Positions 1-46,143 of a stretch of DNA of 46,143 nucleotides are shown one piece after another. The notes beneath the pieces were generated by a model. That model saw only the letters and a list, made by a program, of their open reading frames with translations. It did not search any database and was not told the origin of the DNA. The stretch is from an uncultured Acidimicrobiales bacterium (lineage in GTDB: Bacteria > Actinomycetota > Acidimicrobiia > Acidimicrobiales > UBA10347), in assembly GCA_938015575.1 (NCBI GenBank), contig CALLPT010000157.1, forward strand, positions 1-46,143, in the 5' to 3' direction. The position numbers were made by a program, and so were the translations under genes. Each line of letters starts with the position of its first letter. The stretch's first letter is position 1.

Positions 1-1
1 C

Positions 2-295
2 GACTCGTTCCTGGCTGGCGCCCGGATCTGGCCCTCGTTCGTGCCGACCTCGCCCGACGATCCCGAGTCTGCGAACAACCGAGCCGCCTGGGGTGTCTTG
101 CGCGAGTTCGACGGGCCGATCTTGTGCTGCTTCAGTGACCAGGATCCAGTGACCGCTGGTGGCGAAGCCCCGTTTATGGCGCTACCGGGAGCGCAGGGCC
201 AACCTCATGTGACGATCGAGGGCGGCGGTCACTTCCTGCAAGAGGACAAGGGGCCCGAGATCGCACAGCTCATGATCGAGTTCATGGCCAGCTGA
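2..295 (+). CDS. haloalkane dehalogenase, C-terminal fragment (cut by window start)
   Basis: The reading frame enters from the left edge and ends at TGA 293-295, giving about 97 residues. The frame carries a GARxWPSFVPTSPDDP-type stretch, then a strand with FSDQDPVT, and GGGHFLQEDKG, which holds the catalytic histidine of alpha/beta-hydrolase haloalkane dehalogenases. These enzymes hydrolyse carbon-halogen bonds in the cytoplasm to give an alcohol and halide. The nucleophile Asp and the halide-binding Trp residues would lie upstream of the window, so activity cannot be judged. The match to the family C-terminus is close, including the QEDKG after the His. An epoxide hydrolase is the main alternative. 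Confidence 0.8.
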   Translation, partial: DSFLAGARIWPSFVPTSPDDPESANNRAAWGVLREFDGPILCCFSDQDPVTAGGEAPFMALPGAQGQPHVTIEGGGHFLQEDKGPEIAQLMIEFMAS

Positions 296-324
296 GATCT
301 CTGACGCCGCCCAGGGCGAACAAC

Positions 325-330
325 TAGCCT
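325..330 (+). promoter_or_regulatory. -10 box for dapC
   Basis: TAGCCT, 9 nt before the ATG at 340, with no Shine-Dalgarno sequence between. Confidence 0.45.
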
Positions 331-339
331 GCGGGGCGC

Positions 340-1425
340 ATGCGCACCGAGCCATTCGTTCCGCCGCCGTACCCGTTCGATCGTCTCGACGCGGTCAAAG
401 AGATCGCAGCACTCCATCCGCTCGGCATGCTCAATCTGTCGATCGGTGCGCCACACGATCCGCCGCCAGCGGTCGCGATCCAAGCGCTCGCAACGTCGGG
501 CAACGAGGCGGGCTACCCGCCCTGCGTCGGTACGCCGGCGTATCGAGATGCCGCTGCGGCGTGGCTCAATTCGATCGCTGGAACCGACATCACGGGCGCT
601 GACGCGATTGCCATCGTCGGGGCGAAGGAACTCGTTGCGGGCCTGCCGCATTGGCTGCGGCTGCGTCGTCCCGATCTCGACACGGTGCTCTACCCGGCGG
701 TGAGCTACCCGAGCTACGAGTTGGGTGCACAACTTGGCGGGTGCCGAGCCGTGCCCGTGCCGCTCGACGACCAGTGGCGGATGGATCTGTCGGCGGTTTC
801 AGCCGACGACGCCAAGCGGGCGCTGTGCCTGTGGAACGCTTCGCCCGGCAACCCAACCGGCGCGATGGACGACCTGGCCGAGCTCGCTGCATGGGGTCGG
901 GCGCACGACGTGCCGATTTTCTCCGATGAGTGCTACATCGAGTTCACGTGGGACCGTCCGGCGACCTCGATGCTCGAACACGGTTCTGAGGGTGTCGTCG
1001 CCGTCCACTCGCTGAGCAAGCGGTCCAATTTCGCCGGCGCCCGAGCAGGCTTCATCGCCGGCGATCGCGAGATCGTCGACTATCTGGGCAAGGTTCGCCA
1101 ACACGCCGGGCTACTGGTCTCCGCGCCGGTGCAGAACGCGGCGATCGCGGCCTGGGGTGACCCGGCCCACGTCGCCGACCAACGAGAGCGCTACCGCGGA
1201 CGAATGACCAAGATGATCGCTCGGCTCGCTGACATCGGCGTCGACTGTGCAATGCCGAGCGGTGGGTTCTATCTCTGGTTCCGCGACGAGACCGATGATG
1301 GTTGGGCGCTCGCCAATCGCGTCGCAACTGAGCTCGGGGTCGTTGGCACACCAGGCGAGTTCTATGGCGAGGACTGCCACGGCTGGCTGCGGCTCGCGAT
1401 GGTGCAAGATGTCGACGGGCGCTGA
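340..1425 (+). CDS. dapC: succinyldiaminopimelate aminotransferase (DapC-type)
   Basis: PLP-dependent class I/II aminotransferase of 361 residues, expected to transfer an amino group from glutamate to N-succinyl-2-amino-6-oxopimelate in lysine and peptidoglycan synthesis. The start PFVPPPYPFDRLDAVKEIAA and the closing GEFYG motif are typical of actinobacterial DapC. The fold-type I landmarks are present: SPGNPTG near residue 168, SDECYIEFTW near 195, and the Schiff-base lysine in HSLSKRSNFAG (about K227). The gene overlaps the next one by 17 nt. Substrate specificity rests on family resemblance; other succinyl-diamino acid aminotransferases are possible. Confidence 0.8.
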   Translation: MRTEPFVPPPYPFDRLDAVKEIAALHPLGMLNLSIGAPHDPPPAVAIQALATSGNEAGYPPCVGTPAYRDAAAAWLNSIAGTDITGADAIAIVGAKELVAGLPHWLRLRRPDLDTVLYPAVSYPSYELGAQLGGCRAVPVPLDDQWRMDLSAVSADDAKRALCLWNASPGNPTGAMDDLAELAAWGRAHDVPIFSDECYIEFTWDRPATSMLEHGSEGVVAVHSLSKRSNFAGARAGFIAGDREIVDYLGKVRQHAGLLVSAPVQNAAIAAWGDPAHVADQRERYRGRMTKMIARLADIGVDCAMPSGGFYLWFRDETDDGWALANRVATELGVVGTPGEFYGEDCHGWLRLAMVQDVDGR

Positions 1426-2584
1426 CGGCTCCCTTTCCAAGGAACGGGTCGAGCGACTCGGTGCAGGTTGGCACGACGAGCCGACCCGATCTTCCTCCCT
1501 GCATGCCGATGCCTATGTCCAACCCGAGTGGTTTGCTGCTGACCAGGAAGAGATTGTCCGTCGCACCTGGCAGTGGGTCTGCCATGGCGAGAAGCTCCGG
1601 GCACCCGGCAGCTTCATGACCGAGCTGATTGGCGAGATGCCAATCGTCATCGTGCGCGGTGGGGAACAAGGTGAACCCGGTGAGCTACGAGCGTTCTACA
1701 ACGTGTGCAAGCACCGGGCCCACGAACTCTTGTCGGGGGAGGGCACGACCCGCAACATTGTGTGTCCGTATCACGCATGGAGCTACGACCTGGGTGGGCA
1801 ACTGCGATCGGCTCGCCACACCAAGCATCTGGTCGACTTCGAAACCGAGTCCATCTGTCTCGACCAGGTACAGGTCACCGAGTTCGGCGGGTTCGTCTGG
1901 GTCAATCTCGATCCGGCAGCGCCACCGTTGCCCGAACAGTCCGGTGATCTCGGCGCCGAGATCGCGCACTGGGCGCCCGATGTCGAACAGCTGACGTTCG
2001 CACACCGTCTCACCTACGACATCAACTCGAACTGGAAGAACGTCATCGACAACTTCCTCGAGTGCTACCACTGCCATGTCGCCCACCAAGATTTCGTCTC
2101 GCTAGTCGACATGGACACCTACTCGGTCACCACCCACGGCATCTACTCGAGCCATATGGCCGAGGCTGGTCGCAGCGACGAGAACTCGGCCTATGACGTC
2201 TCCGAAGCGACGGTGCGCGATCACGCGGTCTGGTGGCTGTGGCCGAACACCTGCATGATGCGGTACCCGGGCCGCGGCAATTTCATCGTGCTCAAGGTCA
2301 TCCCGATCGGACCCGAGCGGACCCTGGAGACCTACGACTTCTTCCTCGAAACTTCGGAGCCGAACGAGGCGGAACTCGAATCGATTCGTTACCTCGACGA
2401 GGTGTTGCAGGTCGAGGACATCAACCTCGTCGAGAGCGTCCAACGGGGCATGCGCACGCCGGCGTTCGAGAGCGGTCGCATCGTGGTCGACCCCCAAGGC
2501 TCCGGCTTGTCCGAGCACGGGCTGCATCACTTTCACGGACTCGTCCTCGACGCCTATCGACGCGCCACGAAAGGGAGCTCATGA
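1409..2584 (+). CDS. Rieske non-heme iron oxygenase, alpha subunit (glycine betaine/choline monooxygenase-like)
   Basis: 391 residues from the ATG at 1409, inside the end of dapC. The Rieske [2Fe-2S] ligands are C100, H102, C119 and H122 (YNVCKHRAH and CPYHAW). The mononuclear iron site follows in FLECYHCHVAH (H220, H225). The spacing and the NWKNVIDNFLECYHCHVAH context resemble GbcA/CntA/stachydrine-type enzymes that oxidise N-methyl groups of quaternary amines, rather than two-subunit ring dioxygenases; no beta subunit is adjacent. It needs an external reductase, and none is seen here. Its stop overlaps the next start as ATGA, so the SDR is probably translated with it. Substrate is inferred. 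Confidence 0.82.
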   Translation: MSTGADGSLSKERVERLGAGWHDEPTRSSSLHADAYVQPEWFAADQEEIVRRTWQWVCHGEKLRAPGSFMTELIGEMPIVIVRGGEQGEPGELRAFYNVCKHRAHELLSGEGTTRNIVCPYHAWSYDLGGQLRSARHTKHLVDFETESICLDQVQVTEFGGFVWVNLDPAAPPLPEQSGDLGAEIAHWAPDVEQLTFAHRLTYDINSNWKNVIDNFLECYHCHVAHQDFVSLVDMDTYSVTTHGIYSSHMAEAGRSDENSAYDVSEATVRDHAVWWLWPNTCMMRYPGRGNFIVLKVIPIGPERTLETYDFFLETSEPNEAELESIRYLDEVLQVEDINLVESVQRGMRTPAFESGRIVVDPQGSGLSEHGLHHFHGLVLDAYRRATKGSS

Positions 2585-3363
2585 TGGGAACACTTGACGG
2601 CCGAGTCGCGATCGTGACTGGTGGACGCGGCGGCGTCGGCCGGGCCGTCTGCGCACGATTTGTCGACGAAGGCGCTCGAGTGTTCGCCGCCGACCTGACC
2701 GACGCGGGTTCCGTCGGTGCCGAACCGGCCCCGGGTGAATTCTTGGCGTTCGACGTCACGTCGGAAGACGCGGTGCGCAGCGGCATGGCGCACATCGAGG
2801 CCGACGTCGGACATCTTGACATCGTCGTCAACGCGGCCGGGATCGAGATCGAAAAGACCATCGAGGAAACGTCGCTCGATGACTGGAACCGGATCTTTGC
2901 GATCAATGTCACCGGCACGTTCTTGACGTCGAAGCATGCGCTACCGCTGCTGCGGCGGTCACCAGCCCGCGACCGCGCGGGTGCCTCGATCGTCAACTTC
3001 GGTTCCTATGACGGGTTCATCGCCGACCCCGGCCTGGCCGCGTATTGCGCTACCAAAGGAGCCGTGCACGCGCTCACCCGTGCCATGGCGTGTGACCACG
3101 GTGCCGAAGGCATTCGCGTCAACGCGATCTGTCCCGGCTATGTCGACACGCCGATGCTCGGATCGTTCTTCGGTGACGCCGACGACGAGGCGGCGGTTCG
3201 GGCCGAGGCGGCGGCTGTGCATCCGTTGCGCACGATTGGCACGCCCACCGACATCGCCAATCTGGTGCACTGGCTTGCGTCTGATGAAGCCCGCTACGCC
3301 CACGGACAACTCTGGGTGATCGACGGCGGGCTGTCCGCCCAGGTGCAGCAGATGCGGCTGTAG
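2581..3363 (+). CDS. SDR family NAD(P)-dependent oxidoreductase
   Basis: 260 residues, classical short-chain dehydrogenase. It shows the nucleotide-binding TGGRGGVGRA, the NAAG motif (NVVNAAGIEIEK region), an S-Y-K active site with YCATKGA, and the PGYVDTP loop. The ATG at 2581 overlaps the Rieske gene stop, suggesting translational coupling and a shared pathway, perhaps oxidation of the alcohol or aldehyde released by that oxygenase. The second ATG at 2584 is equally usable. The substrate cannot be read from the sequence. Confidence 0.85.
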   Translation: MMGTLDGRVAIVTGGRGGVGRAVCARFVDEGARVFAADLTDAGSVGAEPAPGEFLAFDVTSEDAVRSGMAHIEADVGHLDIVVNAAGIEIEKTIEETSLDDWNRIFAINVTGTFLTSKHALPLLRRSPARDRAGASIVNFGSYDGFIADPGLAAYCATKGAVHALTRAMACDHGAEGIRVNAICPGYVDTPMLGSFFGDADDEAAVRAEAAAVHPLRTIGTPTDIANLVHWLASDEARYAHGQLWVIDGGLSAQVQQMRL

Positions 3364-3369
3364 CTCGCG

Positions 3370-3921
3370 CTAGGCGATGCGTTCGCCGGCGGCATTAGCC
3401 GGCGCGTGCTGCGCGTCTTCTTCGCTGAACGGCTGGGTCCAGCAGGCGAACTCGAGCATGACGCCGTCGGGATCCCAGAAATACACCGAGCGCACGTACA
3501 CCCCGTCGTGCATGTCCACCGCGACCGTCGACGGGCTGTTGTCGTGGTTCAACACGTGGCCGATCTCGACACCCTTGGATTGCAACCGCTCGACGTACTC
3601 ATCGAACTTGTCCACGGGAACGCTGAACGCGAGATGGTTCATGGACCCGTGGGCCGTGCGCAGATCGCCCTGCCCGGGAAGCCCCTCAGGGCTCGCGATC
3701 CCGGGAGCTCGTTCGGGCGCGTCGGGGAACCAGAAGAAGGCAACACAATCGCCGTTGCCGCAGTCGAAGAAGAAGTGCTGTGCGCCACCAGGAAGCTCGA
3801 GCGTCTTCACCAACGGCATGCCGAGTGTGTCGCGGTAGAACTCGACGGTGCGAGCCATGTCACTACTGACGAGCGCCACATGGTTGACGCCCTGGAAGTC
3901 GAAGTCGGGATTCGTCGCCAT
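3370..3921 (-). CDS. VOC family (glyoxalase/extradiol dioxygenase-like) protein
   Basis: 183 residues with two beta-alpha-beta-beta-beta modules of the vicinal oxygen chelate fold: module one from VNHVALVSSDMARTVEFYRD, module two from MNHLAFSVPVDKFDEYVERL. Possible metal ligands are the His of VNHVA, the His of MNHLA and the Glu of MLEFACW. An insertion around residues 60-85 (FPDAPERAPG...) carries DFWFP-like residues seen in many uncharacterised actinobacterial VOC proteins. It converges on the SDR gene, 6 bp from its stop. The reaction is unknown; glyoxalase, dioxygenase and isomerase are all possible. Confidence 0.75.
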   Translation of the reverse strand: MATNPDFDFQGVNHVALVSSDMARTVEFYRDTLGMPLVKTLELPGGAQHFFFDCGNGDCVAFFWFPDAPERAPGIASPEGLPGQGDLRTAHGSMNHLAFSVPVDKFDEYVERLQSKGVEIGHVLNHDNSPSTVAVDMHDGVYVRSVYFWDPDGVMLEFACWTQPFSEEDAQHAPANAAGERIA

Positions 3922-3927
3922 CCCCGA

Positions 3928-3933
3928 ACCGTA
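3928..3933 (-). promoter_or_regulatory. -10 box for the VOC gene
   Basis: TACGGT on the minus strand, 6 nt before the ATG at 3921. Confidence 0.45.
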
Positions 3934-3955
3934 GACGGCAGCTCGTCGCTCGTCG

Positions 3956-4915
3956 CTAGTAACGCAACGTCACGGTGCGGTGGTGCTCGCCGAACATCGC
4001 GGCGTTCGGGCCGAGAACTGCCTCGGACCACAGTCGGTAGTCGAGTCCCGGCGAGGGCACCTCGACGTTGCGTTGGCGCAGTGCACGACGCAACTCGGCG
4101 CCAGCAAAGACCGTTGCCCAACGCAGTGCATGTTCGTGGGGGGAATCAGCGGCGATCAGTTGCTGGGCGTCGATGGCGGCAGCCAGATCGGCCTGGTACA
4201 CCAGGATGCCCAGGTGCCGAAGCACCCGCGGGAGCATGTAGTCGGGGTACACGGGAAAATCGTCGTAGCCGTGAAAGCCGCCGGCGTCCCACCCGGCGCC
4301 GGCCGCCATGATGGCCGCGGCCAGGTGCGAGAGCTTGTCGAACGGCAACGTCCCTGCCGCGGTGTCCGGCCGGTCCTGATACGCGGGCATCGTGTCAGAC
4401 AATGCGGCCGCGATACGCACACCGTCGCGGCCCATCGCGTCGACGAGGTTGCGAGCCGACCCGTCCCAACGGTCCGTGATCGTTGTGGCGACGCGCCGAA
4501 GCAGGTCGACGCGTTCGGGGATCATCTGCAAGGTCCCCTGTCCAGCGAAGAGCTCCGCTCCTTCGCTGTCGCCGAGGTTCGCGAATCGAGCCAGGTCGAG
4601 CCCATCGTCTTCGAGCGTCTTGGTGAACACGGCGAAGATGCCGGGCGCATCGTCGAGCCACTGCCCGTCGAGTTCGCAGTGCCACATCTGCTCGCCATCA
4701 GGCGGCCACAAGCACGCGAGCACCGAGACCGAAAGCGTCACGTAGTCGAACCACCATGACTCGTCGCGCTCGGGCGGTGTGCCGGGATAGTCGAACGTCG
4801 GCAACGGAAACGTGTCGTCCTTCCACATGTCGGCGACGCGAGCGATTGCAGCATCGTCGACGGCGACGCCCCACGAGGTTGGGGGGCGTTGCTGTTCGAG
4901 ATCTACGAAGTCCAC
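3956..4915 (-). CDS. queuosine salvage protein (DUF2419 / Qng1 family nucleotide N-glycosylase)
   Basis: 319 residues from a GTG at 4915. The frame stays open further upstream, but that part overlaps the divergent SRPBCC gene, and TACGGT sits 6 nt before this GTG. Family landmarks in order: WWFDYVTL followed by LACLWP, a GxGTLQMIPERVDLLRR segment, a DKLSHLAAAIMA helix, then DDFPVYPDYMLPRVLRHLGIL and DYRLW near the C-terminus. Members hydrolyse queuosine 5'-monophosphate to release queuine for tRNA modification. No tgt or other queuosine gene lies in the window. The family call is made by eye from these blocks; activity is inferred. Confidence 0.72.
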   Translation of the reverse strand: MDFVDLEQQRPPTSWGVAVDDAAIARVADMWKDDTFPLPTFDYPGTPPERDESWWFDYVTLSVSVLACLWPPDGEQMWHCELDGQWLDDAPGIFAVFTKTLEDDGLDLARFANLGDSEGAELFAGQGTLQMIPERVDLLRRVATTITDRWDGSARNLVDAMGRDGVRIAAALSDTMPAYQDRPDTAAGTLPFDKLSHLAAAIMAAGAGWDAGGFHGYDDFPVYPDYMLPRVLRHLGILVYQADLAAAIDAQQLIAADSPHEHALRWATVFAGAELRRALRQRNVEVPSPGLDYRLWSEAVLGPNAAMFGEHHRTVTLRY

Positions 4916-4921
4916 GGCCGA

Positions 4922-4927
4922 ACCGTA
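4922..4927 (-). promoter_or_regulatory. -10 box for the queuosine salvage gene
   Basis: TACGGT on the minus strand, 6 nt before the GTG at 4915. It supports that start over longer upstream reading. Confidence 0.45.
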
Positions 4928-4960
4928 CCGGCCCCTCGTAGTCGCGTGGGGCGCCGCGGC

Positions 4961-4966
4961 TAGCGT
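4961..4966 (+). promoter_or_regulatory. -10 box for the SRPBCC gene
   Basis: TAGCGT, 6 nt before the ATG at 4973. Confidence 0.45.
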
Positions 4967-4972
4967 TTGGCC

Positions 4973-5425
4973 ATGATTCGACACCTCGAAGTTTCCCGTG
5001 ACATTGCCGCATCGCCCGAGGCGGTCTACGACGCAATCGCTGATGTGACACGTATGGGGGAGTGGTCTCCGGAATGCCACACATGTGAGTGGGTCGAAGG
5101 CGCAACCGGCCCCGAGGTCGGCGCCCAGTTCATGGGCCACAACGCCAACAACGGTGCGGAGTGGTCGATCGTGAACACGGTTACGGCCGCGGATCGAGGC
5201 AAGCGCTTCGCCTTTGACTGCACGAGCCGTGACTTCCATTTCGCCACGTGGGCCTATGAGTTCGAGGCGACCGACGGCGGATGCCGAGTGACCGAGATTT
5301 GGGACGACCTGCGTCCAGACGAGGTGATCAACCGCCCTTCGATCTCTGGTGTCGAAGACCGAGCCGAGTTCAATCGCCAGTCGATGGCAACCACGCTCGA
5401 ACGCGTGGCGGCCGCCGTCGAGTAG
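4973..5425 (+). CDS. SRPBCC (START/Bet v1-like) family protein
   Basis: 150 residues with the N-terminal strand HLEVSRDIAASPEAVYDAIADVTRMGEWSPE, typical of polyketide-cyclase/dehydrase-like proteins. GxxFxGHNxNNGAEW follows, then a long C-terminal helix (FNRQSMATTLERVAAAVE). The fold makes a hydrophobic ligand cavity. No catalytic residues can be assigned. It resembles the SRPBCC half of the nitroreductase fusion at 10947 (shared ...EEFMGARWD/GAKFIGSNK-like pattern), so the two may bind related ligands. A CMD-like gene starts 2 nt after its stop, indicating one transcript. Confidence 0.8.
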   Translation: MIRHLEVSRDIAASPEAVYDAIADVTRMGEWSPECHTCEWVEGATGPEVGAQFMGHNANNGAEWSIVNTVTAADRGKRFAFDCTSRDFHFATWAYEFEATDGGCRVTEIWDDLRPDEVINRPSISGVEDRAEFNRQSMATTLERVAAAVE

Positions 5426-5427
5426 CC

Positions 5428-6111
5428 GTGCCGCGTACCCGACAGGTCGCGCGAGACGACGCGCATCCTCGAGCCCAACAGCTGTACTCGTTGCTCTTCG
5501 GGTCGCGCGATCCGGTCGCCGAACCCGGTACCGAAACCGGCACGCCCGGCAACTGGTGGACGGTCACGGCGGCAGTCCCTGACCTGTTCGATCACATCGT
5601 CGACGGCTTCGCCTTTTACCGATCGCCGGAGCGGGTTCTCGATCCGCAACTGCGTGAGCTCGGCCAAACCCGCACTGGCTATACGCGCGGCAGCCAGTTC
5701 GTGTTCTCTCAGCACTGCAAGGCCGCCAGGTCGGTCGGGTTGAGCGAGGCGAAGATCGACGCGATCCGCCACTGGAGCGTGAGCGACGTCTACTCGCCGA
5801 TCGAGCGGGCCGTGCTGGCCTATACCGACTGCCTGGTGCTCCAAGGTGGTCGAGTGCCCGACGGTGTCTTCGACGCGCTGCGAGACGAGCTCAGCGAAGA
5901 AGCGATCCTCGAACTGACCTACATCGTCTGCACCTATGACATGCACGCCACCATGACCAAAGCGCTGCGCATGGAGTTCGACGATGTCGACGATCGCATC
6001 GTCGAGGTTCCTGCTCCGCCCTCGACCGAGCAGGGCGCGGGCGTCGACGCGATGGCCGTCGTCGATGGAGCGAGCGTTGATGGAGCGAGCGTTGATGGAG
6101 CGAACGACTGA
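5428..6111 (+). CDS. carboxymuconolactone decarboxylase-like (AhpD-fold) protein
   Basis: 227 residues from a GTG 2 nt after the upstream stop. The AhpD-like core has GSQFVFSQHCKAARSVGLSEAKI (H96, C97), followed by a helix with SPIERAVLAYTDCLV and a C-terminal helix pair. AhpD peroxidase proteins have a CxxC pair; here only one Cys is in place, so a thiol peroxidase role is doubtful, and the CMD type with a conserved His is the better match. The tail carries a short tandem repeat DGASV-DGASV-DGAND. Function is probably a small-molecule decarboxylase or hydrolase, unspecified. Confidence 0.75.
   Translation: MPRTRQVARDDAHPRAQQLYSLLFGSRDPVAEPGTETGTPGNWWTVTAAVPDLFDHIVDGFAFYRSPERVLDPQLRELGQTRTGYTRGSQFVFSQHCKAARSVGLSEAKIDAIRHWSVSDVYSPIERAVLAYTDCLVLQGGRVPDGVFDALRDELSEEAILELTYIVCTYDMHATMTKALRMEFDDVDDRIVEVPAPPSTEQGAGVDAMAVVDGASVDGASVDGAND
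6064..6108 (+). repeat. 15-bp coding tandem repeat
   Basis: Two exact copies of GATGGAGCGAGCGTT (6064-6078, 6079-6093) and a third diverged copy (6094-6108) end the CMD-like gene. Each unit encodes DGASV or DGAND, so copy-number change would keep frame. Confidence 0.9.
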
Positions 6112-6112
6112 C

Positions 6113-6991
6113 CTAGTCGAGTGTCACCGCAGCGGGGCTGACGGCGAGGCCGGCGACCTCGGTCTCCAGCACGAACACGGCACCGGCCCGGTCCGTGGGT
6201 GCTCCCTCGGAGCCCGAGACGATGTAGAGCTGGCGAAGATCATCGCCACCAAAACACACGCTCGTGCACATGGGGAGCGGGATATCAACAAAGGTGCGCA
6301 CCGCGCCGGTTGACTCGAGGACCGCGACACCACCGCCGCCTGCAGCGAGCGCAACCCAAACCGTTCCGTCCTCGCTCACGACGAGCCCATCAGGTACACC
6401 CCGGTCGAGTTCGGCGAAGACCGTCTTCGGCCCGAGCGTGCCGTCCTCGAGCACGTCGTAACGCATGACGGCCCGGCGAGTTGAGTCGGCGTGATAGAGC
6501 GTGGCGCTGTCGGGTGAGAAGCCGAGCCCGTTCGTCAACAGGATCTCGTGGCCAACGACCTGGGAGGTGCCATCGGTGTCGATCATCCAGAGCGCGCCGG
6601 GCACTTGACCGGCATTGTCTGCGAAGGGGCTGGCCCGAAGCTCGCCCACGTAGATGCGACCGGCCGCGTCGGTGGTTAGGTCGTTGAACCCGACCTGTCC
6701 GAATTCTTCGGCTTGCGTCAGGAGCGCGATCGAGTCACCACCGTCGAAGGGCTTGAACGCGACGTTGCGTCCGCTCACGATCATCCCTTCGCCATTGGCG
6801 TGCAGCGCCATGCCGCCGATACCGCGCCGATGCTCCAGCACCGTCGAGACCTCGCCGTGCGGCGTGACGGCGTAGACACCACCACCCTGCACATCGCTGA
6901 ACAGAAGACCACGATCGGGGTGCCAGACCGGACCCTCGATCAGGCCATATCCCTCGGTCAGTTTCTCAAGAGCCATAGTCGAGTCTGTCAC
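6113..6991 (-). CDS. SMP-30/gluconolactonase/LRE family protein
   Basis: 292 residues forming a six-bladed propeller. The divalent-metal residues of the family are visible: Glu in LIEGPVWHP, Asn in FNDLTTDAAGRIYVG, Asn in LTNGLGFSPD and Asp in VPDGLVVSEDG. These enzymes hydrolyse sugar or other lactones to hydroxy acids. The GTG at 6991 is used; an internal ATG at 6976 (MALEKL) is an alternative, and neither has a clear ribosome site. The gene converges on the CMD-like gene with 1 bp between stops. The lactone substrate is unknown. Confidence 0.8.
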   Translation of the reverse strand: MTDSTMALEKLTEGYGLIEGPVWHPDRGLLFSDVQGGGVYAVTPHGEVSTVLEHRRGIGGMALHANGEGMIVSGRNVAFKPFDGGDSIALLTQAEEFGQVGFNDLTTDAAGRIYVGELRASPFADNAGQVPGALWMIDTDGTSQVVGHEILLTNGLGFSPDSATLYHADSTRRAVMRYDVLEDGTLGPKTVFAELDRGVPDGLVVSEDGTVWVALAAGGGGVAVLESTGAVRTFVDIPLPMCTSVCFGGDDLRQLYIVSGSEGAPTDRAGAVFVLETEVAGLAVSPAAVTLD

Positions 6992-7058
6992 TCACCGACG
7001 AGGCCAACATCAGTCGACGAGAACGCACCGCTGCTCGGTGTTCGGCGCGCGGCCTGCG

Positions 7059-7799
7059 TTACAACGCGGTCATGCCGCCATCGACAACGAACTCGCACCC
7101 GGTGCAATAGCTGGCATCGTCGCTGGCGAGAAACAGTGCCATGTTCGCGACCTCGAGCGCCGAAGCGGTCCGCCCCATCGGCACGAACTGGTTCACGGTT
7201 CGCTCACTGTCCTGGCCGTCGAGGACCGCGTTGTTGAGCATCTCCGTGTCGATCAATCCCGGGTGAATCGAGTTGACGCGAACGTTGCGCCGGCCGTTCT
7301 CGACCGCGGCTGCTTTGGTCATGCCGCGCACCGCCCACTTCGACGTGAAGTAGGCAAACGCGTTAACGCCGCCCTGCATGCCGGCGACCGAAGAGATGTT
7401 CACGATGGAACCGCTTCCGGCGTCGCGCATGTGTGGCGACACGGCGCGCATGCCCAAAAAGACGCCGGTGCAGTTGATGTCCATCACGCGGTTGAAGTCG
7501 TCGACGTCGATCTCGAAGTGGCGGCCGTGGGTATAGATGCCGGCATTGTTCACGAGCACGTCGATCCGGCCGTGTGTCGCGACGACCTCGTCGATGATCG
7601 ATGACCAGGCGGCCTCGTCACGCACATCGAGACTCCGATACGTGCCCCCCATCTCGCCGGCAACGGCTTCGCCTTCGGCATCGAGCACGTCGGTCAGCCA
7701 AACGGTTCCGCCTTCGGCGCCAAACAGGCGGGCCTCGGCCTCGCCTTGGCCGCGAGCAGCACCAGTGATCACACAGACTTTGTCATCGAGTCGTCCCAT
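7059..7799 (-). CDS. SDR family NAD(P)-dependent oxidoreductase
   Basis: 246 residues, classical SDR: TGAARGQGEAEARL cofactor loop, NNAGIYTHG, Ser before YFTSKWAVRG and a HPGLIDTEM loop. The Gly-Gln-Gly variant of the TGxxxGxG motif is shared with cyclopentanol and 3-alpha-hydroxysteroid-like dehydrogenases. The start is the ATG at 7799. A longer frame to 7835 exists but has less family resemblance. It is divergent from another SDR at 7908. Confidence 0.85.
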   Translation of the reverse strand: MGRLDDKVCVITGAARGQGEAEARLFGAEGGTVWLTDVLDAEGEAVAGEMGGTYRSLDVRDEAAWSSIIDEVVATHGRIDVLVNNAGIYTHGRHFEIDVDDFNRVMDINCTGVFLGMRAVSPHMRDAGSGSIVNISSVAGMQGGVNAFAYFTSKWAVRGMTKAAAVENGRRNVRVNSIHPGLIDTEMLNNAVLDGQDSERTVNQFVPMGRTASALEVANMALFLASDDASYCTGCEFVVDGGMTAL

Positions 7800-7894
7800 A
7801 ACCCGATCATGGGGCGTGACGTGTCGATCATCCAAGGCTGATCGCTGGATCCACGAGACATCCGTCGCTGATCCGAACCGTGGCGGGCGAGTCG

Positions 7895-7900
7895 TAGTCT
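7895..7900 (+). promoter_or_regulatory. -10 box for the SDR at 7908
   Basis: TAGTCT, 7 nt before the ATG at 7908. Confidence 0.45.
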
Positions 7901-7907
7901 GCGGTGC

Positions 7908-8654
7908 ATGGGACTTCTCACGGACAAGGTCGCACTGATCACGGGCACGAGCAGCGGTATCGGCTCAGCAATTGCCGAACGATTCGTCGCCGAGGGCGCC
8001 ACGGTCGTGGCCTGGTCGCGACGCGCGACGTCGATCGAGGGAGTCGGCTGGCGCCCGGTCGACGTCGCCGATAGCGCTGCGGTCGACGACGGCGTCGCCT
8101 CGATCTTGGCCGAACACGGTCGTGTCGACATTGTCGTGAACAATGCCGGCGTGCAGCTCGAGAAGTCGATCGCCGATACCACCGACGAGGACTACGACCT
8201 GGTCATGGACGTCAATGTGCGGGGCGTGTTCAACGTTGCTCGAGCTGCGGTTCGAGCGATGGCCGGGGCGGGCGGAGGGGCGATCGTGAACATCGGCTCC
8301 ACCGCCGCGACACACGCCGACCACGGCATGGCCGTCTACAACGCCAGCAAGGGTGCGGTGCATTCGCTGACGCGGGCCATCGCCGTCGACCATGGCGTCG
8401 ACGGGGTGCGCTGTAATGCGATCGCTCCTGGTTGGGTGCTGACGGCGATGGCCGATGCCGCGTTCGAAGCGATGGACGACCCCGCGGGCGCTCGCGATGC
8501 CGCGACTCGGCGACATCCGGTCGGGCGAATGGGCGACCCGAGTGATGTCGCCGGGCTGGCCGCATGGCTCGCGAGCGACCAGGCCGCGTACGCGACCGGG
8601 TCGGTCTTCACGATCGACGGCGGCGCAATGGCACAGAGCGCAGTCAGCGCGTAG
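7908..8654 (+). CDS. SDR family oxidoreductase
   Basis: 248 residues with TGTSSGIGSA, NNAGVQLEKS, and the YNASKGAVH catalytic block with an upstream Ser in NIGSTAA. The C-terminal IDGGAMAQS is typical of FabG/gluconate-5-dehydrogenase-like SDRs. It is one of three SDRs within 6 kb, and it is closer in style to the one at 2581 (both have xxEKTI/xxEKSI after NAG and a QxAYATG or EARYAHG ending). The three are not in one operon. Substrate unknown. Confidence 0.85.
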   Translation: MGLLTDKVALITGTSSGIGSAIAERFVAEGATVVAWSRRATSIEGVGWRPVDVADSAAVDDGVASILAEHGRVDIVVNNAGVQLEKSIADTTDEDYDLVMDVNVRGVFNVARAAVRAMAGAGGGAIVNIGSTAATHADHGMAVYNASKGAVHSLTRAIAVDHGVDGVRCNAIAPGWVLTAMADAAFEAMDDPAGARDAATRRHPVGRMGDPSDVAGLAAWLASDQAAYATGSVFTIDGGAMAQSAVSA

Positions 8655-8662
8655 TCCGCTGG

Positions 8663-9475
8663 CTAGGTATCGGCTCGGCTTCGGTACAACTCGGGGAACA
8701 GCGGATGAATCATGGGTGCGCCGGTCGCCAGCTCATCGTCGAGGCCGTCGAAGGGCGGCGATGTTGTCCACGGGCGCGGGGCATGCACCATGTCGTCGCC
8801 CAAGAAGCGCACGGAAAGAACCCGGCGCCGGCCGGTGCCGGTGACGCCCGGCGCGCCATGCACCGTCAAGAAGTTGAAGAACACCGCATCGCCCGGCTCC
8901 AACGCCCAGGCGAGTTTTGGCCAGCGGTCCGGTTCCGCGTCGAAGTCGGGCAACTCGCGCAGGCTTCCCTCGGGAAACCACCGGGCCTGTTCGTCGAGGA
9001 ACGTACGCGGCAGATACCAGGGGCCGGTGTGCGTGCCCGCGATCAGCTGAAGCGAGGTGTCGAGTGGCACGGGGTCGACGGGCAGCCACATGCTCGCATT
9101 CAGCGAGCCTTCGACGTTGTAGTACGGCTGATCCTGATGCCAAGGCGTGCGTTGTCGGGTGCCGGGCTCCTTGGTCAGCATGTGATCGTGGAAGAGCCGG
9201 ATCGTCGACGAGCCCGTGAGGTGCGCCGCAATCTGCGCGGCCGGGGACTCGCGAACGAACCGTTCCATGGCCGGGATTCGGTGCCAGTTGCAGAAATCTT
9301 CGATGAACGGGGCGTCGTCGTCGGCGCTTGCTCGCTTCGCGAGGGGTGACAGGTCGGCGAGGTTCGCGTCGATCGCCTGCTCAGCCAATCTCATGTCGTC
9401 GGGCCCGAATGCTTGGCGGACACACACCGCGCCGTCGCGTTTCCAATCGCCTTCGATGATCACGATGTCCAGCAT
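8663..9475 (-). CDS. phytanoyl-CoA dioxygenase (PhyH) family Fe(II)/2OG oxygenase
   Basis: 270 residues with the double-stranded beta-helix of PhyH proteins. The metal triad is readable: His and Asp in TPWHQDQPYYN and the distal His in LTVHGAPG, followed by arginines (RRRVLSVRFLG) that would bind the 2-oxoglutarate carboxylate. Such enzymes hydroxylate lipids or small metabolites. The RLFHDHMLTKEPG segment ahead of WHQD is usual for the family. It converges on an SDR (8 bp between stops) and diverges from the heavy-metal protein gene. Substrate unknown. Confidence 0.85.
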   Translation of the reverse strand: MLDIVIIEGDWKRDGAVCVRQAFGPDDMRLAEQAIDANLADLSPLAKRASADDDAPFIEDFCNWHRIPAMERFVRESPAAQIAAHLTGSSTIRLFHDHMLTKEPGTRQRTPWHQDQPYYNVEGSLNASMWLPVDPVPLDTSLQLIAGTHTGPWYLPRTFLDEQARWFPEGSLRELPDFDAEPDRWPKLAWALEPGDAVFFNFLTVHGAPGVTGTGRRRVLSVRFLGDDMVHAPRPWTTSPPFDGLDDELATGAPMIHPLFPELYRSRADT

Positions 9476-9489
9476 GCCCGAGCGACGGA

Positions 9490-9495
9490 TAGCTT
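9490..9495 (+). promoter_or_regulatory. -10 box for the HMA gene
   Basis: TAGCTT, 6 nt before the ATG at 9502. It lies within the 26-bp gap to the divergent PhyH gene. Confidence 0.45.
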
Positions 9496-9501
9496 CGACC
9501 C

Positions 9502-9702
9502 ATGGGTGCCCTCCAACACGTCATCAAGGTCGAAGGCATGAGCTGTGAGCATTGCGTCGCGGCCGTCACTGCCGAAGTCGAAGCGGTCGCCGGTGTCGAG
9601 ACCGTCGTCGTAGATCTCGAAGCCGCGACGGTCACCGTCGACGGCGGCGACATCGCCACGATCCATGCGGCGATTGACGAAGCCGGTTACGACGTGGCCT
9701 AG
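9502..9702 (+). CDS. heavy-metal-associated (CopZ-like) domain protein
   Basis: 66 residues, a single ferredoxin-like HMA domain. The metal loop GMSCEHC near residues 13-19 gives the CxxC pair that carries Cu(I) or Zn(II), and the domain closes with a GYDV-type strand. It would act as a cytoplasmic metallochaperone. No CopA-type P-ATPase or copper repressor lies nearby, so its partner is elsewhere. Its TAG stop overlaps the convergent MFS stop in a shared CTAG (9699-9702). Confidence 0.88.
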   Translation: MGALQHVIKVEGMSCEHCVAAVTAEVEAVAGVETVVVDLEAATVTVDGGDIATIHAAIDEAGYDVA

Positions 9703-10859
9703 CGGGCTCGCTTCGGGCCGAGCGGTTCGGACGATCCGCGTCCTGGACCTAGCCCGATCGCGACCAACACGAGCGGCACCAGGCCGAGGGCGGCCGCGAG
9801 TAGGAACGCGGCGTTGACGTGGCGTTCGATCACCGGCACGAGCAGAAGCGGTCCGAGCGCGTGTCCGAGGAACCGGAACGAGAGCAAGAAGCTCAGCGCG
9901 CCACCTCGGTTCTCGGGCATGAGGCTGGCGCCGAGCGCCTGGAAGACAATCACGGTCAGCACCGTGAGCGCGCTGACGACCGCCCAGATCAATGCGAGCG
10001 ACACGGCACCGGTCGCAAAACTCAGGCAGGCGACGGACACGCTCGCCAACGCAATCGCCGTCAGCCCGACCCGTCTGGGTCCGTGGCGGTCCAGGACCCG
10101 ACCCCAGGCGGGCCCCAACAGCAGTGACGTCATGCTGCCGGCGAACAAGACGATCCCGGCCACGGTGCCGGAAAGTTCCAGAACGTCTCTCGCGGCGAGC
10201 CCCACCAGGACCCCAATACCGATCGGTCCGGTCGCCAAAAACAGAAAGGCCACACCGAGCAGCAACATCTGTTTGGTCAGCAGCGGGCGCAGCCGGGGCA
10301 TCGCGTCGGCGTCGGTGCGGGGTTCGCCAGGGGGAGGTGCGAGTGCGAGCAGGCCGGCGATGACGGCGGTGCCCACGAACGCCAGCTTCCAGTCCGTGTC
10401 GGCGGCGATGCCACCGAGTACCGGCCCAAGTCCTCCGCCGAGCGCCTGGAAACTCGAGTAGATCCCGACCTCGCGCCCGAGACGGTCGGCAGGTACCAAC
10501 TCGGCCAGGCCGGCAACGAGCAGTGGGGTGATGAACGCATTGCCGATCCCGGCCAGAGCGCGGGCGGCGATGAACAAGGTCAGGTTCGGGGCGAGAGCGG
10601 CCAACAGGCTTGCTGCCGCATACAGCAGGTAGGTGGCCCGCACGGTCCGCCGCCGCCCGAGCCGTTCACCAATCGTGCCGGAGAAAAGCAAGAAGACCGC
10701 GAACGGAATCAGATAGAGGCTGTACGCGAGCGAAACCTGGCTGGTGGTTGCGTCGAACTCGGTTCGCAACTCGGGGTACATCGGGATGATGACAATCGTG
10801 CCGAACGGCCCCATGAAGCCGCCGACATACAGCGGCAAGCGCTCGATGAATCCACGCAC
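9699..10859 (-). CDS. MFS transporter (drug/metabolite exporter-like)
   Basis: About 386 residues and roughly 12 membrane helices. The MFS signature between helices 2 and 3 reads GTIGERLGRRRTV, and a second copy (GRVLDRHGPRRVG) follows the central loop. Start: the frame is open to 10991, but that overlaps the divergent nitroreductase gene. The GTG at 10859 just before the first hydrophobic segment is preferred, with low certainty. The protein is probably a proton-driven exporter of the DHA1 type. The substrate is not evident from neighbours. Confidence 0.78.
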   Translation of the reverse strand: MRGFIERLPLYVGGFMGPFGTIVIIPMYPELRTEFDATTSQVSLAYSLYLIPFAVFLLFSGTIGERLGRRRTVRATYLLYAAASLLAALAPNLTLFIAARALAGIGNAFITPLLVAGLAELVPADRLGREVGIYSSFQALGGGLGPVLGGIAADTDWKLAFVGTAVIAGLLALAPPPGEPRTDADAMPRLRPLLTKQMLLLGVAFLFLATGPIGIGVLVGLAARDVLELSGTVAGIVLFAGSMTSLLLGPAWGRVLDRHGPRRVGLTAIALASVSVACLSFATGAVSLALIWAVVSALTVLTVIVFQALGASLMPENRGGALSFLLSFRFLGHALGPLLLVPVIERHVNAAFLLAAALGLVPLVLVAIGLGPGRGSSEPLGPKRAR

Positions 10860-10934
10860 GCTCGTCGTCGACCTCCCCGACGGAGCGTAGGCGGTCGCAG
10901 GTGAGGACTTGGAAGTCGGCGTTAACCGTTCACC

Positions 10935-10940
10935 TAGGAT
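10935..10940 (+). promoter_or_regulatory. -10 box for the nitroreductase-SRPBCC fusion
   Basis: TAGGAT, 6 nt before the ATG at 10947. Confidence 0.45.
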
Positions 10941-10946
10941 CGCTCC

Positions 10947-12143
10947 ATGGGGATGAACATCGATGAGATCGACGTTGCGTCGATCGACCACGTGCTGACG
11001 ACAACGAGGGCGGTGCGTCGTCGCCTCGACCTAGAGCGGCCGGTCGACAACGAGCTCCTGTACGACTGTATCGACATCGCCGAACAGGCGCCTTCGGGCG
11101 GAAACCAGGGGAGTCGACGTTGGGTGATCGTCCGTGACCCACGGGTCAAGGAGCAGATGGCCGAGCTGTACATGGAGACCGGCGGCCAGTTCATGATCGG
11201 GGCGCGAGACAAGATCGCGGGCACCGGTCATCCCCAAGAGCGGGTCATGGAGTCGGCCGCCTATCTCGCCGAGCACCTGGCCGAGGTCCCCGCGATCATC
11301 GTGCCCACGATCATCGGCGTGCACGACGGCAGCGGCAGGCCCGGCCTGTTTGACTCGGTCGTGCAGTCCGTCTGGAGCCTCTGCGTCGCGCTACGTGCCC
11401 GCGGCCTCGGCACTGCGTGGACGACCGCGATTCTCGGCAAGCGCGAGGAGCTTCGCGACGTGCTCGGTGTTCCCAAAGGCAACACGCAAATCGCGATGAT
11501 CCCAGTGGCGTGGTTCACGGGCGACGACTTCCGCCGCGCCCCGCGGTATCCGGCCCGCGAGATCACGGGCATCGACCGTTACGGCCATCAGTGGGAGCGC
11601 GGCCCGAGCGACCCGCCCTCGCTCGCCGATGGGCCCATGACGACGGTCGAGGTCGACATCAAGGCGCCGACCTCGGTCGTGTGGGACCGGGTGAGCGACA
11701 TCAATCTCAGTGAGCCGTACAGCGAAGAGTTCATGGGCGCCCGATGGGACGACGGCGTCGACGGCCCGGCCCTCGGAGCCAAGTTCATCGGGTCGAACAA
11801 GCACGACGCCATTGGCGAATGGGACGTCCCGTGTTTCGTCGATCGCTATGTCGAAGGTAAAGAGTTCGGCTGGTGCACCAGTGACCCGGACAATCCCGGC
11901 GCCCGGTGGTGGTTCGACATCGCCTCGATCGCGGGAGCAACGCGGGTGCGTTTTTCGGTCGCGCTCGGACCCGGGCCTTCGGGGATCAGCGCCGCCATCG
12001 AAGCGATGCCCGACAAGGAGCCTCGGATCCTGTTCCGTCGCATCGGCGAGCACCGGGCAAACATGCAGCGGGTGATCGATGGCTTGGCTGCCGAATTGGC
12101 AAAGCCGGCCGAGGATAAGCCAAACGTCATCTTCGGCGATTGA
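10947..12143 (+). CDS. nitroreductase-SRPBCC fusion protein
   Basis: 398 residues in two parts. Residues about 12-210 are an FMN-dependent nitroreductase: TTTRAVRRRLD near the start, QAPSGGNQGSRRWVIVRD, and RARGLGTAWTT, ending with IPVAWFTGDDFRRAPR. Residues about 230-385 are an SRPBCC domain beginning MTTVEVDIKAPTSVVWDRVSDI with a closing helix (RIGEHRANMQRVIDGLAAEL). A ligand-binding cavity fused to a flavin reductase suggests that the second domain delivers or senses the hydrophobic substrate of the first. A separate SRPBCC relative lies at 4973. There is no frameshift between the halves, so the fusion looks real. Confidence 0.85.
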   Translation: MGMNIDEIDVASIDHVLTTTRAVRRRLDLERPVDNELLYDCIDIAEQAPSGGNQGSRRWVIVRDPRVKEQMAELYMETGGQFMIGARDKIAGTGHPQERVMESAAYLAEHLAEVPAIIVPTIIGVHDGSGRPGLFDSVVQSVWSLCVALRARGLGTAWTTAILGKREELRDVLGVPKGNTQIAMIPVAWFTGDDFRRAPRYPAREITGIDRYGHQWERGPSDPPSLADGPMTTVEVDIKAPTSVVWDRVSDINLSEPYSEEFMGARWDDGVDGPALGAKFIGSNKHDAIGEWDVPCFVDRYVEGKEFGWCTSDPDNPGARWWFDIASIAGATRVRFSVALGPGPSGISAAIEAMPDKEPRILFRRIGEHRANMQRVIDGLAAELAKPAEDKPNVIFGD

Positions 12144-12163
12144 CACGTTGCCGCAAAGTGCCG

Positions 12164-13297
12164 TCAGTCAGGCGTCGCGAACTCTCGTCGCAGGGCGTCG
12201 CTGTGTTCGCCGACCGAGGGCGCGGTCCGGGTCGGCGTTTGTCGATCCGAGCGAACCGGGTGAGCGGGAAGCCGGAACTCGATGCCACTCGAACTGATGC
12301 CCTGGCGCGTGCGCAGCGCCGCATGCTCGGCGAGTTCGTCGAGCGAGTTGATGGCTCCCCAGGCAATGGCGGCATCGTCGAGGCGGGCGCGAAAGGTAGC
12401 GGCGTCGAGCCCGCCGACGATCGCTGACATGTCGGGTTCCAACTCGGATCGGTTTGCGACCCGCTGTTCGTTCGACGTGTACCGCGGGTCGGTAGCCATT
12501 GGTTCAGCGTGCAGCACATCGCGGCACAGTCGCACCCATTCGCGTTCATTCTGAATCGAGATCAGGGTGAGGGATCCGTCGCTGGTGGCGTAGGCCCCGT
12601 AGGGTGCGATCGTGGGGTGGCGGAGCCCGACTCGCTTGGGGGCCATGCCCGCGGCGTGCTGCAGGAACGGCACCGTCATCCACTCGGCAGCGACGTCGAA
12701 GAGCGACACGCCGAGCGCCGCGCCCTGGCCGGTCACCGATCGCCCCACCAAGGCTTCGAGCACGGCGGCATAGGCCGTCACGCCGGTGCCGACATCGCAG
12801 ATCGAGACGCCGATACGGCCGAGTTCATCGGGCGAGCCGGACACAGCGATGAGCCCGCTCTCGGCCTGGACCAACAGATCGTACGCCCGCTTCTTGGCCA
12901 CGGCCGGCGAGTCGCCGTAGCCCGAGATGTCCACGGTGATCAGTCGGTCGTTGGCTTGGCGCAAGGCCGAGGCTCCGAAGCCGAGACGGTCGAGGGCGCC
13001 CGGCGCCAGGTTCTGGACGAACACGTCGGCGGCCGCGATCATGCGGTGCAGCAACTCGGCATCCCCAGAGTCCTTGATGTCGAGCACGATCGACTCTTTG
13101 CCCAGATTCGCCCAGCCGAAGTAGGAGCTGTCGCCTCCGGCGGCGCTGTCGTAGCCGCGTGCGAAATCGCCCGAGGCACGCTCGATCTTGATGACCCGTG
13201 CGCCCGCGTCGACCAGACGAGCCGTGCAGACGGGCGCCGCAACCGCCTGCTCGACCGAGACCACGGTGATGCCATCGAGCGGTAGCCGTTCGCTCAT
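12164..13297 (-). CDS. CaiB/BaiF family (class III) CoA transferase
   Basis: 377 residues from the ATG at 13297, which overlaps the crotonase stop (ATGA). The N-terminus LDGITVVSVEQAVAAPVCTARLVDAGARVIKIER and the GDFARGYD segment are classic for class III CoA transferases. The catalytic aspartate is probably in SICDVGTG. They move CoA between acyl-CoA donors and carboxylic acid acceptors. Coupling to a crotonase-fold gene recalls the caiB/caiD arrangement of carnitine metabolism, but formyl-CoA, succinyl-CoA or other acceptors are equally possible. Confidence 0.88.
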   Translation of the reverse strand: MSERLPLDGITVVSVEQAVAAPVCTARLVDAGARVIKIERASGDFARGYDSAAGGDSSYFGWANLGKESIVLDIKDSGDAELLHRMIAAADVFVQNLAPGALDRLGFGASALRQANDRLITVDISGYGDSPAVAKKRAYDLLVQAESGLIAVSGSPDELGRIGVSICDVGTGVTAYAAVLEALVGRSVTGQGAALGVSLFDVAAEWMTVPFLQHAAGMAPKRVGLRHPTIAPYGAYATSDGSLTLISIQNEREWVRLCRDVLHAEPMATDPRYTSNEQRVANRSELEPDMSAIVGGLDAATFRARLDDAAIAWGAINSLDELAEHAALRTRQGISSSGIEFRLPAHPVRSDRQTPTRTAPSVGEHSDALRREFATPD

Positions 13298-14172
13298 GGT
13301 TGATCGGTTCCGCGGGGCCGCTGCGAGTAGTCCTGCCATGGTCCATCGCGCTCGGCAACGACAGGTCGCAGACCATGCTCGGCGATCTGTTCCTCCCAGC
13401 GATAGGCCTCTTCGGTGTGACGGGTGACGCCGTCAAAGAAGGTGCCGAGCATCTGGCTGGTTCGCAGACCCATGTTCTCGAACGCCTGGTTGATGAGCAT
13501 CTTGTTGAGCGCAAGCTGGTTCGCCGGGATCGTCGCCATACGCCGTGCTTCGGCCTCGATTGCCTCGCCGATGTCCTCGGGATCGTGCACATAGGAGACC
13601 AGTCCGATCCGGTGCGCGGTGGCGGCGTCGATCGCTCGCCCCGTCAGCAGGAACTGTTTGGCGTGTTCGAGCCCCAATCGGTAGACCCACAGCATGGTGG
13701 TTGGTGTGCCGTAGATGCGGCTGGGGGCGTAGCCGATGTGGGCGTCGCTGGCCATGAAGAGCAGGTCGCAGCAGAGCACGAGGTCGGTTGCTCCGCCGAC
13801 GGCCCAGCCCGTGACCTCGCCGAGCACAGGTTTGGGGCACTCCCAAATCTTCATGAACCGACGAACGTTGTTGCCCATGAACTGGTAGTCGCGCACCGGG
13901 TCCCACGCTCCTTCACGTGGCTTTGGTCCGCGAGCTCCGTACGGGGTTGACCACAACGGTGCGTCGGCGCCGGGGCTCAGGTCGTAGCCGGCCGTAAGGG
14001 TCCCGTTGGCGCCCCGGAGCACGATCGCTGCGACGTCGGGTGACTTGGTCGCTGCGTCGATGCCATCGGCAACACCCTGGATCACGTCGTCGTTCAGGGT
14101 GTTGCGCTTCTCGGGGCGGTTGAGCGTGATGACGGCGATCCCGTCACGTTCCTCGTAGAGAACAGAGTCCAT
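13294..14172 (-). CDS. enoyl-CoA hydratase/isomerase (crotonase) family protein
   Basis: 292 residues. The two oxyanion-hole strands are clear: LRGANGTLTAGYDLS and GWAVGGATDLVL. The positions that hold the two catalytic glutamates in hydratases appear changed: the usual PEI.LG is APSRIYG here, and the AxE of the next helix is AKQFLLTG. Water addition by the textbook route is therefore unlikely; isomerase, thioesterase, dehalogenase or decarboxylase chemistry is possible. An insert of about 25 residues (PLWSTPYGARGPKPREGAWD) follows the first oxyanion strand. It is first in a two-gene unit with the CoA transferase. Confidence 0.85.
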   Translation of the reverse strand: MDSVLYEERDGIAVITLNRPEKRNTLNDDVIQGVADGIDAATKSPDVAAIVLRGANGTLTAGYDLSPGADAPLWSTPYGARGPKPREGAWDPVRDYQFMGNNVRRFMKIWECPKPVLGEVTGWAVGGATDLVLCCDLLFMASDAHIGYAPSRIYGTPTTMLWVYRLGLEHAKQFLLTGRAIDAATAHRIGLVSYVHDPEDIGEAIEAEARRMATIPANQLALNKMLINQAFENMGLRTSQMLGTFFDGVTRHTEEAYRWEEQIAEHGLRPVVAERDGPWQDYSQRPRGTDQP

Positions 14173-14179
14173 GGGCGGG

Positions 14180-14185
14180 AGCCTA
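14180..14185 (-). promoter_or_regulatory. -10 box for the crotonase/CoA-transferase unit
   Basis: TAGGCT on the minus strand, 7 nt before the ATG at 14172. Confidence 0.45.
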
Positions 14186-14235
14186 TGTGCCAGCGATCGG
14201 CCGTCTGGAACGGAGCCGTTGCTGTCGCGCTCGGT

Positions 14236-14760
14236 TCATGCGCCCGTGCGCTTCGCGTGTGCATCGGCGGCGAGCCGCACCGCATAGCCGAGGGCAATGA
14301 CGCCGAATGGCAACACGATCGTCTGCCACGTGGCGCGTGTGGCGACGAACCAAGCAACCGCGAACAAGCAGGCGCCGACCGCGCACACGATCGGCGCGCT
14401 GATCGCCGCCTCGACCCAGATCCGACGGTCGATGAGGGGTGCCCGGCGCAGGGTGATTGACAGGTCGACGAGCACCAGCGCGAGAAACAAGGAACATCCG
14501 GCCGCCAAGAGCATCCCAGCCCCCGGCTGGGCGAGGCCCGCGACAACACCGAAGAGCAGTGCGCCCGCACCAGATGTCACGGTGGATCCAACGATGCCGC
14601 CGACACCGATGACCACCGCTCCCACGAGCATGCCACCGAGCACGCTGTCGACATCGCTCACCCCGGCGACGAGGAAACCCATCGCGCCGACGACGACAAC
14701 GGCAGCGGCGAGGCAAAGCGTCGCCGACCGAAACAATCGGTCGAGGTGCCAGGTCAGCAT
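14236..14760 (-). CDS. multi-pass membrane protein at the end of the MoxR operon
   Basis: 174 residues from the ATG at 14760, which shares one base with the DUF58 stop (TGATG). Five or six hydrophobic segments span nearly the whole length (for example LCLAAAVVVVGAMGFLVAG, then GGMLVGAVVIGVGGIVG). I recognise no family. It has short basic ends and no large soluble domain. Its fixed place behind DUF58 suggests a membrane partner of the MoxR complex, but no function can be given. Confidence 0.75.
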   Translation of the reverse strand: MLTWHLDRLFRSATLCLAAAVVVVGAMGFLVAGVSDVDSVLGGMLVGAVVIGVGGIVGSTVTSGAGALLFGVVAGLAQPGAGMLLAAGCSLFLALVLVDLSITLRRAPLIDRRIWVEAAISAPIVCAVGACLFAVAWFVATRATWQTIVLPFGVIALGYAVRLAADAHAKRTGA

Positions 14761-16121
14761 CAGCTCGCCACCCTTCGCATCGATTGGCGCAACCGCCGCA
14801 CGGCGGCGATCACGGCCGTGACGGGTTCGTCTGGCGACCAAGGCACCATCACGACGCCTCGTGCCCGAAGCGATTGCACGCCGACGGCTTGTTCGGCGCT
14901 GGCCAGGCGGCGGGCGAGTGTGGTCGTGCGTCCCTCGAACGCGAACGGGAGTCGGCTCGCCGGCGCTTCTTCGACCTGGGGGGCGAGTACGGCGACCGCA
15001 TTGCCTCGGCTGCGAAGCTCGGCGATGAGCGAGACCATGAGTGGGTCGCGCAGCGGGCTGACCGCGACGACGATGGTTTCGCGGCTGATGTTGTGGACTG
15101 CAGGAGGTCGGTACATGCGCAAGCTCGCGTCTGGCGCATTGCTTACGGCAATCAGTTCGTCGGCGATGCGATACAGCTGATTGCGTCCGAGTCGAGGAGG
15201 AAGCCAGCGAACGGTGTGGCCAACGACGAGGAGCCCGACCGGGTCGTGATTCGCGAGGTGGCCGCGGGCGAGCGCCATCGCGGCCGCGACCGAGCGCCGT
15301 TGTGTCGCAGATCGCGAGTCGCTCTCGCCGTCGTGGGCATCGACGATGACTACGACGGTCGCCGACCGGTCAGGATGCCGCAGCGTCACCCATGGCTCGC
15401 GGCGCCGGTTGGTGATGCGCCAGTTGATGTCTCGCATCGAGTCGCCCGGCAAATACGGCCGAATGTCGGCGATCTCGAGCCCTTGCCCCCGGTCGTTGCT
15501 GAGGTGGCTGCCGACGACGCGGCGGAAGCGGTCGGCTTCGAGCGAGGCTTGTAGACGATCCTCGGGCAGACCCACGCGCATCGACACGCCGGTGCTGCGG
15601 GCAATCGAACCACCGAAGAGCCCCAAGCGATCGGTGACCCGCACCCGTATCCGATCGACGGTCCCTACGCCCCATTCGTCGGCCGAGACCGGAAACGACA
15701 AGTGGCGCGTGGTCCCCGCAGCGACCGAGGTGACGGCCCGAAGCGTGTTGCGGGCTGCGATTCGTTCGCCGAGTTCGAGCTCGATCTCGATCCGTTCGAG
15801 TCCCTCGCTGCCCCCGTCGATTTCGACGAGGATGTTGAAATCGTCGCCCTCGACGAGATGAGGAGCGTCGATGCCGATGCGAACCTCGCCGATCACGGGT
15901 TTCCAGCGCGCGAACCCGACCGCAAGCGCGGCGAGCATCGGTGCGACCAGACCGAGCAGCTCTGGCTTCCGGGCACCCATCGCCGCGACGCACGCCGCGA
16001 TCGTGAGTCCGAACAACACGTCGAAAAGCGGCGTGCGCCCGCGCAGTTCGCGGTTGCCGGTGAGGCTGATGGTCTTGGCGTCGATCAGTTCCGGCGGGCG
16101 TTCAGGCACGGGTGCAGCCAT
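14760..16121 (-). CDS. DUF58 domain protein (MoxR-associated, VWA-like)
   Basis: 453 residues from the ATG at 16121. Two N-terminal membrane helices (about residues 30-70) are followed by a beta-rich region. The DUF58 hallmark IRPYLPGDSMRDINWRI then leads into a von Willebrand A-like domain whose first strand reads VVVIVDAHDGES. The usual MIDAS DxSxS is altered to DAHDGES. DUF58 proteins work with MoxR AAA+ ATPases, probably in assembling or activating membrane or secreted complexes. The gene starts 5 bp after the moxR stop. Confidence 0.87.
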   Translation of the reverse strand: MAAPVPERPPELIDAKTISLTGNRELRGRTPLFDVLFGLTIAACVAAMGARKPELLGLVAPMLAALAVGFARWKPVIGEVRIGIDAPHLVEGDDFNILVEIDGGSEGLERIEIELELGERIAARNTLRAVTSVAAGTTRHLSFPVSADEWGVGTVDRIRVRVTDRLGLFGGSIARSTGVSMRVGLPEDRLQASLEADRFRRVVGSHLSNDRGQGLEIADIRPYLPGDSMRDINWRITNRRREPWVTLRHPDRSATVVVIVDAHDGESDSRSATQRRSVAAAMALARGHLANHDPVGLLVVGHTVRWLPPRLGRNQLYRIADELIAVSNAPDASLRMYRPPAVHNISRETIVVAVSPLRDPLMVSLIAELRSRGNAVAVLAPQVEEAPASRLPFAFEGRTTTLARRLASAEQAVGVQSLRARGVVMVPWSPDEPVTAVIAAVRRLRQSMRRVAS

Positions 16122-16126
16122 GTTGG

Positions 16127-17097
<971 letters not shown>

Positions 17098-17101
<4 letters not shown>

Positions 17102-17466
17102 GTGGAGTCTCCCGCAAGGGTTTCGAGGTGCTGTTCGAGTGCGGTGAGTCGCGAATCGACCCAGCCGGCATCGTGTTCGGTCGGTGGTTCCGGATCAGGG
17201 GTGAGCTCGGCGGCCCGTTCCAGGCGCGCGACTTCGGCGACCAGATCGGGCCAACGGGTCGACTGTTCCCGAGCGCTGATGAGCGAGGTCTGCCAACGAC
17301 GTTCGTGGGCATCGAGTCGCCGGGTGCGTTGCCATTCCCACGTGAGCACGCCCCAGCGGCCGCGGCTGGCCGTGTCGGTCGGTGTCACCTGAGAGATCGA
17401 GCTCATCGACGATCCGATGAGCGCCATGGCGCCGAATGCGGCCAAGCAAAGCAAGAGGACGATCAT
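17098..17466 (-). CDS. small membrane-anchored helical protein of the MoxR operon
   Basis: 122 residues from the ATG at 17466 (ATGA overlap with the DUF4129 gene). One N-terminal membrane helix (MIVLLLCLAAFGAMALIGSSM) could also be an uncleaved signal. A charged, mostly helical region follows, with HERRWQTSLISAREQSTRW and a C-terminal LTALEQHLETL segment likely to form a coiled coil. No family is recognised. Position between DUF4129 and MoxR and overlap on both sides argue strongly that it is a real gene. Confidence 0.78.
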
Positions 17467-18158
17467 CCGAACACCTTGGCCCGCGCAATGGCTCGGTATT
17501 CGTCTCGGAGCTCGCGAAGCGCATCGATCGCAGCAAGTCGAGCATCGGGGCCAAGCGGCTCCGAAGAGAAGCGGGCGACTTGAAACAGCTCGGTGAGCCG
17601 TCCCAGGGCCGGAGCGGCGGACTTGCGACGACCGAACACACGCGCCAAGTACTTGAGGGGTGTCTCGGCCGGCTTGCGTCGAAGCTCTCGGGTGCCGAGT
17701 CCGGTTTCGACGGCGGCATAGACCCGCTGGATCGCGATGCGAGGATCTTGTTCGAACTCGAGTTCGGCGATGAGTTCTTCGGCGAAGTCGGCGATCGTTT
17801 CGGCCTGCTCCTGTTCGGTCATGCGGGATTCTGACGAAGCAGGCGCCGCTCGCCGCCGCCCGAGCATCAGCTTGAAGCGCTGCCTCGTAAGGAACCACAG
17901 GGTCCCGATGCCAGCGCCGATCCCGACCACCCAGATCACCCATGGGGGCAGCTCGGCTTGGCGGATCTCGATCTGGCCCGGGCCCTCGACATCGACCGGG
18001 ATCGCATCGCGTGACTCGCCGCCTCGGCTGACTTGGCGTGAGCTTTCGGTCGGATCGCCACGGTCGAAGTTGAACTGCTCAGCGTTTCCGGCAATCCCGA
18101 CGAGGGTCAGCATCAATGCAGCCCCAGCGAGAAAGCCGACGAGTCGGCGAGTGATCAT
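17463..18158 (-). CDS. DUF4129 domain protein
   Basis: 231 residues from the ATG at 18158. An N-terminal signal or membrane helix (residues 5-25), an extracytoplasmic stretch of about 60 residues, a second membrane helix (WVIWVVGIGAGIGTLWFL) and a basic RRRA stop-transfer come first. The cytoplasmic DUF4129 region follows, with YAAVETGLGTRELRRKPAETPLKYLAR and LTELFQVARFS. In other actinobacteria DUF4129 genes sit beside moxR and DUF58 as here. It heads the tightly overlapped set, although the PhyH gene lies only 7 bp upstream. Confidence 0.82.
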   Translation of the reverse strand: MITRRLVGFLAGAALMLTLVGIAGNAEQFNFDRGDPTESSRQVSRGGESRDAIPVDVEGPGQIEIRQAELPPWVIWVVGIGAGIGTLWFLTRQRFKLMLGRRRAAPASSESRMTEQEQAETIADFAEELIAELEFEQDPRIAIQRVYAAVETGLGTRELRRKPAETPLKYLARVFGRRKSAAPALGRLTELFQVARFSSEPLGPDARLAAIDALRELRDEYRAIARAKVFG

Positions 18159-18165
18159 CGAGTGG

Positions 18166-18984
18166 TCACGTTGCGCTGTACACCACGGGGCATTGTTCGC
18201 TGTCGAGCAGGTCGCCGGCGACCTTGCCGGGGACATGGACCGGAGTGCTCGTGCCGACGCGGGGGTCGTAGCGCACATCGTCGCCGCAATAGCGAACGGT
18301 GTAGCCGCGGCGGCGACGATTCGCCGTTGCATTGCCCGCGGCGAAGTGCAGGGTCATCGCGCTGAAGACATAGACATCGCCCGGCTCGAGATCCCAGCTC
18401 ACGATGTCGTAGGCGTCGCGATCGGCCTCGATGTCCGGGATCGTCTCATAGGCGGGATTGCGCTCGTACGCGCTGGCGCCGTTGTTCGGCCCGAACGACT
18501 CGGGCTGGAACCAGCGATCCCACTCGTGTGATCCACGCACGAACTCGAGGCGGCCGTTCTCGGCCGTCGTCGGGTCGAGGGCGACCCAGATCGAGATCAC
18601 GTCGCGTCCACTCACCGGCCAATACGGCTGGTCGTTGTGCCATCGGGTCGGATGATTCGCGCCGGCTTCCTTGACGAACAACTGGTCGTACAACAGGTTC
18701 AGATGCGAGGCGTCGACGAAGCGGCGTGCGATGGCAACCGGTGGACCGTCGAGGCAAAAGGCAGCGAAGTCGGGGTCGTTCTGCCAGACCCGCAAGTTGC
18801 CGTGGAACCGGCCGCCTTCGACGTCGTAGCTGTGGTCGAACGGTCCCGGCTCGGCGATGTCGCGCTCAATGGCCGCCGCCAACCGCTCCTGCCATTCCGA
18901 CGAGACCGCACCTCGAACCACCGTGGCGCCATCGCGCTGGTACTCGTCGACATCGGCGTCAGTGATGTGTGGCCCTTCGCTCAC
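18166..18984 (-). CDS. phytanoyl-CoA dioxygenase (PhyH) family Fe(II)/2OG oxygenase
   Basis: 272 residues from a GTG at 18984. The iron triad is His/Asp in TRWHNDQPYWPVSG and a distal His in MTLHFAAGNA, with arginines after it in RRRGYTVRYCGDD for 2-oxoglutarate. It shares layout with the PhyH protein at 8663 (LYDQLFVKEAGANHPTRWHND against the LFHDHML...WHQD block) but differs in length of the C-terminal part. Only 7 bp separate it from the DUF4129 gene, so it may be the first gene of the MoxR operon, an unusual pairing. Substrate unknown. Confidence 0.85.
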   Translation of the reverse strand: MSEGPHITDADVDEYQRDGATVVRGAVSSEWQERLAAAIERDIAEPGPFDHSYDVEGGRFHGNLRVWQNDPDFAAFCLDGPPVAIARRFVDASHLNLLYDQLFVKEAGANHPTRWHNDQPYWPVSGRDVISIWVALDPTTAENGRLEFVRGSHEWDRWFQPESFGPNNGASAYERNPAYETIPDIEADRDAYDIVSWDLEPGDVYVFSAMTLHFAAGNATANRRRRGYTVRYCGDDVRYDPRVGTSTPVHVPGKVAGDLLDSEQCPVVYSAT

Positions 18985-18990
18985 GCCCCG

Positions 18991-18996
18991 AAGGTA
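18991..18996 (-). promoter_or_regulatory. -10 box for PhyH and perhaps the MoxR operon
   Basis: TACCTT on the minus strand, 6 nt before the GTG at 18984. Confidence 0.45.
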
Positions 18997-19027
18997 GCCG
19001 CGACGATGCCTTCGAGGCGAAGCGGCT

Positions 19028-19195
19028 CTAGGGAAGGATGACGGCTTGGGCGACGAGGACCTGTTCGCCGTCGTGGGTGATCGATGGCGAGCCGTACAGG
19101 ATGTAGCCGTCGGCCAGCGCGGCGGACACTCGTTCGCAGAATGCTGCGTCGTCGGGGCCGGTGAGAAGTCGATAGGTAAGACGCTCGTCGCTCAT
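19028..19195 (-). CDS. DUF1737 family small protein
   Basis: 55 residues. The core YRLLTGPDDAAFCERVSAALADGYILYGSPSI followed by a strand QVLVAQAVIL matches the short DUF1737 family, in which a helix is packed against a small sheet. Function unknown. It has its own TACCCT box 7 nt upstream, after the end of metZ, so it is probably a separate short transcript. Confidence 0.75.
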   Translation of the reverse strand: MSDERLTYRLLTGPDDAAFCERVSAALADGYILYGSPSITHDGEQVLVAQAVILP

Positions 19196-19202
19196 TTCCC
19201 CG

Positions 19203-19208
19203 AGGGTA
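19203..19208 (-). promoter_or_regulatory. -10 box for the DUF1737 gene
   Basis: TACCCT on the minus strand, 7 nt before the ATG at 19195. Confidence 0.4.
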
Positions 19209-19226
19209 GATGATCCGCGTGGTGCC

Positions 19227-20420
19227 CTAGCCGAGCGCCTGTTCGAGGTCGTCCCACAGGTCCTCGAGGTCTTCGAGCCCGATCGACAACCGAATGAGCC
19301 CGTCGCCGATGCCCACGAGCGCTCGAGCTTCGGGGCCGATCCGGCGGTGGGTGGTCGTGGCTGGGTGCGTGGCCAGGCTCTTCGAGTCGCCGACATTGTT
19401 GGAGATGTCGAACAGGGCGAGCTTGTCCATGCAGGCGAAGGCCGCGTCTTTGGTTGCCACGTCGAGGGTGAGCACTGTGCCACCGGCCGACATCTGCTGT
19501 TTGGCCAGGTCGTACTGGGGATGGTTCGCCAGGTGCGGGTAGCCGACGCCGAGCACGCCTCGATGGCTGTGCAGTCGTTCGGCGAGCGCGAGGGCGCTGG
19601 CGGCCGCAGCATCGACACGCAGCCGCAGCGTCTCGAGGCCCTTCGCGAGTGTCCACGCGTTGAACGGGCTCAAGCTCGGTCCCGTGTGGCGGGTGAAGGG
19701 CATGAGATAGTCGGACTTGTAGGCCTGCGTTCCCAGGATTGCGCCGCCGAGCACGCGACCTTGGCCATCGATGTGCTTCGTCGCCGAGTAGACGACGACA
19801 TCGGCGCCGAGCTCGAGCGGCTTCTGGAGCACCGGACTGGCGAACACGTTGTCGACGATGACCGTCGCGCCGACTGCATGCGCGAGCTCGCTCACCGCCC
19901 GCAGGTCCACGATGTCGAGACCGGGATTCGAGGGCGTCTCCAGAAACACGGCCCGTGCGCCCTCGCTGAGCGCTGCTTCCCACGCGCCGAGATCGCACCC
20001 GTCGACGAGCACCGTCTCGACGCCCCAACGCGGCAGGATCTCGGTCAGCACGACGTGACACGAACCGAACAGGGCCCGCGACGCGACGACCCGGTCGCCC
20101 GCCGACACGATCGATGCCAGCGAAGCGAACACCGCGGCCATGCCGCTCGCGGTGGCCATGCAAGACTCGGCTCCCTCGAGCAGTCGCAGTCGCTCTTCGA
20201 AGACGGAGACGGTCGGATTGCCGTAGCGGCTGTAGATGTAGCGCTCGTGTTCACCGGCGAAGGCGGCTTCGGCCTCGGCAGCCGAGCCATAGACATAGCC
20301 CGAGGTGAGGTACATGGCCTCGGCGGTCTCGTCGAACCCAGAACGCTGGAGCCCGCCCCGGATCAGGTTGGTGCGTTCTCGCAGCGTGGACGGTTGCGGT
20401 GTTTCCGATTCATGGCTCAC
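19227..20420 (-). CDS. metZ: O-succinylhomoserine sulfhydrylase (MetZ-type)
   Basis: 397 residues, Cys/Met-metabolism PLP enzyme. The N-terminus LIRGGLQRSGFDETAEAMYLTSGYVY is diagnostic of MetZ. YSRYGNPTV and the PLP lysine motif YSATKHIDGQGRVLGG follow, and the tail DGLIRLSIGLEDLEDL is typical. The enzyme makes homocysteine from O-succinylhomoserine and sulfide. It is last in the operon that makes the sulfide (siroheme synthesis, sulfite reductase), which fits. It overlaps the DUF4202 gene by 11 nt. O-acetylhomoserine use cannot be excluded. Confidence 0.88.
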   Translation of the reverse strand: MSHESETPQPSTLRERTNLIRGGLQRSGFDETAEAMYLTSGYVYGSAAEAEAAFAGEHERYIYSRYGNPTVSVFEERLRLLEGAESCMATASGMAAVFASLASIVSAGDRVVASRALFGSCHVVLTEILPRWGVETVLVDGCDLGAWEAALSEGARAVFLETPSNPGLDIVDLRAVSELAHAVGATVIVDNVFASPVLQKPLELGADVVVYSATKHIDGQGRVLGGAILGTQAYKSDYLMPFTRHTGPSLSPFNAWTLAKGLETLRLRVDAAAASALALAERLHSHRGVLGVGYPHLANHPQYDLAKQQMSAGGTVLTLDVATKDAAFACMDKLALFDISNNVGDSKSLATHPATTTHRRIGPEARALVGIGDGLIRLSIGLEDLEDLWDDLEQALG

Positions 20421-21021
20421 GGTTCGGTTCGTCCTGATTCAGCGCAGTCACGGCATCACCGATCACCCGTTGACCGGCGGCATCCAAGGGCAGTGTGCCC
20501 GCTGCTGCAATGGCGTCGGCGCTCATCTTCGTCAGCGTCTTGGTGACGATGGTCACCATGTGATCGTGATCGGTGCGCTCGACCATCGGGCCGAATTGGG
20601 TCTCGAGGAAGACGAGGCAGGCGACATCCTCGAGCGTTTGGGTCTCGGGGTCGCTGCGCAGCAAGGCGCGGCTCAGCAGTTGTCGCACCCGTTCGATCGT
20701 CTCGCCGGGCCATCCGGCATCGCTCAGGATGCTCGCCGTCGCCGCGGCCTGGTGAACCTTGTTGTCCCGACGCCAGAGCAGGTAGCCGGCGCGCCCTTCG
20801 GGGTACTGCGCGCGGGCCAGTTCCCATCGGCGCAGGTGGTGGGCGCGGCACGCGACTTGGAGCTCCGGCGTCGCCGCTGGATCGAGCCGGCCCAGCCAGT
20901 CGCTCGCCAAACGGCCCTCGACTTGGGCCCGTGGCCCGGCAGTCAGCTGGTTCGGGTCGTCGGCGTTGGCGCGGTCGATCGCAGCAAAGACCTCATCGAG
21001 TGAGCGGCTCAGGTCGCACAT
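20410..21021 (-). CDS. DUF4202 family protein in the sulfur assimilation operon
   Basis: 203 residues, all helical in appearance. Landmarks are AIDRANADDPN, RAHHLRRWELARAQYPEGRAGYLLWR, the HQA helix, and DPETQTLEDVACLVFLETQFGPM, then KTLTKMS. This matches DUF4202, whose invariant His and Arg-Trp clusters suggest a metal-binding helical bundle; its reaction is unknown. It overlaps sulfite reductase by 13 nt upstream and metZ by 11 nt downstream. The gene is thus wedged inside the sulfide-to-homocysteine line and probably serves it. Confidence 0.8.
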   Translation of the reverse strand: MCDLSRSLDEVFAAIDRANADDPNQLTAGPRAQVEGRLASDWLGRLDPAATPELQVACRAHHLRRWELARAQYPEGRAGYLLWRRDNKVHQAAATASILSDAGWPGETIERVRQLLSRALLRSDPETQTLEDVACLVFLETQFGPMVERTDHDHMVTIVTKTLTKMSADAIAAAGTLPLDAAGQRVIGDAVTALNQDEPNREP

Positions 21022-22838
21022 TCGCTCTGGCCGACCTCGGCGACATACGGCCCCGTCTCGGCGTAGTCGACATAGAAGTCGGGATTGTCTTCGGGCGCCG
21101 GGAACACGTCGAACTCCTTGAGCCCCTTGGCGACTTCGCTTGCCCCGCCGACCCGGTCGAGCCAGCCGCGGAATGCTTCGCCCGCGACCCGCTCGTCAAC
21201 GAAGCGACGCAACACGGCGGCGGCCGCGGCGGGCGCGCTCTTGGCCGGCAGACGCAGCGCCTTGTCGCCGAAGTGGATCTGCTGCTGTCCCACATAGCCG
21301 CCCAGCAGCATCTGGTAGCCGGGCGCCGACTGGCCGTGGGCTCGTCGTTCGATGCCGAAGAACCCGATGTCAGCCACATGGTGTTGTCCGCAAGAGTTCA
21401 TGCAGCCGGAGATATTGATACGAACGCCGCCGACCTCGGCAAGGCCTTCTTCTTCGAGGGTCTCGCCGATCGCGTCGGCCAGCCCCCTTGATTGGGTGAC
21501 CGCCAGTCCGCACGTGTCGGCGCCCGGGCACGACACGACATCGCGTGAGAGCTCGGCACCTGGCTGGGCCATGTCGAGTGCGACCAGCCGCTCGTACAAG
21601 GTGGGCAGTTGGGCTTCGTCGAGTCCGCGGATGATGAAGTTCTGCCGGTTCGAAACCCGTACTTCGACCGCGAACTCACGGATGATCGAGGCGAGGCCTC
21701 GGAACTGTTCGCCGGTCACATCGCCGAGCGCACACCACGCATAGGCCGAGACGGTCGGTTTGGCGACGCCGCGGACGACATTGGCTCGTTCCCAACGTGC
21801 ATACGGTGAACTGCCGCCGATGGCGACGGACACGCCCTGGCCGACCGGGGTCGCCTCGACCGTGGCATCTCGCCCTGCCGGCTCATCGCCCTGCTCGAGG
21901 ACGATCTGGGGGATTCCGCCGGGCCAGGTGGCCGATGCTGGCAGCAGGCGCCGCTGGTTCAGGATCCGTCGTTGCGTCTCTTCGAAGCCGAGCTCATCGA
22001 CCACCCATTTCATGCGGGCCCGGAGCTTGTTGTCACGGTTGCCTGTCTGTTCGAAGACCCGAAGGATCGCTTCGATGGTTGGCAGCAGATCCTCGCGGGC
22101 GGTGAAGTCTTCGAGTGCGAGTGCAGGGTGGGGCGAAGCTCCCAGGCCGCCGGCAATGAACACGCGGAACCCGGCCTCGATTCGACCGTCGTCTCGCGTG
22201 CGCGTGACGGCGATGACGCCGGCGTCGTTGAACATCGCTTGGCCGCAATCGGTTTCGCAGCCAGAGAAGTTGATCTTGAACTTGCGGGCCAGTCGTTGGC
22301 CGATCGGGTTGCGCAGCAGGTACTCGTTGGTGGCCTCGGCCCACGCACTGATGTCGATGACCTCGAACGGGCACGCACCGGCGAGGTGGCAGCCCTGCAC
22401 ATTGCGGACGGTGTCGCCGCACGCCTCGCGGCTGGTCATGCCGACCGAGCCGAGCTGCTCGAGGATCTCGGGAATCTGGCGCAGCTGGGCGTAGTGGAAC
22501 TGGATGTTCTGTCGGGTCGTGATGTGGCCCCAGCCGCGGCTGTAGTCCTCGACGACCCGGCCGAGGGTGTCGAGCTGTTCGGCGCTGACGGCCCCGTAGG
22601 GCACTCGAACGCGAACCATGTGGTTCTCGCCGCCCTGGCGCTGCCCGTAGATGCCGTTCGTCAGCCGAAAGACGCGAAAGACATCTTCGTCGACGTCGCC
22701 GGCGAGGTAGCCGTCGAGCATCGTTTGGAACTTGTCGATATCCGCGCGGATCGCCGGGTCGAGGTCGGTGCTGTCGTTGCCGGGCCTCGGGAGGGTCAGG
22801 GGATCGGTGGTGTCCGAGGTGATGGTGAGCGGGCTCAT
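21009..22838 (-). CDS. sir: sulfite reductase, siroheme/[4Fe-4S] type (nitrite/sulfite reductase family)
   Basis: 609 residues, a tandem-duplicated siroheme reductase. The canonical cluster cysteines in the C-terminal half are C437, C443, C479 and C483 (CPGADTC, GCMNSC). The N-terminal half has a second quartet with the same internal spacing: C150, C156, C194, C198 (CHLAGAC, GCETDC). Both halves carry the TTRQN/SNRQN substrate-side motif. It would reduce sulfite to sulfide with ferredoxin or a reductase. The siroheme genes upstream and metZ downstream favour sulfite over nitrite. A ribosome site AAGGA precedes the ATG. Confidence 0.88.
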   Translation of the reverse strand: MSPLTITSDTTDPLTLPRPGNDSTDLDPAIRADIDKFQTMLDGYLAGDVDEDVFRVFRLTNGIYGQRQGGENHMVRVRVPYGAVSAEQLDTLGRVVEDYSRGWGHITTRQNIQFHYAQLRQIPEILEQLGSVGMTSREACGDTVRNVQGCHLAGACPFEVIDISAWAEATNEYLLRNPIGQRLARKFKINFSGCETDCGQAMFNDAGVIAVTRTRDDGRIEAGFRVFIAGGLGASPHPALALEDFTAREDLLPTIEAILRVFEQTGNRDNKLRARMKWVVDELGFEETQRRILNQRRLLPASATWPGGIPQIVLEQGDEPAGRDATVEATPVGQGVSVAIGGSSPYARWERANVVRGVAKPTVSAYAWCALGDVTGEQFRGLASIIREFAVEVRVSNRQNFIIRGLDEAQLPTLYERLVALDMAQPGAELSRDVVSCPGADTCGLAVTQSRGLADAIGETLEEEGLAEVGGVRINISGCMNSCGQHHVADIGFFGIERRAHGQSAPGYQMLLGGYVGQQQIHFGDKALRLPAKSAPAAAAAVLRRFVDERVAGEAFRGWLDRVGGASEVAKGLKEFDVFPAPEDNPDFYVDYAETGPYVAEVGQSECAT

Positions 22839-22856
22839 GGGAACGGTCCTTCAGGG

Positions 22857-23627
22857 TCAGGCTGTGGTCAGCGGTGAAGCGTGATGGGGTTGTGAAGTGG
22901 CGGCAGAGAGAACGTTGGGGGCGAGTACGGGCGAACCGGCGACGGCGCCGATGACGATGACGGACGGGTTTGCGACGGGTTCGATGCCGAGCTCGTCGAG
23001 CGCCAAGTAGCGGACCCGCTGACGGGCGGTGGTCGCCTCGGTCACGATGGCGACCGGGGTCGTTCCGGCCATGCCAGCCTCGAGGAGTCGACCCCGGATC
23101 TTCTCCGCTCGCCGAGCGCCCATGAGCACGACGAGCGTGGTGCCGAGTTCGGCCAGCGCATGCCAGTTCAGGCTGTCCGGCTTGTGCGGGTCTTCGTGGG
23201 CGGTCACCACGGTGAAGGCGCTCGAGACACCTCGATGGGTGACCGGAATACCGGCCATGGCGGGTCCGGCGATCGACGACGTGATCCCAGGCACAACCTC
23301 GACTGGCACGCCGGCGCCTTCGAGCGCAGTGGCTTCCTCGCCACCGCGCCCGAAGACGAAGGGATCGCCGCCCTTGAGACGTACCACCGTGTTGTGACAG
23401 CGGCCCCGCTGGATCAGGATCTCGTTGATCTGTTCTTGCGAGGTGCGCCGGCCGTTGGGGTCCTTGCCGACATCGACGAACTCGGCCCACGGGGCGGCCA
23501 TGGCCAGAATCTCTGGCGAGACCAGACGGTCGTGGACGACGACGTCGGCGGTGCCGAGCAGGCGCGCTGCCTTGAGCGTGAGGAGTTCCGGGTCGCCGGG
23601 ACCGGCGCCCACGAGATGGACGGTCAT
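22857..23627 (-). CDS. cobA: uroporphyrinogen-III C-methyltransferase (SUMT)
   Basis: 256 residues. VHLVGAGPGDPELLTLKA, DVGKDPNG, RLKGGDPFVFGRGGEE and PVTHRGVS are the SUMT signatures. It methylates uroporphyrinogen III twice with S-adenosylmethionine to give precorrin-2. ATGA overlap with the precorrin-2 dehydrogenase gene splits the CysG functions into two adjacent genes. Here the product is most likely destined for the siroheme of the neighbouring sulfite reductase, though precorrin-2 is also a cobalamin intermediate. Confidence 0.93.
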   Translation of the reverse strand: MTVHLVGAGPGDPELLTLKAARLLGTADVVVHDRLVSPEILAMAAPWAEFVDVGKDPNGRRTSQEQINEILIQRGRCHNTVVRLKGGDPFVFGRGGEEATALEGAGVPVEVVPGITSSIAGPAMAGIPVTHRGVSSAFTVVTAHEDPHKPDSLNWHALAELGTTLVVLMGARRAEKIRGRLLEAGMAGTTPVAIVTEATTARQRVRYLALDELGIEPVANPSVIVIGAVAGSPVLAPNVLSAATSQPHHASPLTTA

Positions 23628-24283
23628 ACGGGTGCCTCGGCCGGGTCTGGCTGCAAACCCAGCGCGTAACGAAGGGCGGCGCGGGCGTCGTCGAGGCGTC
23701 CCTCGGCGACCATGGTGAAAAGCCCGCGCTCCCCGTCGCCGTCGAGTGCTTCATTCCAGCCGCGGATCTCGCTGGTCCCGAAGTGCGCTCGTGCTTCGGC
23801 ACGCGCTTCGGCCAGGAGATCGAGCAGCGTCGTGTAGCGCTCGTCGAATTCGGTTTGGAAGCGTCGCCGGAGCCAGCTGGCCATCGCCGGGCTGCGGCCG
23901 TTCGTCGACGCGGTGAGGGTCAAGTCGCCGTTGCGCGCGACCGAGGGGAGAATCCAGGCGCAGTTCTCGGGATCGTCGGCAGAGTTGACCCACACGCCGG
24001 CCTGTTCGCCTTCGACGAAGACTTGGTGATTCACGTCGGGGTCGTCGGTGCACGCAATGGCGAGGCGGTAGCCGCCGACCTCGCCGGCTCGATAGGAGCG
24101 GGTTTTGATCGTGACCGGCAGGTGGGCGAAGTCGGGGTGTACCCAGGGTCCGATCACGGTGACGTCGGCTCTGGCGTCGACGAGTCCGGCGGCCTTGCGC
24201 AGGGCGATGTTGCCGGCGCCGACGACGAGGCAAGGTCGGCCGTGGAGCAACAAGTGCACCGGGTAGCTGTGGTGGCTGGTCAT
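23624..24283 (-). CDS. precorrin-2 dehydrogenase/sirohydrochlorin ferrochelatase (CysG N-terminal type)
   Basis: 219 residues. YPVHLLLHGRPCLVVGAGNIALRKAAGL is the NAD-binding start, and IACTDDPDVNHQVF and VNSADDPENCAWILPS are conserved active-site stretches. ISTNGRSPAMA is represented by ASTNGRSPAMASWLRRR. The enzyme oxidises precorrin-2 and inserts iron to make siroheme. A C-terminal helix of about 60 residues is present as in Met8p/CysGB. It is first in the sulfur operon and has a real leader with promoter, operator candidate and hairpin upstream. Confidence 0.9.
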   Translation of the reverse strand: MTSHHSYPVHLLLHGRPCLVVGAGNIALRKAAGLVDARADVTVIGPWVHPDFAHLPVTIKTRSYRAGEVGGYRLAIACTDDPDVNHQVFVEGEQAGVWVNSADDPENCAWILPSVARNGDLTLTASTNGRSPAMASWLRRRFQTEFDERYTTLLDLLAEARAEARAHFGTSEIRGWNEALDGDGERGLFTMVAEGRLDDARAALRYALGLQPDPAEAPV

Positions 24284-24300
24284 GGGTATCTTTCCGGTGG

Positions 24301-24315
24301 AACGCTAAAAGCGTT
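24301..24315 (-). promoter_or_regulatory. leader hairpin in the sulfur operon
   Basis: Inverted repeat AACGCT-AAA-AGCGTT in the 5' leader, 17 bp ahead of the ATG at 24283. It could affect mRNA stability or translation start; no known riboswitch is recognised. Confidence 0.5.
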
Positions 24316-24316
24316 A

Positions 24317-24330
24317 AATCCGATCGGATT
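24317..24330. promoter_or_regulatory. palindromic operator candidate for the sulfur operon
   Basis: AATCCGATCGGATT is a perfect 14-bp palindrome. It lies 14-27 bp past the predicted -10 box, roughly +7 to +20 of the transcript, a common place for repressor binding. The regulator is not encoded in the window. Confidence 0.55.
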
Positions 24331-24343
24331 AGTCGGAATTAGA

Positions 24344-24372
24344 AAGATACGCACGCGTCGACGCCGGGTCAA
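24344..24372 (-). promoter_or_regulatory. sigma-70-type promoter of the sulfur operon
   Basis: On the minus strand, -35 TTGACC (24372-24367), a 17-bp spacer, and -10 TATCTT (24349-24344). It is the clearest two-box promoter in the window and drives the siroheme-sulfite reductase-metZ unit from about 24337. Confidence 0.65.
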
Positions 24373-24408
24373 CCCCATTCGACGAATGTCACAGCTAGAT
24401 GTCACGAT

Positions 24409-24436
24409 GCCTGGCGCTGTCAGTGCAGCACCAGGC
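24409..24436 (-). terminator. hairpin after the LLM oxidoreductase gene
   Basis: GCCTGGcGCTG, a 6-nt loop and CAGCaCCAGGC form a 10-pair stem with one mismatch, 7 bp beyond the stop at 24444. There is no T-tract, so termination may be weak or factor-assisted. Confidence 0.4.
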
Positions 24437-24443
24437 GACGCAC

Positions 24444-25352
24444 CTACAGCTGGGCGGTCAGCACGGCCCGGGTACGAGCGATCTCGTCGGGGTTGGCGCC
24501 CATTGGCACCGCGGTGAAATCGGTCGCGCCCGATTGCGAGATCTCGCCCAGACGTTCCGTGACTTCGGCCTCGGAGCCAACGAGTGAAAGCTCGCCGAGC
24601 CCATGGAGCCCCTCGATGTCGAGCATCGCGCGATAGCTCGGCAGCTCGGCATAGATCGACAGGATCTGGGCGATGAAGTCGCGCGCCGGCTGGGGATCAT
24701 CGGTCACCCACACCGGGATCGAGCACACGATCGATGGCTGCGACCGGTCTGCGGCTTCGGCTGCGTCGTTGAGTACCGGAGCGATGTGTTCCTTGATCGT
24801 CTTCGGACCCACGCACCACAAGATCGTGCCGTCGGTCCGTCGACCAGCCAGCTTGAGCATCTGCTCGCCAAGCGCCGCGACCATGACCTTGGGTCGTTCG
24901 CCCTCAAAGTGCGGAATCTCGCTTTCGAGGCTCCAGAAGTGGCCGTCGTGCGAGGCGGCGCCGTCGTCGATCAAGGGCTGCAGAATTGACAAGAAGTCGA
25001 TCATCTGGCGAACTGGCTTCTCCCATGTCATCTTCCACCGATCGACGACCGCGGGTTCATGGGACAGGCCAATGCCAAGAATCAGCCGGCCGCCGATGGC
25101 GGCCTGGGTCGTGAGCGCCTGGCCGGCCAGCACGTACGGGTGCACGGTCCAGGTCGGAATGACGGCAGTGCCGAGCTCCATCGTCGATCCGGTGTTGCCG
25201 TGTGCGGCCATCACCGTGAGCGCATCGACCCCGCCCGTTTGCGCCAGCCACCACGAGGCGAAGCCGTCGGCCTCGGCCGCCGCGATGTCGCTGGTGATCG
25301 CTCCCAGATTCGGGTTCGCGAGTAGTCCAGAGCCGTTGATTCCAATACGCAT
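24444..25352 (-). CDS. LLM class (luciferase-like) F420-dependent oxidoreductase
   Basis: 302 residues forming a luciferase-like TIM barrel: MRIGINGSG first strand, a LGTAVIPTWTVHPYVLAGQALTTQ-type segment near residue 60-85, GRLILGIGLSHEP, and PKVMVAALGEQMLKLAGRRTDG. The TxAIxGGRLxLGIGxSH pattern is that of actinobacterial TIGR03564-like F420 enzymes rather than FMN bacterial luciferases. Cofactor choice is inferred from this. Substrate unknown. It has its own TAGGCT box and a downstream hairpin, so it is probably monocistronic. Confidence 0.83.
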   Translation of the reverse strand: MRIGINGSGLLANPNLGAITSDIAAAEADGFASWWLAQTGGVDALTVMAAHGNTGSTMELGTAVIPTWTVHPYVLAGQALTTQAAIGGRLILGIGLSHEPAVVDRWKMTWEKPVRQMIDFLSILQPLIDDGAASHDGHFWSLESEIPHFEGERPKVMVAALGEQMLKLAGRRTDGTILWCVGPKTIKEHIAPVLNDAAEAADRSQPSIVCSIPVWVTDDPQPARDFIAQILSIYAELPSYRAMLDIEGLHGLGELSLVGSEAEVTERLGEISQSGATDFTAVPMGANPDEIARTRAVLTAQL

Positions 25353-25358
25353 CGGGTC

Positions 25359-25364
25359 AGCCTA
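25359..25364 (-). promoter_or_regulatory. -10 box for the LLM gene
   Basis: TAGGCT on the minus strand, 6 nt before the ATG at 25352. Confidence 0.45.
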
Positions 25365-25432
25365 GACGTGAGCGTTCCTCCGCCTCCGAGCGCGGGAGCG
25401 TCAGGCGAGTTCTGTCGGCGCTCGGGCCGAAG

Positions 25433-25438
25433 TAGCGT
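25433..25438 (+). promoter_or_regulatory. -10 box for the acyl-CoA dehydrogenase gene
   Basis: TAGCGT, 6 nt before the ATG at 25445. GGAGG directly abuts the ATG and is too close to act as a normal ribosome site. Confidence 0.4.
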
Positions 25439-25444
25439 CGGAGG

Positions 25445-26560
25445 ATGGCCGATTCGCTCGTCGAGTTCCGCAACGAAGTCGCCGAATTCCTTGACACCTC
25501 GATCGCCGACGGGACCGCCTGTCCTGCCTTCGGCTCGATCATGCCGCCCGACATGTTCGACGCGGCCCGAGCCTGGCAACGACGCATCTTCGAACGCGGC
25601 TATGCGGGCTTGCACTGGCCGACCGAGTACGGCGGACAGGGCTTGAGCGTCGAGCACCACCATGTGTGGACCGAAGAATGCGCTCGGCGCCAGCTCGCGT
25701 CGTACATGAACTTTCAGGGGTTCGTTCTGGCCGGGCCGGCGATCCTGAAGTTCGGAACCGAGGAACAGAAGCAGCAATATCTGCGGTCGACCTTGGCCGC
25801 CGAGATCGTGTGGTGTCAGCTCTTCAGCGAACCGGGGAGCGGCAGCGATCTCGTCAGCCTCTCGACCAAAGCCGAGGCCGATGGTGACGGCTGGGTGGTG
25901 ACCGGGCAAAAGGTCTGGTCCTCGACCGCGCAACTCGCCCAGCACGGCATCTTGCTGGCACGGACCAATGGCGATGACCCCGGCCACGGTGGCATTTCGT
26001 TCTTCCTCTTCGACATGGCGTCGCCCGGCGTCGACGTGCGACCACTCAAGCAGATGACCGGCGATCAAGAGTTCTGCGAGGTGTTCCTCGACGCAGCACC
26101 CGTAGCCCAGGCCGACCTGCTTGGTCCTCTGCACGGCGGTTGGCGGGTGGCAACTTCGGTGCTGGCCGACGAACGTTCCGCGGTTGGTGCCGCCGGCATC
26201 GGACTCGAACAGCGGACCGAAGCCTTGTTGGCCCAGACCCGCGATCTGGGACCGGTCGAACGCGACCGCGTGGTCGACATCGCGGTCGCAGCCAGCGCAA
26301 CCCGGCGCCTGCTCGACCGGAGCGCGGGCGACCCCTTCCTCGGCCCGCTGGTCAAGCTGGCGATGACCGAGTTCGAGACGACGCGCACCCGGGCATCGGT
26401 CGACCTACTCGGTCCGGCCGGAGCCGGTGTCGGCGATCCCCAGACCGAGTTCCTCTACGCACCCGGCATGCGGGTCGCAGGAGGCACCAGTGAGATTCAG
26501 CGAAACCTCATCGGCGAGCGACTGCTCGGTCTGCCGCGCGAGCCGAAACCTCGTAGCTGA
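25445..26560 (+). CDS. acyl-CoA dehydrogenase family protein
   Basis: 371 residues. The FAD-binding middle part reads CQLFSEPGSGSDLVSLSTKAEADGDGWVVTGQKVWSS, and the C-terminal helix region ends GGTSEIQRNLIGERLLGLPRE. Enzymes of this family oxidise acyl-CoA at C2-C3 and pass electrons to ETF. An ETF pair is encoded 10 kb away (36-38 kb). The N-terminus is slightly short but includes GLHWPTEYGGQGL. It overlaps no neighbour and converges on mscS. The acyl chain preference cannot be read. Confidence 0.88.
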   Translation: MADSLVEFRNEVAEFLDTSIADGTACPAFGSIMPPDMFDAARAWQRRIFERGYAGLHWPTEYGGQGLSVEHHHVWTEECARRQLASYMNFQGFVLAGPAILKFGTEEQKQQYLRSTLAAEIVWCQLFSEPGSGSDLVSLSTKAEADGDGWVVTGQKVWSSTAQLAQHGILLARTNGDDPGHGGISFFLFDMASPGVDVRPLKQMTGDQEFCEVFLDAAPVAQADLLGPLHGGWRVATSVLADERSAVGAAGIGLEQRTEALLAQTRDLGPVERDRVVDIAVAASATRRLLDRSAGDPFLGPLVKLAMTEFETTRTRASVDLLGPAGAGVGDPQTEFLYAPGMRVAGGTSEIQRNLIGERLLGLPREPKPRS

Positions 26561-26577
26561 ATTCAGCCAGGACTGCT

Positions 26578-27606
26578 TCAGCCGTCCTCGCCAACCAGAC
26601 TGCGCGGGTCCGCACTCGGCTCCGCACCCCGCACATGCAAGACACGCTGCGGGTACGGGATGTCGATGCCGGCAGCGTCGAATGCCTCTTTGATGCGCAG
26701 GCGAAGCTCTCGCTGGACGCGCCACTGGGCTGACGGATCGGTCTTGACCACCAAACGAAGCGTGATCCCGCTGTCACCGAGCGACTGCACGCCCAGCACC
26801 GTCGGGTCCTCGATGATGTCGCCGGCGAGACCATCCACATGGGTCTCGCGCCAATAGTCGTCGGCCACGTCGTTCATGATGCGCATTGCCTCGCGCAAGT
26901 CGGTTTCGTAGGCGACGCTGAGATCGACGACCGCGTTCGACCACAGCTGCGAGTGGTTGCCAACCTTGCGAATCGTGCCGTTGGGGATGTGCCACACCGT
27001 GCCCGAGAGGTCGCGCAGCTTCGTCGTGCGGAGGGTGATGTTCTCGACCTCGCCGGTGACGCCCTCGACCTCGATGACATCACCCACGCCGTATTGGTCT
27101 TCGATCAACATGAAGGTGCCGGACAAAAAGTCGCTCACGACCGACTGCGCGCCGAAACCAATGGCGATGCCGACAACACCGGCACCGGCGAGCAGGGGCG
27201 CCAAGTTGATGTCGAACTCGCCGAGCACCAGGAGCGAGGCGACCGAGAACGTCACCACCGTGACGAGGCTCTTGAGGACCGATTCGATTGCCTCGGCGCG
27301 GGCCGGGGCGCGCGCGGCCTCGCTCTGGTTCATCTCGGACCCGCCGGGACCAAGACTGCGCAACACACGCAATCTCGGATGCGATGGTGTCGTGCGGATC
27401 TGGTCGCTCAGGGCACCGATCGTGCGTCGAGCGAGGCGGTTCACGCACCACGCCAAGATGAGGATGACCACGACCCGTATCGGACGGTCGATCACCCATT
27501 CGCTCAGACCGGCGATGGTCTCGTTGCCGGTCCACTCGTAGACACGGGTGCACACCCGGCTGGGGTCTTGAAAGCCGCAGGCTCGGATCTCACCACTTGT
27601 CTGCAC
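26578..27606 (-). CDS. MscS family mechanosensitive channel
   Basis: 342 residues. An N-terminal extracytoplasmic tail (possible Cys pair), then membrane helices near residues 42-60 and 110-130. The pore helix follows, leading into GAQSVVSDFLSGTFMLIEDQYGVGDVIEV, the MscS signature joining the channel to its cytoplasmic vestibule. The soluble part contains NGTIRKVGNHS and a closing alpha-beta domain. It releases solutes on osmotic downshock. The GTG at 27606 is used; no leaderless box is seen there, so the start is uncertain by some residues. Confidence 0.87.
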   Translation of the reverse strand: MQTSGEIRACGFQDPSRVCTRVYEWTGNETIAGLSEWVIDRPIRVVVILILAWCVNRLARRTIGALSDQIRTTPSHPRLRVLRSLGPGGSEMNQSEAARAPARAEAIESVLKSLVTVVTFSVASLLVLGEFDINLAPLLAGAGVVGIAIGFGAQSVVSDFLSGTFMLIEDQYGVGDVIEVEGVTGEVENITLRTTKLRDLSGTVWHIPNGTIRKVGNHSQLWSNAVVDLSVAYETDLREAMRIMNDVADDYWRETHVDGLAGDIIEDPTVLGVQSLGDSGITLRLVVKTDPSAQWRVQRELRLRIKEAFDAAGIDIPYPQRVLHVRGAEPSADPRSLVGEDG

Positions 27607-27672
27607 GGACGAATTGTTGCACGCCGGTTCGAGCCGACAACCGGACCCACCGCAGGTTGTCGCGGGCGATGG

Positions 27673-28461
27673 TTAGGTGTGCATCTCGACGACGACGCCG
27701 TAATGGTCGCTCGGAACCTTGCCGTCGACCGGTTCGGTGCCGAAGAGTTCGGCGCTGTGTGGGTTGCCTCGGGGCCGGTCCTTGCGGGGCCAGGCGATCA
27801 ATACATAGTCGAGACGGCGATCCGGCCAGGCCGAGTTGTTGACGTACGGACTGTCCGAGGACCAGGTGATGCCGTCGCCGTCGCCGCACTGTTCCCAACA
27901 GTCGGTCCAGACGCGGCCCTTCACATAGGGCTTGGAACGGCCATTGAGGCGGCGAAACTCGTCGCTGTCGGGCACCGTGTTCAGGTCGCCGACCAGGACC
28001 GGGGGAAGGTCGCCGACGTTGAGCGTCTCGATGAACTCGGAGATCTCTTGTAGCTGATCCATACGGATCTCAGACTCGTCATAGGCGAAGTTGAGATGCG
28101 TCGTGAAGAAGGGGAGCACGCCGTGAGGCGTCGCGATGAGCGTGCCCAGGACGGTGCGATACATCCGGCCCTTCCCGTCGTCGAGAAATCGATGCTCGGC
28201 ATCGAGGATCGGCCAGCGCGACAGCACCGCGTTTCCCATGCCCTTCTCGGGATCGTCGGGTGCGTCTTCGGGACGATTGCCGACCCAGGACTGCTCGAAG
28301 CCCAGGTGTTCGGCGAGTCGTTCAACCTGGCCGGGCCAGCTTTCCTGCACACCAATGACGTCGGCGGCGACGGACGCGAGGGTGGATCGAATACCGGACT
28401 GGCGAGCCTCGTAGTCGCCGAACTGCCATCGCAGGTTCCAGGTTGCCAAACGAATCGTCAT
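27673..28461 (-). CDS. endonuclease/exonuclease/phosphatase (EEP) family protein
   Basis: 262 residues with the full DNase I-like metal site: ATWNLRW, GVQESW, THLNFAYDES, GDLNTVPDSDEF, DYVLIAW, and SDHYGVVVE at the end. The fold cleaves phosphodiester bonds in nucleic acids, sphingomyelin or inositol phosphates. No signal peptide is visible, so it is cytoplasmic. The substrate is not evident, and neighbours (mscS, an MFS gene) give no clue. Confidence 0.87.
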   Translation of the reverse strand: MTIRLATWNLRWQFGDYEARQSGIRSTLASVAADVIGVQESWPGQVERLAEHLGFEQSWVGNRPEDAPDDPEKGMGNAVLSRWPILDAEHRFLDDGKGRMYRTVLGTLIATPHGVLPFFTTHLNFAYDESEIRMDQLQEISEFIETLNVGDLPPVLVGDLNTVPDSDEFRRLNGRSKPYVKGRVWTDCWEQCGDGDGITWSSDSPYVNNSAWPDRRLDYVLIAWPRKDRPRGNPHSAELFGTEPVDGKVPSDHYGVVVEMHT

Positions 28462-28515
28462 GGCCCTGAGTCTGGCGCCGGAGCCGGCCCAATGCCCAGC
28501 TCCACCCGTTGCGGG

Positions 28516-29733
28516 TTAGGCGTGAGGGTCGGCCAGGTCGTGGTCTTCGGGGGAATAGGTCGTCCAGGCGGTCGGTCCGGCGACGAGCATGCCAACGATC
28601 GCCATCACCAGCACCGTGCCGGCGCCGACCCAATACGCCATCTGCTGTCCCTGCGACTCGTAGACCCATCCGGTGATCGGCGCCATGATGCCGGCCCCCA
28701 GCGCTTGCATGCCGCCCAAGAGTCCTTGCGCGCCGGCCTGGCGGTGCTCGGGGACCGTGAGCCCGACCGCCACGCCACTTGCCGCGAACGTCAGGCCGTC
28801 GGTGATGGCGTGTCCCATCGTGAACGCGAAGATCACCGCGCCAACGGTCAACACGCCATAGATGCCCATGAACATCGAGGCCACGACCAGGCCGATGGCA
28901 GCGATGCGGAACGGTCCTCGGCGCTGTGCAAGCTTCCCCGCGAACGGTCCAAGTAGTACGAGCGGAATCGCGAACAGCGCGATGCCCAAGTTCGCCATCC
29001 ACTCGGGTGTGTCGAGGTCGCTGTGCACGACATCCCAGAGCGCATCGAACGTGCCGATCATCACGAAGGTCGCCGTACCCAGGATCACCGCGCCGGCGAA
29101 CGGCCGGATCCGCAGCAGGTCGAAGGCGAATCGGCTTGGCTCGATTTCCAGGTTCTCGTTCTCTTCGACGTTGGCGAGCACGAGCACTGCCGCGACCGCG
29201 TTCGCCGCCGCGACCACCACGAACGGGCCCGGGATCCCGAGCGGGCCGACGAGCACGGCCGAGATCACGGGGCCAATCGCGAAACCTGCCACGTCGGTCG
29301 AGAAGAGAATGCCCAGGTTCCGACCAACGTTCTCTTTGGACTGCACGACGACGAATCGCTTCAGCGGCGGGATCGCCGCCCCGATCCCGAGCCCCGAGAT
29401 GATGCGACCGAGCAGCAGTACCGATGCCGTCGTGCCGAAGCCGAGCATGATCAGGCCAACGATGTTCGCGGCCGTGCCGCCGACGATCATGACCTTTGCC
29501 CGGCCCTGGTCGCCCAGCGGACCCAGCAAGGTCTGGGAGACAAAGGCGACGAGGAAGCCAACGCCGATGATCAATCCGATCATCGACTCGCTGATCCCGT
29601 ACTCGTCGCGGTAGTCGCCGACCAGCGTGAACAGGGTTCCGTAGCCCGAGGACAACGCCGCCGACATGGCGAAGAGCGACCAATGAACCTGGTCGCCCTT
29701 CTCTGTCGTCGCCTTGACGTCGGTCGCAGTCAC
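28516..29733 (-). CDS. MFS transporter
   Basis: 405 residues and about 12 membrane helices from a GTG at 29733. The loop 2-3 motif is GPLGDQGRAKVMIVG, a variant of GxxxDRxGRR. The central loop holds VEENENLEIEPSR, and helix-loop LAQRRGPFRIAAIG mirrors the motif. LLGGMQALGAGIMAPITGWVYES near helix 11 is typical of DHA1-like exporters. It has a TAGCCT box upstream and sits downstream of the RND gene (26 bp gap), so it may be expressed alone. Confidence 0.85.
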   Translation of the reverse strand: MTATDVKATTEKGDQVHWSLFAMSAALSSGYGTLFTLVGDYRDEYGISESMIGLIIGVGFLVAFVSQTLLGPLGDQGRAKVMIVGGTAANIVGLIMLGFGTTASVLLLGRIISGLGIGAAIPPLKRFVVVQSKENVGRNLGILFSTDVAGFAIGPVISAVLVGPLGIPGPFVVVAAANAVAAVLVLANVEENENLEIEPSRFAFDLLRIRPFAGAVILGTATFVMIGTFDALWDVVHSDLDTPEWMANLGIALFAIPLVLLGPFAGKLAQRRGPFRIAAIGLVVASMFMGIYGVLTVGAVIFAFTMGHAITDGLTFAASGVAVGLTVPEHRQAGAQGLLGGMQALGAGIMAPITGWVYESQGQQMAYWVGAGTVLVMAIVGMLVAGPTAWTTYSPEDHDLADPHA

Positions 29734-29739
29734 CGGGGC

Positions 29740-29745
29740 AGGCTA
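29740..29745 (-). promoter_or_regulatory. -10 box for the MFS gene
   Basis: TAGCCT on the minus strand, 6 nt before the GTG at 29733. Confidence 0.42.
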
Positions 29746-29759
29746 CGCCCCGCCAGGTG

Positions 29760-32420
29760 CTACGTCGCGATGGTTTCGGGGATCTGTGCTGAACGCCTCC
29801 AAGGGGTGCGCACCTTGTCGCGCAACCACTCGAACGCCAGGTAGTAGTATGGGAACGACACCAGGACCAGCAGCGTGCTCGAGAGCAACCCGAAGATGAT
29901 GGTGAAGCCCAGCGCTTCCCAGAACGGGTCGGAGAGCGCGAGTGGCAACACGCCGGCGACGGTGGTGAGCGTGGTGGCGATGAGCGGCCGGAAGCGGCGG
30001 CGCACGGCTTCGGCGATTGCCTCTTGGCGCGTCGCACCCAGTGCCCGTTCTTGGTTCGCGAAGTCGGTCAGCAGGATCGTGTTGTTGACGGCGATACCGA
30101 TCAGGCCGAGCAGGCCAAGCATCACGAAGAAGCTGATCTGGTTGTCGGTCAGCAACAGGCCGCCGAACACGCCGAAGAAGCTGAAAGGGATCGCCAGGAA
30201 CACGAGCAACCATTGGATCGAGCTGCGGAACTGGATGATCAGCAGCACCAGCATCAAGCCAAGGGCGATCATGAACGCCCGCGGCATCGAACTGAACGAC
30301 TCTTGGTTGTCGCTCTCGAGCCCGAAGTCGAAGCCGAGGGCATCGGCCTCGAGTCCAAGGTCGGCGAGGGCGGCGGCATCGAACTGGTTCTCGATGAATG
30401 CCTGGGTCTCGGCTGTCGTCGTGGTGACGTCGTCGGCGTCGAATCGAGCCTGGACTTCGACATAGCGGCGGCCGTCTTGCCGCGTGATCGAATCGAGCAG
30501 CGTGAGTTGCGTCTCGACGACGTTGAACGTCGTGCCATTCGGGCGCTCGATAGCCGCTCCATCGATCGCGGCGCGGATCGCCTCGGCCCCGTTCAAGAGG
30601 GAGGCATCGTCGTTGCCGAAGAGTTGCATCTGGAATGGGAACAGCAGCTCAGGTGGGCCGGCCGACTGCTGGTTGAAGACGACTCGGGCACCGTCGACCC
30701 CGTCGGCGATGGGCTGAAGAACGTCTTCGACGATGATCGGCGCTCGATCGCGCCCGCCCATGGCGACCAGTTCGAACTGGGCGCTCGCGCCCCGGCTGTT
30801 ACCGAGGAAGGTGTAGACCCGCTCGAGGTCGTCGCCGAGCGCATCGGCGGCTGCTTGGTTGGTGGCCCGGGCGATGGCTTCGGCCTGCTCCGTGGTGGTG
30901 CCGGGGTCGAACGTGTACTCGACGGCCACGAAGTTCGAGTCCTTCTGTGGCGGGAAGATGTTGAAGCCGACGTTTGGCGCGAAGACGAACAGCCCGATGC
31001 CGGTAAGCAGGATGCTGAACAGGAATCCGCCGATGCCGATGGCCATGCCCTTGGCGCCTTGGACCAGCGGCAGCGAGGCCGCGGCGTTCGCCATGCGGTC
31101 CTGGAGCCGGGCGATCGGGCCGGCGGCCGGGGGAGCGGGAAGCACGAGGTAGCGCGCCGCCAGCGGGATGATGATCAGCGAGAGCAGCAGTGAGACCGTC
31201 AGGGCGATGATCACCGAGATCGGCAGGATCTTGATGAAGTCGCCGAGCACGCCGCTTATGGCCAGCATCGGGGCGAACACGAGGAGCGTGGTGATGGTCC
31301 CGGAGACCGAGGCCGCACCCACCCGTTTGATGGCGTGACCGATGATTTCGATCGCGTCGTCGCCGTCTCGGAACGCGTCGATCGCTTCGGTGATGACGAT
31401 CGAGTCGTCGACGAAGAGGCCGAGCGCCAGAATCACGCCGAACAGTGAGATCGTCGACAGGCTGATGCCGACGATCCAGAGCACGCCCATCGTCACCGCG
31501 ATGACGGTGACCAAGAAGACGGCGGTAATGATCGAGGCGCGCCACGAGATGAGCAGCAGGGCAATGAGTGCGACGGCGATCACGCCGGTCAACACGTTGG
31601 ACTGCAGCGAGCTGATCTGCTGGCGGATCTGGGTCGCCTGGTCGATCGCGACGACGGCATCGAATCCGCTCGCCAGCGCGTCTGCATCGTCGATGTCGTC
31701 GAGGACCGAATCGGTCGCGTCTCTGATGCCGAGTGAGTCGATGCCGTCGGCGGACACCAGGCCGATGGCGATGCTGGGCACGAGCTGAGCTTCGGCCCCG
31801 GTGCCGACGCTCAGCTGGTTGAACCGGGCGACCCGCTCGACCTGTTCGCCGGTGGCGGGGTTCACGCCACGGTCGCTCAGGTCGAGAACTTCGACCCGAG
31901 CAATGTCACCGTTTGCCTCGAAGAACGGCACGAGTGCTTCGGCAGCGACCTGCAGGTCGCCAGGTGTAGCGGAGCCGTCGGCGTGCACACCAACGAGCAA
32001 GTCGAACTCGTTGAGGAACCGCGCTGCGTCGACGGGCTCGGCGGAGAAGTCGACTTCGTCGGGAATGGCGGCCCGCTCGACCGCGTCCGCGATAAGGGAC
32101 GCGCCTTGGGCCGAGGTCACCGTCTCTTCGAACTCACCGATGATTGTGAAGACGCTCTGGCGCGAAACGGTGGTGACCGTCGTGACGCGGTCATCGCGAA
32201 GCAGGTCTTCGGCGATGGGGGTGACGAGTGCGTCGACCTGGTCTTCGTCGTCGACGAACCAGACGCCGTTGCCGAGGGCAACGGGGATGTCGACCGGCGG
32301 GAACCCCTCGCGTGGAAGCAGCGAGAGGTACGAGACCGCGCCGAAGATGAACAGCCCGACCCACAGGATCAGGGTGACCGCGGAACGGCGGGCAAAGAAC
32401 TGGACGAACCTACTGAGCAT
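29760..32420 (-). CDS. efflux RND transporter permease (AcrB-like) without visible partners
   Basis: 886 residues. One N-terminal membrane helix, a porter domain of about 250 residues, a bundle with GVILALGLFVDDSIVITEAIDAFR (the proton-relay Asp pair), a second porter domain, and a last membrane block with MLGLLGLIGIAVNNTILLTDFANQERALG. The two-fold repeat is complete, but the protein is about 140 residues shorter than Gram-negative AcrB, mainly in the porter and docking parts. No membrane fusion protein or outer-membrane channel gene is adjacent, consistent with a monoderm host. Substrate unknown. Confidence 0.87.
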   Translation of the reverse strand: MLSRFVQFFARRSAVTLILWVGLFIFGAVSYLSLLPREGFPPVDIPVALGNGVWFVDDEDQVDALVTPIAEDLLRDDRVTTVTTVSRQSVFTIIGEFEETVTSAQGASLIADAVERAAIPDEVDFSAEPVDAARFLNEFDLLVGVHADGSATPGDLQVAAEALVPFFEANGDIARVEVLDLSDRGVNPATGEQVERVARFNQLSVGTGAEAQLVPSIAIGLVSADGIDSLGIRDATDSVLDDIDDADALASGFDAVVAIDQATQIRQQISSLQSNVLTGVIAVALIALLLISWRASIITAVFLVTVIAVTMGVLWIVGISLSTISLFGVILALGLFVDDSIVITEAIDAFRDGDDAIEIIGHAIKRVGAASVSGTITTLLVFAPMLAISGVLGDFIKILPISVIIALTVSLLLSLIIIPLAARYLVLPAPPAAGPIARLQDRMANAAASLPLVQGAKGMAIGIGGFLFSILLTGIGLFVFAPNVGFNIFPPQKDSNFVAVEYTFDPGTTTEQAEAIARATNQAAADALGDDLERVYTFLGNSRGASAQFELVAMGGRDRAPIIVEDVLQPIADGVDGARVVFNQQSAGPPELLFPFQMQLFGNDDASLLNGAEAIRAAIDGAAIERPNGTTFNVVETQLTLLDSITRQDGRRYVEVQARFDADDVTTTTAETQAFIENQFDAAALADLGLEADALGFDFGLESDNQESFSSMPRAFMIALGLMLVLLIIQFRSSIQWLLVFLAIPFSFFGVFGGLLLTDNQISFFVMLGLLGLIGIAVNNTILLTDFANQERALGATRQEAIAEAVRRRFRPLIATTLTTVAGVLPLALSDPFWEALGFTIIFGLLSSTLLVLVSFPYYYLAFEWLRDKVRTPWRRSAQIPETIAT

Positions 32421-32530
32421 CGGGAACTCCGTGGCAATTCGCGCCCGCCCAGAGAGCGGAGCGCGGCGATGGGGGGTGTCGCCGACGGTAGTCAGAGACC
32501 TCCCGTCGTGCGTGACTGAAGACGGGTGGT

Positions 32531-33190
32531 GTGACGGATGCCCAGTTCGTCTGCCACCATGGCAACGTGCTGTTGTTCTTTGGGTGGCGCCCGCGCTCCA
32601 CGACCGTCGACACCGGGATCTTCCACTGTCCTCGTGAAGGCGGCGATCGCGGCTACGAACTCAAGTCGTCGCGCCGCTGGTTCACGCTGTTCTTCATCCC
32701 GGTGATCCCGCTCAACGAGCTGGGCGACTTCGTCGAATGTGCGAGCTGCAAGTCGACCTTCTATCCGTCGGTGCTCGACGAACGCACCACGGGTCAGATC
32801 CAAGACATCACCACGATCGCGATTCGCCACGTCGCCATAGCGATGCTGCATGCCGACGGCGCGGTCGATCAGCGGGAGCGCGAAGCGGCTCTGACGGTGG
32901 TGCAGCGGTTCGCGTCGACGCCGTATGGTCATGCCGATCTCGAGGCCGACCTGGCTGAGCTGTCCGCCGCAGATCTCACCGATCACCTCGAAGAGCTTGG
33001 ATCGATCCTGAGCCCGGACGGGCGAGAGAACGTCTTGACGAGCGCGGTGTATCTCGCTGGATCCGATGGCCACGTCGACCCGCAAGAGATGGAAGTCGCT
33101 CGTCGCGTCGGCCGCGCCCTCACCATGAGCAGCGCCCACATCGAAGGCACCGTTCAACAAGAGCTCGCCCGCCTCGGCCTCTCCAACTAA
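32531..33190 (+). CDS. zinc-ribbon/TerB-like domain protein
   Basis: 219 residues from a GTG at 32531; an in-frame GTG at 32567 gives the more family-like start LLFFGWRPR. The N-terminal half matches the short ribbon unit ...FHCPRE...GYELKSSRRWFTLFFIPVIPLNELGDFVECASCKSTFYP. The first Cys pair is reduced to one Cys, so metal binding may be lost. The C-terminal half has two acidic TerB-like helices, MLHADGAVDQRERE and GSDGHVDPQEME. TerB domains bind Ca2+ or other metals. Role unknown; it is divergent from the RND gene. Confidence 0.75.
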   Translation: MTDAQFVCHHGNVLLFFGWRPRSTTVDTGIFHCPREGGDRGYELKSSRRWFTLFFIPVIPLNELGDFVECASCKSTFYPSVLDERTTGQIQDITTIAIRHVAIAMLHADGAVDQREREAALTVVQRFASTPYGHADLEADLAELSAADLTDHLEELGSILSPDGRENVLTSAVYLAGSDGHVDPQEMEVARRVGRALTMSSAHIEGTVQQELARLGLSN

Positions 33191-33194
33191 CCCC

Positions 33195-33219
33195 ACCCCG
33201 CCGAGCCGGACGCCGGGGT
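33195..33219 (+). terminator. weak hairpin after the TerB-like gene
   Basis: ACCCCG and CGGGGT arms with a 13-nt loop lie 4 bp past the stop at 33190. There is no T-tract. Confidence 0.25.
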
Positions 33220-33249
33220 CGGACCTCAAACGTTCCACCCTGGCCGCGA

Positions 33250-33268
33250 CTGCGGTCTGACACCGCAG
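33250..33268. repeat. REP-like inverted repeat upstream of the aminotransferase
   Basis: CTGCGGT-CTGAC-ACCGCAG is a perfect 7-bp stem. It contains the core TCTGACACC, also found in the palindrome downstream of the same gene. Confidence 0.5.
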
Positions 33269-33307
33269 CTGGCAAACCCCTTCGCCGCTTCGGGCCAGCT
33301 CGATCAC

Positions 33308-33313
33308 TACGGT
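33308..33313 (+). promoter_or_regulatory. -10 box for the aminotransferase gene
   Basis: TACGGT, 6 nt before the ATG at 33320. Confidence 0.45.
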
Positions 33314-33319
33314 TGCGCC

Positions 33320-34438
33320 ATGAGGATTGAACCGTTCGGCGTCGAGATGTGGATGAACGAGTTCGAGAACCACTGCGAGTACAACCTCGCCGAGACATGT
33401 GTGGCCTCGCTCACGGTGAACGAGCTCCTCGAGATGACCGGCGTCGGTGCCGAGGCCTTCGCTGACATCGCGGAGATGAAGCTCACCTACGGCGCCATCG
33501 AAGGCTCGCCCCGCCTGCGGTCGGCGATTGCCGCGCTGTACGACACGGTCGACCCAGCGAATGTCATCGTCACCCACGGTGCGATCGGCGCCAACAAGCT
33601 GGTGCACGAGACGATCGTCGAGCCGGGCGACCGAGTGATCTCGGTCCAACCGACCTACCAACAGCACTATTCGATCCCGGCCAGCTACGGCGCCGATGTG
33701 AAGATCCTGCAGCTGCGAGCCGAGAACGAGTTCCTGCCCGACCTCGCCGAGCTGCGTGCGCTCGTCACGGCGAACACCTCGCTCGTCGCGATCAACAATC
33801 CGAACAACCCGACCGGTTCACTCATGGACGGCGAGATGCTTGGTGAGATCGGTGAGATCGCCGCCAGCGTCGACGCCCGAGTCCTCTGCGACGAGGTGTA
33901 TCGCGGCATGAACCAGGAGGGCGACGGCACCGGCCCGTCGGTCGCCGACCTCATCCCCGGTGCGATCAGCACGGGCAGCATGTCCAAGGCGTTCTCGCTC
34001 GCCGGGCTGCGACTCGGCTGGATCGCCGCCCCGCCCGATCTCATCGAGGCGATCTTCTTCCACCGTGACTACAGCACCATCAGCGTTGGGATGATCGATG
34101 ACTATCTCGCAGCGATCGCGCTCGAGCACGCATCGACGATCCTTGAACGCAGTCGGTCGATCACCCGCGCCAACCTCGCCGTGCTCAGCGACTGGGTCGA
34201 TGCCGAGCCGCTCATCTCTTGGGTGAAGCCAAAGGCCGGCACGACGGCACTGCTGCGCTACGACGTCGATCTGGCGTCACGTGACTTCTGTGTGCGCTTG
34301 CTCGAGGAGACCGGGGTGATGTTCACGCCCGGAAGCGCCCTGGCGGTCGAGGGTCATGTCCGCGTCGGCTACGCGAACACTGGCAACGTCCTCGCCCAAG
34401 GCCTGCCCAAAGTCTCGGACTTCCTTCGCCAGTTCTGA
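33320..34438 (+). CDS. PLP-dependent aminotransferase, class I/II (capreomycidine synthase-like subfamily)
   Basis: 372 residues. It opens MRIEPFGVEMWMNEFENHCEYNLAETCVAS, an N-terminus shared with aminotransferases annotated near capreomycidine synthase/VioD. Landmarks are NNPNNPTGSLMD, CDEVYRGM, and the Schiff-base lysine in STGSMSKAFSLAGLRLGW. The closing FTPGSALAVEGHVRVGY holds the substrate carboxylate Arg. No antibiotic cluster surrounds it, so a primary amino acid aminotransferase is more likely than capreomycidine formation. It is flanked on both sides by REP-like inverted repeats. Confidence 0.85.
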   Translation: MRIEPFGVEMWMNEFENHCEYNLAETCVASLTVNELLEMTGVGAEAFADIAEMKLTYGAIEGSPRLRSAIAALYDTVDPANVIVTHGAIGANKLVHETIVEPGDRVISVQPTYQQHYSIPASYGADVKILQLRAENEFLPDLAELRALVTANTSLVAINNPNNPTGSLMDGEMLGEIGEIAASVDARVLCDEVYRGMNQEGDGTGPSVADLIPGAISTGSMSKAFSLAGLRLGWIAAPPDLIEAIFFHRDYSTISVGMIDDYLAAIALEHASTILERSRSITRANLAVLSDWVDAEPLISWVKPKAGTTALLRYDVDLASRDFCVRLLEETGVMFTPGSALAVEGHVRVGYANTGNVLAQGLPKVSDFLRQF

Positions 34439-34452
34439 TCCACGGCGCAACA

Positions 34453-34465
34453 GGTGTCAGACACC
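34453..34465. repeat. REP-like palindrome downstream of the aminotransferase
   Basis: GGTGTCAGACACC is a perfect 13-bp palindrome in the 41-bp gap between convergent genes. It shares the TCTGACACC core with the element at 33250. Confidence 0.5.
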
Positions 34466-34479
34466 GTTACGGTCCGCGG

Positions 34480-34968
34480 CTACAAGGGTTTTTGGAAGAA
34501 GCGGACGGTGTAGCCGGGCTCGTGTTCGACGTCTTCGATGCCGGACCAACCACTGGCTTCGTGGAACGCGACCGACTGCGGGTTCGGCGGTTCAACGTTG
34601 ACCTCGCACGTGAGCCGATCCCAACCCTGGGCCCGAGCGTGGTCGGCGAACCTCTCGTAGAGCTTGCCGGCGATGCCCATGCGTCGATGGGTCGGCGCGG
34701 CGATGATGCGGTCAACGTAGCCGAAGTTGTCGTAGCGCTCGTTGAGCCAGCCGTAGTTGCGCGATGTGTACGCCGCGCCTGGCGCCATGGTCACGAGCAA
34801 ACCGCCGATACCGCCGTGTTCGTCGACGGCGACCCAGGCCTTCTCACACCACTCGATGAGCTGGGCGAACGAGGCCGCGTCGTGCGGGTTCACCGCCGGC
34901 ACGGCAGCATTGTTGAGCTCGATCAGGGCCTGGTGGTCTGCAGGCTCGACTTCACGGATCTCGATCAT
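34480..34968 (-). CDS. GNAT family N-acetyltransferase
   Basis: 162 residues covering the GNAT fold: IREVEPADHQALIELNNAAVP at the start, IIAAPTHRRMGIAGKLYERFADHARAQG (the acetyl-CoA pyrophosphate loop R-R-M-G-I-A), and SVAFHEASGW near the end. It transfers acetyl from acetyl-CoA to an amine; the acceptor is unknown. It has its own TAGGCT box and converges on the aminotransferase gene. Confidence 0.85.
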   Translation of the reverse strand: MIEIREVEPADHQALIELNNAAVPAVNPHDAASFAQLIEWCEKAWVAVDEHGGIGGLLVTMAPGAAYTSRNYGWLNERYDNFGYVDRIIAAPTHRRMGIAGKLYERFADHARAQGWDRLTCEVNVEPPNPQSVAFHEASGWSGIEDVEHEPGYTVRFFQKPL

Positions 34969-34974
34969 GGCCGC

Positions 34975-34980
34975 AGCCTA
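34975..34980 (-). promoter_or_regulatory. -10 box for the GNAT gene
   Basis: TAGGCT on the minus strand, 6 nt before the ATG at 34968. Confidence 0.45.
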
Positions 34981-35004
34981 GGAGGATGACTCGACGAGGT
35001 CGCC

Positions 35005-35907
35005 CTAAACCAGGTCACGCAGCTTCTTCTTGTCGACCGAGTGTTGCCAGTCGGCCAGGATCGCCCGCACGGCCGCGATCAGCGCAAGCGGTTGATCAAG
35101 CGGCACGTGGTGGTACGCCTGCGGGATCTCGACCATCGGAACGGCGCGCCCGGTGAGCTTCTCCATGTGCTCTTGGACCTCGGGCGTCACCAGGTCGCTG
35201 AGCTGGCCGTGCATCAACGCCATGCGGCACGTGACGTGCTCGATGTAGTTCTGATCGCTGTCCCGATAGCGCTCGGGAGAAAAGACATTGCGGTCGAACT
35301 TCCAGGTCCACCCGTCGGCGGTTTCCTTGAGCGAGTTGCGAGCGATGTGTTCGACGATGAAGGTGTTCTCACACGGCTGCGGCGGCATGAGGAAGAAATG
35401 CTCCATTGCCGTCTCGAGGTCCGGATAGACCTTGGGGTTCTTGAACATGCGGCCCCGTTGACCTTCCTCGGACTCGGGGTCGGGAGCTCGCACTGGTGAG
35501 TCGAGCACGATTGCGCCGGCCAGATTGTGGCCATGACGTGCGGCCATCGCGAGCGCCACGTGGCCGCCCATCGAGTGGCCGACGACGATCGGTTGAGGTT
35601 GGCTGTTCGCGGCCGCGGCCACGGCCATGACCTCGTCGGACCATTGCTCCATCGAGTAGCTGTCGCGATGTGCGCTATCGCCGTGGCCCGACAGGTCGGG
35701 GGCAATGACGAAGTACTTCTGGGTGAACTGGGGCGCGATGAACGACCACCACTGGGCATGCGCCGCGCCGCCGTGCAGCAGGATGAGACACGGCTTGTCG
35801 ACCTCGCCCCAGGTCAGATAACTGATCGTTGCGCTTTCGAAGTCGACCGTGCTCGTCGTCGGGCGATTGGCAATGGCTCCGGTGAACCAGGTCGGCGGTC
35901 GCGTCAC
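35005..35907 (-). CDS. alpha/beta hydrolase
   Basis: 300 residues. LILLHGGAAHAQWW is the oxyanion strand, VVGHSMGGHVALA holds the nucleophile Ser, and the C-terminal QAYHHVPLDQP holds the catalytic His. The acid residue probably lies near LMHGQLSDLVTP. The start is chosen as the GTG at 35907 because TAGCGT stands 7 nt upstream of it; a GTG at 35916 overlaps that box. The frame is open further upstream but reads across an intergenic repeat. Esterase, lyase-type C-C hydrolase and haloperoxidase-like roles all fit. Confidence 0.83.
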   Translation of the reverse strand: MTRPPTWFTGAIANRPTTSTVDFESATISYLTWGEVDKPCLILLHGGAAHAQWWSFIAPQFTQKYFVIAPDLSGHGDSAHRDSYSMEQWSDEVMAVAAAANSQPQPIVVGHSMGGHVALAMAARHGHNLAGAIVLDSPVRAPDPESEEGQRGRMFKNPKVYPDLETAMEHFFLMPPQPCENTFIVEHIARNSLKETADGWTWKFDRNVFSPERYRDSDQNYIEHVTCRMALMHGQLSDLVTPEVQEHMEKLTGRAVPMVEIPQAYHHVPLDQPLALIAAVRAILADWQHSVDKKKLRDLV

Positions 35908-35914
35908 AGAGGTC

Positions 35915-35920
35915 ACGCTA
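35915..35920 (-). promoter_or_regulatory. -10 box for the alpha/beta hydrolase gene
   Basis: TAGCGT on the minus strand, 7 nt before the GTG at 35907. It is used to choose that start over 35916. Confidence 0.4.
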
Positions 35921-35934
35921 GGCGAGTAGTCCGC

Positions 35935-35990
35935 CTTTGCTCGCAAGCTCGCAAACGCTGCTCGTGGTGAAGGCTCTGCGGTCCTCCCAG
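35935..35990 (+). repeat. 56-bp intergenic repeat, copy A
   Basis: Runs from CTTTGCTCGCAAGCTCGC to GCTCTGCGGTCCTCCCAG. By hand alignment it matches the minus strand of 37946-38001 in 48 of 59 columns. It lies between the hydrolase gene and the etfA terminator. Confidence 0.6.
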
Positions 35991-36033
35991 AAAGGCTCAC
36001 CGCCCGCTTGCTGAGCAGGCGAAAACGACGGAA

Positions 36034-36069
36034 GCCCCGGCCGATCCGGCGGAACGGATCGACCGGGGC
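36034..36069 (-). terminator. strong terminator after etfA
   Basis: GCCCCGGcCGATCCG, a 6-nt loop GCGGAA and CGGATCGaCCGGGGC form a 14-pair stem with one mismatch. It starts about 20 bp beyond the etfA stop, and on the minus strand a TTTT run lies shortly after it. Confidence 0.7.
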
Positions 36070-36088
36070 GTCTCGACGCAGCGGAGAC

Positions 36089-37072
36089 TCAGAGACCCTT
36101 GCGCTTCTTGATCTCGGCGGTGATGGCGGGGACGACCTTGTGCAGGTCGGCGATGACCGCATAATCGGCCTTGACGACCATGTTCGCTTCGCGGTCGGTG
36201 TTGATCGCCAGGATTCGCTTCGACGCCATCGCGCCCACCCAGTGCTGGATGGCACCGCTGATGCCGGTCGCGATGTAGATCTCCGGAGCGATCCGGGTAC
36301 CGGTCTGGCCGACCTGGTCCGTGTGGTTGCGCCAACCGAGGTTGGTCACCGCACGGCTGCAGCCGACGCGTCCACCGAGGAGCCCCGCCAGCTCTTCGAG
36401 CTGCTCGAAACCCTCGGCCGAACCGACGCCACGACCGCCGGACACGACCACCGGAGCGGTCGACAACGTCACGCCAGCTTCCTGCACGTCGCGTCCCTTA
36501 ACGATCGTGCGGGCGAGCGACTCGTCGAGGTTCGGTGAGAAGTCCTGCACGGTGCCCGCTCCGGGAGCGGGCGCTGGTTCGGCGACGACGGCATGGTGGC
36601 CGAAGCTGACGAGCTTCGGACCGTCACCGCTGTCGAGCGTCGCATCTTCGAGCAGCGAGCCGCCCCACTGGATGCGGGTCATCGACCACATGCCATCGCC
36701 TGGCGTGATGGTCGTGCAGTTGGCGACGAAGGGCAGATCCATGCGCGCCGCGACGTGGGCCATGACCTCGTTGCCTCGGCTGGTACCGACGGCCATCACG
36801 GCCGCGGGCGACTCGGCTGCGACGAGCTGGACAACCGATTCGCCGAAGGCCTCGGGGCCGAAGTCGGTCAGCATCGGTGCCGTCACATTGTGGACGACAG
36901 CGGCGCCGCCGGCAGCAGCCTGGCCGGCCAGGTCGAGGCCTCCATCGCCGATGAGGACGGCATGGACGTCGGTGCCCATGTCACCGGCCAGCAAGCGGGC
37001 GGCGGTCAGGGCTTCGTCGTTGGCTTCAGACCACTTGCCGCGGTCGTGTTCGAGAATTACCAGCAGTGTCAC
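36089..37072 (-). CDS. etfA: electron transfer flavoprotein, alpha subunit
   Basis: 327 residues. The N-terminal domain is of adenine-nucleotide alpha hydrolase type (MTLLVILEHDRGKWSEANDEALTAARLL). The C-terminal FAD domain carries PVVVSGGRGVGSAEGFEQLEELAGLLGG and the ETF-alpha signature IYIATGISGAIQHWVGAMASKRILAINTD...ADY. It pairs with EtfB to carry electrons from dehydrogenases to ETF-quinone oxidoreductase. It follows the EtfB-encoding frame by 85 bp and ends at a strong terminator, closing the operon. Confidence 0.93.
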   Translation of the reverse strand: MTLLVILEHDRGKWSEANDEALTAARLLAGDMGTDVHAVLIGDGGLDLAGQAAAGGAAVVHNVTAPMLTDFGPEAFGESVVQLVAAESPAAVMAVGTSRGNEVMAHVAARMDLPFVANCTTITPGDGMWSMTRIQWGGSLLEDATLDSGDGPKLVSFGHHAVVAEPAPAPGAGTVQDFSPNLDESLARTIVKGRDVQEAGVTLSTAPVVVSGGRGVGSAEGFEQLEELAGLLGGRVGCSRAVTNLGWRNHTDQVGQTGTRIAPEIYIATGISGAIQHWVGAMASKRILAINTDREANMVVKADYAVIADLHKVVPAITAEIKKRKGL

Positions 37073-37117
37073 GATGCTTCTCCAGCGAGCGAGGGACGAG
37101 CGAGTAGGCCAGGGTGT

Positions 37118-37127
37118 CCGCAGAGCA
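37118..37127. repeat. short match to the spacer repeat
   Basis: CCGCAGAGCA between etfB and etfA is shared with the linker copy (37952-37961) and, inverted, with most of copy A's GCTCTGCGG. Confidence 0.35.
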
Positions 37128-37157
37128 GCCCGAGCGAAGCGAAGTTGCGATTGCGAA

Positions 37158-37928
37158 TCAACTCAGCACTCCGATTTCTTCCAAGAGGTCCACGATTGCC
37201 ACGGCGGCCGACTCGTCGGTGCCGAGGATCTCGGTGTTGCTCTCCTGTTCCGGCGGACGGTGCAACGTGACGAGACCTTGGCCACCGGCAGCGGCATCGA
37301 TCTCGGCAGTGTTCATCTCGGCCTTCTTCGAGGCGAGGCGTCCCTTCATCGTCGGGTACCGAGGCAGGTTGATGCCCTCGAGAATCCCAAGCACCGCGGG
37401 CGTTGGCACCTCGTACACCTCGAACCCGCCGTCGATGGCACGGTTCGCCGTGACGGAACCGTCACCGGGCACGACGCCCTTGATGCCGTTGACGATCGGG
37501 CGACCAAGCTTGTGCGCGACCCGCACCCCGACCTGGAAGCCGCCGCTGTCCGCAGACTCGTTGCCCATGAACACGAGGTCGAACGGCACACCGTTCGCTT
37601 CCTCGGCCTGCTGGATCGCCTCGGTCAGCGCCGTGGCCGTGCGCTGGGGATCCCAGGCACTGCCGTCGGTTGGCACGAGGATGATCTTGTGGGCGCCGAC
37701 GCTTGCTGCGTAACGCAGCTGCTCTTCGGCTTCGACCGGGCCGAGCGTGAGCACGGTGACTTCGCCACCGTCGCGTTCGCTGATCTGGACGGCTTCTTCG
37801 AGCGCGCACTCTTCGTGCGGGCTGGTCGTGAAGCCGAGGTGGGCGGCGTCGACGGCCTGCCCGTCCTCGGTCACGTTGATCTTGGCTCCCGGTGCCGGGA
37901 CCCGTTTCACACAAACAAGAATTTTCAT
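37158..37928 (-). CDS. etfB: electron transfer flavoprotein, beta subunit (C-terminal part of the fusion, own start possible)
   Basis: 256 residues if translation begins at the internal ATG 37928. MKILVCVKRVPAPGAKINVTEDG is a textbook EtfB start; DLVFMGNESADSGGFQVG and the signature-like VPTPAVLGILEGINLPRYPTMKGRL follow. A GAAAG lies about 8 nt before this ATG and could serve as a ribosome site, so free EtfB may be made as well as the fusion. It must dimerise with EtfA, encoded next. The reading frame is continuous with the upstream dehydrogenase without a stop. Confidence 0.85.
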   Translation of the reverse strand: MKILVCVKRVPAPGAKINVTEDGQAVDAAHLGFTTSPHEECALEEAVQISERDGGEVTVLTLGPVEAEEQLRYAASVGAHKIILVPTDGSAWDPQRTATALTEAIQQAEEANGVPFDLVFMGNESADSGGFQVGVRVAHKLGRPIVNGIKGVVPGDGSVTANRAIDGGFEVYEVPTPAVLGILEGINLPRYPTMKGRLASKKAEMNTAEIDAAAGGQGLVTLHRPPEQESNTEILGTDESAAVAIVDLLEEIGVLS

Positions 37929-40547
37929 AGTTGATCTTTCGTTCGCTGGGACCGCAGAGCAATCGCCACAACGCAGCGTTGGCGGAGCTTGCGGAGCAAA
38001 GGCGTACTCCCCCTTGAGGCGGGTGTCTTCGGGGTCGAAGGCCGAGCCGGTCGTGGCGACGATCGTCGCCGGGAACAGCTCGTTCATGTACATGACCTTG
38101 AACGTGTTACCGATCTCGGCCATCTCGACGGGCAGGTAGCCCAGGCACAGGTACTTGCCGTAGCTCGGGCCGTTGCCGGCCGTCGTAACGACGCTCACGC
38201 GGCCGTGGCTATAGGTGATGCGCTCACCGTCATCGGTGAGGATCGGCGCGTTGCCACCCTGGATGAAGCGCTTGCGGCCCTGGCTGTCGTGGAGGTCCTC
38301 GATCGCCAGGGTGCACATGATTGCGGCGGGGCCGGCCTCGCGTGCGGCCAGGTAGGCCTCTTTGCCGATGAAGTCCGCAGCCTTGACCTTGGGGCGAGCC
38401 AGGCCAGCCTCGACCGGGTTGTACTCGGACTCGAGCTCGGCGCCCATCAGGCGGTAGCCCTTCTCGACGCGACCGCCGACGGCGTAGACGCCGGCACCGG
38501 TCGGACGACAACCGTGATCGGCACCTGCAGCAGCGATTGCATCCCAAACGGCTGGAGCATCGGCCCACGGGATGTAGATCTCCCAGCCCGTGTCACCGAC
38601 GTAGCTGATCCGGAAGATGTCCGTGCTCACGTCGCCACCTGCGGTGGCGATCATCACCGACCGTACGGAGCCGTACGGCGAACCTTCGTGGCTGAGGTCG
38701 GCATCGGTGATCTGACCGAGGATGGCCGGGGCGTTGGGGCCCCACAGGCCGATGGTCACGTAGTCCTCGGTGCGGTTGGTGAAGGTCACCGAACCGTCGC
38801 GGGGCATGTACTTCTTGACCCACGCCTCGTCGCGACCGCCGTCGAAGGCACCGGTGACGACCCGGATGTGATCGTCGCCGAGGCGCAGCATCGTCAGGTC
38901 GGAGTGGAAGCCACCATCGGGGGTCAGCCACGGGGTGTAGGTGCTGGTGCCGACCGGCTTGTCGACCTTGTTGACCGACAGGTACTCGGCGAATTCGACC
39001 GCGCCCGGACCGGTCAGATCAAAGATCTGGAAGGCGGTCAGGTCGATCATGCCGGCGTTCTCACGCAGGTTGAGGTGCTCGGCGTCGATGATCGGGCTCC
39101 ACCAACGGTTGTCCCACTCGACCTCGCGCTCGGCAATGCCGTAGCGCTCTACGAGATCGGCGTTGCTCGCGTACCAGTGCGGACGCTCCCACACGCGGGC
39201 GGTGAAGTACTCGGCGCCGAGGGCGTCGGTCTGTGCCTTGAGGCTGGACTCCTTGAGGCCGCGGCGCGATTCCCACTGCTCGCTCGGGTGGACGATGCCG
39301 TAGGTCTTGATGAAGTGCTCGTCGGCGCGGGCCCAGATGTGCTCGTCGCTCTTCTCGTCGTCGTAGAAGCGGCTGATGTCCGAAGCGTGCGGGTCGATGA
39401 CACGGGGGTAGCCGTAGGTCATCCACTCGGCGACGACCTGGGCCATGCCCGGGCCTTCCTTGACCCAGACGGCGGCGGCCGACCACAGGTTGCGGACGTC
39501 GGGCAGCTCGCCCAAGCACGGCATGGCATCGGGGGTGAGCGACAGCAGACCGTTGATGGCGTACTTGATCTCGGCGTCGCCGAGCATGTCCATCAGCTCG
39601 ATGGCGGTTTCCATCTGCGGATCGAAGTCGTCTTGGGTGAACGGCATCTCGGTCGGGGAGAGGGCGGCCTCTTCGTTCGACGGGATCTCGTCGGGGTGGT
39701 GCAGGATCGCACGGTGGCCGTACGAGCCGACCTCCATCGAGCCGGCCGACTGGCGCTCGTAGCAGAAGGTGTCCATGTCGCGAACGATCGGGTAGCCGAT
39801 TTCGTTGTTGGTCTCGACGAGCACGTCCATCGGGCCGACGTCGGCCATCTGGTGCACGGCGGGGACGAGCGGGATGTAGGTGTCGGCCATGTTGGCGATG
39901 CGGTTCGACCACACGCCGCAGGCGATGACGACGTACTCGGTCTCGATCGTGCCCTTGTCGGTGACGACGGCCTTGATCTGGCTCATGCCCGGGACGGGGT
40001 CGTCTTCGGTGATGAGGTCGAGGACCTCGGTGTTGGCAAAGGTCTGCAGGCCGGCCTTTTCGGCGGCTTCCTTGCGCATGACCGTGCCGGTCTCGAGCGA
40101 GTCGACGACGGAAACGGTCGGGCAATAGAAGCCGCCCATGATGACGTCTTCGTTGATGAAGGGAACGAGTTCCTTGACCTCGGCTGGGGTCAGCATCTTG
40201 GCTTCGACGCCCCACGCCATGGCCGAGGTCATGCGACGCTCGAGCTCGTTCATGCGTTCCTGGGTACGGGCAACTTCGATGCCACCGGAGTCGACCGACA
40301 TGTTCAGGTCGCGGTACTGGTTGGCGCTCTGCACACCGAGCAGGGCCATTTCCTTGTTGTGGTCAACCGGGAAGATGAAGTTCGACGCGTGGCCGGTCGA
40401 ACCACCGGGGTTGGGCAACGGGCCCTTGTCGAGGAGGACGATGTCCTCCCAGCCCAATCGAGCCAGGTGGCCGACGAGGCAGTTGCCGACGATGCCGGCG
40501 CCGATGACGACGACCTTGGCCGACGTTGGGAACGCTGTATCACTCAT
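37158..40547 (-). CDS. dimethylglycine/sarcosine dehydrogenase-like flavoprotein fused in frame to ETF beta
   Basis: One uninterrupted frame of 1129 residues from the ATG at 40547. Residues 1-380: FAD-binding DAO domain (VVVIGAGIVGNCLVG; GGSTGHASNF with H53 where DMGDH-type enzymes attach FAD covalently). Residues about 440-850: GcvT-like tetrahydrofolate domain (PTGAGVYAVGGRVEKGYRLMG, then FDPEDTRLKG at its natural end). About 27 linker residues follow, then complete EtfB from residue 874. Such enzymes demethylate N-methylglycines, give the methyl group to folate and electrons to ETF, so donor and acceptor are joined. The linker has mixed third-position bases and resembles an intergenic repeat, so stop loss or a C5-run error (38009-38013) is possible. 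Confidence 0.7.
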   Translation of the reverse strand: MSDTAFPTSAKVVVIGAGIVGNCLVGHLARLGWEDIVLLDKGPLPNPGGSTGHASNFIFPVDHNKEMALLGVQSANQYRDLNMSVDSGGIEVARTQERMNELERRMTSAMAWGVEAKMLTPAEVKELVPFINEDVIMGGFYCPTVSVVDSLETGTVMRKEAAEKAGLQTFANTEVLDLITEDDPVPGMSQIKAVVTDKGTIETEYVVIACGVWSNRIANMADTYIPLVPAVHQMADVGPMDVLVETNNEIGYPIVRDMDTFCYERQSAGSMEVGSYGHRAILHHPDEIPSNEEAALSPTEMPFTQDDFDPQMETAIELMDMLGDAEIKYAINGLLSLTPDAMPCLGELPDVRNLWSAAAVWVKEGPGMAQVVAEWMTYGYPRVIDPHASDISRFYDDEKSDEHIWARADEHFIKTYGIVHPSEQWESRRGLKESSLKAQTDALGAEYFTARVWERPHWYASNADLVERYGIAEREVEWDNRWWSPIIDAEHLNLRENAGMIDLTAFQIFDLTGPGAVEFAEYLSVNKVDKPVGTSTYTPWLTPDGGFHSDLTMLRLGDDHIRVVTGAFDGGRDEAWVKKYMPRDGSVTFTNRTEDYVTIGLWGPNAPAILGQITDADLSHEGSPYGSVRSVMIATAGGDVSTDIFRISYVGDTGWEIYIPWADAPAVWDAIAAAGADHGCRPTGAGVYAVGGRVEKGYRLMGAELESEYNPVEAGLARPKVKAADFIGKEAYLAAREAGPAAIMCTLAIEDLHDSQGRKRFIQGGNAPILTDDGERITYSHGRVSVVTTAGNGPSYGKYLCLGYLPVEMAEIGNTFKVMYMNELFPATIVATTGSAFDPEDTRLKGEYAFAPQAPPTLRCGDCSAVPANERSTMKILVCVKRVPAPGAKINVTEDGQAVDAAHLGFTTSPHEECALEEAVQISERDGGEVTVLTLGPVEAEEQLRYAASVGAHKIILVPTDGSAWDPQRTATALTEAIQQAEEANGVPFDLVFMGNESADSGGFQVGVRVAHKLGRPIVNGIKGVVPGDGSVTANRAIDGGFEVYEVPTPAVLGILEGINLPRYPTMKGRLASKKAEMNTAEIDAAAGGQGLVTLHRPPEQESNTEILGTDESAAVAIVDLLEEIGVLS
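37946..38001 (-). repeat. 56-bp repeat, copy B, forming the fusion linker
   Basis: Minus-strand sequence from CTTTGCTCCGCAAGCTCCGC to GCTCTGCGGTCCCAG matches intergenic copy A (35935-35990). Here it is read through as part of the linker between dehydrogenase and EtfB. Confidence 0.6.
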
Positions 40548-40608
40548 GCGTGAAGCTCCAGTGTGAAATCCGGTGAGGGTGAAGTTCCGGGTTGATGTTG
40601 TGATCAAC

Positions 40609-40633
40609 GAGTGATATATCACTCATGTATCAC
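40609..40633. promoter_or_regulatory. operator candidate for the GntR regulator
   Basis: GAGTGATATATCACTC (40609-40624) is a perfect 16-bp palindrome between the divergent regulator and fusion genes. A further TATCAC half-site at 40628-40633 is spaced 11 bp, one helical turn, from the first. FCD-type GntR proteins bind such AT-rich inverted repeats, usually next to their own gene. Confidence 0.65.
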
Positions 40634-40701
40634 AGAAGCCTACGACGCGACCTTGCGTCTGAGCAACCCCCAATTTTCGACCGGCGGTCAAAGCACACGA
40701 G

Positions 40702-41352
40702 ATGTCGACATCACTCAGCGAACAGGCCTATTCGCAGCTACGCGAACGCATCGTCCGGTTGGACTACGCGCCCGGTGACGTTCTTCGCGAAGACTCGCTT
40801 CGCGAAGAACTCGGCATTGGTCGCACCCCCATCCGCGAGGCCCTGCAGCGTCTCGAACGCGAGCACTTCGTCAACGTCGTTCCCCGCCAGGGCATCTTCG
40901 TCACCGGCATCGACGTCGACGAGCTGGCCATGCTCTTCGAGACCCGCATGGTGCTCGAGCCGTACGCCGCTCGCCTGGCGGCGCGGCGGGGTGCGCCCGG
41001 TCAATGGGATGCGATGGAAGCCGCGCTTGCGCGCACGGCCGATGCCGCGGATGGCAATGAGCTGCTCGCCATCGACCGCCAATGTCACGAGCTCATGTGG
41101 CAGGCAGCGGGCAACCGGTTCCTGCTCGACACGCTTGACATGTTGTACGCCCAAAGCGACCGGCTGTGGCATCAGTACCTGTCCGATGTCGCTGAGCCCG
41201 CGCATGCCGTCGATGAGCACGTCGGCATCCTCGACGCGCTTCGCAGCGGCAACGCCGATCACGCGGCCAAGCTCGTCGACGAGCACGTGGCCGCGTTCGA
41301 TGCCGAGATCCGCGCCGCGGTGACCGCCCGCCTCACCGCCCCGCTGGGCTGA
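40702..41352 (+). CDS. GntR family transcriptional regulator, FCD (FadR) type
   Basis: 216 residues. The winged helix at residues 5-70 reads QAYSQLRERIVRLDYAPGDVLREDSLREELGIGRTPIREALQRLEREHFVNVVPRQGIFV. An all-helical FCD domain follows, with possible metal or ligand residues (AIDRQCHELMW, the later DEHVGILDAL and DEHVAAF). FCD ligands are usually carboxylic acids such as lactate, glycolate or amino-acid derivatives. It is divergent from the dehydrogenase-ETF operon and most likely controls it, with an N-methylglycine or its product as the signal (inference). Confidence 0.9.
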   Translation: MSTSLSEQAYSQLRERIVRLDYAPGDVLREDSLREELGIGRTPIREALQRLEREHFVNVVPRQGIFVTGIDVDELAMLFETRMVLEPYAARLAARRGAPGQWDAMEAALARTADAADGNELLAIDRQCHELMWQAAGNRFLLDTLDMLYAQSDRLWHQYLSDVAEPAHAVDEHVGILDALRSGNADHAAKLVDEHVAAFDAEIRAAVTARLTAPLG

Positions 41353-41393
41353 TCCGGGTCTCGTCGGCCCCGAGCGGCTTTGCTCGAAAAATG

Positions 41394-41421
41394 AACGAGC
41401 CCCGCCGTAGCGGGGCTCGTT
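41394..41421 (-). terminator. terminator of the fasciclin gene, possibly bidirectional
   Basis: AACGAGCCCCGC-CGTA-GCGGGGCTCGTT is a perfect 12-pair hairpin 17 bp from the fasciclin stop. On the minus strand it is followed by CATTTTTC. It also lies 42 bp after the GntR stop on the other strand. Confidence 0.85.
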
Positions 41422-41437
41422 CCTCGTTCCTGAGGAT

Positions 41438-42373
41438 TTAGCGCAGTCGGCGGCGTCCGCTCACGACGAAGCTGGCGCCCAGGGCGAACAGGCCGACCGC
41501 AACCGCAAAGGCAGCTTCGCTGGATGCGCCCGTGACCGCAAGGCCAGCCGAGGCATCGCCGCCTCCGGTTCCTCCGGTGTCGCCTGCGGCAGCGGGCACC
41601 ACCGTCGTGGCGTCGCCGGCGGCGGCATTGATGCCGAAGCCGAAGGGCCCGTCGGTGTCGATGGTGGGAGCGTTGCCGATAGCGCCGGCGAGCGGAAGCC
41701 GCTCGGCTGTCACCGGCTCGTCATCAGTCTCCGGCGCCGGTGTAGGTTCAGGCGTGGGCTCGGGGTCAGCGGCCGGCTCCACGGCGATCGGGAGCATGAC
41801 CCGGCTCACGAAATGCAGGACGCCGTTGCAGACCACCGTGTCCTGGCCGATGATGATCGCGTCGGTCAGGGCCGGAGCGTTGTCGACCAAGGTCGTTCCG
41901 TTGACCGTGATCGTTGCGCCCTGCAAGGTCGTCAACGTGGTGGCTGCGGTGATCTCGTCGGCCATCTGTGCAGTGCCAAGCAGGTGGTAGCGCAGGATCG
42001 CGTCGAGGGTTGGAAGCGGGTCGCCGCCGCCGAGTTCGGTGAGCGCTGCGACGATGGCGCTGAACGCGCCCGCTTCGTCGGAACCGTCGTAGCCCAGGTC
42101 TTGGGCGAGCGCGACGAACGCGGCATCGTTTGGAGCAAACACCGTGAAGTCGCCGTCACCGTCGAGCACGTCGGTCAGCCCGGCAGTTGCGACCGCTTGG
42201 GTGAGCAGTTCGAAGTTCGACGAAGCGCCCGCGATGTCAATGGCGGACTGGGCTCCGTTGACGCTGCATCCTCCTGCTTGCGCCGAAGCTGGGCCCGAAG
42301 CGGCGAAGCCGGCGACGGTGGCCACCAGGGCAATGAGTGCTGCGGTAAAGGCGGCGCGGATGAAACGGTTCAT
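41438..42373 (-). CDS. secreted fasciclin (FAS1) domain protein with LAVTG cell-wall sorting signal
   Basis: 311 residues. A signal peptide covers about residues 1-32 (cleavage near ASAQA). One FAS1 domain spans about 45-205 with DFTVFAPNDAAF, ILRYHLLG and VCNGVLHFVSRVMLP. A Pro/Glu/Thr-rich linker follows, then a Gly/Ala-rich region. The end is LAVTG (from about residue 278), a hydrophobic helix and RRRLR, as recognised by class E sortases (LAxTG). FAS1 domains mediate adhesion to surfaces, polysaccharides or other cells. GGGAG upstream of the ATG is a ribosome site, unlike the leaderless neighbours. Confidence 0.88.
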   Translation of the reverse strand: MNRFIRAAFTAALIALVATVAGFAASGPASAQAGGCSVNGAQSAIDIAGASSNFELLTQAVATAGLTDVLDGDGDFTVFAPNDAAFVALAQDLGYDGSDEAGAFSAIVAALTELGGGDPLPTLDAILRYHLLGTAQMADEITAATTLTTLQGATITVNGTTLVDNAPALTDAIIIGQDTVVCNGVLHFVSRVMLPIAVEPAADPEPTPEPTPAPETDDEPVTAERLPLAGAIGNAPTIDTDGPFGFGINAAAGDATTVVPAAAGDTGGTGGGDASAGLAVTGASSEAAFAVAVGLFALGASFVVSGRRRLR

Positions 42374-42448
42374 TGTCTACTCCCAAACATGAACACTGTG
42401 AACGGCTCACTGTAGACACCTCCCGCGCGGCGCGTGCATCTTGGCGAA

Positions 42449-42454
42449 TACGCT
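42449..42454 (+). promoter_or_regulatory. -10 box for ychJ
   Basis: TACGCT, 7 nt before the GTG at 42462. It supports that start over a TTG at 42441. Confidence 0.42.
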
Positions 42455-42461
42455 TCGGGTC

Positions 42462-42842
42462 GTGCCCGAGCATCTCTGTCCCTGTGGGCGCGGTGCCGCC
42501 TATGAGAAGTGCTGCGCCAAGGTGCACGAGCACGGCGCCGGTATTGGCGTGACCGCCGAGGACCTGATGCGAGCGCGCTACAGCGCGTACGTGCTCGGCG
42601 CCGCCGCATTCCTGCTGCGCTCCTGGCATCCGGATACGCGTCCGACGACGGTCAGCTTCGATCCAGCGATCGAGTGGCTCGGCCTCGAGGTCGAGCGCAC
42701 CGAGGCCGGCGGTGCCCTTGCGACCGATGGCGTGGTCGAGTTCCGAGCCCGGTTCCGTCGTGGCGATGAGCATCTCGAACTCCACGAAGTGAGCACGTTC
42801 ACGCGACTTGGCGGTGAATGGGTCTACGTGGCCGGACGCTGA
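42462..42842 (+). CDS. YchJ-like (UPF0225) SEC-C motif protein
   Basis: 126 residues from the GTG at 42462. The SEC-C zinc motif CPCGRGAAYEKCC opens the protein. DLMRARYSAYVLGAAAFLLRSWHPDTRP and the NTF2-like strand block (VVEFRARFRRGDEHLELHEVSTFTRLGGEWVYVAGR) follow. E. coli YchJ has a second C-terminal SEC-C motif, which is absent here. The function of the family is unknown; zinc binding is expected from the Cys pattern. Confidence 0.87.
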   Translation: MPEHLCPCGRGAAYEKCCAKVHEHGAGIGVTAEDLMRARYSAYVLGAAAFLLRSWHPDTRPTTVSFDPAIEWLGLEVERTEAGGALATDGVVEFRARFRRGDEHLELHEVSTFTRLGGEWVYVAGR

Positions 42843-42849
42843 GCGTCGG

Positions 42850-43413
42850 CTAGCCCAAGATGATGTCTTCGCAGCGCTGCAAGCCGACTTCGAGATCGTC
42901 GGCGTTGCGGTAGCGGGCCCAGTTCAACCAGATGCCGTTCGTCAGGGCAATGGCGTCGATGCTGCGACTGCGGACCTCGGCCTTGCTCAGTTCCGGACGT
43001 GCGGCGCCGATCAACCCGCGGAGTGCGTCGGCGTACTCTTCGAAGAAGCGGGCGTCGACTGCGGCAATCGCCGGATCGGTGAGCGCGACGGCCCACAGGC
43101 TGATCCGCAGGCGCAGGTAGTCGCCGTCGAGGAACTCCTCGTCAAAGGAGCTGCGCACGAATGCTCGAACCCGCTCGGCGGGTTCACCGATGTTTTCGAT
43201 CGCCTGTTCCGAGGCCTCGCGCAGTCGAGCGGTGGCTCGTTCGAACGCCGCGACGATCAAGGTTTCCTTGTCGTCGAAGTGGTAGCTGATGAGCCCGAGG
43301 CTGACATCGGCCTCTTCGGCCACCTGTCGCATCGAGGCGCCGCGCACACCATCGCGCACGATGACGGCTTGCACCGCGTCGAGGATTTGCTGTTGGGTTT
43401 GGCCGCCGCTCAT
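42850..43413 (-). CDS. TetR family regulator, BetI-like
   Basis: 187 residues from the ATG at 43413. The helix-turn-helix (residues 8-50) reads ILDAVQAVIVRDGVRGASMRQVAEEADVSLGLISYHFDDKETLI. The C-terminal domain has LRLRISLWAVALTDPAIAAVDARFFEEYADALRGLI and ends SIDAIALTNGIWLNWARYRNADDLEVGLQRC, the layout of the BetI C-terminal family. BetI senses choline, but the ligand here is unknown. It is divergent from the oxygenase at 43534 with an operator-like palindrome between, so it probably represses that operon. Confidence 0.87.
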   Translation of the reverse strand: MSGGQTQQQILDAVQAVIVRDGVRGASMRQVAEEADVSLGLISYHFDDKETLIVAAFERATARLREASEQAIENIGEPAERVRAFVRSSFDEEFLDGDYLRLRISLWAVALTDPAIAAVDARFFEEYADALRGLIGAARPELSKAEVRSRSIDAIALTNGIWLNWARYRNADDLEVGLQRCEDIILG

Positions 43414-43422
43414 CGCCCTTCG

Positions 43423-43428
43423 ACCGTA
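43423..43428 (-). promoter_or_regulatory. -10 box for the TetR gene
   Basis: TACGGT on the minus strand, 9 nt before the ATG at 43413. Confidence 0.4.
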
Positions 43429-43494
43429 GCGGTCGCCCGGCGGCGACGTGCAGCGCAACGGCGCCCAAGCCCACGGACGCCCACTCGCGTGCGA

Positions 43495-43520
43495 CTGGAC
43501 GATCGTTCAGTTTCGTGAAC
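43495..43520. promoter_or_regulatory. TetR operator candidate
   Basis: CTGGACGATCGTTCAG (43495-43510) is a 16-bp palindrome with one mismatched pair around ACGATCGT. It overlaps a second inverted repeat GTTCA-6-TGAAC (43505-43520). Together they fill the -35 to -10 region of the oxygenase promoter, ideal for repression. Confidence 0.6.
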
Positions 43521-43526
43521 TAGGCT
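43521..43526 (+). promoter_or_regulatory. -10 box for the oxygenase operon
   Basis: TAGGCT, 7 nt before the ATG at 43534 and directly after the operator candidate. Confidence 0.48.
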
Positions 43527-43533
43527 GCCAGGC

Positions 43534-44391
43534 ATGCATGCCCTTGATGCTCTCGAGGCGATCGTCGATCTCGATACCTATCCGATCCATCGTCTCGACT
43601 CTTCGGTGCGCAGCGACCTGGTCGCCGAGACTCGCCGCCAGATGGATGCCCTCGGGTGCTGTCGCCTGAGCGACTTCGTTCGGCCCGAAGCCATTGCGCA
43701 GATGTTGGCAGAAGCCAAAGATCTCCACGGCCAGGCCTTTTGGGCCCAACAGACCCACAACCCCTACGCATCGCCGGGCGATCCGGGCCTGCCCGACTCG
43801 CATCCGCGCAATGTCATGCAGCACCGCATGAGCGGCTTCATCAACTCCGACATCCTGCCGGCGACCTCGTTGCTCAACCAGATCTACGACAGCAACGTGA
43901 TGACCCATTTCGTCTGGGATTCGCTCGGAACGGACAAGCCGATCTACCAGTGGGCCGACCCACTCGGACGCAACCCGTATGGCGTCATGGAGACCGACCA
44001 CTACTTCCCCTGGCACTTCGACGGCAACGAGTTCACCGTCTCGATCCTCGTGCAAAAGGCTGAGCAGGGCGGCGTGTTCGAGTACGTGCCCGACATCCGC
44101 CAGCCCAACGATGAGAACTACGAGCGGGTGCAGTACATCCTCGAGGGTGGCCGCGACGGCGTGCACGAACTCGACCTGGTACCGGGCGACCTCCAGCTGT
44201 TCAAGGGCCGCTTCTCGATGCACCGGGTGACCCGCATCGCCGGACCGACGACCCGCTACATCGCGTTGCCGACCTACGTCTATGACCCGTGGCGGATGAA
44301 CCGGCCTCACCACTCCGAGCAGTACTACGGACGAGCGACCGATGCGCATCACGCACGTGCCGCGGCCATGGTCGACGGCCTGGTCGACTGA
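43534..44391 (+). CDS. ArpA/HalD-like Fe(II)/2-oxoglutarate oxygenase
   Basis: 285 residues. The metal triad is H161-F-D163 in FPWHFDGNEFTVSILVQ and the distal H230 in KGRFSMHRVT, with R241 for 2-oxoglutarate. The block EQGGVFEYVPDIRQPNDENYERV followed by DLVPGDLQLFKGR matches the family annotated ArpA or HalD/BesD-like. The halogenases of that family replace the Asp with Gly or Ala. Here the Asp is present, so hydroxylation rather than chlorination is expected. It leads an operon with a beta-hydroxyacid dehydrogenase and an aldolase under a TetR regulator. Substrate unknown; a free amino or small organic acid is likely. Confidence 0.78.
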   Translation: MHALDALEAIVDLDTYPIHRLDSSVRSDLVAETRRQMDALGCCRLSDFVRPEAIAQMLAEAKDLHGQAFWAQQTHNPYASPGDPGLPDSHPRNVMQHRMSGFINSDILPATSLLNQIYDSNVMTHFVWDSLGTDKPIYQWADPLGRNPYGVMETDHYFPWHFDGNEFTVSILVQKAEQGGVFEYVPDIRQPNDENYERVQYILEGGRDGVHELDLVPGDLQLFKGRFSMHRVTRIAGPTTRYIALPTYVYDPWRMNRPHHSEQYYGRATDAHHARAAAMVDGLVD

Positions 44392-44403
44392 CCGGCCACC
44401 CTC

Positions 44404-45294
44404 GTGTCTCGCTCACTCGCCGTCATCGGCCTAGGCAACATCGGTGGAGGCGTCGCCCGCAACCTGGTCGCGGCTGGCCACGAGGTAACGGTCGTCGATC
44501 TCGACCCGGACAAGGTGGGAGCAGTCGTCGCGCTCGGCGCGACCTCGGCGCCCTCGCCCGGCGAGGCTGCCGCGAACGCCGAGGTCATCTTCACCTCGCT
44601 GCCCGGTCCCAAGCAGATCGCGGCGGTCGCCGAAGAGATCGTGCCGGTGATGGCGCCGGGATCGACCTGGGTCGAGCTGTCGACGAACGATCTCGACACG
44701 GCGCGACGTCTGGGTGAACAATGCGCTACGGCCGGTGTCCGCCTGATTGACGCTCCGGTTTCTGGAGGACCCGAGGGTGCCGCCGCTGGCACCCTGTCGA
44801 TTTTCGTGGGCGGTCCCGACGACGCCGTCGCCGACGTGCTGGCGCTGCTTGGTGAGATCGGCTCGAAGGTCGATCATCTCGGGCCGCATGGCGCCGGCAT
44901 CGTTGCCAAGATCGCGCAGGTCACGCTCTGTTACACACAGACCGTCACCCTGATCGAAGCCCTGCTGCTGGGGGTGAAGGGCGGGGTCGCCCCCGACAAG
45001 ATGCTCGACCTGATTCAGAACTCGGCCGGCACCAGCTACTGCGCCACCGCATACGGCCCCGAGATCCTCGCCGGGACCTACGACGCCAGCTTCCCCCTGA
45101 GCCACGCGGCCAAGGACATGCGCCTGGCGATGGAGATGGCCGAGACCATGGGTGTCGAGTTGCCGTTCACCCGCGACGTGGCCGCCCTTTACGCTGAAGC
45201 CGAAGCCACCTTCGGTAGCGACGCAGCCCACTGCCTGGCCGCCCAACTCATCGAACGCAAGAACAACCTCATCCTCCACGAACTCCCCACCTGA
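44404..45294 (+). CDS. 3-hydroxyisobutyrate dehydrogenase-like NAD(P)-dependent oxidoreductase
   Basis: 296 residues from a GTG 12 bp after the oxygenase stop. LAVIGLGNIGGGVARNLVAAGHEVTVVD binds NAD(P); DAPVSGGPEGAAAGTLSIFVGG is the substrate signature. The catalytic Lys stands in GAGIVAKIAQV, but the usual Asn pair after it (KxxNN) is Gln-Val here. The C-terminal helical domain ends with a family-like KDMRLAMEMAETMGVELPFT. It would oxidise a beta-hydroxy acid, perhaps formed by the oxygenase upstream. Confidence 0.85.
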   Translation: MSRSLAVIGLGNIGGGVARNLVAAGHEVTVVDLDPDKVGAVVALGATSAPSPGEAAANAEVIFTSLPGPKQIAAVAEEIVPVMAPGSTWVELSTNDLDTARRLGEQCATAGVRLIDAPVSGGPEGAAAGTLSIFVGGPDDAVADVLALLGEIGSKVDHLGPHGAGIVAKIAQVTLCYTQTVTLIEALLLGVKGGVAPDKMLDLIQNSAGTSYCATAYGPEILAGTYDASFPLSHAAKDMRLAMEMAETMGVELPFTRDVAALYAEAEATFGSDAAHCLAAQLIERKNNLILHELPT

Positions 45295-45301
45295 CGAATT
45301 T

Positions 45302-45338
45302 TGGACATTTGCGGCCAGACCGTGGCCGTAGATGTCCA
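45302..45338. promoter_or_regulatory. inverted repeat upstream of the aldolase
   Basis: TGGACAT-3-CGGCC-7-GGCCG-3-ATGTCCA lies in the 66-bp gap between the dehydrogenase stop and the aldolase ATG. It has no T-tract, so it fits an operator or leader hairpin better than a terminator. Confidence 0.5.
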
Positions 45339-45360
45339 CAGATCCTGAAAGGGTCCTGCA

Positions 45361-46143
45361 ATGAGCGAACCGACGACCGGCAACTACGAAGTGACGGCCG
45401 ACGACTTCCAGGCGAGCAACGCCGGGAGCTTCACGGGCGAGGAGTGGGAAGCACGCCAGGATCTGGCCGCCATGTATCGCCTGTCGGCCCACTTCGGCTA
45501 CGACGACACCGTCTGGAACCACATCACCATGCGGGTGCCGGGCAGCGACCACGACTTCTTCTTGAACAAGTTCGGCCTGCTCTACAACGAGGTCACCGCC
45601 TCGAACCTGATCAAGGTCGACAGCGACGGCACCGTGCTCGAAGGTCCTGCCGACGTGAACACCGCCGGCTTCGTGATCCACTCGGCGATCCACAATGACT
45701 TTCCCGAGTGGAAGGTCGTGTTCCACGCCCACGTGCCCGACGCGCTCGCCGTCACCGCGCTCAAAGACGGCTTTCAGCACATCGTGCAAGACACGTCGAT
45801 GCTGTATGGCGAGATCGGCTATCACGATTGGGAAGGCCTCTCGCTCACCCTCGAAGAGCGCGAACGCCTGGCCAAGAACATGGACGGCAACCGTGCGCTC
45901 ATCATGCGCAACCACGGCTTCCTCACCGTCGGCAAGACCGCCGGCGAGGCGTTCATGGTGATGCACTACCTGATCCGAGGCTGTCGGGCGATGCTTGCCG
46001 CATACGGCACCGGGCTCGAGGTCGATCCGGGGCCACGGGACATCTGGGAACTGTCGAAGCGCCAGTACGACCACTTCCCGCTCGGCGACAACGAGTGGCC
46101 GGCGCTGCGCCGGATGCTCGACCAGATCGATCCGTCGTACAAG
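45361..46143 (+). CDS. class II aldolase/adducin family protein (cut by window end)
   Basis: 261 codons from the ATG at 45361 to the right edge with no stop. Zinc ligands are H122 and H124 in VVFHAHVPDAL and H185 in IMRNHGFLTVG; NTAGFVIHSAIH and the N-terminal WNHITMRVPG region are also typical. Family members are fuculose- or ribulose-phosphate aldolases and epimerases, but many with this FLNKFGLLYNEVTASNLIKVD pattern act on unphosphorylated hydroxy acids or ketones. GAAAGG precedes the ATG by 9 nt. It completes the operon begun by the oxygenase, although an inverted repeat upstream may give separate control. Confidence 0.87.
   Translation, partial: MSEPTTGNYEVTADDFQASNAGSFTGEEWEARQDLAAMYRLSAHFGYDDTVWNHITMRVPGSDHDFFLNKFGLLYNEVTASNLIKVDSDGTVLEGPADVNTAGFVIHSAIHNDFPEWKVVFHAHVPDALAVTALKDGFQHIVQDTSMLYGEIGYHDWEGLSLTLEERERLAKNMDGNRALIMRNHGFLTVGKTAGEAFMVMHYLIRGCRAMLAAYGTGLEVDPGPRDIWELSKRQYDHFPLGDNEWPALRRMLDQIDPSYK

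Follow-up and report, generated by a model that had tools for sequence, protein, structure and literature searches.

The gene at positions 10947-12143 (+) of the window, by which we mean the whole 46,143-nucleotide stretch of an uncultured Acidimicrobiales bacterium analysed here, raises the question of why a nitroreductase (NTR) is joined to a ligand-binding domain, and of whether the two parts belong together. The original prediction, made from the letters of this stretch, was that an NTR and a START/Bet v 1-like domain share one 398-residue frame. This was borne out by an open frame of 398 codons with zero stops and a third-position GC of 0.83, matching that of the coding neighbours, by Pfam and fold matches, and by full-length conservation in relatives. 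The two-domain reading of the 398-aa protein is therefore secure. From its N-terminus the protein comprises an NTR domain (residues 21-189; 11007-11513, +), within which lies a segment specific to fused proteins (residues 126-140; 11322-11366, +), a linker region of near-constant length (residues 203-232; 11553-11642, +) and an SRPBCC (START/Bet v 1-like) domain (residues 233-384, with a start at about 226; 11643-12098, +). A second fused paralogue, 48% identical, is encoded on another contig of the same genome.

The N-terminal domain matches PF00881 (Nitroreductase) over residues 21-189 with an E-value of 4.3e-14 and a score of 53.5 bits against a cut-off of 23.5, and belongs to that family. 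It falls well short of the BluB equivalog TIGR02476 (48.8 bits, cut-off 150) and of the equivalog-domain model for the C-terminal domain of FbiB, TIGR03553 (27.9 bits, cut-off 249.55), and is a member of neither. Residues 1-212 are nevertheless folded like iodotyrosine deiodinase (IYD, 4ttb; Z 17.5, rmsd 3.0, 176 residues aligned), BluB (2isj; Z 17.1, rmsd 4.0, 199 aligned) and the C-terminal domain of FbiB, whose structure contains F420 (4xoq; Z 15.5, rmsd 4.0, 184 aligned). The fusion protein differs from all three in its added SRPBCC domain and in fusion-specific residues at 43-57, 92 and 126-140. In the nitroreductase family (PF00881) FMN sits at the dimer interface, and in iodotyrosine deiodinase the residues of a substrate lid bind halotyrosine. 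The residues R21, R24, P49, G51, N53, G153, G155 and R200, which we take to be FMN-site motif residues, are conserved and are common to fused proteins and single-domain NTRs (103 versus 35 sequences), and we infer that the NTR domain binds FMN.

The C-terminal domain scores 25.5 bits against PF10604 (Polyketide_cyc2; residues 233-344, E 1.8e-5), just below the cut-off of 27.4. The SRPBCC assignment holds despite this score, because two relatives of the domain exceed the same cut-off (45.1 and 59.1 bits), the domain predicted alone has a mean pLDDT of 94.3, and the model matches the folds of Cgl2373, TcmN ARO/CYC, Bet v 1, the abscisic-acid (ABA) receptors and MSMEG_5634. A helix-grip fold, together with homologues above the PF10604 cut-off, places the domain in the SRPBCC superfamily. 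The closest solved structure by sequence is Cgl2373 from Corynebacterium (2m47; profile E 2.2e-15), which is also the best match of one stand-alone relative; it differs from the fusion in being a stand-alone protein and is titled uncharacterized. MSMEG_5634 (Rv0910; 7wa9) resembles the SRPBCC domain in fold (Z 15.0, rmsd 3.2, 143 residues aligned), differing in that it stands alone and is 13% identical to the domain over the aligned part. An excerpt of PMC9014085 describes MSMEG_5634 as an SRPBCC protein whose hydrophobic pocket binds acyl-AcpM, and we use it as a working analogy for an SRPBCC protein that carries substrate away from enzymes. It is plausible, from the fold and from the gene partners described below, that the SRPBCC domain of the fusion holds a hydrophobic substrate.

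Confinement of the fusion to a single genome would have counted against the prediction, and a search for this domain architecture showed otherwise, recovering the same order in samples of the genus, class and phylum, at full length in the first two. The fusion is complete in all six genomes of the genus. In the class sample, where up to four candidates per genome were scored, 29 of 395 genomes match with an E-value of 1e-60 or lower, and each match covers both domains in the order seen in the window. Four of 396 genomes of a phylum sample, which may include members of the class, match at E 1e-55, all with this order. A scan of GTDB gave 236 relatives, the best 80 of which all have NTR and SRPBCC adjacent on one strand, one fused locus (L117) being truncated by the end of its contig. 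The records of these best 80 are all titled as metagenome-assembled genomes, mostly as Acidimicrobiia, Acidimicrobiales, Acidimicrobiaceae, Ilumatobacter or Actinomycetota/Actinomycetes. Phage records gave zero matches at E 1e-8, and none of 14 plasmid records covers 80% of the query. A fused gene followed by a luciferase-like (LLM) gene is also present in a genome titled Chloroflexota (L128), which possibly reflects a misbinned contig or a transfer.

The domains appear to have been joined a single time, within one actinobacterial group. An NTR tree of 88 domains places the 44 fused ones in one clade (SH-aLRT 98, branch length 0.70) with zero single-domain NTRs inside it, which argues for a single fusion; the window's own row was removed from this tree as a duplicate, and close genus relatives were included. 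The fused members of a tree of 111 SRPBCC domains also fall into one clade (bootstrap 88, SH-aLRT 95), which contains in addition four stand-alone domains, namely L219, L221 with L232, and L234, the last with an internal stop. Because these four sit inside the clade, an AU test rejected the 47 fused rows as an exclusive group (p 2e-7). The fewest changes between the fused and stand-alone states on this tree are four, which we read as one gain of the fused state and loss of the NTR domain on three occasions, with L219, L221, L232 and L234 as the probable products of loss. By eye, the stand-alone genes L167 (the gene of L219) and L169 (the gene of L221) start with stretches like the linker of the fusion. 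The fused SRPBCC clade lies within an unresolved group that holds 22 other stand-alone domains, 14 of which adjoin an LLM gene and eight of which do not.

We also considered a neighbouring pair of NTR and SRPBCC genes (L169/L221 and L232) as the ancestor of the fusion, and rejected it: the SRPBCC domains of these pairs lie inside the fused clade, and their NTRs group with a second NTR found 3' of the fusion in sister genera. This second, single-domain NTR gene lies directly 3' of the fusion in L036 and L038-L042 (family f13), and in L221 and L232 (f13) an SRPBCC gene lacks the fused NTR domain yet retains this NTR neighbour.

The joint between the domains hardly varies in length. Counted from P202 to E235, it measures 34 residues in 92 of 103 distinct fused proteins and 35 in the other 11, a constancy equal to that of the NTR core; in the same proteins the SRPBCC domain ranges in its first half from 62 to 72 residues. 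Such a near-constant span favours a fixed geometry of the two domains over a floppy tether. A model of the whole protein, built by AlphaFold2 with 36 fused homologues, has a mean pLDDT of 86.6 and a pTM of 0.72. The NTR domain carries marks of the fusion as well: 15 near-invariant positions set the fused proteins (at least 95% of 103) apart from single-domain NTRs (at most 30% of 35, nine of 44 rows having been omitted as too distant). D43, E46, G52, S56 and R57 lie in and before the loop 49-58; H126, S129, G130, P132, L134, F135, D136, V138 and Q140 lie at the start of the helix 134-151; and G92 is the lone position outside the stretches 43-57 and 126-140. The contrast is sharpest at position 140, which is Q in 103 of 103 fused proteins and P in 35 of 35 single-domain ones. 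These stretches are presumably near the flavin in the nitroreductase fold, and the surroundings of the NTR active site were therefore probably altered on the fusion-bearing branch. The expectation that the two domains belong together is upheld in so far as they occur widely in one order, with an apparent single origin, a constant linker and fusion-specific residues; the accompanying tie to a stand-alone SRPBCC gene and a CMD-like gene in the window was not supported, as described below.

A candidate for a functional partner came from the genes around fused and stand-alone SRPBCC relatives. Among the best 80 of the 236 GTDB relatives, LLM is the commonest neighbour family within 4 kb, and the other families around these 80 loci look like lineage synteny. 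There are 20 LLM matches above 100 bits near the fused genes, 14 of which lie at most 100 bp downstream on the same strand; ten of these 14 belong to one LLM clade and four to another. No LLM gene follows at that distance in the other 66 of the best 80 fused loci, some of whose contigs end early. Stand-alone SRPBCC genes within the class adjoin an LLM gene in nine of 43 loci (five on the same strand, four divergent) and lack one in 34, these loci being not a random sample but 45 hand-picked short-frame SRPBCC matches less two (L233 and L259) that were dropped as stand-alones because both begin at a contig edge. Outside the class, an LLM gene lies directly beside SRPBCC in five of 13 genomes and is absent in eight, in a sample biased towards such pairs by its query, an LLM-partnered SRPBCC from Streptomyces. 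Five of six plasmid SRPBCC records, including Streptomyces plasmids, have a directly adjoining LLM gene; the other-class genomes and the plasmid records are not independent, since both stem from Streptomyces-like queries or matches. The two genes overlap by 1 bp in Streptomyces sp. NBC_01136, near acyl-CoA dehydrogenases and an AMP-binding protein, and in L167/L219 SRPBCC and LLM have been kept without NTR. An LLM gene 0.8 kb away on the opposite strand (L281) was excluded from the adjacency count.

By chance, LLM adjacency would be expected in roughly 0.13 of the 43, 0.04 of the 13 and 0.24 of the 80 loci, given six strong LLM genes of this kind per genome and an assumed total of about 4,000 genes, and ignoring shared ancestry; since related loci share history, the figures make the pairing look stronger than it is. 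The SRPBCC-LLM pairing nevertheless spans separate LLM clades and several SRPBCC branches, and a few LLM-free stand-alone loci have other neighbours in common among close relatives. Each domain of the fusion is of a known kind, and what is new here is the recurrent pairing of stand-alone SRPBCC relatives with LLM genes, both in the order to which the window's bacterium belongs and on Streptomyces plasmids. Within titles and abstract openings, a scope outside which most subscription journals fall, we recognised no description of an NTR-SRPBCC fusion or of an SRPBCC-LLM pairing.

The partner LLMs look F420-type, judging from their sequences. Six LLMs beside stand-alone SRPBCC relatives have TIGR03559 (F420_Rv3520c) as their best NCBIfam match, at 282-330 bits and thus below its cut-off of 335, and one partner compared with the PDB is closest to the F420-dependent enzyme Mer (E 7e-28), with an FMN alkanesulfonate monooxygenase at E 7e-8. 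The window genome encodes CofD (304.6 bits, above the cut-off); CofH was not found in its 80%-complete assembly. In an LLM tree the adjacent partners fall into clades apart from the four members that the window genome has above the TIGR03559 cut-off, and the more distant neighbours in L056 and L281 group with those four. Two of the partner-type clades do include an LLM of the window genome (L300 and L299, respectively), each on another contig; the surrounding stretches covered here gave no SRPBCC match, and the fusion locus of the window is itself without an LLM. As to function, an excerpt of PMC1995591 places a KstR motif in the Rv3520c/Rv3521 region of M. tuberculosis, KstR being a repressor that controls a lipid-degradation regulon, and an excerpt of PMC9044951 has Rv3520c as a non-BVMO negative control. 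The window also contains an LLM gene of its own at 24444-25352 (-), which exceeds the cut-off of TIGR03564 (281.1 versus 234.25 bits) and so belongs to another F420 LLM subfamily than the SRPBCC partners.

We propose, with a probability of about one half, that the fusion encodes a bifunctional flavoprotein whose SRPBCC pocket brings a hydrophobic, probably CoA-linked substrate to the NTR flavin and is shared with LLM. The N-terminal domain would be an FMN-dependent oxidoreductase of the nitroreductase fold, and the C-terminal SRPBCC domain a substrate-holding pocket, tethered at near-constant spacing, that would offer its substrate, perhaps a lipid-like acid, to the FMN of the NTR to which it is fused. 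The same pocket module may serve, or may once have served, the F420-type LLM encoded next door in other lineages, and a single ligand would then pass through successive redox steps catalysed by NTR and LLM. Delivery by the SRPBCC domain is suggested by its fold, the gene partners, the linker and the fusion-specific NTR residues; we infer ligand binding, joint action of NTR and LLM on one ligand, and the class of that ligand. Against this proposal stand the location of the window genome's LLM relatives on other contigs, the 66 of the best 80 fusions without a following LLM, the 34 of 43 class and eight of 13 other-class stand-alone loci that adjoin none, the window protein's score below the Pfam SRPBCC cut-off and the failure to find CofH. 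More tentatively, and with the odds against it, this SRPBCC subfamily could be an exchangeable carrier module that delivers one hydrophobic CoA-linked substrate to an NTR in cis and to an LLM in trans, forming a flavin/deazaflavin relay without an ACP-like carrier. If true, flavin and F420 chemistry would here draw on a carrier domain that is not ACP. To our knowledge, natural substrates are not known for most nitroreductase-fold and Rv3520c-type LLM enzymes, and the substrates of both become directly approachable through this fusion of an NTR with a ligand-binding domain that has LLM-paired relatives.

The position of LLM directly 3' of the fusion in 14 of the best 80 loci could also mean that the NTR is a flavin (or F420) reductase feeding reduced cofactor to the LLM, with the SRPBCC domain docking both enzymes or carrying the LLM substrate. 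Flavin reductases that serve luciferases include some proteins of the nitroreductase fold, the NTR domain has a Vibrio harveyi NADPH:FMN oxidoreductase (1bkj) as one of its fold matches, and the F420-bound FbiB C-terminal domain is a top fold match. We nevertheless consider this reading unlikely, as the one LLM compared resembles F420-dependent Mer far above the FMN enzyme, SRPBCC and LLM persist without NTR in L167/L219, and most fusions have no directly following LLM.

It appears less probable again that the SRPBCC domain is itself catalytic, acting as a cyclase, dehydratase or isomerase on the NTR product in a two-step bifunctional enzyme. The closest solved structures include TcmN ARO/CYC, and each of the polar residues E235, D237, E261, N284, R333 and R365 is kept in 98% or more of 103 fused proteins. 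An excerpt of PMC9014085 gives Tyr-35, Arg-69 and Arg-82 as the catalytic residues of TcmN-type aromatase/cyclases; the sequence match to TcmN is weak, however (E 0.02, for a stand-alone relative), leaving these residues without reliable placement, and the recurrent neighbour is LLM, with no polyketide synthase noticed by eye. Least probable of all is that the SRPBCC domain serves as an appendage for stability, dimerisation or regulation, without a shared ligand: two relatives also score just above the cut-off of AHSA1, and we know of no ligand for the subfamily, but residues such as W246, W267, N284, W309 and W321 are each kept in 98% or more of the 103 fused proteins and the module recurs next to redox enzymes.

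The immediate neighbours agree weakly with the preferred reading, in which the SRPBCC pocket would present a CoA-linked compound to the NTR flavin. Upstream and divergent lies an MFS transporter gene (9699-10991, -), whose GTG start overlaps the start of the fusion and may be called too far upstream. Downstream, a convergent CoA-transferase family III gene (12164-13339, -) is followed by an enoyl-CoA hydratase/isomerase gene (13294-14172, -), all three having been assigned by Pfam. The MFS transporter and the enoyl-CoA hydratase are kept near the fusion in three of the four genus relatives examined (L049, L050 and L123) and were not found in L053, nor were any of the other tested window genes near the fusion there; among the genus relatives the CoA-transferase is found in L123 only. 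Retention of these neighbours fits, weakly, a CoA-linked compound.

The original prediction had also pointed to a stand-alone SRPBCC gene beside a CMD-like gene, given as 6 kb away, as a hint of a shared ligand. Both exist, at about 5-5.5 kb upstream (4967-5425, and within an open reading frame at 5281-6111), and the stand-alone protein is, from its sequence, a distant relative of the SRPBCC domain of the fusion, 30% identical over about 100 residues. Neither gene was found by tblastn (E 1e-15, 60% coverage) in 36 fused-gene loci (L049-L083 and L123), many of which are short on one side, the genus relatives L050 and L053 holding 10 kb upstream. With this level of identity, and with the linkage found in none of these 36 loci, we dropped the idea of a ligand shared with this pair. 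The LLM gene is better evidence for a shared ligand than are the stand-alone SRPBCC and CMD genes.

A frame on the strand opposite to the stand-alone SRPBCC gene (3956-5239, -) matches a queuosine-salvage family in Pfam from residue 166 onwards; its 5' part overlaps the SRPBCC gene, and its true start probably lies further downstream than the one called. Elsewhere in the window there are two phytanoyl-CoA dioxygenase (PhyH) genes (8663-9475, - and 18166-18984, -) and a match to HalD (Halogenase D, PF23169) at 43534-44391 (+), with 44.7 bits against a cut-off of 26. Finally, a frame of 1154 aa at 37158-40622 (-) resembles dimethylglycine/sarcosine dehydrogenases (DAO, FAO_M, GCV_T and GCV_T_C) and has a C-terminal electron-transfer flavoprotein (ETF) part at residues 931-1109, so that this dehydrogenase seems to be joined to its own electron acceptor.
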